Program-made: the position numbers and the translations under genes
In this document: piece by piece, positions 1 to 64,000 of the stretch
How the letters are laid out: every line of letters begins with the position of its first letter
Position numbering within the stretch: position 1 is the stretch's first letter
Source of the DNA: Pseudidiomarina aestuarii
Lineage (GTDB): Bacteria; Pseudomonadota; Gammaproteobacteria; Enterobacterales; Alteromonadaceae
Direction: 5' to 3'
Length of the DNA: 64,000 nucleotides
NCBI RefSeq assembly: GCF_003987355.1
Contig: NZ_PIPR01000001.1
Coordinates: 1,426,001-1,490,000, forward strand
Notes under the pieces: generated by a model
Seen by the model: the letters and a program-made list of their open reading frames with translations, nothing else
Database searches by the model: none
Told to the model about the DNA's origin: nothing

Positions 1-568
1 TCACGTGTAATGCGAAGAAACGGTTTAACGTTGCGCCCGAGATAACGTAATCACCACGAATCCACAGCGTTAAGTCGTCACCGATAATCGGAATAGCACC
101 GAACAGTGAAATGATCACCTGGGCTCCCCAGTACGACATTTGTCCCCATGGCAGCAAGTAACCCATAAAGGCTTCAGCCATCAGCACCAAGAAGATCAAC
201 ATGCCGAATACCCACAGCAATTCGCGTGGCTTCTGATAGGAACCGTACATCATGCCGCGGAACATGTGCAGATAAACTACGACAAAGAATGCCGAGGCAC
301 CGGTGGAATGCATGTAGCGCAATAGCCAACCGTAATCAATGTCACGCATGATGTATTCAACTGACGCGAACGCACCTTCCGCAGAAGGAACATAGTTCAT
401 GGTCAGCCAAATACCGGTCAGGATTTGGTTTACCAATACCAACATGGCGAGTACGCCAAACAGGTACCAGAAGTTAAAGTTTTTCGGCGCAGGATACTGA
501 GCAAGGTGGATATTCCACGTTTTCGACAGTGGGATGCGCTCATCAAACCAAGCAATTAGTTTACTCAT
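1..568 (-). CDS. petB: Cytochrome b of the bc1 complex, 5' part (cut by left edge)
   Basis: Cytochrome b is the haem-bearing membrane subunit of ubiquinol:cytochrome c oxidoreductase. The reading frame runs leftward off the window from an ATG at 568, so only the first ~189 codons are present. The N-terminus reads [19 protein letters not shown], followed by a first membrane helix. Family landmarks are visible: LRYMHSTGASAFF and VVYLHMFRG, whose histidines are haem ligands, and GYLLPWGQMSYWGA of the Qo-site region. The start codon overlaps the petA stop (TAATG), showing translational coupling with the Rieske gene. petC, expected next, would lie left of the window. Identity is certain; only the missing 3' part is unknown. 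Confidence 0.96.
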   Translation of the reverse strand, partial: MSKLIAWFDERIPLSKTWNIHLAQYPAPKNFNFWYLFGVLAMLVLVNQILTGIWLTMNYVPSAEGAFASVEYIMRDIDYGWLLRYMHSTGASAFFVVVYLHMFRGMMYGSYQKPRELLWVFGMLIFLVLMAEAFMGYLLPWGQMSYWGAQVIISLFGAIPIIGDDLTLWIRGDYVISGATLNRFFALHV

Positions 569-1158
569 TATGCTTGCTCCCCATCTTCACCAATGAGAAC
601 GACGTTGTCATTCACATAATAATGTGGGGGTACGACCAAGTTGTATGGTGCAGGTACACCCGAGAATACGCGTCCTGCGATGTCAAATTTAGAACCATGA
701 CATGGGCAGAAGAAACCTGCTTCAATGCCTTCTACCTGTTCACCGAAGTCGGTTTCGAGGTACTGTGGAGAGCACCCTAAGTGGGTACAAATACCAACCG
801 CGATGAAAAACTCATCTTTGCGCGATCGATAGAGATTGCTCGCATATTCAGGTTGTTGTGGTTCTTCTGAATTTGGATCGCGGAGTTGGTCCGCTAAGCC
901 TTCAAGGCTGGCTAACATTTCCGGAGTCCGACGGACGATCCAGACTGGCTGGCCTCGCCATTCGTTCCGAATCAATTGACCCGGTTCCATCTTTCCGATG
1001 TTCACTTCCACAGGGGCACCCGCGTTTTTCGCTTTTTCACTCGGGTTCCACGATGCAATGAAAGGAACAGCAACACCCACCGCGCCAGCTGCTCCCACGA
1101 CGGAAGTCGCGACAGTCAGAAAACGACGGCGGCCTTTATCTACAGGCGCATTGCTCAT
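568..1158 (-). CDS. petA: Ubiquinol-cytochrome c reductase iron-sulfur subunit (Rieske)
   Basis: Rieske protein passing electrons from ubiquinol to cytochrome c1 at the periplasmic face of the inner membrane. The cluster-binding boxes CTHLGC and CPCHGS are both present with their cysteines and histidines. The N-terminus carries a twin-arginine-like sequence ([10 protein letters not shown]) followed by a hydrophobic segment, as expected for a Tat-exported protein kept as an uncleaved anchor. I place the start at the ATG at 1158 ([13 protein letters not shown]), preceded by GGAG at good spacing. An upstream in-frame ATG at 1200 would add 14 residues and has no comparable ribosome-binding site. 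The gene is first in petA-petB and is coupled to petB by a TAATG overlap. Confidence 0.96.
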
Positions 1159-1330
1159 CCACTTACTCTCCAGTTTGGACGCTTCATGGAACATAGCCAT
1201 GAAGTCAGTAATTAGCTGCTGCGTTGATTCGTACGTACAGCAAGTGCTTCAAATCTATATACGAACTATCGGCAAAAAAAAGCCTTCAGATGATAAAGAA
1301 ATGACCTGATTTTTACAAGGATAAAGACAA

Positions 1331-1359
1331 AAAACCCGACACGAAGGCCGGGTTTTTTT
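1331..1359 (-). terminator. Rho-independent terminator of rplM-rpsI
   Basis: A CCCG/CGGG stem extended by A/T pairs on both sides, with a 10-base loop, followed on the minus strand by a run of T. It starts about 27 bases after the rpsI stop codon and separates the ribosomal-protein operon from petA. The A/T tracts on both sides could make it work in either direction, but both neighbouring genes are on the minus strand. Confidence 0.8.
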
Positions 1360-1385
1360 GAACTGCGAAACAGTTTCGGCTGCGA

Positions 1386-1778
1386 TTAACGCTTCGAGAA
1401 CTGTGGACGCTTACGTGCTTTGTGCAAGCCGACTTTCTTACGCTCAACTTGACGTGCGTCACGAGTTACATAACCCGCACGACGTAAATCGCCACGTAAA
1501 GCTTCGTCATATTGCATCAACGCACGAGTAATACCGTGACGAACTGCACCAGCCTGACCGCTTGAACCACCACCGGCAACGGTGATGTACAAGTCAAACT
1601 TCTCAGTCATTTCCACCAACTCAAGTGGCTGGCGAACGACCATACGCGCAGTTTCGCGACCAAAGTATTCTTCTAAGGTGCGGTTGTTAATGCTGATGTT
1701 GCCGCTGCCCGGACGCAAGAAAACGCGTGCAGTAGAGCTTTTGCGACGACCAGTACCGTAGTATTGATTCTCTGCCAT
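1386..1778 (-). CDS. rpsI: 30S ribosomal protein S9
   Basis: Small-subunit ribosomal protein S9, 130 residues, the usual length. It opens with the conserved [15 protein letters not shown] and ends in the basic tail RKRPQFSKR that reaches the P-site tRNA. It follows rplM after 17 bases in the canonical L13-S9 operon and precedes a hairpin terminator. Nothing is unusual. Confidence 0.98.
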
Positions 1779-1795
1779 TTTCTTAATGCTCCGTA

Positions 1796-2224
1796 TTAAA
1801 TTTCAAGTTGTTTAGGTTGCTGAGCAACATGGTTATGCTCTGCACCTGCGTATACTTTCAGTTTACGGAACATGGCACGACCCAATGGACCACGGGGTAA
1901 CATACCTTTCACCGCTTTCTGAATAACCATTTCTGGTGCCTTAGCAATCAACTTCTCGAAGTTGATTTCTTTGATACCACCTGGGTAACCAGAGTGTGAG
2001 TAGTAGATTTTGTCCTGCGCCTTACGACCAGTAACAGCTACTTTCTCACAGTTGATGATGACAATGTAATCGCCAGTATCAACATGCGGAGTGTATTCAG
2101 GCTTATGCTTGCCGCGTAAACGACGGGCAACTTCAGTAGCCAAACGACCCAAAGTTTTACCTTCAGCGTCAATTACGTACCAGTCACGTTGAACAGTTTC
2201 TGGTTTTGCAACAAATGTACTCAT
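1796..2224 (-). CDS. rplM: 50S ribosomal protein L13
   Basis: Large-subunit ribosomal protein L13, 142 residues as in E. coli, with family signatures [14 protein letters not shown] and [14 protein letters not shown]. It is first of the rplM-rpsI operon, with a strong sigma-70 promoter about 130 bases upstream. In E. coli the operon is autoregulated by L13 acting on its own mRNA leader. The leader here is long enough for that and GC-rich, but I could not identify a specific fold. Confidence 0.98.
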
Positions 2225-2353
2225 TGAAACATACTCTTTTTAAAGGTTCACGACAGTAGTCCCGGGCTTCCCCGCGAACCACAACAACCGCTGTGGTTAC
2301 TTTTTCAGTGCCACAATCTCGGTTAGTTGTACCTGTAACGTGGGCTGGCGCGG

Positions 2354-2381
2354 ATTATACGCGAACTAAAGCTAAAATCAA
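2354..2381 (-). promoter_or_regulatory. Sigma-70 promoter of rplM-rpsI
   Basis: On the minus strand, TTGATT (-35) and a perfect TATAAT (-10) are separated by 16 bases. About 130 bases of leader separate it from the rplM start. It is one of the best promoter matches in the window. Heptad-repeat element A begins about 11 bases upstream of the -35 box. Confidence 0.75.
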
Positions 2382-2391
2382 ATACAAAAGC

Positions 2392-2463
2392 GATACTAGC
2401 TACTGGTTACTAGCTAATGGCAACAGCACATCGCAAGGAACTCATTGCAAGTAGCCGTTAACG
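2392..2463. repeat. GYTAYTR heptad inverted-repeat element A (degenerate copy)
   Basis: The left arm holds four heptads in register: GATACTA, GCTACTG, GTTACTA and GCTAATG (2392-2419). The right arm holds two inverse heptads, AGTAGCC and GTTAACG (2450-2463). The core between them is about 30 bases and lacks the AGATCT centre seen in copies B and D. The element lies between the zapG stop codon and the rplM promoter. It is the most degraded of the six copies and would be doubtful without the others. Confidence 0.6.
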
Positions 2464-2466
2464 CAT

Positions 2467-2892
2467 TTAGTCCTTGGTGAACAGCTTTTGCTTTTTGTCG
2501 CTGTAGTCGCGTGGAGGTTCGCTAGCGTTTTCTTTCTCGCTACTACGGCTGCGATCACTGCGCGTGGTGTTGGCCATCCGAATTTGTCGAATGGTGTCTT
2601 CGGCGAAGAACGGCAAGCTCGGTTGCGTTTGTTCGCGCTGCAACAACTCACTGCTATTGGCTAAGTAGGCTTTCAGCTTCTCTTGCGTCTCTTCGAGTTG
2701 CTCTACTAAGGCGTTGGCGGTACTCAGATGTTCTGCAACTTCTTGCTGATACGCGGCAAATTGTTGCTTACTTTGCGTCACTTCTTCACTCAAGCGCGCT
2801 TCTTCTGAATGCTCATGCAGCCAGTAGCGGGCGACGAAAAAACCAATCACAGCACCCACGGCAACTAATAAAATGCCAATAATCCAGCTCAT
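2467..2892 (-). CDS. zapG: ZapG/YhcB family inner-membrane division protein (DUF1043)
   Basis: A 141-residue single-pass membrane protein: hydrophobic N-terminus MSWIIGILLVAVGAVIGFF, then a long Glu/Gln-rich coiled coil (about residues 30-95), then a charged, disordered tail ending KQKLFTKD. This is the YhcB (ZapG) layout; in E. coli the protein links cell elongation, division and envelope synthesis. I choose the ATG at 2892 because it has AAGGAG seven bases upstream and begins exactly at the membrane helix; longer in-frame versions lack support. It is divergent from zapE, 76 bases apart, as commonly seen in this class. Confidence 0.88.
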   Translation of the reverse strand: MSWIIGILLVAVGAVIGFFVARYWLHEHSEEARLSEEVTQSKQQFAAYQQEVAEHLSTANALVEQLEETQEKLKAYLANSSELLQREQTQPSLPFFAEDTIRQIRMANTTRSDRSRSSEKENASEPPRDYSDKKQKLFTKD

Positions 2893-2968
2893 AAACACTC
2901 CTTTACTGCGTCCTTCGCATGATAAACTCTTCCCTATAAGCATAATCCAGTTTGAGGTGGAAGTGGTA

Positions 2969-4078
2969 GTGACAAACGAAAGACTTAGCCCTATCGCCAA
3001 ATATGAGCGCGATTTAAGCAGTGGTGGTTTCACCCCAGACGCCGCGCAGCGAAAGGCTGTGGAGGCACTACAAAAGCTGTATGAGGCGCTAATTCAGTAT
3101 CGTGCAAAAGCAGACTGTGGCTTTTTCGGTCGTCTTTTTGGTTCATCGCCTCAACCACCTCAGGGCATTTACTTTTGGGGTGGTGTTGGACGTGGCAAGA
3201 CCTATTTAGTCGATACTTTTTTCGATGCCCTACCTTTTGAAGAAAAAATGCGCGTGCATTTTCACCGCTTTATGCAACGCGTGCATGCCGAACTGAAGCA
3301 ATTAAAAGGCCGCAGCGATCCACTGCCGATTATTGCGGATAAGCTGGCAGCAGAAACGCAAATCATCTGTTTTGACGAATTCTTTGTGCAAGACATCACC
3401 GATGCCATGCTACTCGGCACGTTGATGCAGGAACTATTCAAGCGCAATGTCGTTCTGGTCGCTACGTCAAACATTGTGCCTGACGAACTCTACAAGAATG
3501 GTTTGCAGCGCCAGCGCTTCCTGCCTGCTATTGCGTTAATCAAAGCCAATTGCGAAGTCATCAATGTCGACAGCGGCATTGACTACCGCTTGCGAACCCT
3601 CACCCGCGCCGAAATTTATCATTCGCCATTGGACGACGACGCGGATACCAATTTGAAGCGCTATTTCAGCGAGTTATCACCGGATCATTGCAGCCGCAAT
3701 ACCGACGGCACAGTGCACATCAACGGTCGTGACATTCCCGTGCGCCTCGAGTGCGATGATGTCGTGTTATTCGACTTTAAGGCTATTTGTGAAGGCCCGC
3801 GTTCCCAATACGACTACATCCAAATCGCCCACGAATATCACGCAGTTTTAATTAGTAATGTGCCGCAAATGGGCAGCAACAACGATGACGCCGCACGTCG
3901 TTTTCTCGCTCTCGTCGACGAGTTCTACGAACGCCGCGTCAAACTCATCCTCTCCGCCGCAGTGCCACTCGAGAACATCTACAGCGAAGGCAAGCTCAGC
4001 TTCGAATTCAAGCGCTGCATCAGCCGACTGCAAGAAATGCAGTCGCACGACTACCTGGCGCTGGCACACAAACCTTAG
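2969..4078 (+). CDS. zapE: Cell division ATPase ZapE (AFG1-like)
   Basis: AAA-type P-loop ATPase of the ZapE/AFG1 family, which acts at the Z ring under stress in E. coli. Walker A is GGVGRGKT (residues 71-78 from the chosen start) and Walker B is IICFDEFFVQD. The length of 369 residues matches the family. The start is taken as GTG at 2969, with GAGGTGG upstream. An ATG further upstream at 2873 would run back through the divergent zapG start and is unlikely. The TAG stop codon is the first triplet of heptad element B, so the repeat abuts the coding sequence. Confidence 0.92.
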   Translation: MTNERLSPIAKYERDLSSGGFTPDAAQRKAVEALQKLYEALIQYRAKADCGFFGRLFGSSPQPPQGIYFWGGVGRGKTYLVDTFFDALPFEEKMRVHFHRFMQRVHAELKQLKGRSDPLPIIADKLAAETQIICFDEFFVQDITDAMLLGTLMQELFKRNVVLVATSNIVPDELYKNGLQRQRFLPAIALIKANCEVINVDSGIDYRLRTLTRAEIYHSPLDDDADTNLKRYFSELSPDHCSRNTDGTVHINGRDIPVRLECDDVVLFDFKAICEGPRSQYDYIQIAHEYHAVLISNVPQMGSNNDDAARRFLALVDEFYERRVKLILSAAVPLENIYSEGKLSFEFKRCISRLQEMQSHDYLALAHKP

Positions 4079-4199
4079 CTATTGGCTATTGGCTATTGGT
4101 TACTGGTTACTGGTTACAAGAAAACAAAGATCTCCGCTTTTCAAGTAGCTAGTAACCATTAGCTAGTAGCTAGTAGCTAGTAGCTAGTAGCTAATAACG
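4077..4199. repeat. GYTAYTR heptad inverted-repeat element B (full copy)
   Basis: The left arm has three GCTATTG, two GTTACTG and one GTTACAA heptads (4078-4119). The core runs GAAAA ... AGATCT ... TTTTC (4120-4142). The right arm is eight inverse heptads (4144-4199), including AGTAGCT five times, AGTAACC and ATTAGCT, ending AATAACG. All units keep strict 7-base register. The arms are complementary in sense, so the element could form one hairpin of about 120 bases tipped by AGATCT. It starts inside the zapE stop codon. The right arm has five CTAG tetramers. Confidence 0.9.
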
Positions 4200-4233
4200 A
4201 AGCAGCTGTAACACCTTGAAACATGTCGGGGGT

Positions 4234-4260
4234 GAACTTATATCCTTGTTATCGGTCTTT
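4234..4260 (+). promoter_or_regulatory. Candidate sigma-E type promoter of degQ
   Basis: GAACTT is followed 16 bases later by TCTTT (in GGTCTTT), close to the RpoE pattern GAACTT-N16-TCTGA. It lies about 55 bases upstream of degQ. Periplasmic HtrA proteases are classic RpoE targets in enterobacteria, so the position makes sense. The -10 match is incomplete, so this is a hypothesis. Confidence 0.4.
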
Positions 4261-4315
4261 CTTTGCGTGATACACGTAACTTGAATTACACACATAAACT
4301 TGGAGTATGAACCCG

Positions 4316-5665
4316 ATGAAAGCAAAGTTTCTTGCTGTGCTCGCCGTGGTGGGTGTGTTCGCTGTCACTCCCGTTAGTGCGAATATTCCCTTCTTTAGTA
4401 GTGATAAAGATGAATTGCCAACACTGGCACCGATGCTGGAGGAAGTGACCCCTGCGGTGGTGAATATTTCAGTGAAAGGTAAACGTGAAGTCCGTCAGCG
4501 TATTCCAGAGATGTTCCGTTTTTTCTTTGGCCCAAATGGGCCGCGTGAGCAAGTGCAGGAACGTCCGTTCCAGGGCTTAGGTTCAGGAGTCATCATTGAC
4601 GCTGAAGAAGGTTATGTGGTGACGAATAACCACGTCATCGATAGTGCGACTGAAATTGTGGTGACAATGAAGGATGGTCGTCAGTTTGATGCCAAAGTGA
4701 TTGGCACAGACGAGCGTTCGGATGTGGCGTTACTGAAGATCCAAGATGGTAAAGACCTTACAGCTATTGAACTCGGCTCGTCAGCTGATTTGCGCGTTGG
4801 TGACTTCGTGGTGGCTATCGGCAACCCATTTGGTCTGGGGCAAACGGTTACTTCGGGTATTGTCTCAGCGCTGGGTCGCAGCGGCTTAGGGATTGAAGAA
4901 ATCGAAAACTTCATCCAAACCGATGCTGCTATCAACAGCGGTAACTCGGGCGGTGCTTTGGTGACCTTAGATGGTAAATTGGTCGGTATCAATACCGCTA
5001 TTTTAGGCCCAAATGGTGGCAACATCGGGATTGGTTTTGCGATTCCGTCAGACATGATGAACAACCTAGTTCAACAATTGATTGAGTTCGGTGAAGTTCG
5101 CCGTGGTGTATTGGGTGTGCGCGGTAATGACCTCACTCAAGAAATCTCCAAAGCGTTGGGTTTAGATGTCAGTCAAGGAGCGTTTGTTGCTGAAGTATTG
5201 CCCGATGGTGCAGCAGCAGAAGCAGGCCTGAAATCTGGTGACGTGATTGTTGGCGTCAACGGCGAGAAAATTCGTACTTTTGCCGACCTGTCAGCTCGCG
5301 TAAATACTATCGGTCCAGGTAAGGAAGTTAAAATCACTGTGCTACGCGATGGCGGCGAGCGTGAATATACGGTCACATTAAGTCCAGATGACACTGTCGT
5401 CGAAGCCGAAACTTTACATCCAGCACTGCAAGGTGTGACATTGGAAACTACCGATGGCGGTATTCTGATCAGTGATGTGGAAGAAGGCTCTATTGCGGCT
5501 CGCTACGGGTTGCGTGATGACGATGTGATCATTGGTGTGAATCGTCAACGCGTCACTACCGTCACTGAGTTGAAGCAAGTACTGGAAAATACCGAAGGCG
5601 TGATTGCATTAAATATCCGTCGCGGTAACTCATCACTATACTTGGTACTGCGCGGTACCGAATAG
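4316..5665 (+). CDS. degQ: Periplasmic serine endoprotease, DegQ/DegP family
   Basis: HtrA-family protease/chaperone for misfolded periplasmic proteins. It has a signal peptide ending in PVSA before NIPFF, a trypsin-like domain with the triad His (NNHVID), Asp (RSDVALLK) and Ser (GNSGGAL), at about residues 106, 136 and 211 from this start, and two C-terminal PDZ domains (about 255-345 and 360-450). Two PDZ domains and a cleavable signal distinguish it from DegS next door. An ATG at 4307 lies only one base after GGAG, so I prefer the in-frame ATG at 4316. The degQ-degS pair is the usual arrangement in gammaproteobacteria. Confidence 0.94.
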   Translation: MKAKFLAVLAVVGVFAVTPVSANIPFFSSDKDELPTLAPMLEEVTPAVVNISVKGKREVRQRIPEMFRFFFGPNGPREQVQERPFQGLGSGVIIDAEEGYVVTNNHVIDSATEIVVTMKDGRQFDAKVIGTDERSDVALLKIQDGKDLTAIELGSSADLRVGDFVVAIGNPFGLGQTVTSGIVSALGRSGLGIEEIENFIQTDAAINSGNSGGALVTLDGKLVGINTAILGPNGGNIGIGFAIPSDMMNNLVQQLIEFGEVRRGVLGVRGNDLTQEISKALGLDVSQGAFVAEVLPDGAAAEAGLKSGDVIVGVNGEKIRTFADLSARVNTIGPGKEVKITVLRDGGEREYTVTLSPDDTVVEAETLHPALQGVTLETTDGGILISDVEEGSIAARYGLRDDDVIIGVNRQRVTTVTELKQVLENTEGVIALNIRRGNSSLYLVLRGTE

Positions 5666-5694
5666 ACGAGAAAGCGAAACGTTCAGCGCACGTG

Positions 5695-5739
5695 CGAAGG
5701 CAGTGTGGTCGGAGGATTACCTCCACTATGCTGCCTTCG
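5695..5739 (+). terminator. Large stem-loop between degQ and degS
   Basis: A perfect 9-base outer stem (CGAAGGCAG / CTGCCTTCG) encloses an internal loop and a second stem, GGAGG-ATTA-CCTCC. It is followed by only a weak T-rich stretch (GTTACATTT). It may be a terminator or attenuator that partly uncouples degS from degQ, or an mRNA-stabilising structure. The hairpin itself is clear; its role is inferred. Confidence 0.55.
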
Positions 5740-5794
5740 TTACATTTCAGTGATATGCTGTGCGTATCTAACTTCTTGAAACTGTGGACACCAC

Positions 5795-6841
5795 ATGACA
5801 TCACGTGAATGGTTTTGGCTGGTTTTACGCTCAATAGGATTGGGCTTGGTCGTAGCCGTTATTGTCATTTGGGTGATGCCCTACCTGCAAAATCTCAAGC
5901 AACAATCACCTGCTACCGAAATGCCGATCTCGTTCTCCACGGCAGTGAATCGTGCTGCGCCGGCGGTGGTAAATATCTACAGTGTGGGCGAAACGCCTGG
6001 CTCTTATTACTCACGCCGCCCAAGCACCGTATATCGCCTTGGTTCTGGCGTAATTATGGATAATAGTGGGCACATCCTGACCGCTGCGCATGTAGTCGCA
6101 GACGTTGATGAAATTCAAGTTGCGCTGCAAGACGGCCGTCAATACAGCGGTCAAGTGATTGGTTCGGATCCAGTCACTGATCTAGCGGTGGTTCGCATCG
6201 AAGCGGATAATCTCCCCATCATTCCCCAACGCAGCGATATTCGTACCCGCGTTGGTGATGTGGTACTCGCCATCGGTAACCCGCTGAATTTGGGACAAAC
6301 AATTACCCAAGGTATTATCAGTGCGACTGGTGGGCGCATGGGCGTAATCAGTTCACATGCTGACCTGATTCAGATGGATGCGGTAATCAATGAAGGTGCT
6401 TCCGGTGGCGCACTGATCAACAGCCAAGGCTATCTGGTGGGCATTAATAATGCTCAGTTCCAAGACCTGACCGGTCAAGGAATCGACGGCATCTATTTTG
6501 CAGTGCCCTACTCATTAGCCAAACAAATTCTGGATACTCTGATTCGCGAAGGTGAAGTCATTCGCGGCTACTTTGGCGTGCGTATCGGTGAGATCCCTTA
6601 CGCCAACCCGTATCAACAACCGGGTATGTTCGTGACCGGCATTGATGCAGGTAGCCCTGCCGAAAAAGCAGGCCTGCAAATTGAAGACTACATCATTGAG
6701 ATGAATGGCCAACCAGTAAGGTCAGGCTCTGAAGGCATTGCGATAGTGGCGCAAACGCCACCGGGAACGGAGATCGAAGTACGCTTCTTCCGCGGCAATC
6801 GAGAACTAACCCGCACCGTCCTAATCGAAAAACTCCGCTAA
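5795..6841 (+). CDS. degS: Site-1 protease DegS (membrane-anchored HtrA)
   Basis: Membrane-anchored HtrA protease that senses misfolded outer-membrane proteins and cuts RseA to release sigma-E. The N-terminal anchor lies at residues 8-28, with no cleavage site. The protease domain has H99 (TAAHVV), D129 (TDLAVVR) and S203, and is followed by a single PDZ domain (about 250-345). At 348 residues it is typical of DegS and far shorter than DegQ. The serine motif reads GASGG rather than the usual GNSGG; the nucleophile itself is kept. It lies downstream of degQ and converges on murA across heptad element C. Confidence 0.93.
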   Translation: MTSREWFWLVLRSIGLGLVVAVIVIWVMPYLQNLKQQSPATEMPISFSTAVNRAAPAVVNIYSVGETPGSYYSRRPSTVYRLGSGVIMDNSGHILTAAHVVADVDEIQVALQDGRQYSGQVIGSDPVTDLAVVRIEADNLPIIPQRSDIRTRVGDVVLAIGNPLNLGQTITQGIISATGGRMGVISSHADLIQMDAVINEGASGGALINSQGYLVGINNAQFQDLTGQGIDGIYFAVPYSLAKQILDTLIREGEVIRGYFGVRIGEIPYANPYQQPGMFVTGIDAGSPAEKAGLQIEDYIIEMNGQPVRSGSEGIAIVAQTPPGTEIEVRFFRGNRELTRTVLIEKLR

Positions 6842-6851
6842 AAACAAATTC

Positions 6852-6931
6852 GCTACTGGCTATTTGTTACTGGCTACTCGAAAACAACAGAACAGCGCTT
6901 TTCTAGTAACTAGTATCTAATAGCTATTCGC
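6852..6931. repeat. GYTAYTR heptad inverted-repeat element C
   Basis: Left heptads GCTACTG, GCTATTT, GTTACTG and GCTACTC (6852-6879). The core starts GAAAAC and ends GCTTTTC. Inverse heptads AGTAACT, AGTATCT, AATAGCT and a partial ATTCGC follow (6905-6931). The core lacks the exact AGATCT centre but keeps the GAAAA/TTTTC arms. It fills the gap between the convergent degS and murA 3' ends, where no conventional terminator is visible. Confidence 0.85.
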
Positions 6932-6953
6932 TTTTCACGCCTTTCGTGCTTTT

Positions 6954-8219
<1,266 letters not shown>

Positions 8220-8227
8220 TCAGTTGC

Positions 8228-8485
8228 TTAGCTTAACAGTGCGAGCTTCTTCTCGCGCTGCCACTCTTGCGGAGTGTAGGTTTTGATCGTTACAGCATGC
8301 AAGCTGCCATCGGCAATAATTGCCTTGAGTGGCGCATACACCAATTGCTGCTTTTTCACGCGACTGAGGTCAGCAAAAATTTCGCCCACCGCAATAATGT
8401 TCGCGTGACTACCTTCAGCTTTTACAATGAGTTCGTCAAGTTGGAGCGCGTTCTCGAGTAACGCGCGAATATCTTCAGCAGTCAT
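8228..8485 (-). CDS. ibaG: BolA family protein IbaG
   Basis: Small BolA-fold protein of 85 residues. BolA proteins partner with monothiol glutaredoxins in iron-sulfur handling, and IbaG (YrbA) is the copy encoded beside murA in E. coli. The C-terminal segment GSLHAVTIKTYTPQEWQ contains the family's conserved histidine region. It sits between mlaB and murA with short gaps, so it is probably co-transcribed with both. Confidence 0.9.
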   Translation of the reverse strand: MTAEDIRALLENALQLDELIVKAEGSHANIIAVGEIFADLSRVKKQQLVYAPLKAIIADGSLHAVTIKTYTPQEWQREKKLALLS

Positions 8486-8497
8486 GAGATTGATTCT

Positions 8498-8806
8498 TTA
8501 GTCGTTGAAATTCAACAGATCAGCGACACCGCTGACCTCGACAATCGCCCGTAATTGGCGATTTGCTTGCTGTAGTTTCAGCGTCCGTCGCTGCTGTTTG
8601 AGGATTTTTTGTGCTTGAATCAGCAATGCCACACCAGCAGAGTCGACCTTTTCTACGTCGGCTAAGTGTAACGTTAAATCACCCTCGCCTGCCAGCCACT
8701 TTGCACGTTCTTGCCAAAGTGCCGGCACCGAATTGCGATCAAGTGGACCGCTGAGCGCGATCACTGTTGCATCTTCTTGAGGGGACCAAGTTGCTGTTGC
8801 CGCCAT
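8498..8806 (-). CDS. mlaB: MlaB, STAS-domain subunit of the Mla lipid transporter
   Basis: A 102-residue STAS-domain protein. In E. coli MlaB binds the ATPase MlaF and supports assembly and activity of the MlaFEDB complex, which moves phospholipids between inner and outer membrane. The core motif VEKVDSAGVALLI matches the STAS signature around the conserved Ser/Thr. Its start codon overlaps the mlaC stop (TAATG). Confidence 0.9.
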   Translation of the reverse strand: MAATATWSPQEDATVIALSGPLDRNSVPALWQERAKWLAGEGDLTLHLADVEKVDSAGVALLIQAQKILKQQRRTLKLQQANRQLRAIVEVSGVADLLNFND

Positions 8807-9477
8807 TAGAGAGACTCATCACCGTCGTAATTGCGAATAGGCTCATTCGCCTTTTCACGCAACAATTCGATGGTACCGTCAATGCCACGAGAACGAATTA
8901 CGGCAGAGATTTCTGCTGCTTTGCTATTCAACAAGCTGACACCTTCCACGACCATGTCGTAGGCTTTCCACAGGTTATCGTTGTCGTCGTAGCGCATTTT
9001 GAAGTCCATACGAATAGGCGGACGACCTTGCTCAATCACGCGAGTATAAACCGTCACGGCTTTACTGCCTTCTTCAAAGCGATTCGCGTTATCAAACTCG
9101 ACAGTGTGCTTGGTTTCATCATATTGTGTGAACGCACGACCATAAGTCGCAATTAAATAGTCACGAAACACTTTGTAGAATTCTTGACGCTGTTCTTCGG
9201 TCGTATCTTTCAAGTTACGACCCAATACGCGTTTCGCTGCATAGACAGAATCAACGTAAGGCATCATTTCTTCACGAATAATGACCCGGAAATGGTCCAG
9301 ACTCTCATTAATTTGATCGCGCTCTGCGCCGATTCGATTGAAGGTTTCATTCGCAACCTTTTCGAGTAATTTGTACGGATTCTCGTCACGAATCACATCT
9401 GCATTCGCAGTTGCGCTGACAAGCGCAATACACGCCACTGTTGTTGCCATTAATAATGTCATTAACCAATTTTTCAT
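8806..9477 (-). CDS. mlaC: MlaC, periplasmic phospholipid carrier
   Basis: Periplasmic lipid shuttle between MlaA at the outer membrane and MlaFEDB at the inner membrane. The 223-residue precursor has a clear signal peptide ending ATANA before DVIRDENPY. The body matches the Tol-tolerance/MlaC family (LIATYGRAFTQYDE, DNLWKAYDMVVEGVSL). It lies between mlaD and mlaB. Confidence 0.94.
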   Translation of the reverse strand: MKNWLMTLLMATTVACIALVSATANADVIRDENPYKLLEKVANETFNRIGAERDQINESLDHFRVIIREEMMPYVDSVYAAKRVLGRNLKDTTEEQRQEFYKVFRDYLIATYGRAFTQYDETKHTVEFDNANRFEEGSKAVTVYTRVIEQGRPPIRMDFKMRYDDNDNLWKAYDMVVEGVSLLNSKAAEISAVIRSRGIDGTIELLREKANEPIRNYDGDESL

Positions 9478-9501
9478 GCGGTACTCCTTACACCGTGATT
9501 C

Positions 9502-9969
9502 TTAATCGCTACCCTGGCTAAACAGGAACTGCCCGATCAAATCTTCCAACACCAACGCTGATTTGGTGTCGTAGATATAGTCACCGTCTTTGAGCATTTC
9601 AACGGTGTCATCAATAAACCCTGGGTTTAAACCAAGATATTGCTCACCCAACAAGCCTGATGTCAGTATTGAGACCGACGATGTCTCAGAAAATTCATCG
9701 TAGGTTGCACTAATGGTCATTTCGACTAAAGGCTCGTAATACTCACCATCCAACGTGATTCGAGTGACACGACCCACAACAACGCCACCCACCTTCACCG
9801 GCGAACGCTCTTTCAAGCCACCAATGTTGTCGAACTTCGCGTAGATTCTATAAGTATCCCCACTACTGACCGCACTCGTGTTGGCGGCTTGCAAACCGAG
9901 GAACAACAAGGCTAAAACGCCAATAATGACGAACAAACCGACTGCTAATTGTGTTGTACGTGATTCCAT
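9502..9969 (-). CDS. mlaD: MlaD, MCE-domain lipid-binding subunit
   Basis: Inner-membrane-anchored MCE protein that forms the hexameric ring of the MlaFEDB transporter. One N-terminal membrane helix (about residues 8-27) is followed by an MCE domain (about 38-116) with VKVGGVVVGRV and SGLLGEQYLGL. At 155 residues its C-terminal tail is shorter than in E. coli MlaD. It is the third gene of the mlaFEDCB operon. Confidence 0.94.
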   Translation of the reverse strand: MESRTTQLAVGLFVIIGVLALLFLGLQAANTSAVSSGDTYRIYAKFDNIGGLKERSPVKVGGVVVGRVTRITLDGEYYEPLVEMTISATYDEFSETSSVSILTSGLLGEQYLGLNPGFIDDTVEMLKDGDYIYDTKSALVLEDLIGQFLFSQGSD

Positions 9970-9975
9970 AATCCA

Positions 9976-10752
9976 TTACCCAAACATTAATGCGGTTAAA
10001 ATAAAGTCGAGTCCAAGTACTGCTAACGATGCAGTCACTACGGTCGAAGTTGTCGCGCGGCTGATCCCCACCGAGGTTGGCACACAGTTGTAGCCTTTAT
10101 GCAGTGCAATCCAAGTGACGACGAATGCAAACACAATACTTTTAATGATGCCGTTCAGAATATCTTGGTGCCATTCGACCTGAGATTGCATGACCGACCA
10201 AAATGCGCCTTCATCGACACCCAACCAACGCACGCCGACTAGATAGCCGCCGTAGATACCGACCGCTGAAAAAATAATGGCCAATATGGGCATACTGTAG
10301 AAGCCAGCCCAAAATCGCGGCGAAATAATGCGCCGCAGGGGGTCAACCGCCATCATTTCCAGACTAGAAAGCTGCTCGGTTGCTTTCATCAAACCGATTT
10401 CTGCAGTTAACGCAGAACCTGCTCGCCCCGCAAATAAAAGCGCTGTAACTACGGGCCCCAATTCGCGTAATAGCGACAGTGCAACCATGGGGCCTAAACT
10501 TTGCTCGGCACCGAAGTCGACCAAAATGGTGTAGCCTTGTAAGCCCAACACCATGCCAATAAATAAACCACTGACAATGATAATGACCAACGACAATACG
10601 CCTACCGAATACATTTGTTGCATCAGTAACGGGAACGATTTGCGCAGCTGTGGCTTTCCGATCAACGCCCGTAGCAACATCAATAACGCCGCACCTGCGC
10701 CAGCAATCGAGTCGAGAACGGCCTTGCCGAGACGCGCGATAGCATCAATCAT
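9976..10752 (-). CDS. mlaE: MlaE, permease subunit of the Mla lipid transporter
   Basis: Polytopic inner-membrane permease (MlaE/YrbE family), 258 residues, with family signatures GLVLGLQG-like ([13 protein letters not shown]), [15 protein letters not shown] and the following MDPL-type segment ([11 protein letters not shown]). I choose the ATG at 10752: it is preceded by GGAGGT and overlaps the mlaF stop region by eight bases. An ATG at 10773 would add seven residues and reach further into mlaF. The overlap indicates tight coupling with the ATPase. Confidence 0.94.
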
Positions 10753-11587
10753 GCTGACCTCCCGCGTCTCCAAATAATTCTTCGTTTAAAGAAGGTGCCT
10801 TGAAATGAAATGGCACCGGCCCATCGGCCTCACCCTGAATAAATTGCTTCACTAACGGATCATCCAGCGCTTGCAAATCTTTCGGTGAACCATGCGCTAC
10901 GACTCGTTTATCCGCAATGATATAAACGTAGTCAGCGATGGTGAGAACCTCCTCAACATCATGGGTTACCACAACACTGGTTAGCCCCATCGATTCATTT
11001 AAGGATTTGATTAACTTGACGATGACGCCCATAGAAATGGGGTCTTGCCCAGCAAAAGGCTCATCGTACATCACCAATTCAGGATCCAGTGCGATTGCTC
11101 GAGCCAAAGCAGCTCGTCGTGACATTCCACCCGACAGTTCTGCTGGCATCAAGTGCCGCGCCCCGCGCAAGCCAACTGCCTCTAACTTCATCAAAACGAT
11201 GGTTTCGATAATTTCTTCTGGTAACGAACTGTTTTCTCGTAATGGGAACGCGATATTGTCGTAAACCGACATGTCCGTAAATAATGCGCCGCTTTGAAAC
11301 AACATGCTCATCCGTTTACGCACCGAATACAGTTCAGAGCGGCTCAACTCCGGGATGTTCAGGCCATCGAATCTGATTTCACCCTTCTGTGGCCGCAATT
11401 GACCGCCGATCAAACGTAATAGCGTGGTTTTACCGATACCACTTGGCCCCATCACCGCTGTGATTTTGCCGCGTGGAATCTTTAGCGAAAGCCCGCTATA
11501 AACTTGATGTGCACCATGCGCATGGGCAAAGTCGATGGCATCGACTTCCACCAGATAGGGCGATTGGGGCGTATCCTGTGAACTCAT
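10745..11587 (-). CDS. mlaF: MlaF, ATPase of the Mla lipid transporter
   Basis: ABC ATPase powering MlaFEDB lipid transport. Walker [12 protein letters not shown], signature [14 protein letters not shown], and Walker [14 protein letters not shown] are all present; [10 protein letters not shown] is characteristic of this subfamily. It is 280 residues long and the first gene of the leftward mla operon. It is divergent from kdsD across 170 bases, and no convincing promoter could be assigned on its strand. Confidence 0.95.
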
Positions 11588-11701
11588 GAAAATCCATATC
11601 CATTCATTTAGATGGTTGATAGTTTACCGCAGCTAAGCCAACAACCCTAGATTTAGCGCGTTAAAATTGTGACAAATCGTTTATCTGCATGCTTTTTACG
11701 T

Positions 11702-11730
11702 CTGCAATTCGAAAAACGATCGGGTATGAT
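11702..11730 (+). promoter_or_regulatory. Candidate sigma-70 promoter of the kdsD-lpt-rpoN operon
   Basis: CTGCAA and TATGAT are spaced by 17 bases; TATGAT ends 27 bases before the kdsD ATG. The -10 is good and the -35 is weak. It could be the start of the long kdsD to ptsO transcript. Confidence 0.4.
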
Positions 11731-11757
11731 GACGCGAGATTGTAAAGAGAGCACTTT

Positions 11758-12753
11758 ATGACGCACACATCGACTGCACAGACCACTACTGACGAGTTCA
11801 TCCGCTTGGGTTTAGATGTTCTCGATACCGAATTGACAGCAATCGACGGACTTCGCCGCTATATTGATGCCGATTTCGCCCATGCCTGCGAGCTTTTACT
11901 CGCTTGTACAGGACGCGTCATTGTCATCGGTATGGGTAAATCTGGACATATAGGCGGCAAGATAGCCGCTACCTTGGCATCTACTGGTACGCCAGCATTC
12001 TTTGTGCACCCCGGTGAAGCCAGTCATGGTGATTTAGGGATGATTACCGCCGCCGATGTAGTGATTGCTATCTCAAACTCTGGCGAGACTAACGAAGTAC
12101 TCAGCATTGCACCGCTGATTAAGCGCCGTGGCGTGAGACTGATCGGAATGACAGGTAACCCGCAATCAACCTTGGCCGACTTAGCCGATGTACATGTCTG
12201 TATTGCAGTAGAAAAAGAAGCTTGCCCACTCGGTTTAGCGCCTACCTCATCAACGACCGCGACCCTCGTTATGGGCGATGCGCTAGCTGTTGCTCTATTG
12301 CATGCGCGCGGTTTCACCGCAGATGATTTCGCACTATCGCACCCAGGCGGCAGTCTGGGCCGTCGGTTGCTACTACATATTCACGACGTGATGCACAAAG
12401 GTGAGCGAATTCCGCTGGTGGATGAATCTGCTACTATCAGTCAGGCCTTGTTGGAAATGTCACGGAAAGGCCTAGGTATGACCGGGATTACCGACGCTGG
12501 CGGCAAATTATTAGGTGTGTTCACTGATGGCGATTTGCGTCGCATCCTTGACCAACGACTCGACGTTCACCAGACGCCGATTGCACAAGTCATGACGCGT
12601 CAGCCCATTACGATTAGTGCCGATGTGCTTGCAGCTCAGGGACTGAAACTTATGGAAGATCGCAAAATTAATGGCTTGTTTGCAGTGGATGCTGATGGTT
12701 ATCCGCAAGGCGCATTGAATATGCACGACCTATTAAAAGCAGGAGTACTATGA
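11758..12753 (+). CDS. kdsD: D-arabinose-5-phosphate isomerase
   Basis: Interconverts ribulose-5-phosphate and arabinose-5-phosphate, the first step of Kdo synthesis for LPS. A SIS sugar isomerase domain (about residues 35-190; GRVIVIGMGKSGHIG, ISNSGETNE) is followed by two CBS domains (about 205-330). The length of 331 residues fits KdsD. It begins the operon kdsD-kdsC-lptC-lptA-lptB-rpoN and its TGA overlaps the kdsC ATG. Confidence 0.95.
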   Translation: MTHTSTAQTTTDEFIRLGLDVLDTELTAIDGLRRYIDADFAHACELLLACTGRVIVIGMGKSGHIGGKIAATLASTGTPAFFVHPGEASHGDLGMITAADVVIAISNSGETNEVLSIAPLIKRRGVRLIGMTGNPQSTLADLADVHVCIAVEKEACPLGLAPTSSTTATLVMGDALAVALLHARGFTADDFALSHPGGSLGRRLLLHIHDVMHKGERIPLVDESATISQALLEMSRKGLGMTGITDAGGKLLGVFTDGDLRRILDQRLDVHQTPIAQVMTRQPITISADVLAAQGLKLMEDRKINGLFAVDADGYPQGALNMHDLLKAGVL

Positions 12754-13328
12754 TGAATGCTCCATTGCAGGCTATGGCCACCGTTAGTACGTGGTATGGT
12801 GAAGTCGATGCGTCACTGATTGAGGCGCTCGCAGCTATTCGTATGGTGATGTTTGATGTCGATGGCGTCTTTTCCGATGGCCGTATTTATCTCGGCAATG
12901 ACGGCGAGGAGTACAAAGCCTTTCATACGCGCGACGGCTTCGGTGTCAAAGCACTGATTGAGCATGGGATCAAAGTGGCGGTCATTACTGGCCGCTCCTC
13001 AAAGATTGTAGAGACGCGCATGCGAGCACTCGGCGTTCACGACATTATCCAAGGTTGTAAGGATAAATTGAGTGTATTTAAGCAGTTGGCGGAACAATAT
13101 CAAATGACTGCAGCTCAAATAGTTGGGGTTGGCGACGATATCCCTGATATGGCGTTGCTGCAGCATGCAGGTGTCGGCATTGCCGTTCAAGATGCCCACC
13201 CTTGGGTTCAGCAACAAGCACGTTACGTGACCAGTCAGCGCGGCGGCTTTGGCGCGGTCCGAGAAATTAGTGATTTAATTCTGCTTAGTCAAGGTGCTTT
13301 GCAAACGCATGGAGGAATGAGCGTTTGA
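12750..13328 (+). CDS. kdsC: 3-deoxy-D-manno-octulosonate 8-phosphate phosphatase
   Basis: HAD-type phosphatase releasing Kdo from Kdo-8-phosphate. The nucleophile motif is VMFDVDGVFSDG, followed by VITGRSSKIVETR and VGVGDDIPDMALL, the other HAD motifs. It has 192 residues and no cap domain, as in the family. Two ATG codons (12750 and 12753) are possible starts; both overlap kdsD. It couples onward to lptC by a four-base overlap. Confidence 0.95.
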   Translation: MMNAPLQAMATVSTWYGEVDASLIEALAAIRMVMFDVDGVFSDGRIYLGNDGEEYKAFHTRDGFGVKALIEHGIKVAVITGRSSKIVETRMRALGVHDIIQGCKDKLSVFKQLAEQYQMTAAQIVGVGDDIPDMALLQHAGVGIAVQDAHPWVQQQARYVTSQRGGFGAVREISDLILLSQGALQTHGGMSV

Positions 13329-13903
13329 ATCGAAATGTGTGGCTGTTTTTAGCGCTTATTTTTGTCATCGGTTCGTTGCTGATTTGGCGGCCTTTTGGCG
13401 ATGGCGACGAGTCGCAGCAAGAAACGGGCTTCCGCGAGGTGGCGCCAGACTTTACTGCGTCGGGTCTGATCATGCGTATCTATGACACCGATGGTAAGCT
13501 TGCGCACCGCATTGCAGCAGAGAAAATGACGCATTACGAGCCTATTGGGCTGACGGAATTAACCAGTCCAGTGTATATTGTGCATGCGGATGGTGAGGCT
13601 GCGAATTGGCAAATTATTGCTGAACAAGGCTCATTTTACGACGATAAGACGTTAGTATTAGAGCGCAATATACAAATCAACAGCTTAGATCATGAAGACT
13701 TTATGGATCGGGTCGAGACCAGCTATTTGGTGATTAACACACTGACCGAAACCATGGAAACCGAACAACCTGTCACCATTTATGGCAAAAACTTTGTCAT
13801 GCGTGGAGAAGGCATGGTTGCTGATTTACGCACCCAAGTGTTGGAATTTAAAAAACATGTTGAAAGCACCTATTTTGGTAACAACGCTACTGCTACTCAG
13901 TAG
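13325..13903 (+). CDS. lptC: LPS export protein LptC
   Basis: Bitopic inner-membrane protein passing LPS from LptBFG to LptA. An N-terminal anchor (WLFLALIFVIGSLLIW) is followed by a periplasmic beta-jellyroll domain with repeated strand pairs. The 192 residues match E. coli LptC. The lptA start lies inside its last 47 bases, in another frame. Confidence 0.93.
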   Translation: MNRNVWLFLALIFVIGSLLIWRPFGDGDESQQETGFREVAPDFTASGLIMRIYDTDGKLAHRIAAEKMTHYEPIGLTELTSPVYIVHADGEAANWQIIAEQGSFYDDKTLVLERNIQINSLDHEDFMDRVETSYLVINTLTETMETEQPVTIYGKNFVMRGEGMVADLRTQVLEFKKHVESTYFGNNATATQ

Positions 13904-14387
13904 TATCGGTCTCACTGCGGTTGCGGTGGCACAGGGTAAAGCAGACTTCAATCAGCCGGTCAGCATTGATGCTGAGCGCGATCTTATTGATATCGCCAAT
14001 CGTATTGCCACCTTTGATGAAAACGTTTTGATTAAGCAAGGCACCCTTGAAATCCGCGCCGATCATCTACAGGTTACTCGTGAGGCAGAGCCAGGCAACG
14101 ATGTGTTTGAAGCGACTGGCACCCCGGCTACTTATGAACAGCAATTAGACGATGGCAGCGTCATTACAGCGCAAGCTGAAACGATTCGTTACGACCAAGC
14201 TCAGCAGCTACTCACACTTCGTGGTAACGTCAAAGTTGAACAGAACAATAGTGTCATGCAGGGAAACGAGATTGTGTATAACTTCGCTACCCAGCAATTG
14301 AGCGCGCGCCGCGGTGATGAGGAATCTGATCGCGTATCTACCATTTTATTACCGAAGCAAAAAAACGATGAGCCGATTAACCGCTGA
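13857..14387 (+). CDS. lptA: LPS transport periplasmic protein LptA
   Basis: Periplasmic bridge protein carrying LPS to the outer membrane. The chosen ATG at 13857 gives a signal peptide ([20 protein letters not shown] ... VAVAQ) and a mature OstA-like jellyroll domain ([20 protein letters not shown]). A longer in-frame start at 13782 would place extra residues before the signal and is unlikely. The product is 176 residues. It overlaps lptC upstream by 47 bases and lptB downstream by 20. Confidence 0.93.
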
Positions 14388-15093
14388 ACATTTAGCGAAA
14401 ACCTATAAAAAGCGGACCGTAGTTAAAGACGTAAGCTTGACGGTTGAGTCTGGCCAAATTATTGGGCTACTCGGCCCTAATGGTGCGGGAAAAACCACCA
14501 CGTTTTATATGATTGTCGGTCTCGTCGCCAATGACAAAGGCCGTATTGTGCTCGACGACGATGATATTTCATTATTGCCAATGCATGAGCGCGCGCGCCG
14601 CGGTATTGGTTACCTGCCGCAGGAATCGTCTATTTTTCGCAAACTCACGGTTCGCGACAACATCATGGCCATCCTAGAAACTCGCAAAGAGCTTGATGAT
14701 ACGGCACGCGAAGAAAAGCTTGATAGCCTGCTCGAGGAGTTTCATATCGGTCATATAGCGAACAGTTTGGGCATGAGTTTGTCAGGCGGTGAACGCCGTC
14801 GCGTTGAAATTGCCCGTGCATTGGCTGCAGAACCTGAATTTATACTCCTTGATGAGCCATTTGCCGGCGTCGATCCGATTTCCGTACTGGATATTAAGAA
14901 AATAATCGAGCACTTAGCCAATCGTGGCATCGGTGTGTTGATTACCGATCACAACGTTCGCGAAACACTCTCCGTGTGTGAGCATGCCTACATTGTCTCG
15001 CACGGCGAACTCATCGCGAGCGGCAATGCAGAGAGCATTTTGGCGAATCAACACGTGAAAGACGTCTATCTCGGTGAACAATTTACTCTATGA
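14368..15093 (+). CDS. lptB: LPS export ABC ATPase LptB
   Basis: ATPase of the LptB2FGC exporter. Walker [14 protein letters not shown], signature [14 protein letters not shown] and Walker [13 protein letters not shown] are intact, as is the switch histidine in ITDHNVRET. The ATG at 14368 gives 241 residues, the E. coli length. lptB ends in an ATGA overlap with rpoN, linking LPS export to sigma-54 in one transcript, as in many gammaproteobacteria. Confidence 0.97.
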
Positions 15094-16463
15094 AGCAGGG
15101 CTTACAGCTCAAATTTAGTCAGCAACTGACCATGACACCACAGTTGCAACAGGCCATCCGCCTGCTGCAACTTTCCACTCTTGAGCTGCAACAAGAAATT
15201 CAACAAGCGCTGGACGAAAACCCGCTACTCGAACTTGAAGACGCGAGTGTAGAGGGCGAAACTCAGATTGAAGATACCGAGTGGGAAGAAAGTTATTCGG
15301 CAGACTGCAGTTCGCATGCCAGTTCTGCGCCTGGACAAAGCTTTGACGGTGAAGACAGCGTTTTTGAAGGCAATACGCAAGACAGCCTGCATGAACACCT
15401 GCTCTGGCAAATGCGTTTGTCACACTTCACCCCCACCGATGAACTGATTGCGCTTGCCATCATTGATAGCATTGATGAGCAAGGCTACCTCAACAGCTCA
15501 CTCGACGAAATATACGAGAGCCTCGACCCACGCATTCGAGAGCTGGTTGATGGTGATGACATTGCAGTTGTTTTGAAGCGTATCCAACACTTCGACCCGA
15601 TCGGTGTCGGCGCACGCGACATTCGCGAATGCTTGCTGCTGCAATTGCAGGCGTTACCCGAGACAACCCCAGCAAGAGAGGCTGCAATACAAGCCGTCCA
15701 ACAACACATTGATCTACTCGGTAGTCGTGACTACCGCACGCTAGCGCGTAAACTCAAACTCAATGAAGCCGCCTTGACGGCAGTCATTCAACTCATTCAA
15801 GCCCTGCAACCGAGGCCCGGCGATGGCTTTGGCGGGGACGATAATGATTACGTGATCCCAGATGTGCTGGTACGCAAAAAAAATGGTCGGTGGATAGTTG
15901 AGCTAAATGCTAATTCTGTGCCTAAACTAAAGGTAAACGACGTGTACGCATCTTTGTGCCAAGCGAGCGACGACATGCAGTATATACGCCAACAAACGCA
16001 AGAGGCCAAATGGTTTATCCGCAGCCTTGAGAGCCGTCATGAAACACTGCTGAAAGTAGCCAGTAGCATTGTGCAGCGGCAGCAAGCGTTCTTCGAATTT
16101 GGCGAAGAGGCGATGAAACCAATGGTTCTGGCTGATATCGCTCAAGCGGTCGATATGCATGAATCAACCATTTCACGCGTCACGACACAAAAATTTATGC
16201 ATACGCCACGTGGATTATTCGAATTGAAATACTTTTTTTCATCGCAATTATCTACGGATAGCGGTGAAGATGCTTCCTCAACGGCCATTCGGGCGTTGTT
16301 GAAAAAACTAGTTGCTGCGGAAAACCCAAAAAAGCCGTTGAGTGACAGTAAACTAACTGAACTCATGGCACAGCAGGGCATCCAAGTAGCTAGACGGACC
16401 ATTGCAAAGTATCGAGAGGCCATGCAAATTCCGCCCTCGAGTCAGCGCAAGCGTCTAATTTGA
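15090..16463 (+). CDS. rpoN: RNA polymerase sigma-54 factor
   Basis: Sigma-54. The N-terminal activator-interacting region I is glutamine/leucine rich (residues 1-50), followed by an acidic region II, a core-binding domain and the DNA-binding C-terminus. The RpoN box [10 protein letters not shown] is at residues 434-443. It is 457 residues, slightly short of E. coli RpoN. It is followed by hpf, ptsN, rapZ and ptsO, the classic sigma-54 associated cluster. Confidence 0.97.
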
Positions 16464-16490
16464 TATCTTGGACAACAGAAGGAAGATGTT

Positions 16491-16778
16491 ATGCAAATTA
16501 ACTTGACTGGTCACCATGTCGATATTACCGAAGCACTGCGCGATTATGTGGATGAGAAATTTGCGAAGCTTGAGCGCCACTTTGACCATATCACCAATGT
16601 CCATGTAATTTTAAATGTTGAAAAGTTGACCCAAAAAGCGGAAGCTACCGTCCACTTACATGGCGGCGAGATTTTCGCAGATTCTGAACACCAAGATATG
16701 TATGCTGCTATCGATGGGCTGATCGACAAACTGGATCGGCAAGTCATTAAACATAAAGAAAAGCTGAAACGTCACTAA
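16491..16778 (+). CDS. hpf: Ribosome hibernation promoting factor (short form)
   Basis: Short HPF/YhbH protein of 95 residues that binds 30S subunits and favours 100S dimers in stationary phase. The sequence MQINLTGHHVDITEALRDYV and the C-terminal KLDRQVIKHKEKLKRH are typical. The long-form C-terminal dimerisation domain is absent. It lies 27 bases after rpoN. Confidence 0.95.
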   Translation: MQINLTGHHVDITEALRDYVDEKFAKLERHFDHITNVHVILNVEKLTQKAEATVHLHGGEIFADSEHQDMYAAIDGLIDKLDRQVIKHKEKLKRH

Positions 16779-16782
16779 CATC

Positions 16783-17238
16783 ATGGATTTAACCGCATTG
16801 TTAACCCCGGACTGCACACGTCGTGCAGTCGCGGGAACAAGCAAGAAAAAGGTTCTAGAAACCATCGGTCAACTCGCTGCCGGTCGCTGCTCAGGTGTCA
16901 CTGGCTTCGATGTCTTTGAGAGTTTACTTAATCGCGAACGTTTGGGTAGCACTGGTATTGGGCTTGGCGTTGCCATTCCGCACGGCCGTGTGCAAGGCGC
17001 CACGAAACCTGTCGCCGTGCTCATGACATTGTCGGCACCCATTGACTTTGATGCGATTGATAATCAACCGGTCGATATTATCTTTGCTTTGCTAGTCCCC
17101 GAAGATCAACACGAGCAACACTTACAAACCCTTGCTGCCGTCGCCGGTCGACTCAACGATAAGCAGTGTACTCGGGCGCTACGTGAAGCCACCAGTGACA
17201 TGGAATTGTTTGAAATTTTCACGCAGTGTGAAACGTAA
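16783..17238 (+). CDS. ptsN: Nitrogen PTS enzyme IIA
   Basis: EIIA-Ntr, the end acceptor of the nitrogen phosphotransferase chain and regulator of potassium uptake and other targets. The phosphorylated histidine is H67 in GVAIPHGRVQG. It is 151 residues, a single-domain EIIA. It starts four bases after hpf. ptsP, encoding the first enzyme of the chain, is not in this window. Confidence 0.96.
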   Translation: MDLTALLTPDCTRRAVAGTSKKKVLETIGQLAAGRCSGVTGFDVFESLLNRERLGSTGIGLGVAIPHGRVQGATKPVAVLMTLSAPIDFDAIDNQPVDIIFALLVPEDQHEQHLQTLAAVAGRLNDKQCTRALREATSDMELFEIFTQCET

Positions 17239-17255
17239 CGAAAGGATTGATGGCG

Positions 17256-18101
17256 ATGCAGTTGATTATAGTGACAGGCCGCTCAGGATCAGGCAAAACT
17301 ATTGCATTACGAGTCCTTGAAGACTTAGGCTTTTACTGCGTCGATAATCTCCCCATCACGCTGCTACCAACCCTCGTACACGCCGTTATTGAGCAATATG
17401 ATCGCGTTGCTGTGAGCGTCGATGTCCGCAACTTGCCGGATCAACAAGACGAACTGACTGACGCGCTCGACTTTCTGCCTGACAAAATTAAACCTGAAAT
17501 CCTCTACATTGATTCTTCTGATTCCGTGCTCTTGCGCCGTTTTGGTGAAACTAGACGATTGCACCCATTATCGCGACACGAGTTGCCATTGGGTGACGCA
17601 CTGAAAGAAGAGTTGAAGTTGCTGGAGCCATTAGCGGAGCGCGCTACCTGGCGCATCGATAGCAGTAAGCTCAGTATTCATGAACTCAGTGAGCAAGTCA
17701 GCGAGCGAGTGTTAGGCAAAGCCGCATCGCGTTTGATTGTAGTGTTTCAGTCGTTTGGCTTTAAGTATGGTCTACCACCGGATCTCGACTACGCCTTTGA
17801 TGCCCGAATTCTGCCCAACCCGCATTGGGAACCTGAGCTCAAAGCGTTGCGTGGCACCGACGTTCAAGTACAACACTTTTTTGCACAACAGCCATTGGTC
17901 ACCAAGTTTATTCATCAGCTCGAGACCTTTTTAGAAACTTGGCTGCCCCACTTCCAACGCAGTAATCGTAGCTATCTGACGATTGGTATTGGCTGCACGG
18001 GTGGACAACATCGGTCAGTATATATTGCCGAACAGCTGGGCCAGCGCTTCGCCGACCAAACCTTTAAAGTGCAAGTGAAACATCGCGAGGCCAATCGCTA
18101 A
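17256..18101 (+). CDS. rapZ: RNase adapter protein RapZ
   Basis: P-loop protein which in E. coli presents GlmZ RNA to RNase E and so controls glucosamine-6-phosphate synthase. Walker A is GRSGSGKT at residues 8-15, and the C-terminal GIGCTGGQHRSVYIAE motif is diagnostic. I choose the ATG at 17256 for its spacing from AAAGGA; ATG at 17250 and TTG at 17247 are alternatives adding two or three residues. It sits between ptsN and ptsO. Confidence 0.95.
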   Translation: MQLIIVTGRSGSGKTIALRVLEDLGFYCVDNLPITLLPTLVHAVIEQYDRVAVSVDVRNLPDQQDELTDALDFLPDKIKPEILYIDSSDSVLLRRFGETRRLHPLSRHELPLGDALKEELKLLEPLAERATWRIDSSKLSIHELSEQVSERVLGKAASRLIVVFQSFGFKYGLPPDLDYAFDARILPNPHWEPELKALRGTDVQVQHFFAQQPLVTKFIHQLETFLETWLPHFQRSNRSYLTIGIGCTGGQHRSVYIAEQLGQRFADQTFKVQVKHREANR

Positions 18102-18103
18102 TT

Positions 18104-18382
18104 ATGACGCATACCGCTCGTGAAACGGTCACGATTCGCAATAAGCTTGGTCTGCATGCTCGCGCTGCAACCAAGTTAGCGAAGTTGAGTCATCAATTTG
18201 ATGCCAAGGTTTCAATTGTGCAAGGCGAACAAACGGTCGATGCATCGAGTGTGATGTGCTTACTTTTATTGGCCAGTGGACAGGGTAAAGTGATCGATGT
18301 GGTCGCCGAGGGTCCCGAGGCAGAGGACGCGGTTGCAGCCATTGCCGCATTGATTGCCGCCCGTTTTGACGAAGACCAATAA
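18104..18382 (+). CDS. ptsO: Phosphocarrier protein NPr (HPr-like)
   Basis: HPr-fold phosphocarrier of the nitrogen PTS, 92 residues, transferring phosphate from PtsP to PtsN. The active histidine is H18 in NKLGLHARAATKLA. The Ser-containing region QTVDASSVMCLLLLASGQG is conserved. It follows rapZ by two bases and closes the rpoN cluster. Confidence 0.95.
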   Translation: MTHTARETVTIRNKLGLHARAATKLAKLSHQFDAKVSIVQGEQTVDASSVMCLLLLASGQGKVIDVVAEGPEAEDAVAAIAALIAARFDEDQ

Positions 18383-18471
18383 TCACCAATTCCTATTCCA
18401 CGCTTGCACTTTCCTTTACTGACGAACTTCTAAAAATAAGTTAAACTCCTCATATCAAAGGGAGTTTCGTC

Positions 18472-19830
18472 ATGTTAGAAGTCGCCGAAAAAGAGTTCAC
18501 AGAACAGCGCTTACAAGAAGTATCTGAAGCGTTGAGCCGTGGCATGTACGTGCAGGCGCGGCGGCAACTCCATAATCTCCCAGCATGGGATATCGCATTA
18601 CTCCTAGAGTCCTCTCCACCGAAATCACGTGCCGTGATTTGGCAACTCGTCGATGCCGACGAGCATGGTGATATTCTCGAGGAACTCTCCGAAGAAGTTC
18701 AGAAGTCCGTCATCCGTCAAATGGCGCCAGAAAAACTGGCAGCCGCGACCGAGGGCATGGACACCGATGACTTAGCCTACGTTTTACGTGGCCTGCCAGA
18801 GCAGGTCTATCAAGAAGTATTGAAGTCGATGGACGAGCAGGATCGGCAGCGTGCAGAGCAAGCGCTCTCGTACGAGGAAGAAACTGCCGGCGGTATGATG
18901 AATACCGACACCATTACCCTGCGTCCCGATGTCACCATTGATGTGGTTCTGCGGTACCTGCGCTTGAAAGGCGAATTGCCGGAAGCGACGGATAAGCTCT
19001 ACGTCGTTAGTCGCGAAGATAAGTTTATTGGTGAAATCGGCATCAGCCGATTACTGACCGTAGACCCGACGCGCCTGGTTGAAGATGTAATGGACCGCGA
19101 CATTCAAGGCATCCCGGTCGACATGGATGAAACCGAAGTCGCGAAACTGTTTGAACGTCAAGACTGGATTTCTGCACCGGTTATCGATGACGAAAACCGA
19201 CTGCTCGGTCGTATTACTATCGATGATGTGGTCGATATTATTCGTGAAGATGCTCAGCACTCGATGTTGAGTATGGCGGGTTTGGATGATGACGAAGATA
19301 CGTTCGCCCCAGTTTTAAAGAGTACGCGCCGCCGCTCCATTTGGTTGGGCGTCAACCTGATCACGGCCCTGTTAGCCGCGATGGTCAGCTCGCTGTTCGA
19401 AGATATCTTGGCGCAGATGGCAATACTAGCCATTTTGAACACTATAGTGCCGAGTATGGGTGGTATTGCGGGTTCACAAACACTCACACTGGTGATTCGC
19501 GGTATGGCCTTGGGTCATATCGGCCCGAGTAACTCGCGTTGGTTGATCGGTAAAGAGCTTGCCATTGGAGCACTGAACGGTGTGATTTGGGCCGTACTGA
19601 TAGCGGGTGTCGTCGCGCTTTGGAAGCAAGATCTGATGATCGGTTTAATCATCGCCTTTGCGATGATGGCAAACCTGCTAGCCGCCGGCTTAGCCGGTGT
19701 CACCGTGCCGCTGATCCTGAAAAAATACAATATCGATCCAGCCCTAGCCGGTGGTGTTATCCTCACCACCGTCACCGATGTGGTCGGCATCTTTGCCTTC
19801 CTCGGCACCGCCACCCTCCTCCTCGGCTAA
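18472..19830 (+). CDS. mgtE: Magnesium transporter MgtE
   Basis: Mg2+ channel/transporter of the MgtE family, 452 residues. It has an acidic N-terminal domain (about 1-130, with repeated ELSEEVQKSVIRQM-type helices), two CBS domains (about 135-255) and five C-terminal membrane helices with GGIAGSQTLTL and the conserved pore region. It starts 89 bases after ptsO with AGGGAG upstream, so it may have its own promoter. Its stop codon is immediately adjacent to the pmbA stop on the other strand, leaving no room for a terminator. Confidence 0.95.
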   Translation: MLEVAEKEFTEQRLQEVSEALSRGMYVQARRQLHNLPAWDIALLLESSPPKSRAVIWQLVDADEHGDILEELSEEVQKSVIRQMAPEKLAAATEGMDTDDLAYVLRGLPEQVYQEVLKSMDEQDRQRAEQALSYEEETAGGMMNTDTITLRPDVTIDVVLRYLRLKGELPEATDKLYVVSREDKFIGEIGISRLLTVDPTRLVEDVMDRDIQGIPVDMDETEVAKLFERQDWISAPVIDDENRLLGRITIDDVVDIIREDAQHSMLSMAGLDDDEDTFAPVLKSTRRRSIWLGVNLITALLAAMVSSLFEDILAQMAILAILNTIVPSMGGIAGSQTLTLVIRGMALGHIGPSNSRWLIGKELAIGALNGVIWAVLIAGVVALWKQDLMIGLIIAFAMMANLLAAGLAGVTVPLILKKYNIDPALAGGVILTTVTDVVGIFAFLGTATLLLG

Positions 19831-21201
19831 TTAGTTACCCGCGATTTTGAGGTTTTCGAGGAGGACTGAGCCGGTGCGCACGCCGTGACGATAATCAACG
19901 TCGTTACCGATCGCGACAATGCTCTTCAGCATGTCTTTGAGGTTGCCCGCGATGGTGATTTCTTCGACCGGGTATTGGATTTCGCCATTTTCGACCCAGA
20001 AACCGGCAGCGCCGCGCGAGTAGTCGCCATTCACAAGGTTAACGCCCTGACCCATAAGCTCAGTCACGAGCAAACCAGTTCCCATATCGCGACACAAATC
20101 AGCAAGTGATTGCTCGCCATGCGAGACGCTCCAGTTGTGGATACCTCCGGCATGACCGGTTGGTTGCATTTGCATTTTGCGGGCGGCGTAGCTGGTCAGC
20201 AGGTAGGTTTCTAATACCCCGTTGGTGACGATATTTTTTTCGGTAGTTGCCAGCCCTTCATGGTCAAACGGGCTACTACCCAATGCGCCACGTAGATGCG
20301 GCTGCTCGGTAATGGTCAGCCACTCAGGAAGCACTTGCTTGCCCAGATGGTCAAGTAAGAAGCTCGACTTGCGGTATAGATTGCCGCCACTGATAGCGCC
20401 GACAAAATGACCAAACAGAGAATTGGCGACATCAGCACGGAAAATGACCGGCACACTAGCCGTCGATATTTTGCGACTGTCTAGGCGCGCTAACGTCGAC
20501 TGTGCCGCGTCTTCAGCCACTTGCTGTGGCGTCCATAGGTCATCTTTGTGACGGGCAACCGTATAGCTGTAATCGCGTTGCATTGCGTCACCACTTTTCG
20601 CAATTAAAGAACAACTCAGGCTATGCCGAGATTGCAGATAACCTGCGAGGAAACCATGGCTATTACCGTACACGCGATAACCCACGTGACTGCTATAGCC
20701 TGCGCCATCTGAGTTGACGATACGAGGGTCGAGTTGCAGCGCATGATTTTCACAAGCCAGGGCTTGTTCCAGCGCGTAGTCCGCAGATTGATCGGCTGGA
20801 TGGCAGAGATCGAGATCAGGAATGTCCGTTGCCATCAGTTCGGCAGGTGCCAAGCCAGCGTATGGATCGGGCGAAGTATAACGGGCGATATCAAACGCCT
20901 TTTCAACCGCTGCACGAATAGCATTGCTGCTCAGGTCGGTGGTCGACGCTGAGCCTTTTTGCTGGCCAACATACAAGGTGATACCGAGTGCGCCATCTTG
21001 ATTAAATTCAACCGTTTCTACTTCACCTAAACGCGTGCCAACGTTGATACCGCGACTGCGACTAATCGCACATTCCGCAGCGGAACTACCCAACTTTTGT
21101 GCTTGTTCGAGCGCAGTAGCTACCGCAGTCTCGACTTCACGCATTTCTTCATGTAATTCAGCGGTGGTAACAACGCTGCTAGCTGATTGAACTGATGACA
21201 A
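19831..21201 (-). CDS. pmbA: Metalloprotease-family protein PmbA (TldE)
   Basis: PmbA/TldE partners with TldD in a heteromeric protease that matures microcin B17 and degrades CcdA in E. coli. It has the family fold but not the HExxxH motif, which belongs to TldD. Signature stretches are SRSRGINVGTRLGEVE and SFLLDHLGKQVLPEWL. I favour a TTG start at 21201 (LSSVQSASS), because an ideal AGGAG lies seven bases before it. An ATG at 21216 precedes that site and would waste it. The product is about 456 residues. Confidence 0.92.
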   Translation of the reverse strand: MSSVQSASSVVTTAELHEEMREVETAVATALEQAQKLGSSAAECAISRSRGINVGTRLGEVETVEFNQDGALGITLYVGQQKGSASTTDLSSNAIRAAVEKAFDIARYTSPDPYAGLAPAELMATDIPDLDLCHPADQSADYALEQALACENHALQLDPRIVNSDGAGYSSHVGYRVYGNSHGFLAGYLQSRHSLSCSLIAKSGDAMQRDYSYTVARHKDDLWTPQQVAEDAAQSTLARLDSRKISTASVPVIFRADVANSLFGHFVGAISGGNLYRKSSFLLDHLGKQVLPEWLTITEQPHLRGALGSSPFDHEGLATTEKNIVTNGVLETYLLTSYAARKMQMQPTGHAGGIHNWSVSHGEQSLADLCRDMGTGLLVTELMGQGVNLVNGDYSRGAAGFWVENGEIQYPVEEITIAGNLKDMLKSIVAIGNDVDYRHGVRTGSVLLENLKIAGN

Positions 21202-21294
21202 CAGGAATCTCCTCATTTCTATTCATAACGCGGTGTTCAGTTTGGCATTCACTGCTACAATGATGGCAAATGAACGAACCTCACAAAGAGTCTC

Positions 21295-21807
21295 ATGACC
21301 GACGATTTCAATGAATTTGACGACGACCTACAGAGTAAGTCGCAACTAAAACGTGATGCCGAAGCACAACAAGCACTCGGCGAACAGCTGATTGCCATGC
21401 CCGCGGGCAAACTAGCGAAAATACCACTCGACGAAGAGCTACTCGACGCCATCCTTTTAGCCCAGCGTATTCGCAACAAACGCGAAGGCTTTCGGCGCCA
21501 GCGCCAACTGGTCGGCAAAATGATGCGCGTCCGTGACACAGCGCCGATTGAAGCAGCTGTTTCTGAATTAGAGCAAGCGCATTCACAACAAACCGCTCTC
21601 TTTCATCAGTTAGAGCAATTTCGCGATGCCATCGTTGCTAACGGCGACGAGGCTATTCAAGAATTTATCGATGCGCATCCGCATGCGGACCGACAAAAGT
21701 TACGCCAATTGCACCGACAAATTGTGAAGCAGCAACAAACCGGTAAACCGCCTGCCGCCGCTCGCGAACTGTTTAAATATTTACGCGAAGTCGCCGCTCA
21801 CGACTAA
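21295..21807 (+). CDS. darP: Ribosome biogenesis factor DarP (YjgA)
   Basis: DUF615 protein of 170 residues, known as YjgA/DarP, associated with assembling 50S subunits in E. coli. Motifs [22 protein letters not shown] and the C-terminal RRLRQ-type basic helices are characteristic. It is divergent from pmbA (the E. coli arrangement too) and its 3' end overlaps the tldD 3' end by four bases on the opposite strand. Confidence 0.93.
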
Positions 21808-23255
21808 GCCGTACCACCCACCGTTAAGGCGTCGAGTTTCAAGGTCGGTTGACCGACGCCTACGGGAACGCTTTGCCCATCTTTGCCACACACACCGACA
21901 CCAGCATCTAATGCTAAGTCATTGCCGACCATAGATACCTGACACATGGCTTCTGGGCCATTACCAATCAAGGTTGCGCCTTTAATTGGTGCGGTAATTT
22001 TGCCGTCTTCAATTAAATACGCTTCTGACGCAGAGAACACAAACTTGCCCGACGTGATATCCACCTGACCACCGGCAAAATGCGGTGCATAAATACCTTT
22101 CTTCACGCTTGCAATAATATCACTCGGCTCATGTTCACCGGCGAGCATGTAAGTATTGGTCATGCGCGGCATCGGTAGGTGTGCGTACGACTCTCGACGA
22201 CCATTACCGGTCGGCGCAACGCCCATCAAGCGCGCGTTCAGTTTGTCCTGCATGTAGCCTACTAAACGGCCTTTCTCGATTAATACGTTATAGCCCGCCT
22301 GCGTGCCTTCATCATCCACCGATAACGAGCCGCGACGATCGGCAATAGTGCCATCGTCGACAATAGTACAGTGCTCGGAGGCCACCAATTCACCCATTTT
22401 ACCCGAGTAGGCGGATGCGCCTTTGCGGTTGAAGTCACCTTCCAAACCGTGTCCGACTGCCTCATGTAAGAGGACGCCTGGCCAACCAGAGCCGAGCACA
22501 ACTGGCATGGTACCTGCTGGTGCTGCTTGCGCTTCGAGATTCACTAATGCCTGCCGAACGGCTTCTTTTGCGTAGTCCTGCCAGCGTGGTTGCAGGCTTC
22601 CCTCGGCAGCCAAAAAATAGTCATAACCAACCCGTGCACCACCGCCAGCACTGCCGCGCTCGCGCTTGCCGTTTTGTTCAACCAATACGGTGCAATTGAG
22701 ACGAACTAAGGGTCGCGAGTCGGTGGCAAAAATACCATCGGTGCCCGCTACCAATACTTCATCGTAACTACCGCTAATACTCGCAATGACTTCCACAACT
22801 CGCTTGTCGAGACTGCGTGCGTAGGCATCTACTTCTCGTAACAGATCAATTTTTGCGGCTTCGTTCAGCGTCGAAATGGGATTGGTTGCTGCATAACGCT
22901 CTGGTGTTTTAACCGATTGCAGTTGCGGTAAGGTGCCATGTGCTCCGGCAGCAGCAATGCCCCGTGCTGCAGCAGCGGCGTTCTGTAACGCCGCTGGTGA
23001 AATATCATCGGCATAGGCAAACCCGGTTTTCTCACCATGAATGGCGCGCACGCCTAAACCCGCTTCGATATGAAAACTGCCATCTTTGACAATGCCATCT
23101 TCGAGTACCCAGGACTCATTGACGCTACTTTGCAAGTAGATATCTGCGAAATCGATAGTGCCGCTATACATACTCTGGAGCGCGTCAACGAGCGCGGTGC
23201 GGTCTAAACCATTCGCTTGCAAAAGTTGTTGTTCAACACGGCTGGAAAGGGTCAT
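21804..23255 (-). CDS. tldD: Metalloprotease TldD
   Basis: Zinc-dependent catalytic subunit of the TldD/TldE protease. The metal-binding HExxxH motif is HEAVGH at residues 264-269, within [19 protein letters not shown]. It is 483 residues, as in E. coli. It is the last gene of the mreB-...-nit-tldD run; its ATG overlaps the nit stop (ATGA). The partner gene pmbA lies only about 0.6 kb away across darP, whereas the two are far apart in E. coli. Confidence 0.96.
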
Positions 23256-24121
23256 TTATACACCTGTTTACGACTTGAATAATGTTTCGATACGGGAATA
23301 TTTGCCCGAATCTGCTGTTGTTTGTGGAGCTCAATCGACGCGGTCGCCAAGCCCTCTGAAGGCTGCTCACATTCGGCGACAATACTGCCCCAAGCATCCA
23401 CGATTAAGGCATGACCGAATGTCTGCCGGCCATTCGCATGGGTGCCGACTTGCGCTGCGGCAACGAGTGCACATTGCTGCTCAATAGCTCGAGCTCGAGT
23501 CAGGACATGCCAATGCGCGGCACCCGTTACTTGGGTAAACGCAGACGGAAGTACGATTAGATCAGCGCCTCGTTCGCGAAGTGCTCTGAATAGCTCTGGA
23601 AAGCGCACATCATAACATACTGCCAGTCCCAATACGCCAAACTCCGTACTAACGGTCACAACCTCATCACCGGCTTCGGTCCACGCCGACTCGCGATAGC
23701 TCTTGGTGTTATCGTCCACATCTACATCAAATAAATGCACTTTGTTATAACGTGCAATGCAGGTGCCTTGCGGATCGAAAACTAACGATGCGGCAGTGAA
23801 TTTGGCTTGCTCCATGTCGTCAATCAATGGAATGGTCCCTGCCACCAAATACACGCCAAAGTCACGGGCTAGCTCCGCCAACTGGGCTTGCATGGATCCC
23901 TCGCCGGTCAGCTCGGCAAGTTCGCGTTGCCGTTTGTCGCCCGCGCCAAAGCAGAGGCACGCTTCGGGGAGCACCACTAATTGCGGACGTGCCGCTGGAA
24001 GTTGCTTAAATAATTGACGAATGGTCGCAAAATTAGCCGCCGGTTCCGCCTGACTGGTCATTTGCACTGCCGTCACTTGCAGGGCTTGCTGAGGGGTTGT
24101 TGTCGGTGTTGCTGTTGTCAT
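23252..24121 (-). CDS. Nitrilase-superfamily amidase, Nit1-like
   Basis: Carbon-nitrogen hydrolase with the full catalytic set: E53 (VLPEACL), K127 (RYNKVHLFD) and C169 ([13 protein letters not shown]). The sequence around [17 protein letters not shown] and the C-terminus resemble Nit1-type enzymes, which remove deaminated glutathione by hydrolysis; that substrate is an inference from family resemblance. The ATG at 24121 has a strong GGAGG six bases upstream, although it makes the gene start 89 bases inside the end of yhdP. The next gene, tldD, is coupled by ATGA. Confidence 0.88.
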
Positions 24122-27100
24122 CCTTCACCTCCGTAGCTTGGGGTTCTGCAGCTGGCTCTTCATCTTGTGGAATGGTTACTTCACGACTGGAGCGAGCAAC
24201 CTCTTCGACAACAGGCTCATCCATAGTTCCACTAATTTTGTACTCGAGCCGGCTGATCACTTGGGCATTCTGCAACATGCGGTCAATCAATAGCGCCGCG
24301 AGTCCAGAAGGTGGGTTCACCATCCACGCCAGAATAACAGGCAGACTCGATGTTACTTTTGGGGCAAAGAAGAGTTGATAATCAATATCGCGCGTCACTA
24401 AATTGGTTTGCCCTGCCACATCCATATCACCAGCTGAGCCATTCATCACTGTATTGTCGGTTCGCACCAACCCGTTTTCAATCGCGAAGGTACCGCCAAA
24501 CGATGTGTAGAAAAGTCCATTGGCGAACACATCGCGGAAGTCAAAACGCAGTTTGCGCAGAATACCTTCCAGGCTCAATAGCGAGAAAATTCTTGCACCA
24601 CCATCGCTGACTTCGTTCAGGTAGCCTTGGCCCAATCGCCAGTCGACTTGACCGTTCAATGTTTCCGGATTGTAGGCATCTGGTGTGCCCTGCCAGCTTA
24701 AATCAAAGTCCATGCTCGCTGGACTGTCTTGGACCATGGTCGTGATATTGTAATCGCTTAAAAACGCACCCAAGTCGTCACTGCTAAAATTACCTTCCAT
24801 CCGTGTCAGTGTGTCAACGTTTTCACCTTGTTGCCACAAGCCGGTTGCCGTTAGCACGTGACCATTATTCGCAACCCGTAATTTGCTAACCCGTAAACCA
24901 GCAGGATCAGGCACTACTGAAAAAGCAACCTCACCCAACGGATAGTCGCCATAACGACATCGTTGGCAACTAAAATCGAGCTGTGGCACCTTGCTTAAAT
25001 CAACCTCCGCTATCGACTCCACCTCTTCATCCACTGCCTCGGCAATAGCTTCTACAGGTGGCTCCAACTCGAGATAATCCGCATTAATTGTAACCGCTAA
25101 CGGAGTCTCAGCACTCGCCACTAAACTGCCTTCCAGTTGCGCTTGGTCGGCATTGGCACGAAATAGCCAGCCCTCATCGACGGGCCACAAGATCCCGTCA
25201 AAATTACTCAGCCTATGGTCACCGAACTGAAATGCTGGAGTCACTACTTCAATGTAGTCAGGGCGAAGAAAGCGATAGCGCTCCCGTCCTTCAACGGGTG
25301 CTTGCTCACCTAATTCGGCAAAAGCCACCACGGTATCAATCCAATCTTCCAACACGATCTCATCATGACCCAGTTCGACCATAAAGTTCGGATTCAAGCG
25401 CAAGGTATTGGGGTTTGGCTCACTCGGCACGCCCTCACCAATGCGTAAAAAGCCTTGTTGCAATTCAGTCGCTGCGCCATCGAGCTGCAGCTCCAACAAA
25501 GCTTCATCACCATACTGGCTGTTAATCAAAATGGAGTCGTTACCACCGGATACCTGCAGTTGCCAGGGGACCGGCACATCAATTGATTTTCGGAGTGGCG
25601 TCGGCAACCGGAGTTCGAGTGCTGCTAAATCAGAACGTTGTTGCCAGTTAAATGAATACGCCTCCGGCTCTAACACCAGTTGCAGACGCCCAGTCCAATC
25701 AAATACACCAGCGACAAGTTCACTATCAAAATTCTGCCATGCACCGGTTAACCCGAAGTTCACTCGGTAATCCTCACCCTCTGGCGTGCCGCTGAGATCA
25801 CCTTCAACAATCTGTCCAAGCCAACTAAAAAGTAAGTCTTCACTTTCAATCTCTGCGTTGCGAAATCGAACTACTCCATTTAAGTCACGGAATTGTTGTT
25901 GCAGCGGTTCGACAAACAAATCGTTGTCCGCCAAATTGGCATAGCCTTCGGCCAGCACCTCGCCACCGCCTTTGAGAGGAATGGTAAGCTTCAGCTCGCC
26001 ATTCAATGGTCCAGCTAATTTCAGTTGGGTAAAAGTGGTGCCCAGACTGTTCGCTAACGGGCTCTCAGCAAACACGGGTTGCAGTTCCTGGGCTGCACCG
26101 CTGATGTCAGCATCAATCACCAACTCTGGAACTTCAGCAATAAGATTGGGTATACGGGTATGCACAATGGGCAACTGCATATTTCCAAGTCGGCTGCCCG
26201 TGGCCGCGATATGCATCCGCTCATTGTGAAAATCCACAATAGTTCTACTTTCGGTCAGCGGCAGCCATTCACTGCGGAATTGATAGGTCAATTGTTCGAG
26301 GCGTGTGCGCGCTTGGAAAACCCCACTCCCATCAACATAGGGAAAGTCGTTCAGTTTACCGCGCCAAACCATAGCTAGGTCATCGACCTGCGCTTCTACC
26401 ATTGCAGTTGAGAGATAGTCTTGCAGATTACCGCCCATCACTATCGGGAGATGGTCACGCAGTGCCGACACATCCATCGACGCTTGATTGGTGCTATGTA
26501 ACGCTAAGTCCACATAAACGGAATCGTCTTGAGGCTCAATGGCTCCCTGCAGTCGCAACGGTAAACCGGGTAGCTCGATACGACTCGACGGGTCGATCTG
26601 GAGCCGCCACCAGGGCGTTTGCTGCGTAGTATTGAAACTGAGGTCCCCACGCGTATCAATGTGCGGTAACACCCATGCCTCTGAGACACTCAATGCTTCG
26701 CTTCGAATGGCACTGTCGGTGCCGAATAAATGCCACTGCACACTTGAGCCAGCGCCAAAGCCCTGTCCCCATAATTCCACATTCACACCGGTGAGGCCCG
26801 GAATGCCCGCTGCTTCTTGCCAACTGAGATCGTCACTGTTTAACCACCACAGTGGTGATTCGTTGATGGGAAAGTGTGCAACCACATCAGCTTGTCCAGT
26901 CAGTTGACGAGCCGCTAAGTCATCACTTAACTGAGCGCCAGCACTGCCGGTTATGGTCAATAACTGAGCTAGTTCAGCTAATGGCGCAGCTTCAATACTC
27001 ATTGCCTGCCCTGCCGCATCACGCTGCCAACTGAATGACGGTAGCTGCCAACTGGAATCATCATGCTGTACGGTAATTGGATTGCTATTCACCAACCAAC

Positions 27101-27989
27101 CGTTAGCGATAGGATTGAGCTTGAGTAGGCCAGCAGGAATAACCAATCGATGGTCACGATCATCCACCCGCCAACGCAACACGTTGCGGCCAAGTTGAAG
27201 ACTGCCATCATTGAACGTCGAATCGGCAAAGTTGAGCCACAACGTAAAGTTAAATTCTGCGGTTTCAATCTCTGTATCAATGACTTGTTGTTGCAACCAT
27301 GGAGTAATGTCTAGGTTCTCAGCGTTGACATACACTTGCCCCGCAAGGGCTTCCAAGTCGTTTCCTTCAATATCAATGATAATATCGAGGGTGTTTTCAG
27401 TGAAGTCGGCAATCCGTAATTGTCCAGTACCCTGATGATTGACGCCGTCATTCATCCAACTCAATCGCGCGATCTCGATGACGCGCTCGACACCCACTAA
27501 GTTAATCAGCTCGACAGTGCTATCTTCAATCACGACCAAGTCCAATTGATTCAGCAATAACCGCGGAATCAGCTCATTGGTCGGTAACCCCTCTGTCGCA
27601 GCAACGTCACGCAAGTCGTAGGTGAATTTCGCGTCGGCTAAAGTGATTTGCTCAAACTGCAACGTCCACGTGCGCAAACTATCCCAAAAATTCAAATGGA
27701 CGCGAGCTTCGGGTAGTCGCACTTTGGTTGCCTGTTGCGACGACGGTTGCATAGTTAAATCGTGCAATACGATTTGTGGGCCACTGGTACGCCAATCGGC
27801 ACTTAAACGGCCGATAGTTGCTTGCACATCATAGCGTTGCTGCATGAAGGCTTCAGCTTGAGTGGTTAAATCCGGGAGTTGCGGTAACAAGTAGCGCAAA
27901 ATGGTCAGTAGCACAGCAAACAACACCAGCGCAGTAGCGACACTGTATAGAAGTGTTCGGTAAGCCCAACGTGCTGATAGCCGCCACAT
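24033..27989 (-). CDS. yhdP: YhdP family AsmA-like lipid transport protein
   Basis: A giant AsmA-like protein of 1318 residues. In E. coli YhdP and its relatives TamB and YdbH carry phospholipids toward the outer membrane. It has an N-terminal membrane helix (about residues 12-34), a very long beta-rich periplasmic body of repeated strands, the conserved C-terminal AsmA segment (YLNEVSDGGARIFSLLSLEG, FANGLFYTSFGGTFAIENG), and a disordered tail rich in Pro, Ser and Asp. The position between rng and nit/tldD is the standard one. The tail overlaps the start of nit. Confidence 0.94.
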   Translation of the reverse strand: MWRLSARWAYRTLLYSVATALVLFAVLLTILRYLLPQLPDLTTQAEAFMQQRYDVQATIGRLSADWRTSGPQIVLHDLTMQPSSQQATKVRLPEARVHLNFWDSLRTWTLQFEQITLADAKFTYDLRDVAATEGLPTNELIPRLLLNQLDLVVIEDSTVELINLVGVERVIEIARLSWMNDGVNHQGTGQLRIADFTENTLDIIIDIEGNDLEALAGQVYVNAENLDITPWLQQQVIDTEIETAEFNFTLWLNFADSTFNDGSLQLGRNVLRWRVDDRDHRLVIPAGLLKLNPIANGWLVNSNPITVQHDDSSWQLPSFSWQRDAAGQAMSIEAAPLAELAQLLTITGSAGAQLSDDLAARQLTGQADVVAHFPINESPLWWLNSDDLSWQEAAGIPGLTGVNVELWGQGFGAGSSVQWHLFGTDSAIRSEALSVSEAWVLPHIDTRGDLSFNTTQQTPWWRLQIDPSSRIELPGLPLRLQGAIEPQDDSVYVDLALHSTNQASMDVSALRDHLPIVMGGNLQDYLSTAMVEAQVDDLAMVWRGKLNDFPYVDGSGVFQARTRLEQLTYQFRSEWLPLTESRTIVDFHNERMHIAATGSRLGNMQLPIVHTRIPNLIAEVPELVIDADISGAAQELQPVFAESPLANSLGTTFTQLKLAGPLNGELKLTIPLKGGGEVLAEGYANLADNDLFVEPLQQQFRDLNGVVRFRNAEIESEDLLFSWLGQIVEGDLSGTPEGEDYRVNFGLTGAWQNFDSELVAGVFDWTGRLQLVLEPEAYSFNWQQRSDLAALELRLPTPLRKSIDVPVPWQLQVSGGNDSILINSQYGDEALLELQLDGAATELQQGFLRIGEGVPSEPNPNTLRLNPNFMVELGHDEIVLEDWIDTVVAFAELGEQAPVEGRERYRFLRPDYIEVVTPAFQFGDHRLSNFDGILWPVDEGWLFRANADQAQLEGSLVASAETPLAVTINADYLELEPPVEAIAEAVDEEVESIAEVDLSKVPQLDFSCQRCRYGDYPLGEVAFSVVPDPAGLRVSKLRVANNGHVLTATGLWQQGENVDTLTRMEGNFSSDDLGAFLSDYNITTMVQDSPASMDFDLSWQGTPDAYNPETLNGQVDWRLGQGYLNEVSDGGARIFSLLSLEGILRKLRFDFRDVFANGLFYTSFGGTFAIENGLVRTDNTVMNGSAGDMDVAGQTNLVTRDIDYQLFFAPKVTSSLPVILAWMVNPPSGLAALLIDRMLQNAQVISRLEYKISGTMDEPVVEEVARSSREVTIPQDEEPAAEPQATEVKDDNSNTDNNPSASPASDGSANDQSGGTGG

Positions 27990-27991
27990 AG

Positions 27992-29464
27992 TTACATCAT
28001 GACCACGTCAAATTGCTCTTGGTGATAGAGCGGTTCAATGGAAATACGCACTTGCTTGCCAATAAAGACCTCAAGTTCCGCCAGCGCATGAGACTCCTCA
28101 TTGAGGAGACTATCGGCAACTTTGGGTGAGGCATAAACCACAAAATGATCGGCCGCATACGCTCGATTCACACGGACAATTTCGCGCATAATTTCGTAGC
28201 ACACCGTCTCCACAGTCTTCATGCTTCCACGCCCACTGCATACTGGGCATTCAGAGCACAACACATGCTCAAGACTTTCGCGGGTGCGCTTACGTGTCAT
28301 TTCGACCAAACCGAGCGAGGTAAAACCATTGATCGAGGTTTTAGCACGGTCTTTTGCTAGTGCTTGCTCTAAGCTGTGCAGAACTCGCTTACGATGGTCG
28401 TTGTTCTGCATATCAATAAAGTCGATGATGATGATACCACCCAAATTTCGCAGTCGTAGTTGTCGTGCAATCGCCTGGGTCGCTTCAATATTGGTGTTGA
28501 AAATGGTTTCTTCGAGATTCCGATGACCTACAAAACCGCCGGTATTGATATCAATCGTGGTCATTGCTTCGGTTTGGTCAATAATAATGGAGCCACCCGA
28601 TTTGAGCTCTACTTTACGATCTAAGGCTCGCTGTACTTCATTTTCGACGTCGAATAAATCAAAGATTGGCCGATCACCGGTGTAGTACTCCAGCGCTTCG
28701 GTAAGCTCAGGAATAAACTCGGTCACAAATTCATTCAGTAGGTCAAAGGTGACGCGCGAGTCGACTCGGATCCGCTCGATCTGTTCGCCGACAAAATCAC
28801 GCAAAATACGACACGATAAATTCAAGTCTTCATACACCAAGCCAATTTTGCGCATGGCTTTACGACGCTTTTGAATGGTATCCCAAAGCCGCCGCAAAAA
28901 CGCTGCATCACGGCTTATATCTTCGTCACTGGCGCCCTCGGCGGCGGTACGGACTATAAAGCCACCCTCGCTATCGCAATAGGGCTCTGCCGCTCGCTTG
29001 AGCCGATCGCGTTCTTTTTCATCCTCAATACGCTGTGAAATACCCACATGAGGCGATTGCGGCATCAACACCATGTACCGTGACGGGATAGTGATGTCGG
29101 TCGTCAGACGTGCGCCCTTTGTACCCAGAGGATCTTTGATAACTTGCACGAGAATTTGCTGCCCCGGCCGCACCAATTGAGCGATATCAGCGGTGCTACG
29201 CATCGGCTTAGCATCAATTTCCTCAACCTGCTCGATGTGGGTCACTATATCTGAGGCATGCAAGAATGCTGCTTTATCAAGCCCAATATCAACAAAGGCT
29301 GCTTGCATCCCAGGCAGTACCCGTGACACTTTGCCGACGTAGATATTGCCGACCAAACCACGCTTCGCTTGGCGCTCAATATGCAATTCTTGCAAGATGC
29401 CATTTTCGATTAACGCAACGCGCGTCTCGGTTGGCGTCACGTTCATTAAAATTTCTGCGCTCAC
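27992..29464 (-). CDS. rng: Ribonuclease G
   Basis: Endoribonuclease of the RNase E/G family, 490 residues, involved in 16S rRNA 5' maturation and mRNA decay. It has an N-terminal S1 domain (about 35-120), the catalytic DNase I-like region with DINTGGFVG and IIIDFIDM (metal-binding aspartates), and the zinc-link CPVC. There is no long C-terminal scaffold, which separates it from RNase E. It is three bases after maf and two before yhdP, so it is co-transcribed. Confidence 0.96.
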   Translation of the reverse strand: MSAEILMNVTPTETRVALIENGILQELHIERQAKRGLVGNIYVGKVSRVLPGMQAAFVDIGLDKAAFLHASDIVTHIEQVEEIDAKPMRSTADIAQLVRPGQQILVQVIKDPLGTKGARLTTDITIPSRYMVLMPQSPHVGISQRIEDEKERDRLKRAAEPYCDSEGGFIVRTAAEGASDEDISRDAAFLRRLWDTIQKRRKAMRKIGLVYEDLNLSCRILRDFVGEQIERIRVDSRVTFDLLNEFVTEFIPELTEALEYYTGDRPIFDLFDVENEVQRALDRKVELKSGGSIIIDQTEAMTTIDINTGGFVGHRNLEETIFNTNIEATQAIARQLRLRNLGGIIIIDFIDMQNNDHRKRVLHSLEQALAKDRAKTSINGFTSLGLVEMTRKRTRESLEHVLCSECPVCSGRGSMKTVETVCYEIMREIVRVNRAYAADHFVVYASPKVADSLLNEESHALAELEVFIGKQVRISIEPLYHQEQFDVVMM

Positions 29465-29467
29465 AGG

Positions 29468-30085
29468 CTAAGATCCTTTACTGATGGAGGTTGAGCTCGC
29501 AGCCGCATGTGCGCGCTCAACCGCCTGCAATAATTGTTCGGTTTCATATAGGGGTAATCCTACCACAGCCAGGTAACTTCCCTCGAGGTGAGTCACGAAC
29601 TTGGCAGCGCGCCCTTGAATACCATAACCACCTGCTTTGTCATGTGGTTCGCCGCTGAGCCAGTAATTCGTTATTTCAGCTTCGGATAATGCTTTGAAGG
29701 TGACAGACGCACTCACTACTGCGACCTCTTGATGCGTGCCATCGGTCACGGCAACAGCAGTCAAAACAGCGTGCTTGCGGTCGGAGAGTAGCGCCATCAT
29801 GCGGCGATAATCGGCTTCATCTTGAGGTTTTTCGAGCACGGTTTCGTCGACGGTCACTATGGTATCGGAGCCGATCACCATGGCCGCCTGCTGAGGGTGT
29901 TGCTGCTGCCACAGCGCGAAACCTGCTGCCGCCTTGGTTTCAGCTAAGCGCTGCACATAAGCAGTGGGCGATTCGCCGAACTCTCGCTCTTCAGGTATAT
30001 GAGTGACCAAAACCTGAAACGGTCGGTCAAGCAGTTGCAGTAGTTCACGGCGGCGAGGCGATGCAGACGCAAGGATCAGTTCCAT
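29468..30085 (-). CDS. maf: Maf-family nucleotide pyrophosphatase (YhdE type)
   Basis: Nucleoside triphosphate pyrophosphatase of 205 residues. The signature SASPRRRELLQLL near the N-terminus, SDTIV and the GGYGIQGRAA motif are characteristic. Its position between mreD and rng identifies it as the YhdE copy, which in E. coli hydrolyses dTTP and UTP and has been linked to septum inhibition. That substrate preference is assumed from position and subfamily. Confidence 0.93.
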   Translation of the reverse strand: MELILASASPRRRELLQLLDRPFQVLVTHIPEEREFGESPTAYVQRLAETKAAAGFALWQQQHPQQAAMVIGSDTIVTVDETVLEKPQDEADYRRMMALLSDRKHAVLTAVAVTDGTHQEVAVVSASVTFKALSEAEITNYWLSGEPHDKAGGYGIQGRAAKFVTHLEGSYLAVVGLPLYETEQLLQAVERAHAAASSTSISKGS

Positions 30086-30094
30086 AACGGCTTC

Positions 30095-30577
30095 CTAGCG
30101 AATGGCGTAACGACGACGATACTGACGCAGGATGAGATAAATCCATGGCCATATAATCGCTGACGACAGCACCGGATACAGGTAGGGTAACTGAAACACC
30201 GCATCATTCAGAACATGTTCGAGTTCGTAGACAATGGCTCGCTTCACGAGTATCAACATACCGACAATAATGGCTTGTTGCGTTAGGGAGTAATTGCGGA
30301 TCCGTTGAAAGTGACGAATGGCGGGATAAGCCATGATCAGGAGCGCAGTAGCGTAAATACCGAATACCGAGCCCATTAAGATATCGGCGAGCAAACCTAG
30401 GATCAATACGGTGCCCACACCGACTCGGTGCGGTATGGCAAGCAACCAATAAATAATGAGTAGACTGAGCCAATCAGGACGCCACGCTTCCAACATAGAA
30501 GGCAGCGGCATCACCATCAACACCATTGCAACTACATAGCTCAACAACAAGGGAGGTAAGCCAGACTTAATCCACAT
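30095..30577 (-). CDS. mreD: Rod shape-determining protein MreD
   Basis: Small polytopic inner-membrane protein of the elongasome, 160 residues with about five membrane helices (for example LLLSYVVAMVLMVMPLP and GVGTVLILGLLADIL). The ATG at 30577 is preceded by GGAGG and overlaps the end of mreC by eleven bases. A longer in-frame start at 30661 would lie well inside mreC and is not needed. Confidence 0.93.
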   Translation of the reverse strand: MWIKSGLPPLLLSYVVAMVLMVMPLPSMLEAWRPDWLSLLIIYWLLAIPHRVGVGTVLILGLLADILMGSVFGIYATALLIMAYPAIRHFQRIRNYSLTQQAIIVGMLILVKRAIVYELEHVLNDAVFQLPYLYPVLSSAIIWPWIYLILRQYRRRYAIR

Positions 30578-31478
30578 CGTTAGCTGCCTCCGTTGTTGGC
30601 TCAAGCTCGGTGTCGAGTTCGGTATCAACAGCCTCATCATAAACTGGTGATTCGGTCGCATCAGCAGGCCATAGCAATAATACGGAACGGATACGATCGA
30701 GTTGAGAGAAAGGCTCGGCTAACACTTTGGCGTACTGCAGTCGCTCGTCACGGTCGATCGACACGATTCGTGCCACTGGGTAGCCCTCGGGGAATACACC
30801 ACCCAGACCTGAGGTGAGCAACACATCGCCTTCTTCAAGTTCGGTGCTATGCGGTATAAATTTCAATTCGACGCGTTGTAAATCACCAAAACCTTGCGCC
30901 AGCACTCGAATATCATTGCGTTCAGCACGCAACGAAATAGCGTGACTTTGATCGGCCAAGAGCAAGATTCGTGCAGTATTGCGGCCAACGCTCAGTACTT
31001 GGCCAACAATTCCTTGGTCATCAAGCACTGGTTGGCCCTCGTACACACCGTTGGCAAACCCTTTATTCACCACCACTTGATGAGAAAATGGGTCGGTCGC
31101 TACTGCAACGACTTCAGCAACCATACGTCGTGAGGTTTGACGTACGTCAGAGCCAAGTAACTGGCGCAAACGCGCATTTTCATTTTCGAGGAAATTGAGC
31201 CGTTGTACGGCCATTTGTAGTTCTTGCAACTCACGCGACAACGCTTCATTTTCTTCACGCAACGCCGAGCGGGTTTGGGCCAGGTAAACCAATCGGTCTA
31301 AAACTTGTTCGGGTAGTACTGCGAGATATTGCACAGGAGCAACGAGGGTACTTAAAAACGAACGCACCGGCTGCATGGTATTGAGCCGGTGGTCGAGAAA
31401 AATCATTAACGCAGCAAACGCCAGCGTGAGCAGCAAGCGAGTACGGAGCGTGGGACCTCGTTCAAACAGCGATTGCAT
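30567..31478 (-). CDS. mreC: Rod shape-determining protein MreC
   Basis: Bitopic periplasmic scaffold protein linking MreB to the peptidoglycan synthases. A membrane helix lies at about residues 13-30, a coiled coil at about 65-105 (QTRSALREENEALSRELQEL), then two beta-barrel domains (VVNKGFANGVYEGQPVLDDQG, DVLLTSGLGGVFPEG). The C-terminal tail is acidic. It is 303 residues, second in mreBCD. Confidence 0.95.
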   Translation of the reverse strand: MQSLFERGPTLRTRLLLTLAFAALMIFLDHRLNTMQPVRSFLSTLVAPVQYLAVLPEQVLDRLVYLAQTRSALREENEALSRELQELQMAVQRLNFLENENARLRQLLGSDVRQTSRRMVAEVVAVATDPFSHQVVVNKGFANGVYEGQPVLDDQGIVGQVLSVGRNTARILLLADQSHAISLRAERNDIRVLAQGFGDLQRVELKFIPHSTELEEGDVLLTSGLGGVFPEGYPVARIVSIDRDERLQYAKVLAEPFSQLDRIRSVLLLWPADATESPVYDEAVDTELDTELEPTTEAANDVD

Positions 31479-31486
31479 GCAACCGC

Positions 31487-32548
<1,062 letters not shown>

Positions 32549-32608
32549 TTAATAATTTTTATGCGTGATTCTGGTGTTGCTTTGCAGCGCACAGTGGTTG
32601 ATCACCAC

Positions 32609-32637
32609 ACTTTAGCAATGTGGGCTTCGTACGGCAA
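32609..32637 (-). promoter_or_regulatory. Candidate sigma-70 promoter of mreB
   Basis: TTGCCG and TAAAGT are separated by 17 bases on the minus strand, about 80 bases before the mreB ATG. Each box matches four of six consensus positions. Just downstream is an imperfect inverted repeat, GTGG/CCAC, around TGATCA. No intrinsic terminator separates mshQ from mreB, so read-through from the pilus operon is also possible. Confidence 0.4.
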
Positions 32638-32676
32638 GCAGCGAGGGGGCTATATTACCACGGTTTTACCGATTCA

Positions 32677-35640
32677 TTACCAACCCAATTCACGTTGATA
32701 GATAATTCGATCGTTGCCGCGGAAAACGCCAAACTCAATGGGTGCACACGGGTTGAGTTCAGGACTGAGTGCAGGGCTGCAATCGTCGTCCCAATTAAAC
32801 TGTAACCATGGCAAGCCAATGTCATTCAGATTCAAAATCCAGTCAAAGGTTCCAGACAATCCTTCAACAGCGGTTTGCCCTAACAATAATGGCTCTGCGG
32901 TTGTGGCAGTGCCATCATTCATCGCCGTTGCGACTAGAGCCTGCGCTTCGAGATCTGCAGCGGTTAAACTCTCATCTGAGACGAAGTTCTGAAAGCGCGT
33001 CGCTTCCGGTTGCATCCAAACATCACTATACAAGGTACTGTCATCCCGAATGTTATTCACAAAGCCCGCACCGTCAAAATACTCAATGGTGAAATCCAGT
33101 TCTAAGGTATCATTCGCTGGACCGTAGCTGGGTAGCAGGCGCAGCCGCCCGTCCAACAGTTCGGTACCCTGCAGTGGCGTGAATACATAACTGAGACAAG
33201 TCCCCGCTGCGTTAGTTTTAACGCAGACGTCATCGCTATCGGTCAACGTCGCCGCCGGTAGCGTCAGTTCAGCACAGGCTTGGAATGGCGCGATGTACGT
33301 AGCTGGGTCTTGCACGTAAGCCAAACCAGCCTCGGTAGTGAGTGACACAGTAAACTCGCCATTCACATCGGTATCGGTACCGCTATTGATTGTTGCACTC
33401 GAAGCCCCGAAACCAGCTAACGCAAACGGACCTTGCGCATCACAGCTGGTGGAATGCGTGTAACTGCGCGCCGACCAGTCTGGAGAGTATTTAAAGAAGT
33501 CGTCGCGATAATTGGTTACTGGAGCACCTTGAACACTCTTGGGTGCCAGAATAAGTTGCGGAAAATTACCACTGAGTTCAAGTGGCTGTCCCACGTAGGT
33601 AAAATCATCTTGAGCAGGTAAAAAGGTCGGCTGAACCACTTCACTTGCGGTGAAATAGGCTGGATAGAATCGCCCCATAGGAACGCTAGTGCCAGTGACA
33701 TCTGCGGTGCCTAAATAAGCGCCACCTGTGTGCGTTGCTACAAACTCGACCACGCCAATATCACTATAACGTGCCGTTGCACTGGAATAGGTTCCAGTAC
33801 TACTGCCATCAAAGGCCAAGTTGTCATCTAGCGTTACTGCACCACCAGCTCCTGTTGGGGCGACGTAGTTTGGCGTTCCAGCTAATTGCGGGCGTTGTTG
33901 TGGTGATTCATTACCGTAATTCGGTGTCGTCGCACCCTGCGCATTGACTGCAGTAACCGCAATCGGGAAGGTTTCACCAGCCATTTTATATTTTGGTGCA
34001 AGGCTGTAATCAGCCGAAAATCCTGACACATCGGCTGCAGCCTCGGTGCTAATCACAAATGCGAATGGCCGCACTATTACATCCGTTGCAAGACTACCCG
34101 TAAGCTCAGCGGCAGTAGCCACTGTTTTGCGAGCCGTGAAATCGATAGCGCCTACATCAGGATACTCGACAGGCAGAGTCGCAATACCCCCCGTAAAGGT
34201 CGTGCTCACTGTTGCAAACGTGGGTGCTGTGGGAATCGTTGTCACACCGGTGGTCGCATTCTGCAGACAAGTCAAAGGATTGGTACAGGTCATCGCTAAT
34301 TCGATATCTTGTGCGCCATCTAATGCAGCCACGCACGCACCGGTATTATTGTCGGTACGAATAGCTTCAACAGTCAAATTAAAACTGACTCCGGCTTGGG
34401 CTGCTGTCGGCGCGCTCAACAAAAATCCTGTATCTACGAAATTGATCGCGCAATTATCAACTCCAGCCAAGTCACACTGATTGGGAGTGACAAAAGACTC
34501 GGAGGTTTGCAGTGATAAGGTATAAGGTCCCGCCACACTGACGGCTAACTCAACGGTTGCCGCGCCACTCGGAAAACTGCCTGTTGCTGTGAAGGTATTG
34601 ACGCCATCGGTTGCAGTGAGCGTATAAGTTCCCGTTGCAGCAACATTTGCTGAGCACGCTGCATCGATACAAGGCCGCAATGTGATGGTCTCTGCAAGGC
34701 AGGTTAATCCCTCGCCATCATGCACAATTTCAAAATGGTCGACATCGCCGCTCGGGTCTGCGCATGGGTCTTCCTCGTTAACGCCGAAGTCACAGGCACC
34801 GCCACCCGGATTGCCATAATCACTCCCGTCTGGTGCGTTCACATAACCGTCTACATCACCATTGTTATCAGTGATACAACCAGAATTGACGTTTCCCGTA
34901 ATCTGCCCATTATTGACTACGGTTTCACCCTCGGAGTCATCACAGTTAACAATTAGATCACCGTCCACGGTTCCTTCGTTGACTACGTTACCAGTACCGG
35001 TAACCGTTCCCGTAACGGTGGAATTGCCGCCAGAGATAATAATATCGTCACCGGTAATGTCACCGGTAACATCATTATTTTGACCTAATGTAATATCTTC
35101 GGCTTGAATATTACCGATGATGGTGACGTTCTCACCCGTTTCTAAGTTACCGGTAACGTTGACGTTCCCTTCAATGCTGCTGCCGTTGCCAATGGTGACA
35201 TTACCCGTGATGTTCAAATTACCCGTAAAGTTCGTATTGTTCTCTGCTAAAATTGAACCCGTGACATTGATCTGAGCGTTCACTTGGTTACCGTTATTTC
35301 CGGACAACAAATCGCCCTGAACATCGACAATCACATCGAGAGCGTTACCACCCACGTTGATATCAGTTCCCCGCAAATCAAGATTACCAGTGATGGTCCA
35401 ATACACAGGTTCCGAAAATTCAATGAAATTATTATTGCCGTTAATCAGTGAAATATTGCCGGTACATATGACATCTAAATAGGTAATTGAATTGATCGTT
35501 TGCGTCGTGCCTGGCACTGAGCAATTGCGGACTGGGTTTTGTCCACCACCGGTGCCCACATCATCAGGAATGATGTAAGTGTCAGCCCAAGCCATAGCGG
35601 GCAGAAGCGCAATAAGTGCGAGCCACTTAGTCATTCGCAT
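32677..35640 (-). CDS. mshQ: MSHA biogenesis protein MshQ, large exported protein
   Basis: Last and largest gene of the MSHA locus, 987 residues. A signal peptide (LALIALLPAMAWA) is followed by a beta-helix-like region (about residues 70-275) of short repeats such as VTGNLNITGN and GDITGDDIII that resembles bactofilin-type or polymer-forming coils. A stretch of immunoglobulin-like or MshQ-type beta domains (about 300-720) and a conserved C-terminal MshQ region (about 730-987; the Pfam DUF6701 type, from memory) ending in IEFGVFRGNDRIIYQREL follow. It may be a pilus-tip or surface-exposed adhesin-like subunit; that is inference. GGAGG lies six bases before the ATG, which overlaps mshP. Confidence 0.85.
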   Translation of the reverse strand: MRMTKWLALIALLPAMAWADTYIIPDDVGTGGGQNPVRNCSVPGTTQTINSITYLDVICTGNISLINGNNNFIEFSEPVYWTITGNLDLRGTDINVGGNALDVIVDVQGDLLSGNNGNQVNAQINVTGSILAENNTNFTGNLNITGNVTIGNGSSIEGNVNVTGNLETGENVTIIGNIQAEDITLGQNNDVTGDITGDDIIISGGNSTVTGTVTGTGNVVNEGTVDGDLIVNCDDSEGETVVNNGQITGNVNSGCITDNNGDVDGYVNAPDGSDYGNPGGGACDFGVNEEDPCADPSGDVDHFEIVHDGEGLTCLAETITLRPCIDAACSANVAATGTYTLTATDGVNTFTATGSFPSGAATVELAVSVAGPYTLSLQTSESFVTPNQCDLAGVDNCAINFVDTGFLLSAPTAAQAGVSFNLTVEAIRTDNNTGACVAALDGAQDIELAMTCTNPLTCLQNATTGVTTIPTAPTFATVSTTFTGGIATLPVEYPDVGAIDFTARKTVATAAELTGSLATDVIVRPFAFVISTEAAADVSGFSADYSLAPKYKMAGETFPIAVTAVNAQGATTPNYGNESPQQRPQLAGTPNYVAPTGAGGAVTLDDNLAFDGSSTGTYSSATARYSDIGVVEFVATHTGGAYLGTADVTGTSVPMGRFYPAYFTASEVVQPTFLPAQDDFTYVGQPLELSGNFPQLILAPKSVQGAPVTNYRDDFFKYSPDWSARSYTHSTSCDAQGPFALAGFGASSATINSGTDTDVNGEFTVSLTTEAGLAYVQDPATYIAPFQACAELTLPAATLTDSDDVCVKTNAAGTCLSYVFTPLQGTELLDGRLRLLPSYGPANDTLELDFTIEYFDGAGFVNNIRDDSTLYSDVWMQPEATRFQNFVSDESLTAADLEAQALVATAMNDGTATTAEPLLLGQTAVEGLSGTFDWILNLNDIGLPWLQFNWDDDCSPALSPELNPCAPIEFGVFRGNDRIIYQRELGW

Positions 35641-36043
35641 CGGTGGCCTCCGTTAAAATTCTGCGGGTGTAGGTCTCTGTGCCCAATTCGCAACTGCCCT
35701 CTGCTTCAAGCCGATAGAGAGTCGCACTAAGTTCAGTCACGATTATTTCCGCACAAGTGACTTCAGCACTGCAATTCCGTAAACCTTCAGAATCAAATGC
35801 TGGAATAGTCGTTACGCTGCAATCGGCAACGCCTCCGCCGACAGGGAATAGCTTTAATAACGCTTCTTGAGTCGCACTTTTCGCCGCAAAGTTAGCGCGG
35901 GCACCACCCACATTGGCTACCGTGGCACTGCTGGCACTACCAAATAAACTGTAAAGCGCAGCAGCAATCAAAGCCATGACGACGATGACGAAGATAGCAA
36001 CCACGAGTGCACTGCCGGCCTGGTGTTTAGGGTAGGTTAACAA
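35627..36043 (-). CDS. mshP: MSHA biogenesis protein MshP, PilX-like minor pilin
   Basis: A 138-residue protein with an N-terminal hydrophobic helix after a short basic leader (HQAGSALVVAIFVIVVMAL), the pattern of PilX/MshP minor pseudopilins that lack the usual FTLIE. The start appears to be TTG at 36043, overlapping the mshO stop. Four cysteines in the C-terminal half could form disulfides. It lies between mshO and mshQ and overlaps both. Confidence 0.85.
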   Translation of the reverse strand: MLTYPKHQAGSALVVAIFVIVVMALIAAALYSLFGSASSATVANVGGARANFAAKSATQEALLKLFPVGGGVADCSVTTIPAFDSEGLRNCSAEVTCAEIIVTELSATLYRLEAEGSCELGTETYTRRILTEATDAND

Positions 36044-36836
36044 TGGTCACCCCATGATGCATCGTCAGACGCTCGCTGCTGCGCGCACTGCCAATTATGA
36101 GTACGAGCTCGATGGTTTTGCGCCGGACGTCATTGGCGACCTCTTGAAACGGCCGCTCTGCAGCGACTGCGACATTGTTCACCACAAAATTTGCCATCAC
36201 ATCTTCCACACCTGTTCCTGGCAGCGTCAACAAATCCGGCTGAGTCGCCTCAACACCATAACCACTAAAACGCACTAGACGATTCGTAGTAGTCACGCAC
36301 CAACTGACAGGATCATCGAGAATATAAACCCGCTTTGCAGGACTTTCCCTCTGAAAACGCGTGGTCGGATCCAACTCAAACTCAGTATAGCCCGCAGCTG
36401 GCGTATCGTCATTGATCACCGTTACTTCCTTGACGCGACGGTCATCGGCATAGGCATGGGTTTCAGTTTGAGCAAAAATAGCAATGCGTTGCCCCACCTC
36501 AAAGTCATCTTGAAAAGGTGTCACCACCTGCAATAGATTGGATTGAAACGGCAGTTGTGTGTAGATACTACCTGCTGTGACCGGAATATATTCGATACAG
36601 CGATAGTCAGCACTTACTCGAACGCTTGCGGGAAGCACATTCTCGAGTTCTTTAGTAAGCCGCTCCAACAGAAAGCGCCCCTTACTGACTTGCTCATCAC
36701 GGGCGACTGCATCCACATATATTTGCGTGCCGAAGCCAACAAATTGATACCCACCGACACCCACAATCCCGAGCAGCACAATCACGATAATCAATTCTAT
36801 CAGGGTAAAGCCATGCTGCTTCTGTGTGCGCATCAT
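36027..36836 (-). CDS. mshO: MSHA minor pilin MshO
   Basis: A 269-residue prepilin-like protein: leader MMRTQKQHG, prepilin peptidase site G/FTLIELIIVIVLLG, hydrophobic helix, then a large globular domain. It corresponds to the MshO minor pilin (PilW-like). The start overlaps the mshD stop (TTATGATG). It is part of the tightly overlapping mshC-D-O-P-Q run. Confidence 0.88.
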   Translation of the reverse strand: MMRTQKQHGFTLIELIIVIVLLGIVGVGGYQFVGFGTQIYVDAVARDEQVSKGRFLLERLTKELENVLPASVRVSADYRCIEYIPVTAGSIYTQLPFQSNLLQVVTPFQDDFEVGQRIAIFAQTETHAYADDRRVKEVTVINDDTPAAGYTEFELDPTTRFQRESPAKRVYILDDPVSWCVTTTNRLVRFSGYGVEATQPDLLTLPGTGVEDVMANFVVNNVAVAAERPFQEVANDVRRKTIELVLIIGSARSSERLTMHHGVTIVNLP

Positions 36837-37357
36837 AAGTTACCTCGATACGCAGCAAAGGTAATCACTTGTCCGGTTGGCGTTGTTACATCAACTTGAA
36901 TGCGCTTGTAGTCTTCGATAGTGGCATCGGGGCCGCAGTTGCCAGTGATCGTTGCGGCATAGCAAACGGTCACTGATACCTCAAAGTTACGGTATAAGTC
37001 ACTGATAGTCGCACCGCTGAGGAGTTCACCAGCAGTGGTATAACCATCAAAATCATCGACATCATTCCAATCTTCACGACTGGGCTCTTCTGCCCCGAGC
37101 GTCGTCGAGCACTGCCGTGGGGGAACGGGATTACACGAACCCGCACTAGACCCTTGGGAATTAGCTTGATCAAAGTCGAGCGCTAAAATTTCGGTCAGCA
37201 GAGACTGTCCTAATTCGGTTGCTCGCACCTGATAGACAGGGTCAACCGAGTTTCTTGATTGCTGAAATAAAGTTGATGAGATGCCCACCAGCGCGATGGC
37301 TAGAACCACGAGTCCTACCACAATTTCAACTAGCGTGAAGCCTTTGTTTTGCGTCAT
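36833..37357 (-). CDS. mshD: MSHA minor pilin MshD
   Basis: A 174-residue prepilin-like protein with leader MTQNKG and cleavage site before FTLVEIVVGLVVLAIALVG. The ATG at 37357 overlaps the mshC stop (ATGA); an upstream TTG would add two residues. Paired cysteines flank a glycine/serine-rich loop (SSAGSCNPVPPRQCS). Its role is probably in pilus initiation or the tip, as for other minor pilins. Confidence 0.88.
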   Translation of the reverse strand: MTQNKGFTLVEIVVGLVVLAIALVGISSTLFQQSRNSVDPVYQVRATELGQSLLTEILALDFDQANSQGSSAGSCNPVPPRQCSTTLGAEEPSREDWNDVDDFDGYTTAGELLSGATISDLYRNFEVSVTVCYAATITGNCGPDATIEDYKRIQVDVTTPTGQVITFAAYRGNL

Positions 37358-37866
37358 GGGCAAGCCCCGACATCAATATAGCCTTGGCGACCGACGCATA
37401 CTTTGAGGCTGCTAACGCCAGTAATAGTGAACTCGTGATTTACCGCATCTTCGCATTTGCCTGGGGCTTCAATCGGACAACCGAGCGCATTAAACGCCAG
37501 CGTGTATGGAACGATCACGGCGGAGCTGGCAATAGTTACATTGGCCGATGCTGCCTCTGAAGTAGAGATACCGCTGCCAGTACTGGGTAATGGGTTAGGA
37601 ATGGCTACTGCGGCGCAATCATCAACAGCACCGAAGCGATCCGCTTCAATGCGCACCCCGAAGCATTGCGTGGTATTTTGCATGGCGCGTTGCTGCTGTA
37701 AGCGCAAAACGCTGTGCAGGCGGGCTTGAAAGAAATTCTCGTCGAATCCCTCACGACCGAAGAAAACAGGTCCCGCAGTCACCGCGAGAATACCAATGAC
37801 AACGACCACAATCACCAATTCAATGATGGTGAAGCCTTGGTTGGATCTGTGCGGATTTGCTGCCAT
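37354..37866 (-). CDS. mshC: MSHA minor pilin MshC
   Basis: A 170-residue type IV pilin-like protein: leader MAANPHRSNQG, then FTIIELVIVVVVIGILAV. Four later cysteines are present. It is the first gene after the mshA terminator hairpin and starts the translationally coupled run C-D-O-P-Q. It is a minor structural or initiating pilin by position and family. Confidence 0.87.
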   Translation of the reverse strand: MAANPHRSNQGFTIIELVIVVVVIGILAVTAGPVFFGREGFDENFFQARLHSVLRLQQQRAMQNTTQCFGVRIEADRFGAVDDCAAVAIPNPLPSTGSGISTSEAASANVTIASSAVIVPYTLAFNALGCPIEAPGKCEDAVNHEFTITGVSSLKVCVGRQGYIDVGACP

Positions 37867-37936
37867 CGCTCGAAACCTAGCGTGAAAGTGGTTTAGAAAT
37901 CATACGTGGCAAGAACTGGCTAAGACAAGCCAAATA

Positions 37937-37968
37937 TTGAAGAAAAGAAAAGGCGCCGAAGCGCCTTT
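37937..37968 (-). terminator. UUCG-loop terminator/attenuator after mshA
   Basis: A perfect 8-base stem AAAGGCGC/GCGCCTTT closed by a TTCG tetraloop on the minus strand, followed by TCTTTTCTTC. It starts 12 bases after the mshA stop and 70 bases before the mshC start. It probably cuts most mshA transcripts so that the major pilin is made in excess over mshC-D-O-P-Q. Confidence 0.85.
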
Positions 37969-37979
37969 CTTAGATGCTA

Positions 37980-38555
37980 TTAACAATCTAAATTTGTAAT
38001 CGTAATTACTGGTTGGCTGTCTGAATCAGCTGGACCCGTATATTCGATGTAGCACGATACCACTTCGTCAAAATCGACACCTGCAGTTGCTGGGGCGACC
38101 GCTGCTGCACCATCGTCGTCACTGTTACGACCAACTGGAGAAATTTTTACAGAATCACCCACTGCTGGGTCAGATGCCGGATCGGTTTGGTCAACGCTGT
38201 AAACGATATCCCAATCACCCGAACTCAAATTTAATGCACTGATGATACCAGCCGCAGTTGGCGCTGGATAACCGTATATAACATCATATCCATCTGTTGA
38301 AGGATAGGTATCATCGGTAGTATCACCAGCGGTACCATTGTCGTCGATACCATCATTTTCAATACCATCGATAGACGCTTTACCATAGATAATATCACCA
38401 GCAGAAATCATTGATGCTTGAATTTTCTGCAGAGTCCCTTCACGAGCATCACCACCAAAGTTGATAAACTGTGGTGCAGCAGTGACCGCCAAAATCCCCA
38501 AGACCACGATCACAATGATCAGCTCGATCAAAGTAAAACCTTTTTGTGAGTTCAT
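37980..38555 (-). CDS. mshA: MSHA major pilin MshA
   Basis: Major subunit of the MSHA type IVa pilus, 191 residues. The short leader MNSQKG is followed by FTLIELIIVIVVLGILAVTAAPQF, the N-terminal assembly helix. The middle region has an unusually acidic loop (DGIENDGIDDNG, DTTDDTYPSTDGYD). Two cysteines, one in VVSCYIEYTG and one at the extreme C-terminus, form the expected D-loop. A terminator hairpin follows directly. Its position between mshB and mshC is canonical. Confidence 0.92.
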   Translation of the reverse strand: MNSQKGFTLIELIIVIVVLGILAVTAAPQFINFGGDAREGTLQKIQASMISAGDIIYGKASIDGIENDGIDDNGTAGDTTDDTYPSTDGYDVIYGYPAPTAAGIISALNLSSGDWDIVYSVDQTDPASDPAVGDSVKISPVGRNSDDDGAAAVAPATAGVDFDEVVSCYIEYTGPADSDSQPVITITNLDC

Positions 38556-38577
38556 AACGCACTTCCTTTCTATTATT

Positions 38578-38592
38578 TGAGGAAATTCCTCA
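38578..38592. promoter_or_regulatory. 15-base palindrome in the mshA leader
   Basis: TGAGGAA-A-TTCCTCA is a perfect inverted repeat with a single central base. It sits between the candidate mshA -10 box and the mshA ribosome-binding site. It could be an operator or a small 5' hairpin stabilising the abundant pilin mRNA. Function unknown. Confidence 0.5.
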
Positions 38593-38622
38593 GTTATAAG
38601 TATAAAACTTAAAATCAGTCAT
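38593..38622 (-). promoter_or_regulatory. Candidate sigma-70 promoter of mshA
   Basis: On the minus strand ATGACT and TATAAC are separated by 18 bases. The -35 box lies at the extreme 3' end of mshB. The flanking DNA is very AT-rich. It would give mshA its own transcript. The match is moderate. Confidence 0.4.
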
Positions 38623-39205
38623 TATTACTGTAAATGCTTACCCCACCGGTGCGTGGATTGTAAACAAAAGCATTGCCCACGCTCAAATAGTCGTCACCCG
38701 CCGGTGCAGCGGTTCGACTTTTAATGGTATTTGCTAGATAGTACACGCAAATATCATTCGTTCCGTTGTTTTCGCGAGCCACGAAATAACGGTTTTCACC
38801 CAGTAGGGTAAAATTGGTTGTGGCGGTTGGTGCGCCTTGCAAAATAGCCTGCATCAAGGTGCGACAATCGTCACCGATTAAATTTTCATCATGTGCGTCG
38901 AGGTTACTGTTGCCGCTAACGGGAAAACCCGTATTGCCATCAACATTGACAGTAATGCCATCCATGACAACCTCAGCGCCAGCACCTTGAGCATTGCCGG
39001 AGGGGCGACCACGAAGTTCCCATTCCGCACGCACCAAGGAAATAGCGGTCGCAAAACCACCTGCAACACCCTCAAGTGCTGAGTCCTCAGCATCAGCCGT
39101 GACACTGGTAAATCGAGGCAGTGCTGATGCCGCGAGCAATCCAAGGATCACGACTACAATAATCAGCTCGATTAATGTAAAACCTGAATGTCTATTCTGT
39201 AGCAC
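38615..39205 (-). CDS. mshB: MSHA pilin protein MshB
   Basis: A 196-residue type IV pilin-like protein: leader MLQNRHSG, then FTLIELIIVVVILGLLAASALPRF. It corresponds to MshB, the minor pilin encoded just before mshA. The start is GTG at 39205, preceded by AAGGGG. Two cysteines (DDCRTLM, DICVYYL) are present. A strong promoter lies upstream. Confidence 0.9.
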   Translation of the reverse strand: MLQNRHSGFTLIELIIVVVILGLLAASALPRFTSVTADAEDSALEGVAGGFATAISLVRAEWELRGRPSGNAQGAGAEVVMDGITVNVDGNTGFPVSGNSNLDAHDENLIGDDCRTLMQAILQGAPTATTNFTLLGENRYFVARENNGTNDICVYYLANTIKSRTAAPAGDDYLSVGNAFVYNPRTGGVSIYSNND

Positions 39206-39234
39206 TTGGTACTTCCCCTTACGACTTATTGTTT

Positions 39235-39263
39235 ATTATCTAGTCATCTATACTATTTTTCAA
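39235..39263 (-). promoter_or_regulatory. Strong sigma-70 promoter of the pilin sub-operon (mshB)
   Basis: On the minus strand TTGAAA and GATAAT, each five of six to consensus, are separated by exactly 17 bases. The site is 29 bases upstream of the mshB GTG, in an AT-rich 101-base gap after mshG. It splits the locus into an assembly part (mshI to mshG) and a structural part (mshB to mshQ), matching the two-operon organisation described for Vibrio cholerae. Confidence 0.7.
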
Positions 39264-39306
39264 ATAATATAAGCTATGGGTTTCTGTGTTATAAATGTTA
39301 AATTAT

Positions 39307-40533
39307 TTAACTTCCACCCTGGTAAGCACTCATCATATCCCACATTGGCATAAAGATACCTAAAGCCATCACAGCCACAACTACCGCTACGATTGCAAGC
39401 ATGATGGGTTCTATCTTAGCTGTCAAACTTTTGAGGTCATAATCAACCTCTCGTTCATAGTAGTCAGCGACCTCTGTCAACATTTCATCTACACGGCCAG
39501 TTTCCTCGCCCACTGCGATCATCTGTAAAACTAACGGGGTGAATAACAGACTCGACTTGGTCACTCGAGTTAAACTTTCACCACGTTCAATATTTCGCCG
39601 CATGTCATTGATTTTTCGACCCATCCAGGAATTGTCGACCGCATCAGCCACTAACGACAGCCCTTGTGTTAAAGGCACGCCCGCGCGTAGCATGACGGAA
39701 AAACTACGGCTAAATCGCGATAGTAATGAGCGCATGATGATGCTACCGATCAAAGGGATTCTCAACTTAAAGTGATCCCACTTCAGTTTACCCGTCGCGG
39801 TGCCAATATATTTGACGACGCCAAACCAAGCCACGCCGATACCCAAGATCATCGCCGGCCAGTAAGCCACAAAAAAATCAGAGGTGCCAATCAGGATGCG
39901 CGTGGCCAGCGGCAGCTCGACACCAAACCGCGCGAACATCGACGCAAATGTTGGAATCACAAATATATTTAATATAAAAACCGCAATGACCAAGGTAATA
40001 GAGATGAAGGTTGGATACCGTGTGGCTTCTTTTACCTGCTTACGAGTCTCTTCTTCCTTACCCAAATAGGCCGATAACTGCTCAAATGATTCTTCCAATT
40101 GTCCTGTGTTTTCACCGACATGGATGACTGCGACCAATAATCGCGGAAACACTTTTGGATGCATCGCCATAGCTGCCGACAGCTGACGACCTTTCTCAAG
40201 CTGATCGACTAAATCAAACAGAACTTCCGATAACCGCTTATTCGTTGTGTTCTCTGCCAAACCCTCCATTGCTCGAAGCATCGGAATACCGGCTTTCGTC
40301 AACGCATACATTTGACGTGTAAAAACAATTAAGTCCTCGGTGCGAACTTTGGGTTTGAATAGCTCTAAGGACTGCGACTCCGTGGCTGCACTGCGTTTTG
40401 CCGAAGCTATTTCAATAGGGGTTACGCCACGCCTTAATAAGACTTCTGCCGCACCTGATTCGGTCGAAGCATCGACCATTCCAGAAACCAGTTTGCCATC
40501 GGCGCCACGGCCACGATAACTAAAATCAGCCAT
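39307..40533 (-). CDS. mshG: MSHA inner-membrane platform protein MshG
   Basis: GspF/PilC-family platform protein of 408 residues, the inner-membrane base on which the pilus is assembled. Two homologous cytoplasmic helical domains (around 70-190 and 270-390) each precede membrane segments, for example FISITLVIAVFILNIFVIPTF and IMLAIVAVVVAVMALGIFM. The ATG at 40533 has GGAGG six bases upstream; GTG and ATG codons just before it are too close to that site. It overlaps the end of mshE. Confidence 0.93.
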   Translation of the reverse strand: MADFSYRGRGADGKLVSGMVDASTESGAAEVLLRRGVTPIEIASAKRSAATESQSLELFKPKVRTEDLIVFTRQMYALTKAGIPMLRAMEGLAENTTNKRLSEVLFDLVDQLEKGRQLSAAMAMHPKVFPRLLVAVIHVGENTGQLEESFEQLSAYLGKEEETRKQVKEATRYPTFISITLVIAVFILNIFVIPTFASMFARFGVELPLATRILIGTSDFFVAYWPAMILGIGVAWFGVVKYIGTATGKLKWDHFKLRIPLIGSIIMRSLLSRFSRSFSVMLRAGVPLTQGLSLVADAVDNSWMGRKINDMRRNIERGESLTRVTKSSLLFTPLVLQMIAVGEETGRVDEMLTEVADYYEREVDYDLKSLTAKIEPIMLAIVAVVVAVMALGIFMPMWDMMSAYQGGS

Positions 40534-42295
40534 CATCACCCTCCTCAGCCTCGGCAGCTACCGAAGCATCGATGCGCAATTCCTTCTCTTCAACCGTCTC
40601 GGCTAAGAACAATACTTCTTCAACCGTTGTAATACCGTCGCGCGCGTAATCGAGGGCCACATCAGCGAGTGGACGGAATCCTGCCGACTCTCGTGCTGCC
40701 TGCGCAAATTCGCGCATATTACTATCACGCAAAGCATCGATCATCGCCTCGTTCATTTCGAGCAGTTCGAACACACCGACACGACCTTTATAGCCCGTAT
40801 GGTTACAATTACGACAGCCACGACCATGCACAAAGCCACTGCCATCCGCTGGAATAGAAGGTCGCATACGTCTTAACAACGCGAGATCTTGTGGCTCGAT
40901 TTCTTCTGGCTGCTTACAGCTTTCGCAAACTCGCCGGATCAGACGTTGCGCCAACACACCACGCAGTGCGGCCCCCACCAGGTAGGGTGCAGCGCCCATG
41001 TCGATCAATCGCAGCGCGCTGGTGATCGAGTCGTTGGTGTGTAGCGTTGTTAATACCAAGTGACCGGTAATGGAGCCACGCAAACCAATTTCGACGGTCT
41101 CACTATCCCGCATCTCACCCACCATGATGATATCGGGGTCTTGTCGCAAGGTAGTTCGCAGTACGTTCGAGAAATTCAAACCAATTTTGGAGTTCACTTG
41201 AACCTGGGTGATTCGAGGCAGACGATATTCCACCGGATCCTCGACCGTAATAATCTTCTTTTCAGCCTGGTTCAATTCACTCAGTGCGCCATATAGCGTA
41301 GTCGTTTTACCTGAACCTGTGGGGCCGGTTACGATCAACATGCCATAAGGACGATGGATTAAGCGCCGTACTCGCTTGAGAATATCATCTGGCATCCCAG
41401 TCTGCTCTAGGTTCAACAGTCCAGCAGATTGATCCAGCAAACGCATAACACAGGATTCGCCGTATTGAGTGGGTAGTGTCGATACCCGCACATCAATAGC
41501 GTGATCACGTACTTTTATATGAAAACGCCCATCTTGAGGCAGTCGTTTTTCCGAAATATCGAGTCCTGACATCAATTTCAAGCGCAATAACAGAGCGCTG
41601 GCGATATTGGTTTCGCGTAAGACATTCTCTTGTAAGACACCGTCGACCCGCATGCGAATGCGTAACGCGTTATTATCCGGCTCAATGTGAATATCTGATG
41701 CGCGCACTTGCACCGCATCGGCAAAGATAGATTGCAAAAGCTTGGCAACCGTTGCGTCATCATCGTCGTCATCGAGGGATAATGAGCCAAGGTCAAACTC
41801 AGATGCGTCTTCATATTCAGTCTGCAACTGACTGGCAAACTGTGCGATATCTTTGGTGCGGCGGTAAAGATTATCAAATGCCGATAGCAGCTCGTGGTCG
41901 GGCACCACCACCAAGTTGACTTCACGCGGCGATAGAAACTGCGATATCGCATCAATGGCCGCTAAGTCCGCTGGATCCGACATCGCAACGGTCGCCTCAG
42001 TCGCAGATGCTTCGACCACCAAAGCGCGATGTCGACGGGCCTGAACTTCTGGCAATAAATTGACGGTCTCAGGCGGAATTTTACGTTCTGATAATTCAAT
42101 AAACGGGATATTGAGCTGCTTGGCTAAAAACTCGAGTAACTCTTGTTCTGTAATAAAGCCTAAATCGATCAGCGTGACACCAAGCTTACGGCCGTTTTGC
42201 TTTTGGTCAGCAAGAGCCTGTTCAAGCTGAGCTTCTTTAATGATTTTTTCTTGAACCAATAAGTCGCCGAGGCGCATCTTAAGACGTGGACGCAT
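40526..42295 (-). CDS. mshE: MSHA extension ATPase MshE
   Basis: GspE/PilB-type hexameric ATPase of 589 residues driving pilus extension. The N-terminal MshEN domain has two consecutive RLGxxL-type motifs (about 8-31 and 37-61), the element that binds cyclic-di-GMP in V. cholerae MshE. Walker A is GPTGSGKT at 324-331, followed by the Asp box and Walker B (DPDIIMVGEMRDSET). A zinc site is formed by CESC and CRNC. It follows mshN by one base and overlaps mshG. Confidence 0.95.
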   Translation of the reverse strand: MRPRLKMRLGDLLVQEKIIKEAQLEQALADQKQNGRKLGVTLIDLGFITEQELLEFLAKQLNIPFIELSERKIPPETVNLLPEVQARRHRALVVEASATEATVAMSDPADLAAIDAISQFLSPREVNLVVVPDHELLSAFDNLYRRTKDIAQFASQLQTEYEDASEFDLGSLSLDDDDDDATVAKLLQSIFADAVQVRASDIHIEPDNNALRIRMRVDGVLQENVLRETNIASALLLRLKLMSGLDISEKRLPQDGRFHIKVRDHAIDVRVSTLPTQYGESCVMRLLDQSAGLLNLEQTGMPDDILKRVRRLIHRPYGMLIVTGPTGSGKTTTLYGALSELNQAEKKIITVEDPVEYRLPRITQVQVNSKIGLNFSNVLRTTLRQDPDIIMVGEMRDSETVEIGLRGSITGHLVLTTLHTNDSITSALRLIDMGAAPYLVGAALRGVLAQRLIRRVCESCKQPEEIEPQDLALLRRMRPSIPADGSGFVHGRGCRNCNHTGYKGRVGVFELLEMNEAMIDALRDSNMREFAQAARESAGFRPLADVALDYARDGITTVEEVLFLAETVEEKELRIDASVAAEAEEGDDG

Positions 42296-42296
42296 A

Positions 42297-43415
42297 TTAA
42301 GAGCCTCCTAACGCTTGTAGGCGATCTTCTGCATAACGTCGCGCATCAACACCGAGATCACGAGCGAATGCTGCTTGTCGATATGCTCTGAGTGCAGCTG
42401 CTGGTTCGCCTGCGTCCTCAAACGCGACAGCCGCCGCCAGCCACCAACGTCCCTCGCTTTTCAAACTCGCGAGTGCCAGAAAATCTTGTGCGGCTTCACT
42501 AAAGTAACCCAATTGATTCGCAGCATTACCACGCACTTCGAGTAAATCAATATACTCAGCTGAGCTTGAATCAACTGACTGCAGAGCAATGTAGGCATCT
42601 TCAATCCGCCCCATTCGCTCCAAAATTCTTCCCAGCAGAAGTTGCCACTGGCTCTGTTGCGGCACGCGGTCAAGACCTTGCTGCAGGATTGCGACAGCTC
42701 GTGTCGCGAAACCGCGACCATACCAATACGCTGCCAATTCGCTGCGCACAGCAACATGCTCAGGCATAACCGTTAACGCTTTTTCCAATAACTCTTGGCC
42801 CTGCTCACGCTCACCGCGCCGCAATGCACTGCGGGCTTTTTGTAGATTGGTTTCGGCTAACTCATTCGGGCTTAATTGTACGCGCTCGACGGCAAAAGTT
42901 GATGGGGTATCGGTCGCTTCAACTTCGGCTTCAGGCTCTGGCGCAACTGTCGCTAGTGTCTCTGTGGGTATTTCGCTGACTACTGGCTCAGTTGTTGCCT
43001 CTGCCTCTTCCAGTTCGGAAGTTCTCGACTCAGTGGGCGATGGGGGAACTTGAACAAGCTCGCGCGGTTTCACTGGCCCTCGCTGCAAAGCAGGTTTGCT
43101 GGCACTTTCAGCGTCAGTTCCTCTTTCCACTTCTTCAACAGCTTGGTCCGCAGACTCCTCTGCAGTTGCGGCAATCACAGTAGGCTGGTTCGTTACTGGA
43201 GCTTCAACCACTTGCAGTGCAGGGTCAGTATCGATAGTCAGCCACCAATAGAGGTTTAAAAGAATAACAATCACCACTGCCGTACCTACGGCAATGCCAA
43301 TCATCCAGGTCCAATGCAATGGTTGTGGTGCCATAGCCGCGGGCGTATATGAGCCTTTTGATTGTTGTTGTTGGCGTTGATCTAAGTCACGTAACACCCG
43401 ATTAATGACGCTCAC
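42297..43415 (-). CDS. mshN: MSHA biogenesis protein MshN (TPR protein)
   Basis: A 372-residue bitopic protein. It has a short cytoplasmic N-terminus (MSVINRVLRDLDQRQQQQS), a membrane helix (about 36-60), an acidic Pro/Glu/Thr-rich linker (about 65-180), and C-terminal tetratricopeptide repeats (about 190-370). The GTG at 43415 has GGAGG six bases upstream and gives the usual MSVIN start; a TTG two codons earlier abuts that site. It overlaps the mshM stop. Function is in pilus assembly, details unknown. Confidence 0.9.
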   Translation of the reverse strand: MSVINRVLRDLDQRQQQQSKGSYTPAAMAPQPLHWTWMIGIAVGTAVVIVILLNLYWWLTIDTDPALQVVEAPVTNQPTVIAATAEESADQAVEEVERGTDAESASKPALQRGPVKPRELVQVPPSPTESRTSELEEAEATTEPVVSEIPTETLATVAPEPEAEVEATDTPSTFAVERVQLSPNELAETNLQKARSALRRGEREQGQELLEKALTVMPEHVAVRSELAAYWYGRGFATRAVAILQQGLDRVPQQSQWQLLLGRILERMGRIEDAYIALQSVDSSSAEYIDLLEVRGNAANQLGYFSEAAQDFLALASLKSEGRWWLAAAVAFEDAGEPAAALRAYRQAAFARDLGVDARRYAEDRLQALGGS

Positions 43416-44329
43416 AGCCAACCTCCAAGCCAGCCTTGGCGGTACGCGACAAATCCAGCGATGGCAAATACAAATACGCTAGTTAAGGCAATCCATGCAC
43501 CCCAACCTGTTGAATTCAACTCGACATCTTCGGTGTCTGCAACTGCTGTTTTGACGTGCCTAGGGAGAACAGCATAGGTTCCTTCGCCATAACACAACAG
43601 CAAAACCTTGTGGCAGAGCACGTTGGCGAGACGCGGAATACCTCGGCTCGCTTCATGCAATTGCTGGACGACTTTACCACTAAAAATAGGAGGGCCTTTG
43701 TAGCCCGCAACATGCAGACGATGCGAAATATAACGCGCCAACTCATGAATAGACATAGCATGAAGGTTGTAGCTAAACGAAATACGTTGCCGCAATTGCC
43801 GATGTTCGCGCTGAGCCAAACGCTCGTCGAGTTCGGGCTGACCAAACAACACAATATGTAGTAGCTTACGACTCTCCGTTTCTAAATTGGATATAAGGCG
43901 TAATGCTTCGAGACTCTCGGATGGCAGCGCTTGTGCTTCGTCGAGCACAATGACCACAGTTTTGCCCTGTTGGTTAATTTCCAGCAGCTTTTGTTGAATG
44001 GCTTGGGTCAGCAACTGTTGGTTGTGTTCGTCATCAATTTCAACCTGCAGTTCGCGCGCAATTTGCTCGCGTAATTCAGCAGGATTAAGGTAAGGATTCG
44101 GGATATAGGCAGAAACAAATTGCTCAGGTAGTTCGTTAAGTAGCTTACGACAGAGCAATGTTTTACCTGTACCGACTTCACCCACAACTTTGATGAACCC
44201 TTCACCGGTTTCCAAGGCAGTCAAAAGGACCTCGAGTGCCGAGCGATGCCCGTCGAGATCACAGTAGAAACTGGTATTCGGTGTTAGCGTGAATGGCAGT
44301 TCACGCAACCCGTAGTGGTTCTGATACAT
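43412..44329 (-). CDS. mshM: MSHA biogenesis ATPase MshM (ExeA-like)
   Basis: A 305-residue AAA ATPase of the ExeA/GspA type. Walker A is GEVGTGKTLLCRKLL and Walker B is VIVLDEAQALPSE. A C-terminal membrane segment (WIALTSVFVFAIAGFVAYR) ends the protein. The N-terminus MYQNHYGLRELPFTLTPN is typical. ExeA proteins help secretin assembly across peptidoglycan; MshM probably does so for MshL next to it. Confidence 0.93.
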   Translation of the reverse strand: MYQNHYGLRELPFTLTPNTSFYCDLDGHRSALEVLLTALETGEGFIKVVGEVGTGKTLLCRKLLNELPEQFVSAYIPNPYLNPAELREQIARELQVEIDDEHNQQLLTQAIQQKLLEINQQGKTVVIVLDEAQALPSESLEALRLISNLETESRKLLHIVLFGQPELDERLAQREHRQLRQRISFSYNLHAMSIHELARYISHRLHVAGYKGPPIFSGKVVQQLHEASRGIPRLANVLCHKVLLLCYGEGTYAVLPRHVKTAVADTEDVELNSTGWGAWIALTSVFVFAIAGFVAYRQGWLGGWL

Positions 44330-44336
44330 GCGTGTG

Positions 44337-45965
44337 CTAGTTCCCGTACCACTGTTTTAATAAGTCTGAGGAGCGTTCGAGCTCCGTATTCCATGAATCG
44401 GCGCCAACAATTATAGGGCGAATCAAAATTACTAATTCTTTTTTAGTTTCGCGACGCTGCTTATTCTTAAACAAGTTACCTAAGACAGGAACATCGCCGA
44501 GCAACGGTGCTTTGGTTTCACTCTCAGTATAGTTACTTTGCATCAAGCCGCCGAGTACCACTACTTCGCCATTGCGAGCAGTGACAATAGTGTCACTTTC
44601 GCGAATGTTACTTTGCGCCAATGGCAGCACCAGCGTGTCATCTTGCAACTTCACCACACGCTCTTGCGCCGTAGTTTGTACGACTGACGGATGCACATGC
44701 AACGTGACCGTTTGCGAATCGCTGATTTGCGGAGTGATGTCTAACGAAATGCCCGAGAAGAACGGAGTCAGTTCCACATTCGGTGTACTAGTGGTTGCCG
44801 TCCCTGTCACGGTTGTCGTCGAGACGTTGGTTACGAAGTATTCATCTTCACCAATTTTAATCACCGCTTTTTGGTTATTCGATGCGGAAATGCGCGGATT
44901 CGACAGCACTTGCACATTCCCTTGGGTCTGTAGCAAGTTGAGAACGCCACTAAAGTCACCGACATCCAACGACATACCAAACACACCATTCGGTGCTGCG
45001 ATAGCGGAGCCCGAAAAACCAATGGTCCCGGTTGCGTTACCGATACGGAATAAGTCACTCCAGTTGATGCCTTGCTGATAGTCATCGTTCAGTGACACCT
45101 CAACAATTCGTGCTTCTAAAATAACTTGGCGTTGAAGACGCTCCTGAGCGTTGGCTAAGAACTCACCAACCGCACGGAGCTCTTGCGGTAATGCCGTTAC
45201 CGTAATCAGTCCAGCTTGCGGCGCTGATACGACACGACGGCCTTCACCCTCGCCAATAATGCCCTTAATAATTTGTTCAATGTCGCCCCAGAAATCGGTC
45301 GAAGAACTACTCGAAATCGAGGAACCATTCGCTTGTTGCCCACTGATATTCTGATTATTATTCCCGCCGCCTTCATTACCAAGGTTGCGGTTATTCACAT
45401 TGGTATTCGTGCCTTGATTGGTGGTATTACGATCATTTTCGCGCACACCACCATTGGAAATACTGGTGGATGATGAGCCACTACGTTGCATTGATAAGTA
45501 ATCGAACGTGAAGGTTTCGCTACGCAAGCCTGATGGGAAAACCCGGATCATCCGATTTTCTTGGCGAATATCGTAACCATAGATATCACTGACCACGGCC
45601 AACGTTTCTTGCAATGTCACGTCCTTTAAACTCACCGTAATGGTTCCGCTGACATCAGGGTGAAGAACGATGTTATAAGGAGAGTCTGCAGCCAAGCCAG
45701 CAAAGAAATCAGGCGCTGAAACATTATTAGCGGATACTGAGAATCGCGGTTCTGCGAGCAGAGCTGCGCCTTGCGCTTGCAATTGATTATCGCGTGAACC
45801 TTGGATAGCCGCACGGACCGAATCTGGCAACGGTGGCCGTACTTTTGATTGAGTACTTTGAGTTCCCGACTCTAAAGCACGTTGCAATTCAGCCGGCTTT
45901 CGGTCTGGCGAATAGGCACATGCAGTGAGTAGCAGTATGATCAACGTGTAGGTCAGCAGTCTCAT
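44337..45965 (-). CDS. mshL: MSHA outer-membrane secretin MshL
   Basis: A 542-residue lipoprotein secretin forming the outer-membrane pore for the pilus. The lipobox LLLTAC puts the lipidated cysteine at residue 16. An STN-like N-domain (about 70-140) precedes a low-complexity Asn/Gly/Ser-rich linker (about 165-225), a further N-domain, and the secretin core (about 275-530) with VVLGGLMQSN and PVLGNLFKNK. It is between mshK and mshM. Confidence 0.95.
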   Translation of the reverse strand: MRLLTYTLIILLLTACAYSPDRKPAELQRALESGTQSTQSKVRPPLPDSVRAAIQGSRDNQLQAQGAALLAEPRFSVSANNVSAPDFFAGLAADSPYNIVLHPDVSGTITVSLKDVTLQETLAVVSDIYGYDIRQENRMIRVFPSGLRSETFTFDYLSMQRSGSSSTSISNGGVRENDRNTTNQGTNTNVNNRNLGNEGGGNNNQNISGQQANGSSISSSSSTDFWGDIEQIIKGIIGEGEGRRVVSAPQAGLITVTALPQELRAVGEFLANAQERLQRQVILEARIVEVSLNDDYQQGINWSDLFRIGNATGTIGFSGSAIAAPNGVFGMSLDVGDFSGVLNLLQTQGNVQVLSNPRISASNNQKAVIKIGEDEYFVTNVSTTTVTGTATTSTPNVELTPFFSGISLDITPQISDSQTVTLHVHPSVVQTTAQERVVKLQDDTLVLPLAQSNIRESDTIVTARNGEVVVLGGLMQSNYTESETKAPLLGDVPVLGNLFKNKQRRETKKELVILIRPIIVGADSWNTELERSSDLLKQWYGN

Positions 45966-46315
45966 TGGATAATCAACTCCCCTGATTGCTGACCTGACTG
46001 CGCATTCACATCTGATTTAATTGGAGAAAATAACGACAAAGTTACCTCTTGTTGTTCTTCTCGATTCATCAATCGAACTTGATGAAGTTCAATTTCTAGC
46101 ACCTGATATTGGTTTAGGTTATCGCCCTCGCGTACCCTTTGACCACTAATTTGTGCCATTTTTGAATCACCAAACCATTGAATTGATTGTAATTGTAAGT
46201 TCGTTACTGACGACACAGCCATCTCCGCACTATACCGCGGCGGAGCTGTAGGGTCACTCAGTTGTTGCGCCACGGACGCAGTACTCAGCAGCATCAGGAG
46301 GCTAACTCGCCACAT
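45962..46315 (-). CDS. mshK: MSHA biogenesis protein MshK (PilP-like)
   Basis: Small 117-residue protein with a signal peptide (LLMLLSTASVAQQ) and a short beta domain (QSIQWFGDSKMAQISGQRVREG) similar to PilP/GspC homology regions. It probably links the inner-membrane complex to the secretin MshL. It overlaps mshJ upstream and mshL downstream (ATGA). Confidence 0.82.
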   Translation of the reverse strand: MWRVSLLMLLSTASVAQQLSDPTAPPRYSAEMAVSSVTNLQLQSIQWFGDSKMAQISGQRVREGDNLNQYQVLEIELHQVRLMNREEQQEVTLSLFSPIKSDVNAQSGQQSGELIIQ

Positions 46316-46946
46316 AATTCCGCTCCAAGCTCAATGTATAGAGCTCAATCAACACATCGGCATTCGGATGTGTGCGCACGTTATAATCCATGCTCTGCCA
46401 ATAAAACGTCCACGGCAATTTGTCGAGCTTGGCAAAATACTGCTGCACAGCAAAATAAGACCCCGTCAACTTCACTTGCAACCGATGCTTATAAATAGCG
46501 GTATCGGGTTGATCCTGATCTTGATAGACCACCTCCACCGGCATGGCTAAAGCGGACTGAATAGTGACACCGTCCGCAGCAGCCAATAACTGTTTCAAAA
46601 ATTCGCGGTTATCTGCCGCACCCACGTAACTAGAGGCCGCTTGAAGCTCTGTATCAATGCGCGCCAAACGTTCTTGTAATTGTTCGACATTACGCCTCAA
46701 TGCCGCAGCCGGATCGCCAGCTAATGAACGTTGAATCGATGCCAATTCACGCTCCATGCCGACTAGCTGTGACTGCTGTTGTTGTTGTCGCGCTTGAACA
46801 GCAGAGACTTCGTTGTACAGGGGTAATAAACTCATCCACACACCGATGTAGAGTACAATCCCGATTGCAAACAGCATCCAAAAGCGACGGCGATTTTCAG
46901 GTAACGTTAAAAACTGTTCTTGCCACTTCAACCATTGTTCTTTCAT
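46302..46946 (-). CDS. mshJ: MSHA biogenesis protein MshJ (PilO-like)
   Basis: A 214-residue bitopic protein with one membrane helix (FWMLFAIGIVLYIGVWMSLL), a coiled coil (about 50-100) and a ferredoxin-like periplasmic domain, the PilO layout. It belongs to the alignment subcomplex with the PilM- and PilN-like proteins encoded before it. It overlaps mshK by 14 bases. Confidence 0.85.
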   Translation of the reverse strand: MKEQWLKWQEQFLTLPENRRRFWMLFAIGIVLYIGVWMSLLPLYNEVSAVQARQQQQQSQLVGMERELASIQRSLAGDPAAALRRNVEQLQERLARIDTELQAASSYVGAADNREFLKQLLAAADGVTIQSALAMPVEVVYQDQDQPDTAIYKHRLQVKLTGSYFAVQQYFAKLDKLPWTFYWQSMDYNVRTHPNADVLIELYTLSLERNYVAS

Positions 46947-47596
46947 TGTTGCCCCCCAGCAGCCACCTGCGGAAGCACTTGTGGATTGTCAGAGCGAGCA
47001 GTCTGCGCAGTCGCAGCTGGGAGTGTTCCCACTGTAAACTCTAGCGCACTGTCATTAGCAACACGCAAATCGAACACACCAAATTGCCGATCTTGCAAAC
47101 TCTCATGCTTGGCAAAGCGTTCAATCCACAATGGTAATTCTGCGGGTTGTTGGGTATATCCACTTAACGTCAATTCACCATCACGCAAACTAATACGCTG
47201 CAACCAAATGGCTTCAGCATCCACTCTTGCTATATCGGCCAATAACTCAGGAACTTGATCATCTGTTGACTGCAAGACGATCTGCATTTGCCGCTGCAAG
47301 CGTTGGCGCTGTGCAATAGTATTCTCTAACTGCTCTTTTTCAGCGAGTAAAGTCGGATCATTCGTCCGCTGCTTGAGGAGCTCTTGCTGTACTGTGAGTA
47401 ATTTTTGTTGTTCTTGAATTTGCACTTGCAGTGATTGCGACGCTTCTTGCTCACTGGTTAGCCACCAACTACCCACCATATTAGCAACGGTTAACACGAC
47501 AGCGAGGCCGCCACAAATGGCGGCTACAAACGCTAGTGTGAAGCGTTCATGACGCGGTTTGAGTTCGCTGACGTAGAGGTTTGCAATCAACTTCAC
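46943..47596 (-). CDS. PilN-like MSHA alignment-complex protein
   Basis: A 217-residue bitopic protein: a cytoplasmic N-terminus (MKLIANLYVSELKPRHERF), a membrane helix (about 23-43), a coiled coil (about 50-105), then a small periplasmic domain. This is the PilN fold; the short N-terminal motif resembles the NLxP element that docks on PilM-type partners. It lies between the PilM-like mshI and PilO-like mshJ, with ATGA overlaps on both sides. Some annotations call it MshI2. Confidence 0.82.
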   Translation of the reverse strand: MKLIANLYVSELKPRHERFTLAFVAAICGGLAVVLTVANMVGSWWLTSEQEASQSLQVQIQEQQKLLTVQQELLKQRTNDPTLLAEKEQLENTIAQRQRLQRQMQIVLQSTDDQVPELLADIARVDAEAIWLQRISLRDGELTLSGYTQQPAELPLWIERFAKHESLQDRQFGVFDLRVANDSALEFTVGTLPAATAQTARSDNPQVLPQVAAGGQQ

Positions 47597-48540
47597 GCTG
47601 CATCCTCCTTCGCCTTGTCTTGGCCCTGTTGTAACAACAGTAAACCACCAAGTGCTGGGAAATCACTAAAATCACCCGCAGCTAAGTCTTTCGCCCAAGC
47701 AGGATAAGAACAAACCTCAACGGTTAAGCCGAGGTCATCACTGAGTTGTTGAGTCACTTCAGCTAAATTAGGGAGCGCAGCCGCAAGGACCGCCTTTTTG
47801 ATCGGCCGTTGACGCAGTTGTCGCTCAAAATAATCAGCCGAGCGCTGGATTTCGACGGATAGGGGTTGTAAACCGCCCAACTTAATCTCGTCAAAACTCA
47901 ACTCGCTGAGCTTTTCCAATGGCCGCACTACACGATTGACTTGCAACGTTGATTCGCGACTCACCTGCAAAAGAGCAGGCTCTTGTCCGCTCTGATAAGC
48001 AATCACAACAGGTTCAGACGCAGTGTCGATTAGCGCAGCCAAAGCTAATTCAGCAGGGAATATGCCGACAAAATCGGATGACAAATCTAATGCGACTTCA
48101 ACCAACGGCTGTAACAGTTGTCGATCGGCAACAATCGCGTTGATCTTCGATTGATTCGGTAATTGAATGGGAAGCTCGTAATAGTCGGCAATGATATCCG
48201 CTGCATTCAGTGACACTAGGTCACGTAGACTGTATTTCAATGCAGCTGCAATCTCTGACTCTTCCTGCAAGTTTGGTCGATCAGCAGCGACGCTCTGATA
48301 CAAGCTGGGCTCCAATACAACTGCGAGCCGTGGGTTACCTTTGGTAAAACGCGAATATTGATTCGCCAGTTGCAGCATTGCCGCCCCGTAGTCTTGCGCG
48401 GGCACTTCAATTTGGTCAGAAACGATAAGCTCTGGAGAATTGTTAACCCAGCGAGCCACAACGAATTTTACCGCTGCATTCGACAGTGCGAATACAACGC
48501 TATGTTCGTTCTTATTTCGACCGCGCAATAACTTCAGCAA
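47593..48540 (-). CDS. mshI: MSHA biogenesis protein MshI (PilM-like)
   Basis: A 315-residue cytoplasmic actin-like protein related to PilM, expected to recruit the PilN-like protein to the inner-membrane platform. Segments such as VVFALSNAAVKFVVARW and DLSSDFVGIFPAELALAAL fit the fold. The start is TTG at 48540 with AAGGG ten bases upstream; no ATG is available nearby. It is the first gene of the assembly operon. mshH, which precedes mshI in Vibrio, is absent. Confidence 0.85.
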   Translation of the reverse strand: MLKLLRGRNKNEHSVVFALSNAAVKFVVARWVNNSPELIVSDQIEVPAQDYGAAMLQLANQYSRFTKGNPRLAVVLEPSLYQSVAADRPNLQEESEIAAALKYSLRDLVSLNAADIIADYYELPIQLPNQSKINAIVADRQLLQPLVEVALDLSSDFVGIFPAELALAALIDTASEPVVIAYQSGQEPALLQVSRESTLQVNRVVRPLEKLSELSFDEIKLGGLQPLSVEIQRSADYFERQLRQRPIKKAVLAAALPNLAEVTQQLSDDLGLTVEVCSYPAWAKDLAAGDFSDFPALGGLLLLQQGQDKAKEDAA

Positions 48541-48585
48541 TTTGTTATTTCCCTTGAGTGAATCGTCGTGCTTTTTATAATTCTT

Positions 48586-48614
48586 GTTATAGTACTAGTA
48601 TGCCTACAAATTAA
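48586..48614 (-). promoter_or_regulatory. Candidate sigma-70 promoter of the msh assembly operon
   Basis: On the minus strand TTAATT and TATAAC are spaced by 17 bases, 46 bases before the mshI TTG. The -10 is good and the -35 weak. The 136-base gap between pyrC and mshI is AT-rich and holds no clear terminator for pyrC. Confidence 0.4.
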
Positions 48615-48676
48615 GCATATCGCCACGATTCAAAGCGACTTTTTGCGCTGTTATATTGTTAAGCAGCTCGTTATAA

Positions 48677-49717
48677 TTATGTTGCCACTCTCCATTTTAA
48701 AGGCTGTCCCGCCCAATAGGGCACCATGGGGCCGACGGCTGTATCGACCTGGCCAGGAACGGTCCATGAGTTACGCTCCAATTTAACCTTCGTCGTCGCA
48801 CGTGGATACCCATAAAAGTCCGCGCCATAAAAACTAGCAAAACCTTCTAATTTATCTAAAACGCCCATCTGATCAAAGAATTCCGCATACAGTGGTAACG
48901 CAGCTGGAGCTGAGTAACAACCCGCACAGCCGCATGCAGTCTCTTTTTTAGATTGCGCGTGCGGTGCTGAGTCGGTACCCAAAAAGAACTTTGAATTACC
49001 TGATGCAGCAGCCTCTCGCAGCGCTAATTGGTGTTCACGCCGCTTCAGTATAGGTAAACAATAGTTATGCGGACGAACGCCTCCCACCAGCAAATCATTA
49101 CGATTCATTAACAAATGTTGCGGTGTAATGGTTGCTGCGACATTGGTTCCCATGCTCTTTACAAATTCGACTGCATCGCGTGTCGTAATATGCTCAAGAA
49201 CTAACTTCATGGACGGGTGACGGTCTAGCAACGGCCGTAAATGACGATCAATAAATACTTTTTCACGATCGAAAATATCAATATCGCCATCAGTCACTTC
49301 ACCATGCACTAACAGCGGCACTTGCAACTCTGCCATGACCTCAAACAGATGACCAAGCGCACCTACATCGGTCACACCAGCATCAGAGTTGGTGGTCGCT
49401 CCTGATGGATACAGTTTAAAGCCAATGACAAAAGGTGTCTCTGCTGCAGCACGAACGGTCTCAACTGTTGTCGTTTGAGTCAAATACAACGCCATCAGCG
49501 GCTCAAAGGTTTGCCCTTCTGGAACTTGCGCTAAAATTCGTTCGCGATAGGCTGTCGCTGCCTCTACGGTAGTCACCGGTGGTACTAAGTTGGGCATGAT
49601 TACGGCACGCTGAAACACCGCGGCTGTAGCTGGGACTGTCGTAGCGAGCAAATCACCGTCGCGCAGGTGCAAGTGCCAGTCATCAGGAGTTGTAATGGAG
49701 AATTGGTTGGTCGTCAT
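48677..49717 (-). CDS. pyrC: Dihydroorotase
   Basis: Zinc amidohydrolase of 346 residues closing carbamoyl-aspartate to dihydroorotate in pyrimidine synthesis. Metal ligands H15 and H17 lie in [10 protein letters not shown], and the lysine of [10 protein letters not shown] is the carboxylated bridging residue. It is the type II (E. coli PyrC) form. It is encoded between the diguanylate cyclase gene and mshI with short gaps on the same strand; no functional link with the pilus is implied. Confidence 0.97.
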
Positions 49718-49775
49718 GAAGCCTCTGTTTAAGCGATATCAATCATTCGATAATGCGATCACGGATGGCTAGGGA

Positions 49776-52103
49776 TTATACCTTATCTGCGGCAATACAG
49801 CGATTACGACCTGCATTTTTTGCTGCGTAGAGTGCAGCATCAGCTCGGGCTAACCAGCGGTCAATGTCCGCCTCATCTGGCGCCAACTGCGTTACGCCTG
49901 CACTCATTGTGACAACTAACTCACGCTGCTCAAAAGGAATGATCTGCGCAGCTAGTCTCTCGCGCAAACGATCCGTTGCCTGCAAAGCTTGATCCTCATC
50001 AGTGTACGGATACAAAATAGCGAACTCTTCGCCGCCGAGCCGCCCAAGGACATCCATCTCGCGTAACTCTTCACGAGCGATGTCAGCAAACTTTCGTAAC
50101 ACTTCATCACCAGCAGCGTGACCATAGGTGTCATTTACCTTTTTGAAATGATCGAGATCGATCACCGCAACACTGACGGGGGTTTTATAACGTTTTAATT
50201 CATCAAAACGAAGTTCACATTGCTCCAGAAATACACGTCGATTCACGCAACCGGTCAACTCATCAGTGGTGGCTAAACGACGTAACTCGGCAACGGCATG
50301 TTCCCGTTCTTCTTCAACGCGCCGCATATGCATCAACGTCCCGAGCGTGTTCAGCAATGGTTGCAGCATATAGAGTTGTTCGCGCTCATAATACGCAGCG
50401 TTAGCGAGCACCAGCATGCCGATGACGTCGCGTTGAAAGTACACTGGAATAAATAAAGCATTCTGAAATGCAGGGAGTTGTAATGGCGTGAACTCTGCTT
50501 CGAGAAGCGACACTGGCTCGTTGCAAATAAAGGGTTCACCGCGCACTAGCACTGATTTAATGATATCTCCAGATACGGCTACATCAACGCCCTGACTCAC
50601 TAGCTTGTCAGTGATTTCGTTTGTCAGTGTTGGTTCATTCACGCCCCGAATTCCGTGGACATAAAGCAGGTTTCGTGTACGCGCTTGTGGCGGCAGTTCA
50701 CCGATTAAACCGAGATGACTCCCTGTCAGGTCAAGCAACCGATCGAGAGTACTTTGACAAACCGAAGCAAAGTCTTTGACCAATAAAAAGTCATGTTGTA
50801 CTTGACCGACTAGACTCAGTACTGCCTCCTGCTGCGAACGAACTTGCTCATTCTCGACCTGCTCGGTGATGTCATGATGAATGCCAACGATGCGCAGCGC
50901 CCTGTGTTGTTTGTCGCGCTTAACGACACGTCCAACGGAATGCAGCCAGATGTAATGCCCATCAGCATGACGCAATCGAAATCGCGTTTCAAAACGCGCA
51001 GTTTCATCCCGAATATGCGCTACCAAAGCTTGTCTTGCCGGCTCAATATCGTCCGGGTGCAACAGTTTCATCCAGCCACGCGAATCAGCATGAGACTCAG
51101 GGATACCAAGCATTTCTTCCCAGGTATGACTCAAATCAACGGCATTGGTCTCTAAGTCCCAATCCCATGTGGATAGCTCTCCAACAGCGAGCGCTAAATC
51201 AAAACTGTTATTAGCCTCTATCAACTCCAACTCGAGTCGCTTACCTTTAGTATCATCCAAGAGGTAACCGCGAACGCGTGATACTTTGCCGTGATTGTCC
51301 TTGTCCGTGCGGGCGAAATGGTGAACCCAGCGTATGGTTTCGTGAGGCGTTACCACGCGATAATCCATCTCGAGAAATACCTCTACACCGTCAATGAGCT
51401 TTTGCATGCGGTCCAGCAGCTCTTTTCGATCTTCAGGATGCACAATGGATTCGTAAGGAACATCTTTTCGCAGGAGATAGTTGGACTCGTAGCCAAGGAT
51501 TCGTTTAGCATTCTCGGCCACATAAATCAGATTTACGGTCGGTTCGACCTCCCAGACCACAGCCACCACTGGGCCTTGAGCTAAAACATCGCGCTCAGCA
51601 GCATAGTTTGCAAATTGGTATTCTTTGAGGATCTCATCGGTTACACAACTAGCGAGAACTTCAAGCCAACGTATTTGCTGTTCCGTGAATTGTCGCGGCT
51701 GCGTGTCGAATACGCATAAAGAACCTATACGAATATCACCTTCGACCGTTAGGTTCGCACCTGCGTAAAACCGTACACCGTTTTCTGTGGCGACATAGGG
51801 ATTGTCGTGAAAGCGTTCATCCTTCAACGCATCGGATACGACGAGCGTCTGTTCGTTGACAATCGCATGACTGCAAAACGAATCTTCTCTACTCGCGCTC
51901 TTGCCTTCATACCCCGCAGTGGCTTTAAACCAGCTTTGGTCTTTATCAATAATGTTGACGAGCGCGAATTCGACCTGAAAGATCTCCCGTGCCATTTGCA
52001 CAATCTTATCAATGACTGGGTTTGGCTGAGAGTCAATGAGTTCGAGCTCACGTATCATCGCGAGTCGTTGCTGCTCATTATGTGGAATAGGCGCCAGCTT
52101 CAT
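49776..52103 (-). CDS. Diguanylate cyclase with GAF-PAS-PAS-GAF sensors
   Basis: A soluble 775-residue signalling protein making cyclic-di-GMP. Order: GAF (about 10-155; FCSHAIVNEQTLVVSDA, FYAGANLTVEG), PAS (about 170-290), PAS (about 305-420, with the PAC segment ADGHYIWLHSVGRVVKRDK), a second GAF (about 440-595), then GGDEF (about 610-775). The active site reads GGEEF at 690-694, and an inhibitory RxxD site (REMD, 681-684) lies five residues before it, so product inhibition is expected. No membrane helix is seen. The site is close to where Vibrio carries mshH. Confidence 0.93.
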   Translation of the reverse strand: MKLAPIPHNEQQRLAMIRELELIDSQPNPVIDKIVQMAREIFQVEFALVNIIDKDQSWFKATAGYEGKSASREDSFCSHAIVNEQTLVVSDALKDERFHDNPYVATENGVRFYAGANLTVEGDIRIGSLCVFDTQPRQFTEQQIRWLEVLASCVTDEILKEYQFANYAAERDVLAQGPVVAVVWEVEPTVNLIYVAENAKRILGYESNYLLRKDVPYESIVHPEDRKELLDRMQKLIDGVEVFLEMDYRVVTPHETIRWVHHFARTDKDNHGKVSRVRGYLLDDTKGKRLELELIEANNSFDLALAVGELSTWDWDLETNAVDLSHTWEEMLGIPESHADSRGWMKLLHPDDIEPARQALVAHIRDETARFETRFRLRHADGHYIWLHSVGRVVKRDKQHRALRIVGIHHDITEQVENEQVRSQQEAVLSLVGQVQHDFLLVKDFASVCQSTLDRLLDLTGSHLGLIGELPPQARTRNLLYVHGIRGVNEPTLTNEITDKLVSQGVDVAVSGDIIKSVLVRGEPFICNEPVSLLEAEFTPLQLPAFQNALFIPVYFQRDVIGMLVLANAAYYEREQLYMLQPLLNTLGTLMHMRRVEEEREHAVAELRRLATTDELTGCVNRRVFLEQCELRFDELKRYKTPVSVAVIDLDHFKKVNDTYGHAAGDEVLRKFADIAREELREMDVLGRLGGEEFAILYPYTDEDQALQATDRLRERLAAQIIPFEQRELVVTMSAGVTQLAPDEADIDRWLARADAALYAAKNAGRNRCIAADKV

Positions 52104-52209
52104 AGCGGTCCTCGTAGTTTGTGCTTCTAACTCTAGACCCGAACCACTGAAAAAGCGAACAATCTATTTGATAAAACTGGAAAATTTACACTTCATCAAA
52201 ACTAACGAT

Positions 52210-52794
52210 TCATGAGTTCTTATCCAACTTTTCCTTCCAATGTTTACGGCAACAGCTGACATACCGATCATTCCCACCGATGGCAATTTGATCACCTACT
52301 TTTACAGCATTGCCTTGAGCATCAATGCGCAGATTCATAGTTGCTTTGCGACCACAATGACAAATAGTTTTCATTTCAGAAACTTTGTCCGCCACACCCA
52401 GTAATACGGCACTGCCGGGAAAGTTGCGGCCGAATGCGTCGGTGCGAATGCCGTAACACATCACCGGAATATCGACGCGATCAACCACATCAGTTAATTG
52501 CCACACCTGCTCTTCCGAGAGAAATTGCGCTTCGTCCAGCAATACACAATCAATGGGTTGCTGGCGGTGGCGTGCCTCAATCAACGCTGCTAAATCAGTG
52601 GTATTGGAAAAAGCCAGCGCTTGCCGATCAATACCGAGGCGGGAGGCAATTTTGCCGTTCCCTGCCCGATCATCAATGGCTGGAGTCAAAAGGAGAACGC
52701 GTTGATCACGTTCCTCATAGTTGTGCGCAACCTGCAGCAAAGATGTGCTTTTGCCCGCATTCATTGCCGAGTAAGTAAAATAGAGAGATGCCAT
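52210..52794 (-). CDS. tdk: Thymidine kinase
   Basis: Type II thymidine kinase of 194 residues, salvaging thymidine to dTMP. The P-loop is SAMNAGKST near the N-terminus and the catalytic region is [16 protein letters not shown]. Zinc-binding cysteines are present as CHCGRKA and a later CC pair. It is divergent from the deaminase gene, sharing a 131-base control region. Confidence 0.97.
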
Positions 52795-52861
52795 GGTGTG
52801 TGATCGAAGTTGTCAAAAAAAGCGTTAATTGTCCTCGATTTATACTGATATTCTCGCATGA

Positions 52862-52889
52862 TTGCAAAGCCGAAATTTGCTATTATGAC
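52862..52889 (+). promoter_or_regulatory. Candidate sigma-70 promoter of the deaminase gene
   Basis: TTGCAA and TATGAC are spaced by 16 bases and end 36 bases before the ATG at 52926. Both boxes match four of six positions. Confidence 0.35.
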
Positions 52890-52925
52890 GCAATTAATTG
52901 GACCCAACCCTACCGAGGAGATGCT

Positions 52926-54164
52926 ATGACCACTCAGTCACCACGATATTCCCGTGAATTTTTGCAAGCCATGCCGAAAGCGGACTTGCATTTGCATCTT
53001 GACGGTAGCTTACGTCCGGAAGGTTTGATTGAGATGGCAAAGCGCAGCAACATTGAGCTGCCTTCATATACCGTTGATGGACTCTATGACTTGGTCTTTA
53101 AAGAGTCATACAACAATCTCGGCGAATATTTGAATGGCTTTCAATACACCTGTGCCGTGTTACGGGATATGGAGAACCTCGAGCAAGCTTCCTATGAACT
53201 TGCCGTCGATAACCTTGCTGAAGGCGTTAATTACATTGAGGTACGCTTTGCGCCGCAATTAATGATGGATCCAGCACACGGAATCGATTTTGATACAGTC
53301 ATGCACACCACCAATCGCGGTCTAGCGCGCGCTAAAGCTGAGTACAACAATTCTACTGCGGTGAAAAATGGCGACAAGCCACCGTTCGATTACGGCATTA
53401 TCAATTGCGCGATGCGAATGTTTGGTAAGAAAGGCTTTTCACCTTACTACACCCAGTTGTTCCAAATGTTGCGTGACCATGAACCTAAGCAAGTCATCAA
53501 AGCCGCTGCGATGGAAATGATCCGCGCCAGCGTGCGCTTACGCGATGAAGAAGGACTGCCCATTGTTGGTCTTGATATCGCGGGTCAGGAAATGGGCTAT
53601 CCCGCGCACGACTTCAAAGAAGTGTACGAATACGCCCATCAAAACTTTTTACTGAAAACGGTTCACGCGGGTGAAGCATACGGTGCGGAGAGTATTTTTG
53701 AAGCCTTGACACAATGCTACGCTGACCGTCTGGGTCACGGCTACTCATTGTTCTCCCCGGAAATGATTCAAGACCCAGCCATTACCGACAAAAACGACTA
53801 TGCACGCCGGTTGGCGTCATTTATTGCGGATCGTCGCATTGCGATTGAGGTCTGTATTACCAGTAACCTGCAAACCAATCCTGCCATTGGCGATGTGAAA
53901 AATCACAACTTCAAGCACATGTACGCGAATCGTCTCGCGACGGTGATTTGTACTGACAATCGTCTGGTATCACGCACCACCGTCACGCAAGAATATGAAC
54001 TGGCATTAAGTACGGTAGACGTGCCACTGAAACGTCTCAAAGACATGGTTGCCTATGGCTTCAAGAAGAATTTCTTCCACGGCGACTACGTGGCAAAACG
54101 CGCCTATGCGAAACAAGTCTTGGAGTACTTCGATCGCGTCGCCGCGAAGCACAACCTGACCTAG
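52926..54164 (+). CDS. add: Adenosine deaminase family protein
   Basis: Metal-dependent purine deaminase of 412 residues, longer than E. coli Add (333). Zinc ligands H22 and H24 (KADLHLHLDGSL) and the later HAGE and LGHGYSLF motifs are present. The C-terminal metal motif reads CTDNRLVSRTTVTQEY: the zinc aspartate is kept, but the neighbouring residue is Asn instead of the usual second Asp. From memory this TDNRL(M/V)S form is also found in actinobacterial adenosine deaminases. GAGGAG precedes the ATG at 52926; a longer in-frame start at 52788 overlaps tdk. Its TAG stop opens heptad element D. Confidence 0.87.
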   Translation: MTTQSPRYSREFLQAMPKADLHLHLDGSLRPEGLIEMAKRSNIELPSYTVDGLYDLVFKESYNNLGEYLNGFQYTCAVLRDMENLEQASYELAVDNLAEGVNYIEVRFAPQLMMDPAHGIDFDTVMHTTNRGLARAKAEYNNSTAVKNGDKPPFDYGIINCAMRMFGKKGFSPYYTQLFQMLRDHEPKQVIKAAAMEMIRASVRLRDEEGLPIVGLDIAGQEMGYPAHDFKEVYEYAHQNFLLKTVHAGEAYGAESIFEALTQCYADRLGHGYSLFSPEMIQDPAITDKNDYARRLASFIADRRIAIEVCITSNLQTNPAIGDVKNHNFKHMYANRLATVICTDNRLVSRTTVTQEYELALSTVDVPLKRLKDMVAYGFKKNFFHGDYVAKRAYAKQVLEYFDRVAAKHNLT

Positions 54165-54278
54165 CTACTGGCTACTGGCTACTGGCTACTGGCTACTGGC
54201 TACTGGCTACTGGCTACTAGCGATTAGAAAATACAGATCTATGTTTTGCTAGTAACTAGTAACCAATAGCTAATAACG
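54162..54278. repeat. GYTAYTR heptad inverted-repeat element D (expanded tandem array)
   Basis: Seven identical GCTACTG heptads in a row (54164-54212), then GCTACTA and GCGATTA. A core GAAAA ... AGATCT ... TTTTGC follows (54227-54249), then inverse heptads AGTAACT, AGTAACC, AATAGCT and AATAACG (54251-54278). The left arm is longer than the right, and the perfect tandem run suggests recent slippage expansion. It overlaps the deaminase stop codon and ends two bases before the stop of the convergent peptidase gene. Confidence 0.92.
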
Positions 54279-54280
54279 CT

Positions 54281-56194
54281 CTAAAGGTGTTTAAGCAGGA
54301 ACTGCAAATAGGCCTCTTGCGCTTCGATGCGATTTTCTTTGACTGCAAAGCCGTGACCTTCGTCTTCGAACAATACGTATTCGACGGGCACATCATTAGC
54401 TCGAATGGCTTCAACCATTTCATCGCTCTCGACCTGCAACACGCGCGGGTCATTCGCACCTTGAACCACTAATACCGGCGCTTTAATTTTATCGGCGTGG
54501 AATAACGGCGAGATGCGACGTAAGCGTTCCATATCGGTAGCAGGGTCACCCAGTTCGTCATACAGTGATTGACGGAAGCTTTCCCACCACGGCGGAATGC
54601 TTTCGAGCGTGCGTACCCAGTTGGTGACGCCGAAGATATTGATGCCGGCATCAAACTCATCGGTAAACGCCAGTGCTGCCATGGTGAGATAGCCACCGTA
54701 ACTTCCGCCCATTACGGCGATACGGTCTGGATCAACCCAGTCTAACGTCTGCAAATATTTTTTGCCGTACACGATGTCTTGCAGATCATCTTCGCCGTGG
54801 CGCTTATCATCCAAATGGAAGAAAGTTTTACCATAGCCTGATGAACCGCGGTTGTTGACGCCGAACATGGCATAACCGTGATTCACCAAGTGCTGCACCA
54901 TAGCACTGTAGCCCTGCCGTGTTTGTCCACCTGGACCACCGTGAATAAAGATAATCGCCGGTACTTTGTTATCGGCACTAGCTTGGTGAGGCTTGTACAG
55001 CAAGCCAGGAATCGTTAAGTCATCAAAGCTTGGGAAGCGTTCCACAGTGCTTTGCACTAAATGGTCTGGATCCATTTCTGATGCTAACGTACTGGTCAGT
55101 TGCTCAACCGAATCGCTGCCAACATTCCATACCATCAAGTTCGATGGCGAGACATCGGAATTGACATAGAACACCATAGTGTCTTCATCGTCTGAGAAAT
55201 TTACGCCACGTAAATCCCCAGGTGGATGCTCGGGTAGTGCTACTTTTTCGCCCGTCGACTGGTCATAAATCGATAGTTCCGTGCGTGCGTCAGCATTCAC
55301 ACCAACCACTTGGTAACGCCCGGTTTCAGAGTAATACAGAAACGAAACATCCCAAGCCGCTTCATACACCTGTGCATGCGCATCTTGAGCGATGTCATAT
55401 TCCCACGCTTGATAATACTCGCCGTGACCATCGGTACCGTATACCAGCTTCGTGCTATCGACGTTGAAGGTGTAAGCGCTGTGAGACACGTTACCTTCAG
55501 TTGGCGTAATGAGTTTAGGCTCAGAATTAGCCGTTTGCAGATCGACTAAAAATAGGTCTGAATCGGAGTTGGAATTAGTACGGCTTAGCGCTAAATAACG
55601 CCCATTCGGACTAATCGATTCCACATTAAAGCCAGTGTTATTCTCGTACACTAACTCACGACTGAAATCGTCTGTGCTGTAGCGATAAACATCAAAGAAA
55701 CGATTATCACGCTCATTGGTCATGACGTAAAAATGCATATCATCTTCATGCCAACCACCGACCATCGCCTTGAGGTTCTCACCCGGCGTCAAATCCTGCG
55801 TGGTGCCGTCTTCAAGGCGCACGTACACGTGATTGAGTTCGTTGCCGCCCTGGTCCGCGGTGAAGAGCATGCGGTCGTCGTTCGGAAACCAACTGATGCC
55901 TCTCATTGCATCGGCAGTAGAGTTGGTTAACTGCGTGGGCTCACCACCATCCAATGGATAGCTGTAGACATTGAAAATGCCACTCTCATCACTCGTTACC
56001 AGCACGGCAGTACCATCATGATTGATAGAGGAACCGTAAAGTGTCGTGGTGTCGAAAAAAGTTTGAGCGCTATAAGTCGGCAAGGTTATTGCCGCTGGCG
56101 TTTCAGTGGGCGCCTGGCTCTCGGGTGCTTTGCCGCAGCTTACTGCAAAAAAGCTGAGGGCAACCATCGTACTGATAGAGACAAAAACTCGCAT
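54281..56194 (-). CDS. S9-family serine peptidase, predicted lipoprotein
   Basis: Prolyl oligopeptidase/acylaminoacyl peptidase-like enzyme of 637 residues. A lipoprotein-type signal (MVALSFFAVSCGK) puts the lipidated cysteine at residue 20. A beta-propeller (about 50-385) is followed by an alpha/beta hydrolase domain with triad S498 (GGSYGGYL), D582 (GANDPRVLQ) and H614 (DEGHGFA), and the oxyanion region FIHGGPGGQ. It probably cleaves peptides at the envelope. It is convergent with the deaminase gene across element D. Confidence 0.92.
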   Translation of the reverse strand: MRVFVSISTMVALSFFAVSCGKAPESQAPTETPAAITLPTYSAQTFFDTTTLYGSSINHDGTAVLVTSDESGIFNVYSYPLDGGEPTQLTNSTADAMRGISWFPNDDRMLFTADQGGNELNHVYVRLEDGTTQDLTPGENLKAMVGGWHEDDMHFYVMTNERDNRFFDVYRYSTDDFSRELVYENNTGFNVESISPNGRYLALSRTNSNSDSDLFLVDLQTANSEPKLITPTEGNVSHSAYTFNVDSTKLVYGTDGHGEYYQAWEYDIAQDAHAQVYEAAWDVSFLYYSETGRYQVVGVNADARTELSIYDQSTGEKVALPEHPPGDLRGVNFSDDEDTMVFYVNSDVSPSNLMVWNVGSDSVEQLTSTLASEMDPDHLVQSTVERFPSFDDLTIPGLLYKPHQASADNKVPAIIFIHGGPGGQTRQGYSAMVQHLVNHGYAMFGVNNRGSSGYGKTFFHLDDKRHGEDDLQDIVYGKKYLQTLDWVDPDRIAVMGGSYGGYLTMAALAFTDEFDAGINIFGVTNWVRTLESIPPWWESFRQSLYDELGDPATDMERLRRISPLFHADKIKAPVLVVQGANDPRVLQVESDEMVEAIRANDVPVEYVLFEDEGHGFAVKENRIEAQEAYLQFLLKHL

Positions 56195-56265
56195 AGCAGA
56201 TCCTTTGTGTGTAGTAGAAAGTTACCGCAGCACAAGTGTAGTCGAATCTAGCCAAAGCGCTAATG

Positions 56266-56289
56266 AAAACCCCGCCGAAGCGGGGTTTT
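56266..56289 (-). terminator. Rho-independent terminator of ssb
   Basis: A perfect 10-base stem AAAACCCCGC/GCGGGGTTTT with a TTCG loop on the minus strand, 23 bases after the ssb stop. It separates ssb from the peptidase gene on the same strand. Confidence 0.9.
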
Positions 56290-56312
56290 GCAAAATTATC
56301 TGTTGAATTCAA

Positions 56313-56867
56313 TCAAAACGGGATGTCGTCGTCGAAGTCTTGGTCTGGAATGAACGGCTCTGGCTCATTTTGAGCTGGGCGCTGCTGGTTCTGGTTCATG
56401 CCTTGCGGAGCTGCTTGGCGTTGACCGCCTTGTGGCTTCTGCCCGCCCTGTCCACCTTGGCCGCCGCCGTAGCCGCCACCTTGATTGCTTTGGCCGCCTT
56501 GACCACCGCCGTAACCACCTTGGTTTGGACGACTGTCGAGCATTTGCAATTCATTGATAACGATTTCGGTCGTGTAGCGCTCGATGTTGTTCTGATCGGT
56601 CCACTTGCGCGTTTGTAACTTGCCTTCGATATAGACTTTGGAGCCTTTCTTCAGGAATTCGCCAGCAATTTCTGCCAGTCGGCGATAAGCTACACAGCGA
56701 TGCCACTCGGTGACTTCACGCGGCTCGCCGGTTTGTTTGTCTTTCCAGGCTTCACTGGTTGCGATCGACAAGTTAGCGATAGCGGTACTGTTCTGGGTGT
56801 AACGCACTTCTGGGTCGGCACCTAAGTTGCCCACCAAAATGACTTTATTTATGCCGCGACTTGCCAT
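56313..56867 (-). CDS. ssb: Single-stranded DNA-binding protein
   Basis: SSB of 184 residues. It has an OB-fold domain (1-110; [21 protein letters not shown]), a Gly/Gln-rich disordered linker (about 118-165), and the acidic tip FDDDIPF that recruits partner proteins. It is followed by a strong terminator. The transporter gene lies upstream on the same strand, then uvrA divergently. Confidence 0.97.
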
Positions 56868-56893
56868 GCTTAGTCCTCTTTATTCAATCTGTT

Positions 56894-58279
56894 TTACGCT
56901 TGATACGGTGCTAAAACCAACTTCACTTGGTCTTCATTGTATGTCGATTTGTCTACTTTTAGATAGACGACTTGCTCTGCTGCAACCACATGTACTTCGG
57001 TAACTCCGGTTTGTGCTGCTAAGTTTTCCAGTAACAAGTCAGCACGCTGTTGATCCAGTGGGGCGAGCTTGAAACTGACACTTGCCCGCTGGGGCGGCGG
57101 CTGCATACCAACGGTGATCATGAACCAGCATAGTAACAGCAGCAACGCAAAAATCCCAACGCCAATCGTGCCAAATTCTTGTTGTATCCAACCGCCAAAT
57201 GCGCCACCGACAAATGCGCCTAAAAACTGAAAGGTGGCGTACAAACCGCTGGCACTGCCCTTGTTTCCTGCGGGTGCAAAACGAGTCAAAGACGATGGCA
57301 ACGTGGCCTCGAGGAAATTAAATCCAGTGAAGAATAAGACAATTACCCCTGCAACAAGCAGCCAATGCGCGGCAAAAAAAGCGTTGGCAACGACTGCCAG
57401 TGCCAGCAGCAGTATGGCAACGCGGAAAAATAGCGGCTGTTGGCGTTTACGCTCAGCGCGAATCAGCATCGGCAGCATCAAAGCAAAAGACAACAATAAC
57501 GTGGGCAGATACAGCCACGCGTGATCTTCGACAGCCAAACCAGCTGTCACCAATTGCTCTGGTATTACGATAAAGAATGCTGTCAGCAGCGCATGTAACA
57601 CAAAAACGCCACTGTTCAATCGCAACAACTGCGGGTGTTTTAGCAACGCTTGCAGTTGATTTGTTGCCGGCAACACTTCACCTTTGGCTGCATGCACTTG
57701 TACTCGTGGTACCGCGAGTTGCAGCACTAGAATGCCTAACAAAGCCGACACCGCAGTAAACCAGAAGATGCCACTGAGCCCTATGCTAGCCGCTAACAGT
57801 GGACCGAGCACTAAGGCTAACGCAAAAGACAAACCAATGAACATGCCAATAGTAGCCATCACTTTCGGGCGCTGGGACTCACGCGAGACATCGGCTGCTA
57901 ATGCCAAAATAGCTGCCGCAATAGCACCACAACCCTGCAACGCACGGCCAATCACGACACCTGTGAGCGTATCGGCGGTCGCCGCAATCATGCTGCCCGC
58001 TGCAAAAATCAACAGCCCACCAATAATCACGGGTCGTCGTCCGATGCGATCAGATAATAGGCCAGCTGGAATTTGCAATGCCGCTTGCGTCAAGCCGTAA
58101 GCACCGATAGCCAACCCGATTAAAAGAGGTGTGTAGTCCGGATAGGCGCGACCATAAATAGCAATAACCGGCATGATCAAAAACAGCCCTAACATCCGTA
58201 ACCCAAAGACAGTCGCGAGCGCTCCCGCTGCTCGCCGCTCGAGTGGAGTTAGGTGTAGTTCTGATTGGGTTCGGGACAT
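56894..58279 (-). CDS. MFS transporter with C-terminal YAM domain (YajR-like)
   Basis: Major facilitator protein of 461 residues with 12 predicted membrane helices (about 20-395). It has the MFS motif [13 protein letters not shown] between helices 2 and 3, and a soluble C-terminal ferredoxin-like domain (about 400-461; [19 protein letters not shown] ... VVYLKVDK) like the YAM domain of E. coli YajR. The substrate is unknown. The chosen ATG at 58279 fits the helix start; longer versions would run into the uvrA side of the divergent region. It lies between ssb and uvrA. Confidence 0.88.
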
Positions 58280-58363
58280 GCCATGCTCACTACGCTGGAA
58301 AAAATCGTTGGTGATTGTACCAGAACCAACCGTCTGTGCGATAATGCTCGTTTGTTTTGCAAC

Positions 58364-58381
58364 GGGTTCTCGCTTGAACCC
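58364..58381 (+). other. Hairpin just upstream of the uvrA ribosome-binding site
   Basis: GGGTTC-TCGCTT-GAACCC, a perfect 6-base stem, extendable by flanking C/G, ends two bases before the GGAG of uvrA. It could influence translation initiation. Function is not established. Confidence 0.35.
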
Positions 58382-58399
58382 CCGGAGAGAAGTCTGACT

Positions 58400-61240
58400 A
58401 TGGATAAAATTGAAGTACGCGGTGCCCGCACGCACAACCTGAAAAACATCCACGTCACTATTCCACGCGATAAATTAGTCGTTATTACCGGCCTCTCAGG
58501 CTCCGGAAAATCGTCGCTCGCTTTTGATACGTTGTATGCCGAAGGCCAGCGCCGTTACGTTGAATCATTGTCAGCCTATGCTCGCCAGTTCTTGTCGTTG
58601 ATGGAAAAACCAGACGTTGATGGTATTGAAGGCTTGTCGCCCGCTATTTCCATTGAACAAAAGTCGACTTCACATAACCCGCGTTCAACCGTAGGAACGA
58701 TTACCGAAATTTATGACTACCTGCGCTTGATGTTCGCGCGGGTCGGCGAACCCCGTTGCCCGACACATGATGTCGCGTTAGCTGCACAAACCATCTCACA
58801 GATGGTCGATCAGGTCATTGCTATGCCTGAGGGCGAAAAGCTCATGATCTTGGCACCGATTATTCAAGATCGCAAAGGTGAGCACACCAAAGTCCTTGAG
58901 AACCTCGCCGCACAAGGCTTTATTCGCGCCCGCATTGATGGCGAGCTCTGCGACCTCAGCGATCCACCCAAACTTGAGCTCCAGAAAAAGCACACTATCG
59001 AAGTGGTCGTGGACCGGATTAAAGTTCGCGAAGGACTCGAGTTACGTCTTGCGGAGTCTTTTGAGACAGCGTTAGAGCTGAGTGGCGGTACCGCTATTGT
59101 TGCGCCAATGGATGCCGACTCGAAGCTGGTTAACATGATTTTCTCAGCTAACTTTGCCTGTCCGCATTGTGGTTACAGCATGCAAGAACTCGAGCCGCGG
59201 TTGTTCTCATTTAATAACCCCGCCGGCGCTTGTGGCAGTTGTGATGGTCTGGGTATTGAGCAATTTTTCGACCCAGAGCGCGTGGTTACCAATGCCGAAC
59301 TGAGTTTGACTGGTGGCGCAATTCGCGGTTGGGACAAGCGCAATTTCTACTATTACCAAATGCTGCAGTCACTTGCGAAGCACTATAAGTTTGATCTGAA
59401 CAAACCATTTGAAACGCTCACCGATGAACAACGGCAAGCCATCTTGTTCGGCAGTGGTCGCGATGAAATTGAATTCGTGTATATGAACGACCGTGGCGAC
59501 CGCGTCGTTCGCCGTCATGCTTTTGAAGGCATTATCCCGAATATGCAACGCCGCTACCGTGAAACCGACTCACAAGCGGTGCGTGATGAACTGGCTAAAT
59601 ATTTAGCCTCACAACCTTGCAAAAGCTGCGGTGGCGCACGTTTACGTGAGGAAGCCCGGCATGTCTTCGTCGAGAACACGACGTTACCACAAGTGGTTGA
59701 TCGTTCAATTGGTGATGCTTTGGAATTTTTCCAGACGCTGCAATTAGATGGTCAACGCGCCAAAATTGCTGAAAAAATCCTGAAGGAAATTAACGACCGT
59801 CTCGGCTTCTTGGTCAATGTCGGTCTGAACTACCTCAGCCTTTCCCGCAGTGCGGAGACGCTCTCGGGTGGTGAGGCACAGCGTATCCGCTTAGCATCAC
59901 AGATTGGTGCTGGTTTGGTCGGCGTCATGTACGTTCTGGATGAGCCCTCCATTGGCTTGCACCAACGCGACAACGAACGATTACTGAAAACACTGACGCA
60001 CTTACGCGATCTCGGTAATACCGTCATTGTGGTTGAACACGACGAGGATGCTATACGCGCCGCTGACCATGTTATTGACATTGGCCCTGGCGCAGGTGTG
60101 CATGGTGGTGAAATTGTTGCACAGGGACGCTATGAGGACATCCTGAACGTCGAAGGCTCGCTAACAGCTGATTATTTGTCCGGACGTAAGGCTATCGCCA
60201 TTCCTGAGCAGCGTCATAAACCGGGTAAGCAATGGCTGACTTTGTCGGGTGCCACTGGTAACAACCTCAAAGATGTCGAAGTGAAGGTTCCGATGGGTTT
60301 GATGACTTGCGTGACTGGCGTCTCGGGCTCAGGGAAATCGACCTTGATCAACGATACGCTCTTCCGTATCGCACATCGTGAATTGAATAAAGCAACCGTC
60401 ACCGAACCTGCGCCCTACAAGAAAATTGATGGCATGCAGTTTTTGGATAAAGTGGTGGATATCGACCAATCACCGATTGGCCGTACGCCCCGCTCGAATC
60501 CTGCCACTTATACCGGCATCTTCACCCCAATTCGCGAGCTGTTTGCAGGCACTGAAGAAGCGCGCTCACGTGGCTACAAGGTTGGACGTTTTAGTTTCAA
60601 CGTCCGCGGCGGACGCTGCGAGTCCTGCCAAGGCGACGGCATGATTAAAGTAGAGATGCACTTCTTACCTGACGTGTATGTCCCGTGTGATGTCTGTAAA
60701 GGCAAACGCTACAATCGGGAAACCTTGGAAATTCGATACAAAGGAAAAAGCATCCACGAAGTGTTAGAAATGACGGTCGAAGATGCGCATGAGTTCTTTG
60801 CGCCGGTACCTGCTATTGCACGCAAGTTGCAAACGTTGATGGATGTTGGTCTCAGTTACATTCGTTTGGGGCAGTCTGCAACCACATTATCAGGTGGTGA
60901 AGCACAACGCGTGAAGCTTTCGCGCGAGCTGTCCAAGCGCGATACGGGCAAGACCCTGTATATATTGGATGAGCCGACTACCGGACTGCATTTCCACGAT
61001 ATTCAACAGTTATTGGCGGTATTGCACCGGTTGCGTGACCACGGCAACACCATTGTCATTATTGAACACAATCTTGATGTGATTAAAACCGCGGACTGGA
61101 TTATCGATTTGGGTCCTGAAGGCGGTGGTGGAGGCGGTGAGATTTTGACCGCAGGTGCACCAGAAGATATTGTGACTTGTGAGCGTTCGCATACGGCACG
61201 TTTCTTGAAGCCATTATTAGCTAAATCTGTGAAAGGATAG
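58400..61240 (+). CDS. uvrA: Excinuclease ABC subunit A
   Basis: DNA damage recognition ATPase of nucleotide excision repair, 946 residues. It carries two ABC ATPase modules: Walker [17 protein letters not shown] and [15 protein letters not shown], and two LSGGEAQR signatures. Zinc modules CPHC/CGSC and CESC/CDVC are present. The ATG at 58400 gives the standard [17 protein letters not shown] start; an in-frame ATG at 58265 would overlap the divergent transporter start. I see no CTGT-N8-ACAG LexA box between the two genes. Confidence 0.98.
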
Positions 61241-61241
61241 A

Positions 61242-62198
61242 ATGACCAACGATGTAATCAGCGGCGGGCAGCCTATTCATGCTCCCGATAACCTACAGCC
61301 TTTGCTGGAGTCCATTCTCCAGCAAGCGCTAACGGTGAACGATGGTAAAGTCGCTGATTACATTCCGGCTCTTGCTGAAGTGAAGTCGGATTATTGCGCA
61401 TTAACCGTAGCAACATTAGACGGTAATGTGATGTCAGTCGGTGACGCGGATAAAGCATTCTCCATTCAATCGATCTCAAAAGTGTTTGGACTCATGTTAG
61501 CCATGGAGCGCGTGGGCGACTCACTGTGGGAACGCGTGCAAATGGAGCCTTCAGGGCAACCCTTTAACTCAATTGTACAGCTCGAGTGGGAACAGGGTAT
61601 TCCACGCAATCCTATGATTAATGCCGGCGCGATTCTCATCAGCGACGTGCTGGTGAGTCACTATTCCGCCAGTAAGTCAGCATTATTGAGCATGGTGCGC
61701 GGACTCTGTGGCAGTGAAGAGGTGTACGTGGATTATCGCGTACATGAATCAGAACGCGAGCACGGAGCCAGAAACTCTGCCCTCGCCTACCTGATGAAGA
61801 GCTTCAACAACATTGAGTCTGATGTTGAGGAGGTCCTCGACCACTATTTCTGGCAATGTGCGCTAACCATGTCGACCGAGCAATTGGCGCGTGGCATGGC
61901 ATTTTTGGCGAATCGCGGCAAATGCCCTCACAGTGGGCGTCAAATCACTACCCATCGTGATTCGCAGCGCATCAACGCACTGCTCAGCACGAGCGGTATG
62001 TACGATCAATCAGGGCAATTTGCCTTTACGGTCGGATTACCGGCTAAGAGTGGTGTTGGCGGAGGCATTGTGGCGATTGTGCCAGACTACGGCGTAATCT
62101 GTGCCTGGAGCCCACCGCTGAATAGTTACGGCAACTCGGCACGCGGGATGTATATGATCCGCGAATTGGCCAACAATCTAGGACTGAGTGTGTACTAA
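61242..62198 (+). CDS. glsA: Glutaminase
   Basis: Glutaminase A family enzyme (318 residues) hydrolysing glutamine to glutamate and ammonia. The Ser-x-x-Lys catalytic pair lies in SIQSISKVFGL (S77, K80), and substrate motifs NPMINAGAI and GLPAKSGVGGGI are present. It starts one base after the uvrA stop with AAAGGA as ribosome-binding site, so it is likely co-transcribed with uvrA. Element E follows its stop codon. Confidence 0.96.
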   Translation: MTNDVISGGQPIHAPDNLQPLLESILQQALTVNDGKVADYIPALAEVKSDYCALTVATLDGNVMSVGDADKAFSIQSISKVFGLMLAMERVGDSLWERVQMEPSGQPFNSIVQLEWEQGIPRNPMINAGAILISDVLVSHYSASKSALLSMVRGLCGSEEVYVDYRVHESEREHGARNSALAYLMKSFNNIESDVEEVLDHYFWQCALTMSTEQLARGMAFLANRGKCPHSGRQITTHRDSQRINALLSTSGMYDQSGQFAFTVGLPAKSGVGGGIVAIVPDYGVICAWSPPLNSYGNSARGMYMIRELANNLGLSVY

Positions 62199-62201
62199 CT
62201 A

Positions 62202-62299
62202 GCTACTGGTTACTAGCTACTAGCTACTGGTTAATGGTTACTGGCGATTAGCTTTTGGTTTAGGTTTTACTAGTAACTGCTAACTAGTAGCGAGTAACG
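62202..62299. repeat. GYTAYTR heptad inverted-repeat element E (enters a coding region)
   Basis: Left heptads GCTACTG, GTTACTA, GCTACTA, GCTACTG, GTTAATG, GTTACTG and GCGATTA (62202-62250). A T-rich core follows, without AGATCT, then inverse heptads AGTAACT, GCTAACT, AGTAGCG and AGTAACG (62272-62299). The last two and part of the second lie inside the neighbouring gene on the minus strand, so they encode its final residues and stop codon. The element fills the convergent gap between glsA and that gene. Confidence 0.88.
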
Positions 62300-63009
62300 A
62301 GCTCTTTGAGGTTTATCCTTTCTAGCAGTTGTTCGATTTTGCTTGCCGCCAGTCCCTTCTTTTCATTGACCACTACAGCGAGTTCAAACCGATCGTAGTG
62401 TTCCTTGGCAATCAATAGTTGCTCTTGGGTTTCTGCTGGGATCATGGTGTCGATGTAGTCGTCATGCAGCATGACCAAATCAAGCCGTTTGTTGAGGAGC
62501 ATCTTCAGATTCGTGCTGTGGGAATGCGAGAGATAAATGCCGTATTCATTTTCCAAAACGCCGTTGTCGGTGATATTTCCCGCAAAAGGGTAGTGGTATC
62601 CCACCAAGCCACCAAATTTGAGTCCAGTTTGAGCGAAGAACGATTGATCACGGCCTGGTTGTTTCAGTGCAACGAAGCGTTCATGCCCAATTTTAATGGG
62701 CTGCGTTGTTGCCACGGTATAATCTGCTTTATCAGCCCAACCCCATTTTTTATCTTCAAATAGAATCAGACTGCAACAGCCGTCTTCACTCAGTGCATCA
62801 TAGCGCGCATTTGGCGCAACGCGCTGCAGGACAAATTCATACTCGTCTTGCTCAGAATTCAGTGCAGCAATCAATTGACCACTCAAATGATTCTCGGTCT
62901 TTTCAGAGAAATACGGAGGGAACTCGTACGCAGCAACATAAATAGTCTGCTGAGCAGCCACAGTCATAGACACGACGAATAAGATTATGGGGGTTATATG
63001 CTTAATCAC
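62284..63009 (-). CDS. Periplasmic solute-binding protein (family 3 type), no transporter partner
   Basis: A 241-residue exported protein with a signal peptide (IILFVVSMTVAAQ) and the two-lobe layout of amino-acid-type solute-binding proteins (YVAAYEFPPYFSEK at the start, LVMLHDDYIDTMI in lobe two). No permease or ATPase gene is adjacent, so it may be a stand-alone sensor-like or orphan binding protein. The start appears to be GTG at 63009 without a clear Shine-Dalgarno. The C-terminus VTRY and its TAG stop are read from heptad repeats of element E. The ligand is unknown. Confidence 0.78.
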   Translation of the reverse strand: MIKHITPIILFVVSMTVAAQQTIYVAAYEFPPYFSEKTENHLSGQLIAALNSEQDEYEFVLQRVAPNARYDALSEDGCCSLILFEDKKWGWADKADYTVATTQPIKIGHERFVALKQPGRDQSFFAQTGLKFGGLVGYHYPFAGNITDNGVLENEYGIYLSHSHSTNLKMLLNKRLDLVMLHDDYIDTMIPAETQEQLLIAKEHYDRFELAVVVNEKKGLAASKIEQLLERINLKELVTRY

Positions 63010-63079
63010 TACAGAGATGTAAAGTTTATGTGGTTATTTAGCTATAGTCGAATGAAGCCCAATAGATGTCAACCTTTTT

Positions 63080-63166
63080 GATATTGGTTACTGGCGCTTG
63101 GCTACTGGCTATTTGCAAGTCGCCACTAGCCCATTGCTAATAGCTAGTAACCAGTAGCTAGTAGCG
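63080..63166. repeat. GYTAYTR heptad inverted-repeat element F
   Basis: Left heptads GATATTG, GTTACTG, GCGCTTG, GCTACTG and GCTATTT (63080-63114). A short core follows, then inverse heptads CATTGCT, AATAGCT, AGTAACC, AGTAGCT and AGTAGCG (63132-63166). The core lacks AGATCT. It lies between the tuf terminator and the solute-binding protein gene; both genes are on the minus strand, so it is downstream of tuf. Confidence 0.85.
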
Positions 63167-63171
63167 GTCAC

Positions 63172-63202
63172 AAAAAAAGGGAGCCGTTTAGGCTCCCTTT
63201 TT
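63172..63202 (-). terminator. Rho-independent terminator of tuf
   Basis: A 7-base GC-rich stem GGGAGCC/GGCTCCC with a 5-base loop, flanked by A and T runs; on the minus strand it ends in a run of seven T. It starts 14 bases after the tuf stop codon. Confidence 0.92.
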
Positions 63203-63216
63203 CGGTACTTCTAGCA

Positions 63217-64000
63217 TTAAGCGATGATCTTAGAGACCACGCCTGCGCCTACTGTACGGCCACCTTCACGAATTGCGAAGCGTAAACCTTCGTCCATCGC
63301 GATTGGGTGAATCAGTTCAACAACAAACTTCAAGTTGTCGCCTGGCATGACCATCTCAACGCCTTCTGGCAATTGAACTGCACCCGTTACGTCCGTTGTA
63401 CGGAAGTAGAACTGTGGACGGTAGCCTTTGAAGAATGGAGTGTGACGTCCACCTTCTTCTTTGGTCAATACATACACTTCAGCTTCGAACTGAGTGTGTG
63501 GCTTGATTGAACCTGGCTTCGCCAATACTTGACCACGTTGGATCTCGTCACGCTTCGTACCACGCAACAATGCACCGATGTTCTCACCTGCACGACCTTC
63601 GTCAAGCAACTTACGGAACATCTCTACACCCGTTACGATAGTCTTAGTCGTGTCTTTGATACCCACGATTTCAACTTCGTCACCAGTGCGAACGATACCG
63701 CGCTCTACACGACCGGTTACAACAGTACCACGGCCTGAGATTGAGAATACGTCTTCGATTGGCATGATGAACGGCTTATCGATATCACGCTCTGGCTCTG
63801 GGATGTATGAATCCAAAGCTTCTGCCAATTCTAGGATCTTACCTTCCCACTTCTCGTCGCCTTCCAACGCTTTCAGCGCTGAACCTTGGATAACTGGTAA
63901 GTCGTCACCTGGGAAGTCGTATTCAGAAAGAAGTTCACGAACTTCCATCTCAACCAATTCCAACAACTCTTCGTCGTCAACCATGTCACATTTGTTCATG
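63217..64000 (-). CDS. tuf: Elongation factor Tu, 3' part (cut by right edge)
   Basis: C-terminal two thirds of EF-Tu, which brings aminoacyl-tRNA to the ribosome. The visible part begins in the G domain at MNKCDMVDD (the NKCD guanine-specificity motif) and continues through domains 2 and 3 to [11 protein letters not shown]. The first ATG at the edge is internal; the true start lies beyond the window. A strong terminator follows. Whether this is tufA or tufB cannot be told from the window. Confidence 0.97.

Follow-up and report, generated by a model that had tools for sequence, protein, structure and literature searches.

The window, that is, the whole stretch of 64,000 nucleotides analysed here (G000:C1:1426001-1490000), belongs to a genome of 2.64 Mb in 12 contigs (G000). 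Five inverted-heptad elements (B to F), a degenerate half-element (A) and an inverted gene pair were located in it as follows:

2392..2460: half-element A, degenerate, immediately after the zapG stop codon and at the left end of the inverted segment
2467..4078: inverted segment, with zapG (2892-2470, minus strand) and zapE (2873-4078, plus strand)
4078..4198: element B, with 6 forward heptads, the core GAAAACAAAGATCTCCGCTTTTC and 8 reverse heptads
6852..6931: element C, in the gap between the convergent genes degS and murA
54164..54277: element D, filling the convergent gap 54164/54281
62202..62298: element E, with a different core, located between two convergent genes (gap 62198/62284)
63087..63165: element F, with the variant core GCAAGTCGCCACTAGCCCATTGC, also present in a copy at G000:C1:1506004

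The sequence-only reading of this stretch had proposed six places sharing one architecture, namely GYTAYTR heptads, a core and mirrored heptads. Five of them (B to F) were retained, the sixth (2392-2460) being at best a broken half whose folding is not better than that of shuffled sequences (z of -0.4). Element B was correctly described as 6 left and 8 right heptads around a core centred on AGATCT: its left arm (4078-4119) carries 1 mismatch, its right arm (4143-4198) 2 mismatches, and its core is the reverse of the family orientation. The G of the zapE stop codon TAG (4076-4078) is the first base of its first heptad; likewise, the first heptad of element D provides the G ending the stop codon TAG of the upstream gene, and the left arm of D has grown to about 9 GCTACTG-type heptads. 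Element E overlaps the 3' part of a minus-strand gene. As anticipated, the computed fold of B is one hairpin of -61.6 kcal/mol (z of -8.8 relative to shuffles); the corresponding z values were -3.05, -4.8, -3.0 and -3.9 for C, D, E and F, respectively. The proposed GAAAA...TTTTC core was recovered in B and C, while D has GAAAA...TTTTGC, and E and F have other cores. Runs of at least two exact heptads were found 4 times in forward and 3 times in reverse orientation in the window, making 2 forward-to-reverse pairs and no reverse-to-forward pair. A chance origin of these runs was rejected, 200 dinucleotide shuffles having produced no run on either strand.

Separately from element F, a strong hairpin with a T-run (AAAAAAAGGGAGCCGTTTAGGCTCCCTTTTT) follows it at window positions 63172-63202. 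The same beginning of this hairpin is found in L175, near G000:C1:1506090, after the copy at G000:C1:1506004, which adjoins a tRNA gene, and positions 518-574 of L175 match the Pseudomonas sRNA family P26 of Rfam, barely above the gathering score. In the window itself, Rfam 15 gave no match at the gathering threshold.

A 3-heptad pattern searched over the whole of G000 gave 155 and 110 overlapping matches on the two strands, and 0 and 0 for its reversed control. A covariance model built from the five window copies recovered at least 149 matches on both strands; as 150 of 623 candidates were scored, this and the other family counts are lower bounds. The stretches around the model matches, together with 11 control stretches (220 kb), were then scanned for in-register arms. 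From 86 candidates, 5 with an arm distance of 9 or 12 were left out as artefacts of plain tandem arrays, giving at least 81 elements. Forward-to-reverse pairs of exact runs were absent from the control stretches, and the element stretches outside the window contained 49 of them against 2 reverse-to-forward pairs. The dispersed family, which the earlier reading had made dependent on copies beyond the window, is therefore confirmed by these 81 copies, by the common asymmetric core and position-specific heptads described below and by relatives over most of the genus. As for the strict 7-base register of the earlier reading, the arms are 2 bases (mod 7) off in 51 of the 81 elements, about one in seven being expected, and the remaining 30 differ.

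The canonical unit spans 79 bp (28 + 23 + 28), with 4 heptads, the core GAAGAGCGYAGATCTGTGTTTTC and 4 mirrored heptads. When the elements were stacked in one orientation, in register with their forward arms, 39 of the 81 matched this core at 16 or more of its 23 positions, and 49 at 13 or more, scores of 13-14 being little different from those of the remaining elements. Two further elements, one of which is copy C, reach 17 and 19 positions one base off register, within a group of 32 elements with other or misregistered cores. Many copies are flanked in register by outer boxes, GAARAGC to the left of the unit and GCTYTTC to its right. From outside inward, the heptads are specific for their position, approximately GTTACTR, GCTATTA, GTTACTA and GYTACTA, followed by the mirror. 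The element is thus more defined than the "heptads around a core" first described. In expanded copies, a single arm can reach about 20 heptads, and a triple tandem copy with a period of 88 bp lies at C1:602738-602992.

Head-to-tail 7-nt units of varying copy number are also the mark of STRR/LSSR repeats, but here they are mirrored and enclose a core. Ordinary heptanucleotide microsatellites, mirrored by slippage and template switching, could produce arrays of up to about 20 heptads. Inverted GYTAYTR arrays in unrelated phyla (Bacteroidota, cyanobacteria and others) speak in the same direction; we counted at least 13 among the 120 stretches listed when a 5-heptad pattern was compared with one genome per species. 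Plain slippage would not give position-specific heptads, however, and the canonical 4 + 4 non-identical ordered heptads, the fixed 23-bp core and arms that change together between species make this origin quite improbable.

The position of the elements was analysed relative to gene borders set by a simple, crude gene caller. None of the 81 elements lies inside a called gene, and 3 are at stretch edges. The 78 others, which have two gene neighbours, comprise 24 convergent, 45 co-directional and 9 divergent cases. The corresponding gene pairs were 19, 114 and 22 in the control stretches, and 72, 353 and 73 in all stretches. The enrichment at convergent 3' ends that had been suggested for verification was thus observed (24/78 against 19/155 in the controls, p 1.3e-5, or 72/498 in all stretches), bearing in mind that regions free of model matches had been chosen as controls and that their convergent share may therefore be low. 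In the window, there are five convergent gene pairs, and all three with any gap hold an element. Neighbouring 3' ends are within 30 nt of an element in 60 of 93 cases, and 5' ends in 27 of 63. Among 19 genes overlapping an element, 15 stop at a TAG made at a heptad junction. Almost half of the co-directional copies (20/45) occupy short intercistronic gaps, with the next start codon exactly 17 nt on in 7 of the 20. The copies therefore sit after stop codons, between convergent genes or directly before the next ribosome-binding site. Of 162 flanks, 70 have TTTT in the 15 nt next to the arm on its outer side; for control 15-mers the figure is 78 of 770. The starts of contigs C1, C7 and C8 (L148, L188 and L190) fall inside 5S rRNA. 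About 60-230 nt after it, each has an element with another core, nearly the same in all three, which suggests that three rRNA operons are each followed by one copy.

Several copies were found inside operons. The isc operon, with gene names that we assume to be hscB, hscA and fdx, is split by two copies, in the order hscB, element, hscA, element, fdx; Pfam supports HscB, Hsp70 and ferredoxin at this place. One copy each was found at ndk-rlmN and yfgM-hisS, where HisS and NDK were recognised by Pfam and the identities of yfgM and rlmN are presumed. Bidirectional intrinsic terminators that evolved in place at the gene ends, growing by 7 nt at a time and never transposing, would explain the convergent enrichment, the outward T-runs, the stable hairpins and the elements that follow 5S rRNA where three contigs begin. 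Nevertheless, the common 23-bp core and the ordered heptads argue for shared descent, and the co-directional copies in short gaps, including those of hscB-hscA-fdx, as well as the copies of sister species at a tRNA-to-gene junction, fit poorly with this explanation. The short gaps, seven of the 20 with the start codon 17 nt on, leave little room for a downstream promoter, although a promoter within the element is conceivable. The isc copies are presumably read through, and their positions argue against strong termination; a pure terminator role is thus weakened, even if outward T-runs are still common. Altogether, independent terminators seem unlikely to us as the source of the family.

The spread of the family was examined with a model, R2, built from 37 of the 49 core-matched elements of G000. 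It matched 18 of the 26 genomes of the genus with E-values up to 0.01, and 76 genomes of the same family, drawn from 51 other genera, gave no match under stricter filters (E up to 1e-5). The eight genus genomes with no R2 match may have heptad alphabets that this model misses. The reversed 3-heptad control, with no match in G000, also matched several relatives (G025, with 23 forward matches, among them) because heptads such as GTTATTG read identically backwards. Matches from all 17 other R2-matching genomes were inspected; in G004, G005, G008, G012, G016 and G018, 18 of 20 loci show inverted heptad arms by eye, and for the remaining two (G005, at a contig end) the match itself was not displayed.

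Each group of relatives has its own heptads. G010, G017, G019, G022 and G023 share CAAGAGC-GATATTA-GCTATTG-GATATTA-GATATTA-core-mirror. The heptads are GTTAaTG-GATATTR-GATACTG-GATATTG in G002, GTTATTA-GCTATCA-GATAYTA-GTTATTR in G003, GTTGTTT-GCTATTT-GCTGTTT-GCTGTTC in G008, G016 and G018, GATGTTC/GCTGTTC in G004, GTTAYTC in G012 and GTTGCTG-GCTGCTC-GTTGTTT in G005. In other species, with heptads such as GATATTA, GCTGTTY, GATGTTY and GTTAYTC, the layout is thus kept and the letters are altered on both arms. A form common to these heptads is GNTRYTN, and the outer box of sister species is CAARAGC. Steps of 7 nt, as by slippage, and duplication of half-elements are visible in aligned relatives: at L205 (around 2012-2112) and L210, half-elements of about 41 bp (GATATTAGATATTAGAAAAGCAAGAACGATATTAGCTGTTA) are tandemly amplified beside a full element in G010, and right halves are repeated in G022. 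At the junction between a tRNA gene (CCA anticodon by eye) and the following gene, which we take to resemble secE (L220, L310, L306 and L216), a GATATTA element is found in three species, and a different inverted-heptad element occupies the same spot in G003.

Covariation between the arms was looked for as support for a selected hairpin. It is absent from G000, with 76.1% of cells paired against 76.4% after shuffling and an arm identity below that of shuffles (sets of 42 and 36 of 49), and is present in sister species. In the GATATTA clade, 27 of 56 sister elements were retained, with the intention of one per site, and arms matched within elements at 714 of 756 positions against 698.9 +/- 3.7 for shuffled pairs (reached in 0 of 5000 shuffles). 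As L203 and L306 (1992) are probably one site, the comparison was repeated with this duplicate and the tandem-amplified L205 removed; it gave 659 of 700 against 647.0 +/- 3.5 (1 of 5000). When orthologous elements were compared eight times, with some members used more than once, 427 of 448 positions were identical in the arms and 215 of 249 in the cores.

The hscB-hscA junction was compared in 24 genomes of the genus. G000, G010, G011, G022 and G024 have a GNTAYTR-type element at this place, which supplies the hscB stop codon in the last four of them; several of the other genomes have a GTAG-type REP or a different inverted repeat there, and some have little. G011 and G019 are 95.8% identical at the locus compared and yet have different occupants. 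Gene boundaries, including those of the isc operon, thus appear as places where palindrome families replace each other between close species. In G019 (L342 and L350), hscA contains inserted GTAG-type REP units (CCCGGCGTT...) that leave its reading frame open, and this insert adds to the chaperone a repetitive peptide PGGAAVN...SDIE of about 70 residues; the hscA open frames of G010, G011 and G022 also exceed 623 aa.

These comparisons bear on whether the host keeps each copy for a structural RNA, such as an mRNA 3'-end stabiliser or an RNase III site. In the GATATTA clade, the covariation of the arms and their higher conservation relative to the cores would be expected for such an RNA, but the lack of covariation in G000 and the replacement of one palindromic family by another at hscB-hscA between G011 and G019 leave this explanation with little probability.

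The elements share many features with REP/REPIN and MITE repeats: inverted repeats, a single hairpin, a size below 300 bp, many copies and an intergenic location. Mobilisation by a RAYT, as for REPINs, would agree with the inverted doublet of about 100 bp, intergenic and hairpin-forming, that the cited sections of PMC3116915 describe, and with the presence of a Y1 gene in 19 of the 26 genus genomes, including the element-rich G010, G017 and G019. However, no Y1_Tnp/RAYT gene was detected in G000 or in 6 of the 25 other genus genomes, among which are G005 and the element-rich G022, G023 and G024, and only 16 element matches were found in G014, which possesses five Y1 genes. The Y1 gene that the earlier reading had suggested looking for is thus missing from G000 itself and from several element-rich genomes. 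No GTAG or CGTC tag was found by eye at the base of the stem, oriented copies ending in GAARAGC/CAARAGC where conserved, and sister species have GTAG-type REPs as a separate set of repeats. Membership of REP/REPIN was rejected on these two defining features, the gene and the tag. Since element-carrying genomes lack Y1, mobilisation by a RAYT is a strained reading, and we consider it very improbable. No autonomous parent framed by half-elements was noticed around solitary half-elements in 665 kb of G000 stretches.

Two sites of the window were compared with relatives. The degS-murA gap is 17-110 bp long and element-free in 25 of 25 relatives, the element being found only in G000. Behind the adenosine-deaminase-like gene, at the site of element D, no element was seen by eye in 22 relatives. 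No clean target-site duplication was found, the relatives being too distant for the empty site to be read base by base. In the sister clade, copies at orthologous sites are often common to several members, so spreading is not fast there.

In each of the 24 relatives compared, zapE is directed away from both zapG and htrA, and the zapG-zapE pair is inverted in G000. Both ends of the inversion carry element sequence: half-element A follows zapG, and element B follows zapE. Between zapG and htrA, a GATATTA element is found in 4 of 24 relatives and a GTTATTC/GTTGTTC-type element in 3; in G003, an element occupies the interval from zapE to rplM, where the other breakpoint lies in the ancestral order. 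We infer that recombination between two copies inverted the segment, which would tie such elements to local gene inversion.

Taken together, these results point to a non-autonomous palindromic repeat family, restricted to the genus and working like REPINs or MITEs, which we hold to be the probable explanation. Its unit consists of an outer box GAARAGC, four ordered GNTRYTN heptads and a core of about 20-31 bp, after which the four heptads and the box return in mirrored form. Copies would be scattered into gene boundaries, between convergent stop codons or from a stop codon to the next ribosome-binding site; after insertion, the arms would change by whole heptads through slippage and by tandem duplication of half-elements of about 41 bp, and copies may serve as homology for local inversion, as for zapG-zapE. 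In a transcript, the copy would fold into a long hairpin, in many cases followed by a U-rich tail. Such a hairpin could act as a two-way 3' end or terminator between convergent genes, and inside operons, where it is presumably read through, as a processing or stabilising stem.

Published repeats resemble this family in part. Like REPINs and REPs in the cited sections (PMC3116915, PMC3733652), it has an inverted doublet around a spacer, about 100 bp long, intergenic, hairpin-forming and found in tandem clusters; it differs by the lack of RAYT/Y1 in G000, by the lack of a GTAG/CGTC tag and by arms of four heptads, the stems of REPs being described there as short. For REPINs, excised circles or linear hairpin intermediates are reported (PMC3116915). 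BrickBuilt of Porphyromonas gingivalis is presented in the cited section as a tandem repeat inside a MITE (PMC4596501). Our elements are likewise small, non-autonomous and intergenic, with inverted ends and tandem units, but the tandem units are themselves the inverted arms and measure 7 rather than 23 nt; a target duplication or parent transposon, as for MITEs, was not seen here. The inverted heptad form, for which the earlier reading named no precedent, has one in the P6b stem of the Nostoc trnL intron, where in-register 7-nt repeats of two classes replacing each other occupy both sides of the stem and its length changes by 7 nt; this is, however, one group I intron locus, with motifs TDNGATT and NNTGAGT, and not dispersed as far as the cited text goes (PMC4476775). 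Heptamers are also known as TAACTGA in Beggiatoaceae, with 169 direct sets and one indirect set (PMC4679880), and as GGGNATC in Xanthomonas and Nostoc (PMC4692102). They are 7-nt units, dispersed and mainly intergenic, but in the cited sections they are direct repeats without a core.

At the level of search listings, the literature on Idiomarina repeats and inverted heptamers gave no matching repeat, and the cited sections of the REPIN, REP, BrickBuilt, P6b and heptamer papers do not describe this one. With no Rfam match in the window either, the expectation of an uncatalogued repeat held, and the family is apparently undescribed, set apart from published repeats partly by the descriptions in these sections. 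A well-defined family of dispersed palindromes is thereby available in most of the examined species of one genus, with species-specific alphabets and several RAYT-less species. With it, two questions become testable: the way in which short palindromes spread without RAYT, and the reason for the repeated appearance of 7-nt units among bacterial repeats.

One bolder possibility is a class of mobile palindromes without a tyrosine transposase, possibly copied from arm to arm in 7-nt steps by hairpin-primed replication, a process that might also have given rise to the unrelated inverted-heptad palindromes of Bacteroidota, cyanobacteria and other phyla. Such copying, if true, would explain why both arms of an element carry the heptad alphabet particular to its species; for now we regard the idea as rather doubtful. 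Among the matches listed, the inverted arrays of unrelated phyla are all forward-then-reverse, and several surround GC-rich hairpins. GTTATTR arrays lengthen both sides of such hairpins in L012, L005, L034, L057 (the Bacteroidota MAG USDV_maxbin.037) and L082, as in the GC-rich hairpin with heptad arms GTGTGGTA...TACCACAC of L005. These heptad-extended hairpins are apparently an independent inverted-heptad design in another phylum.
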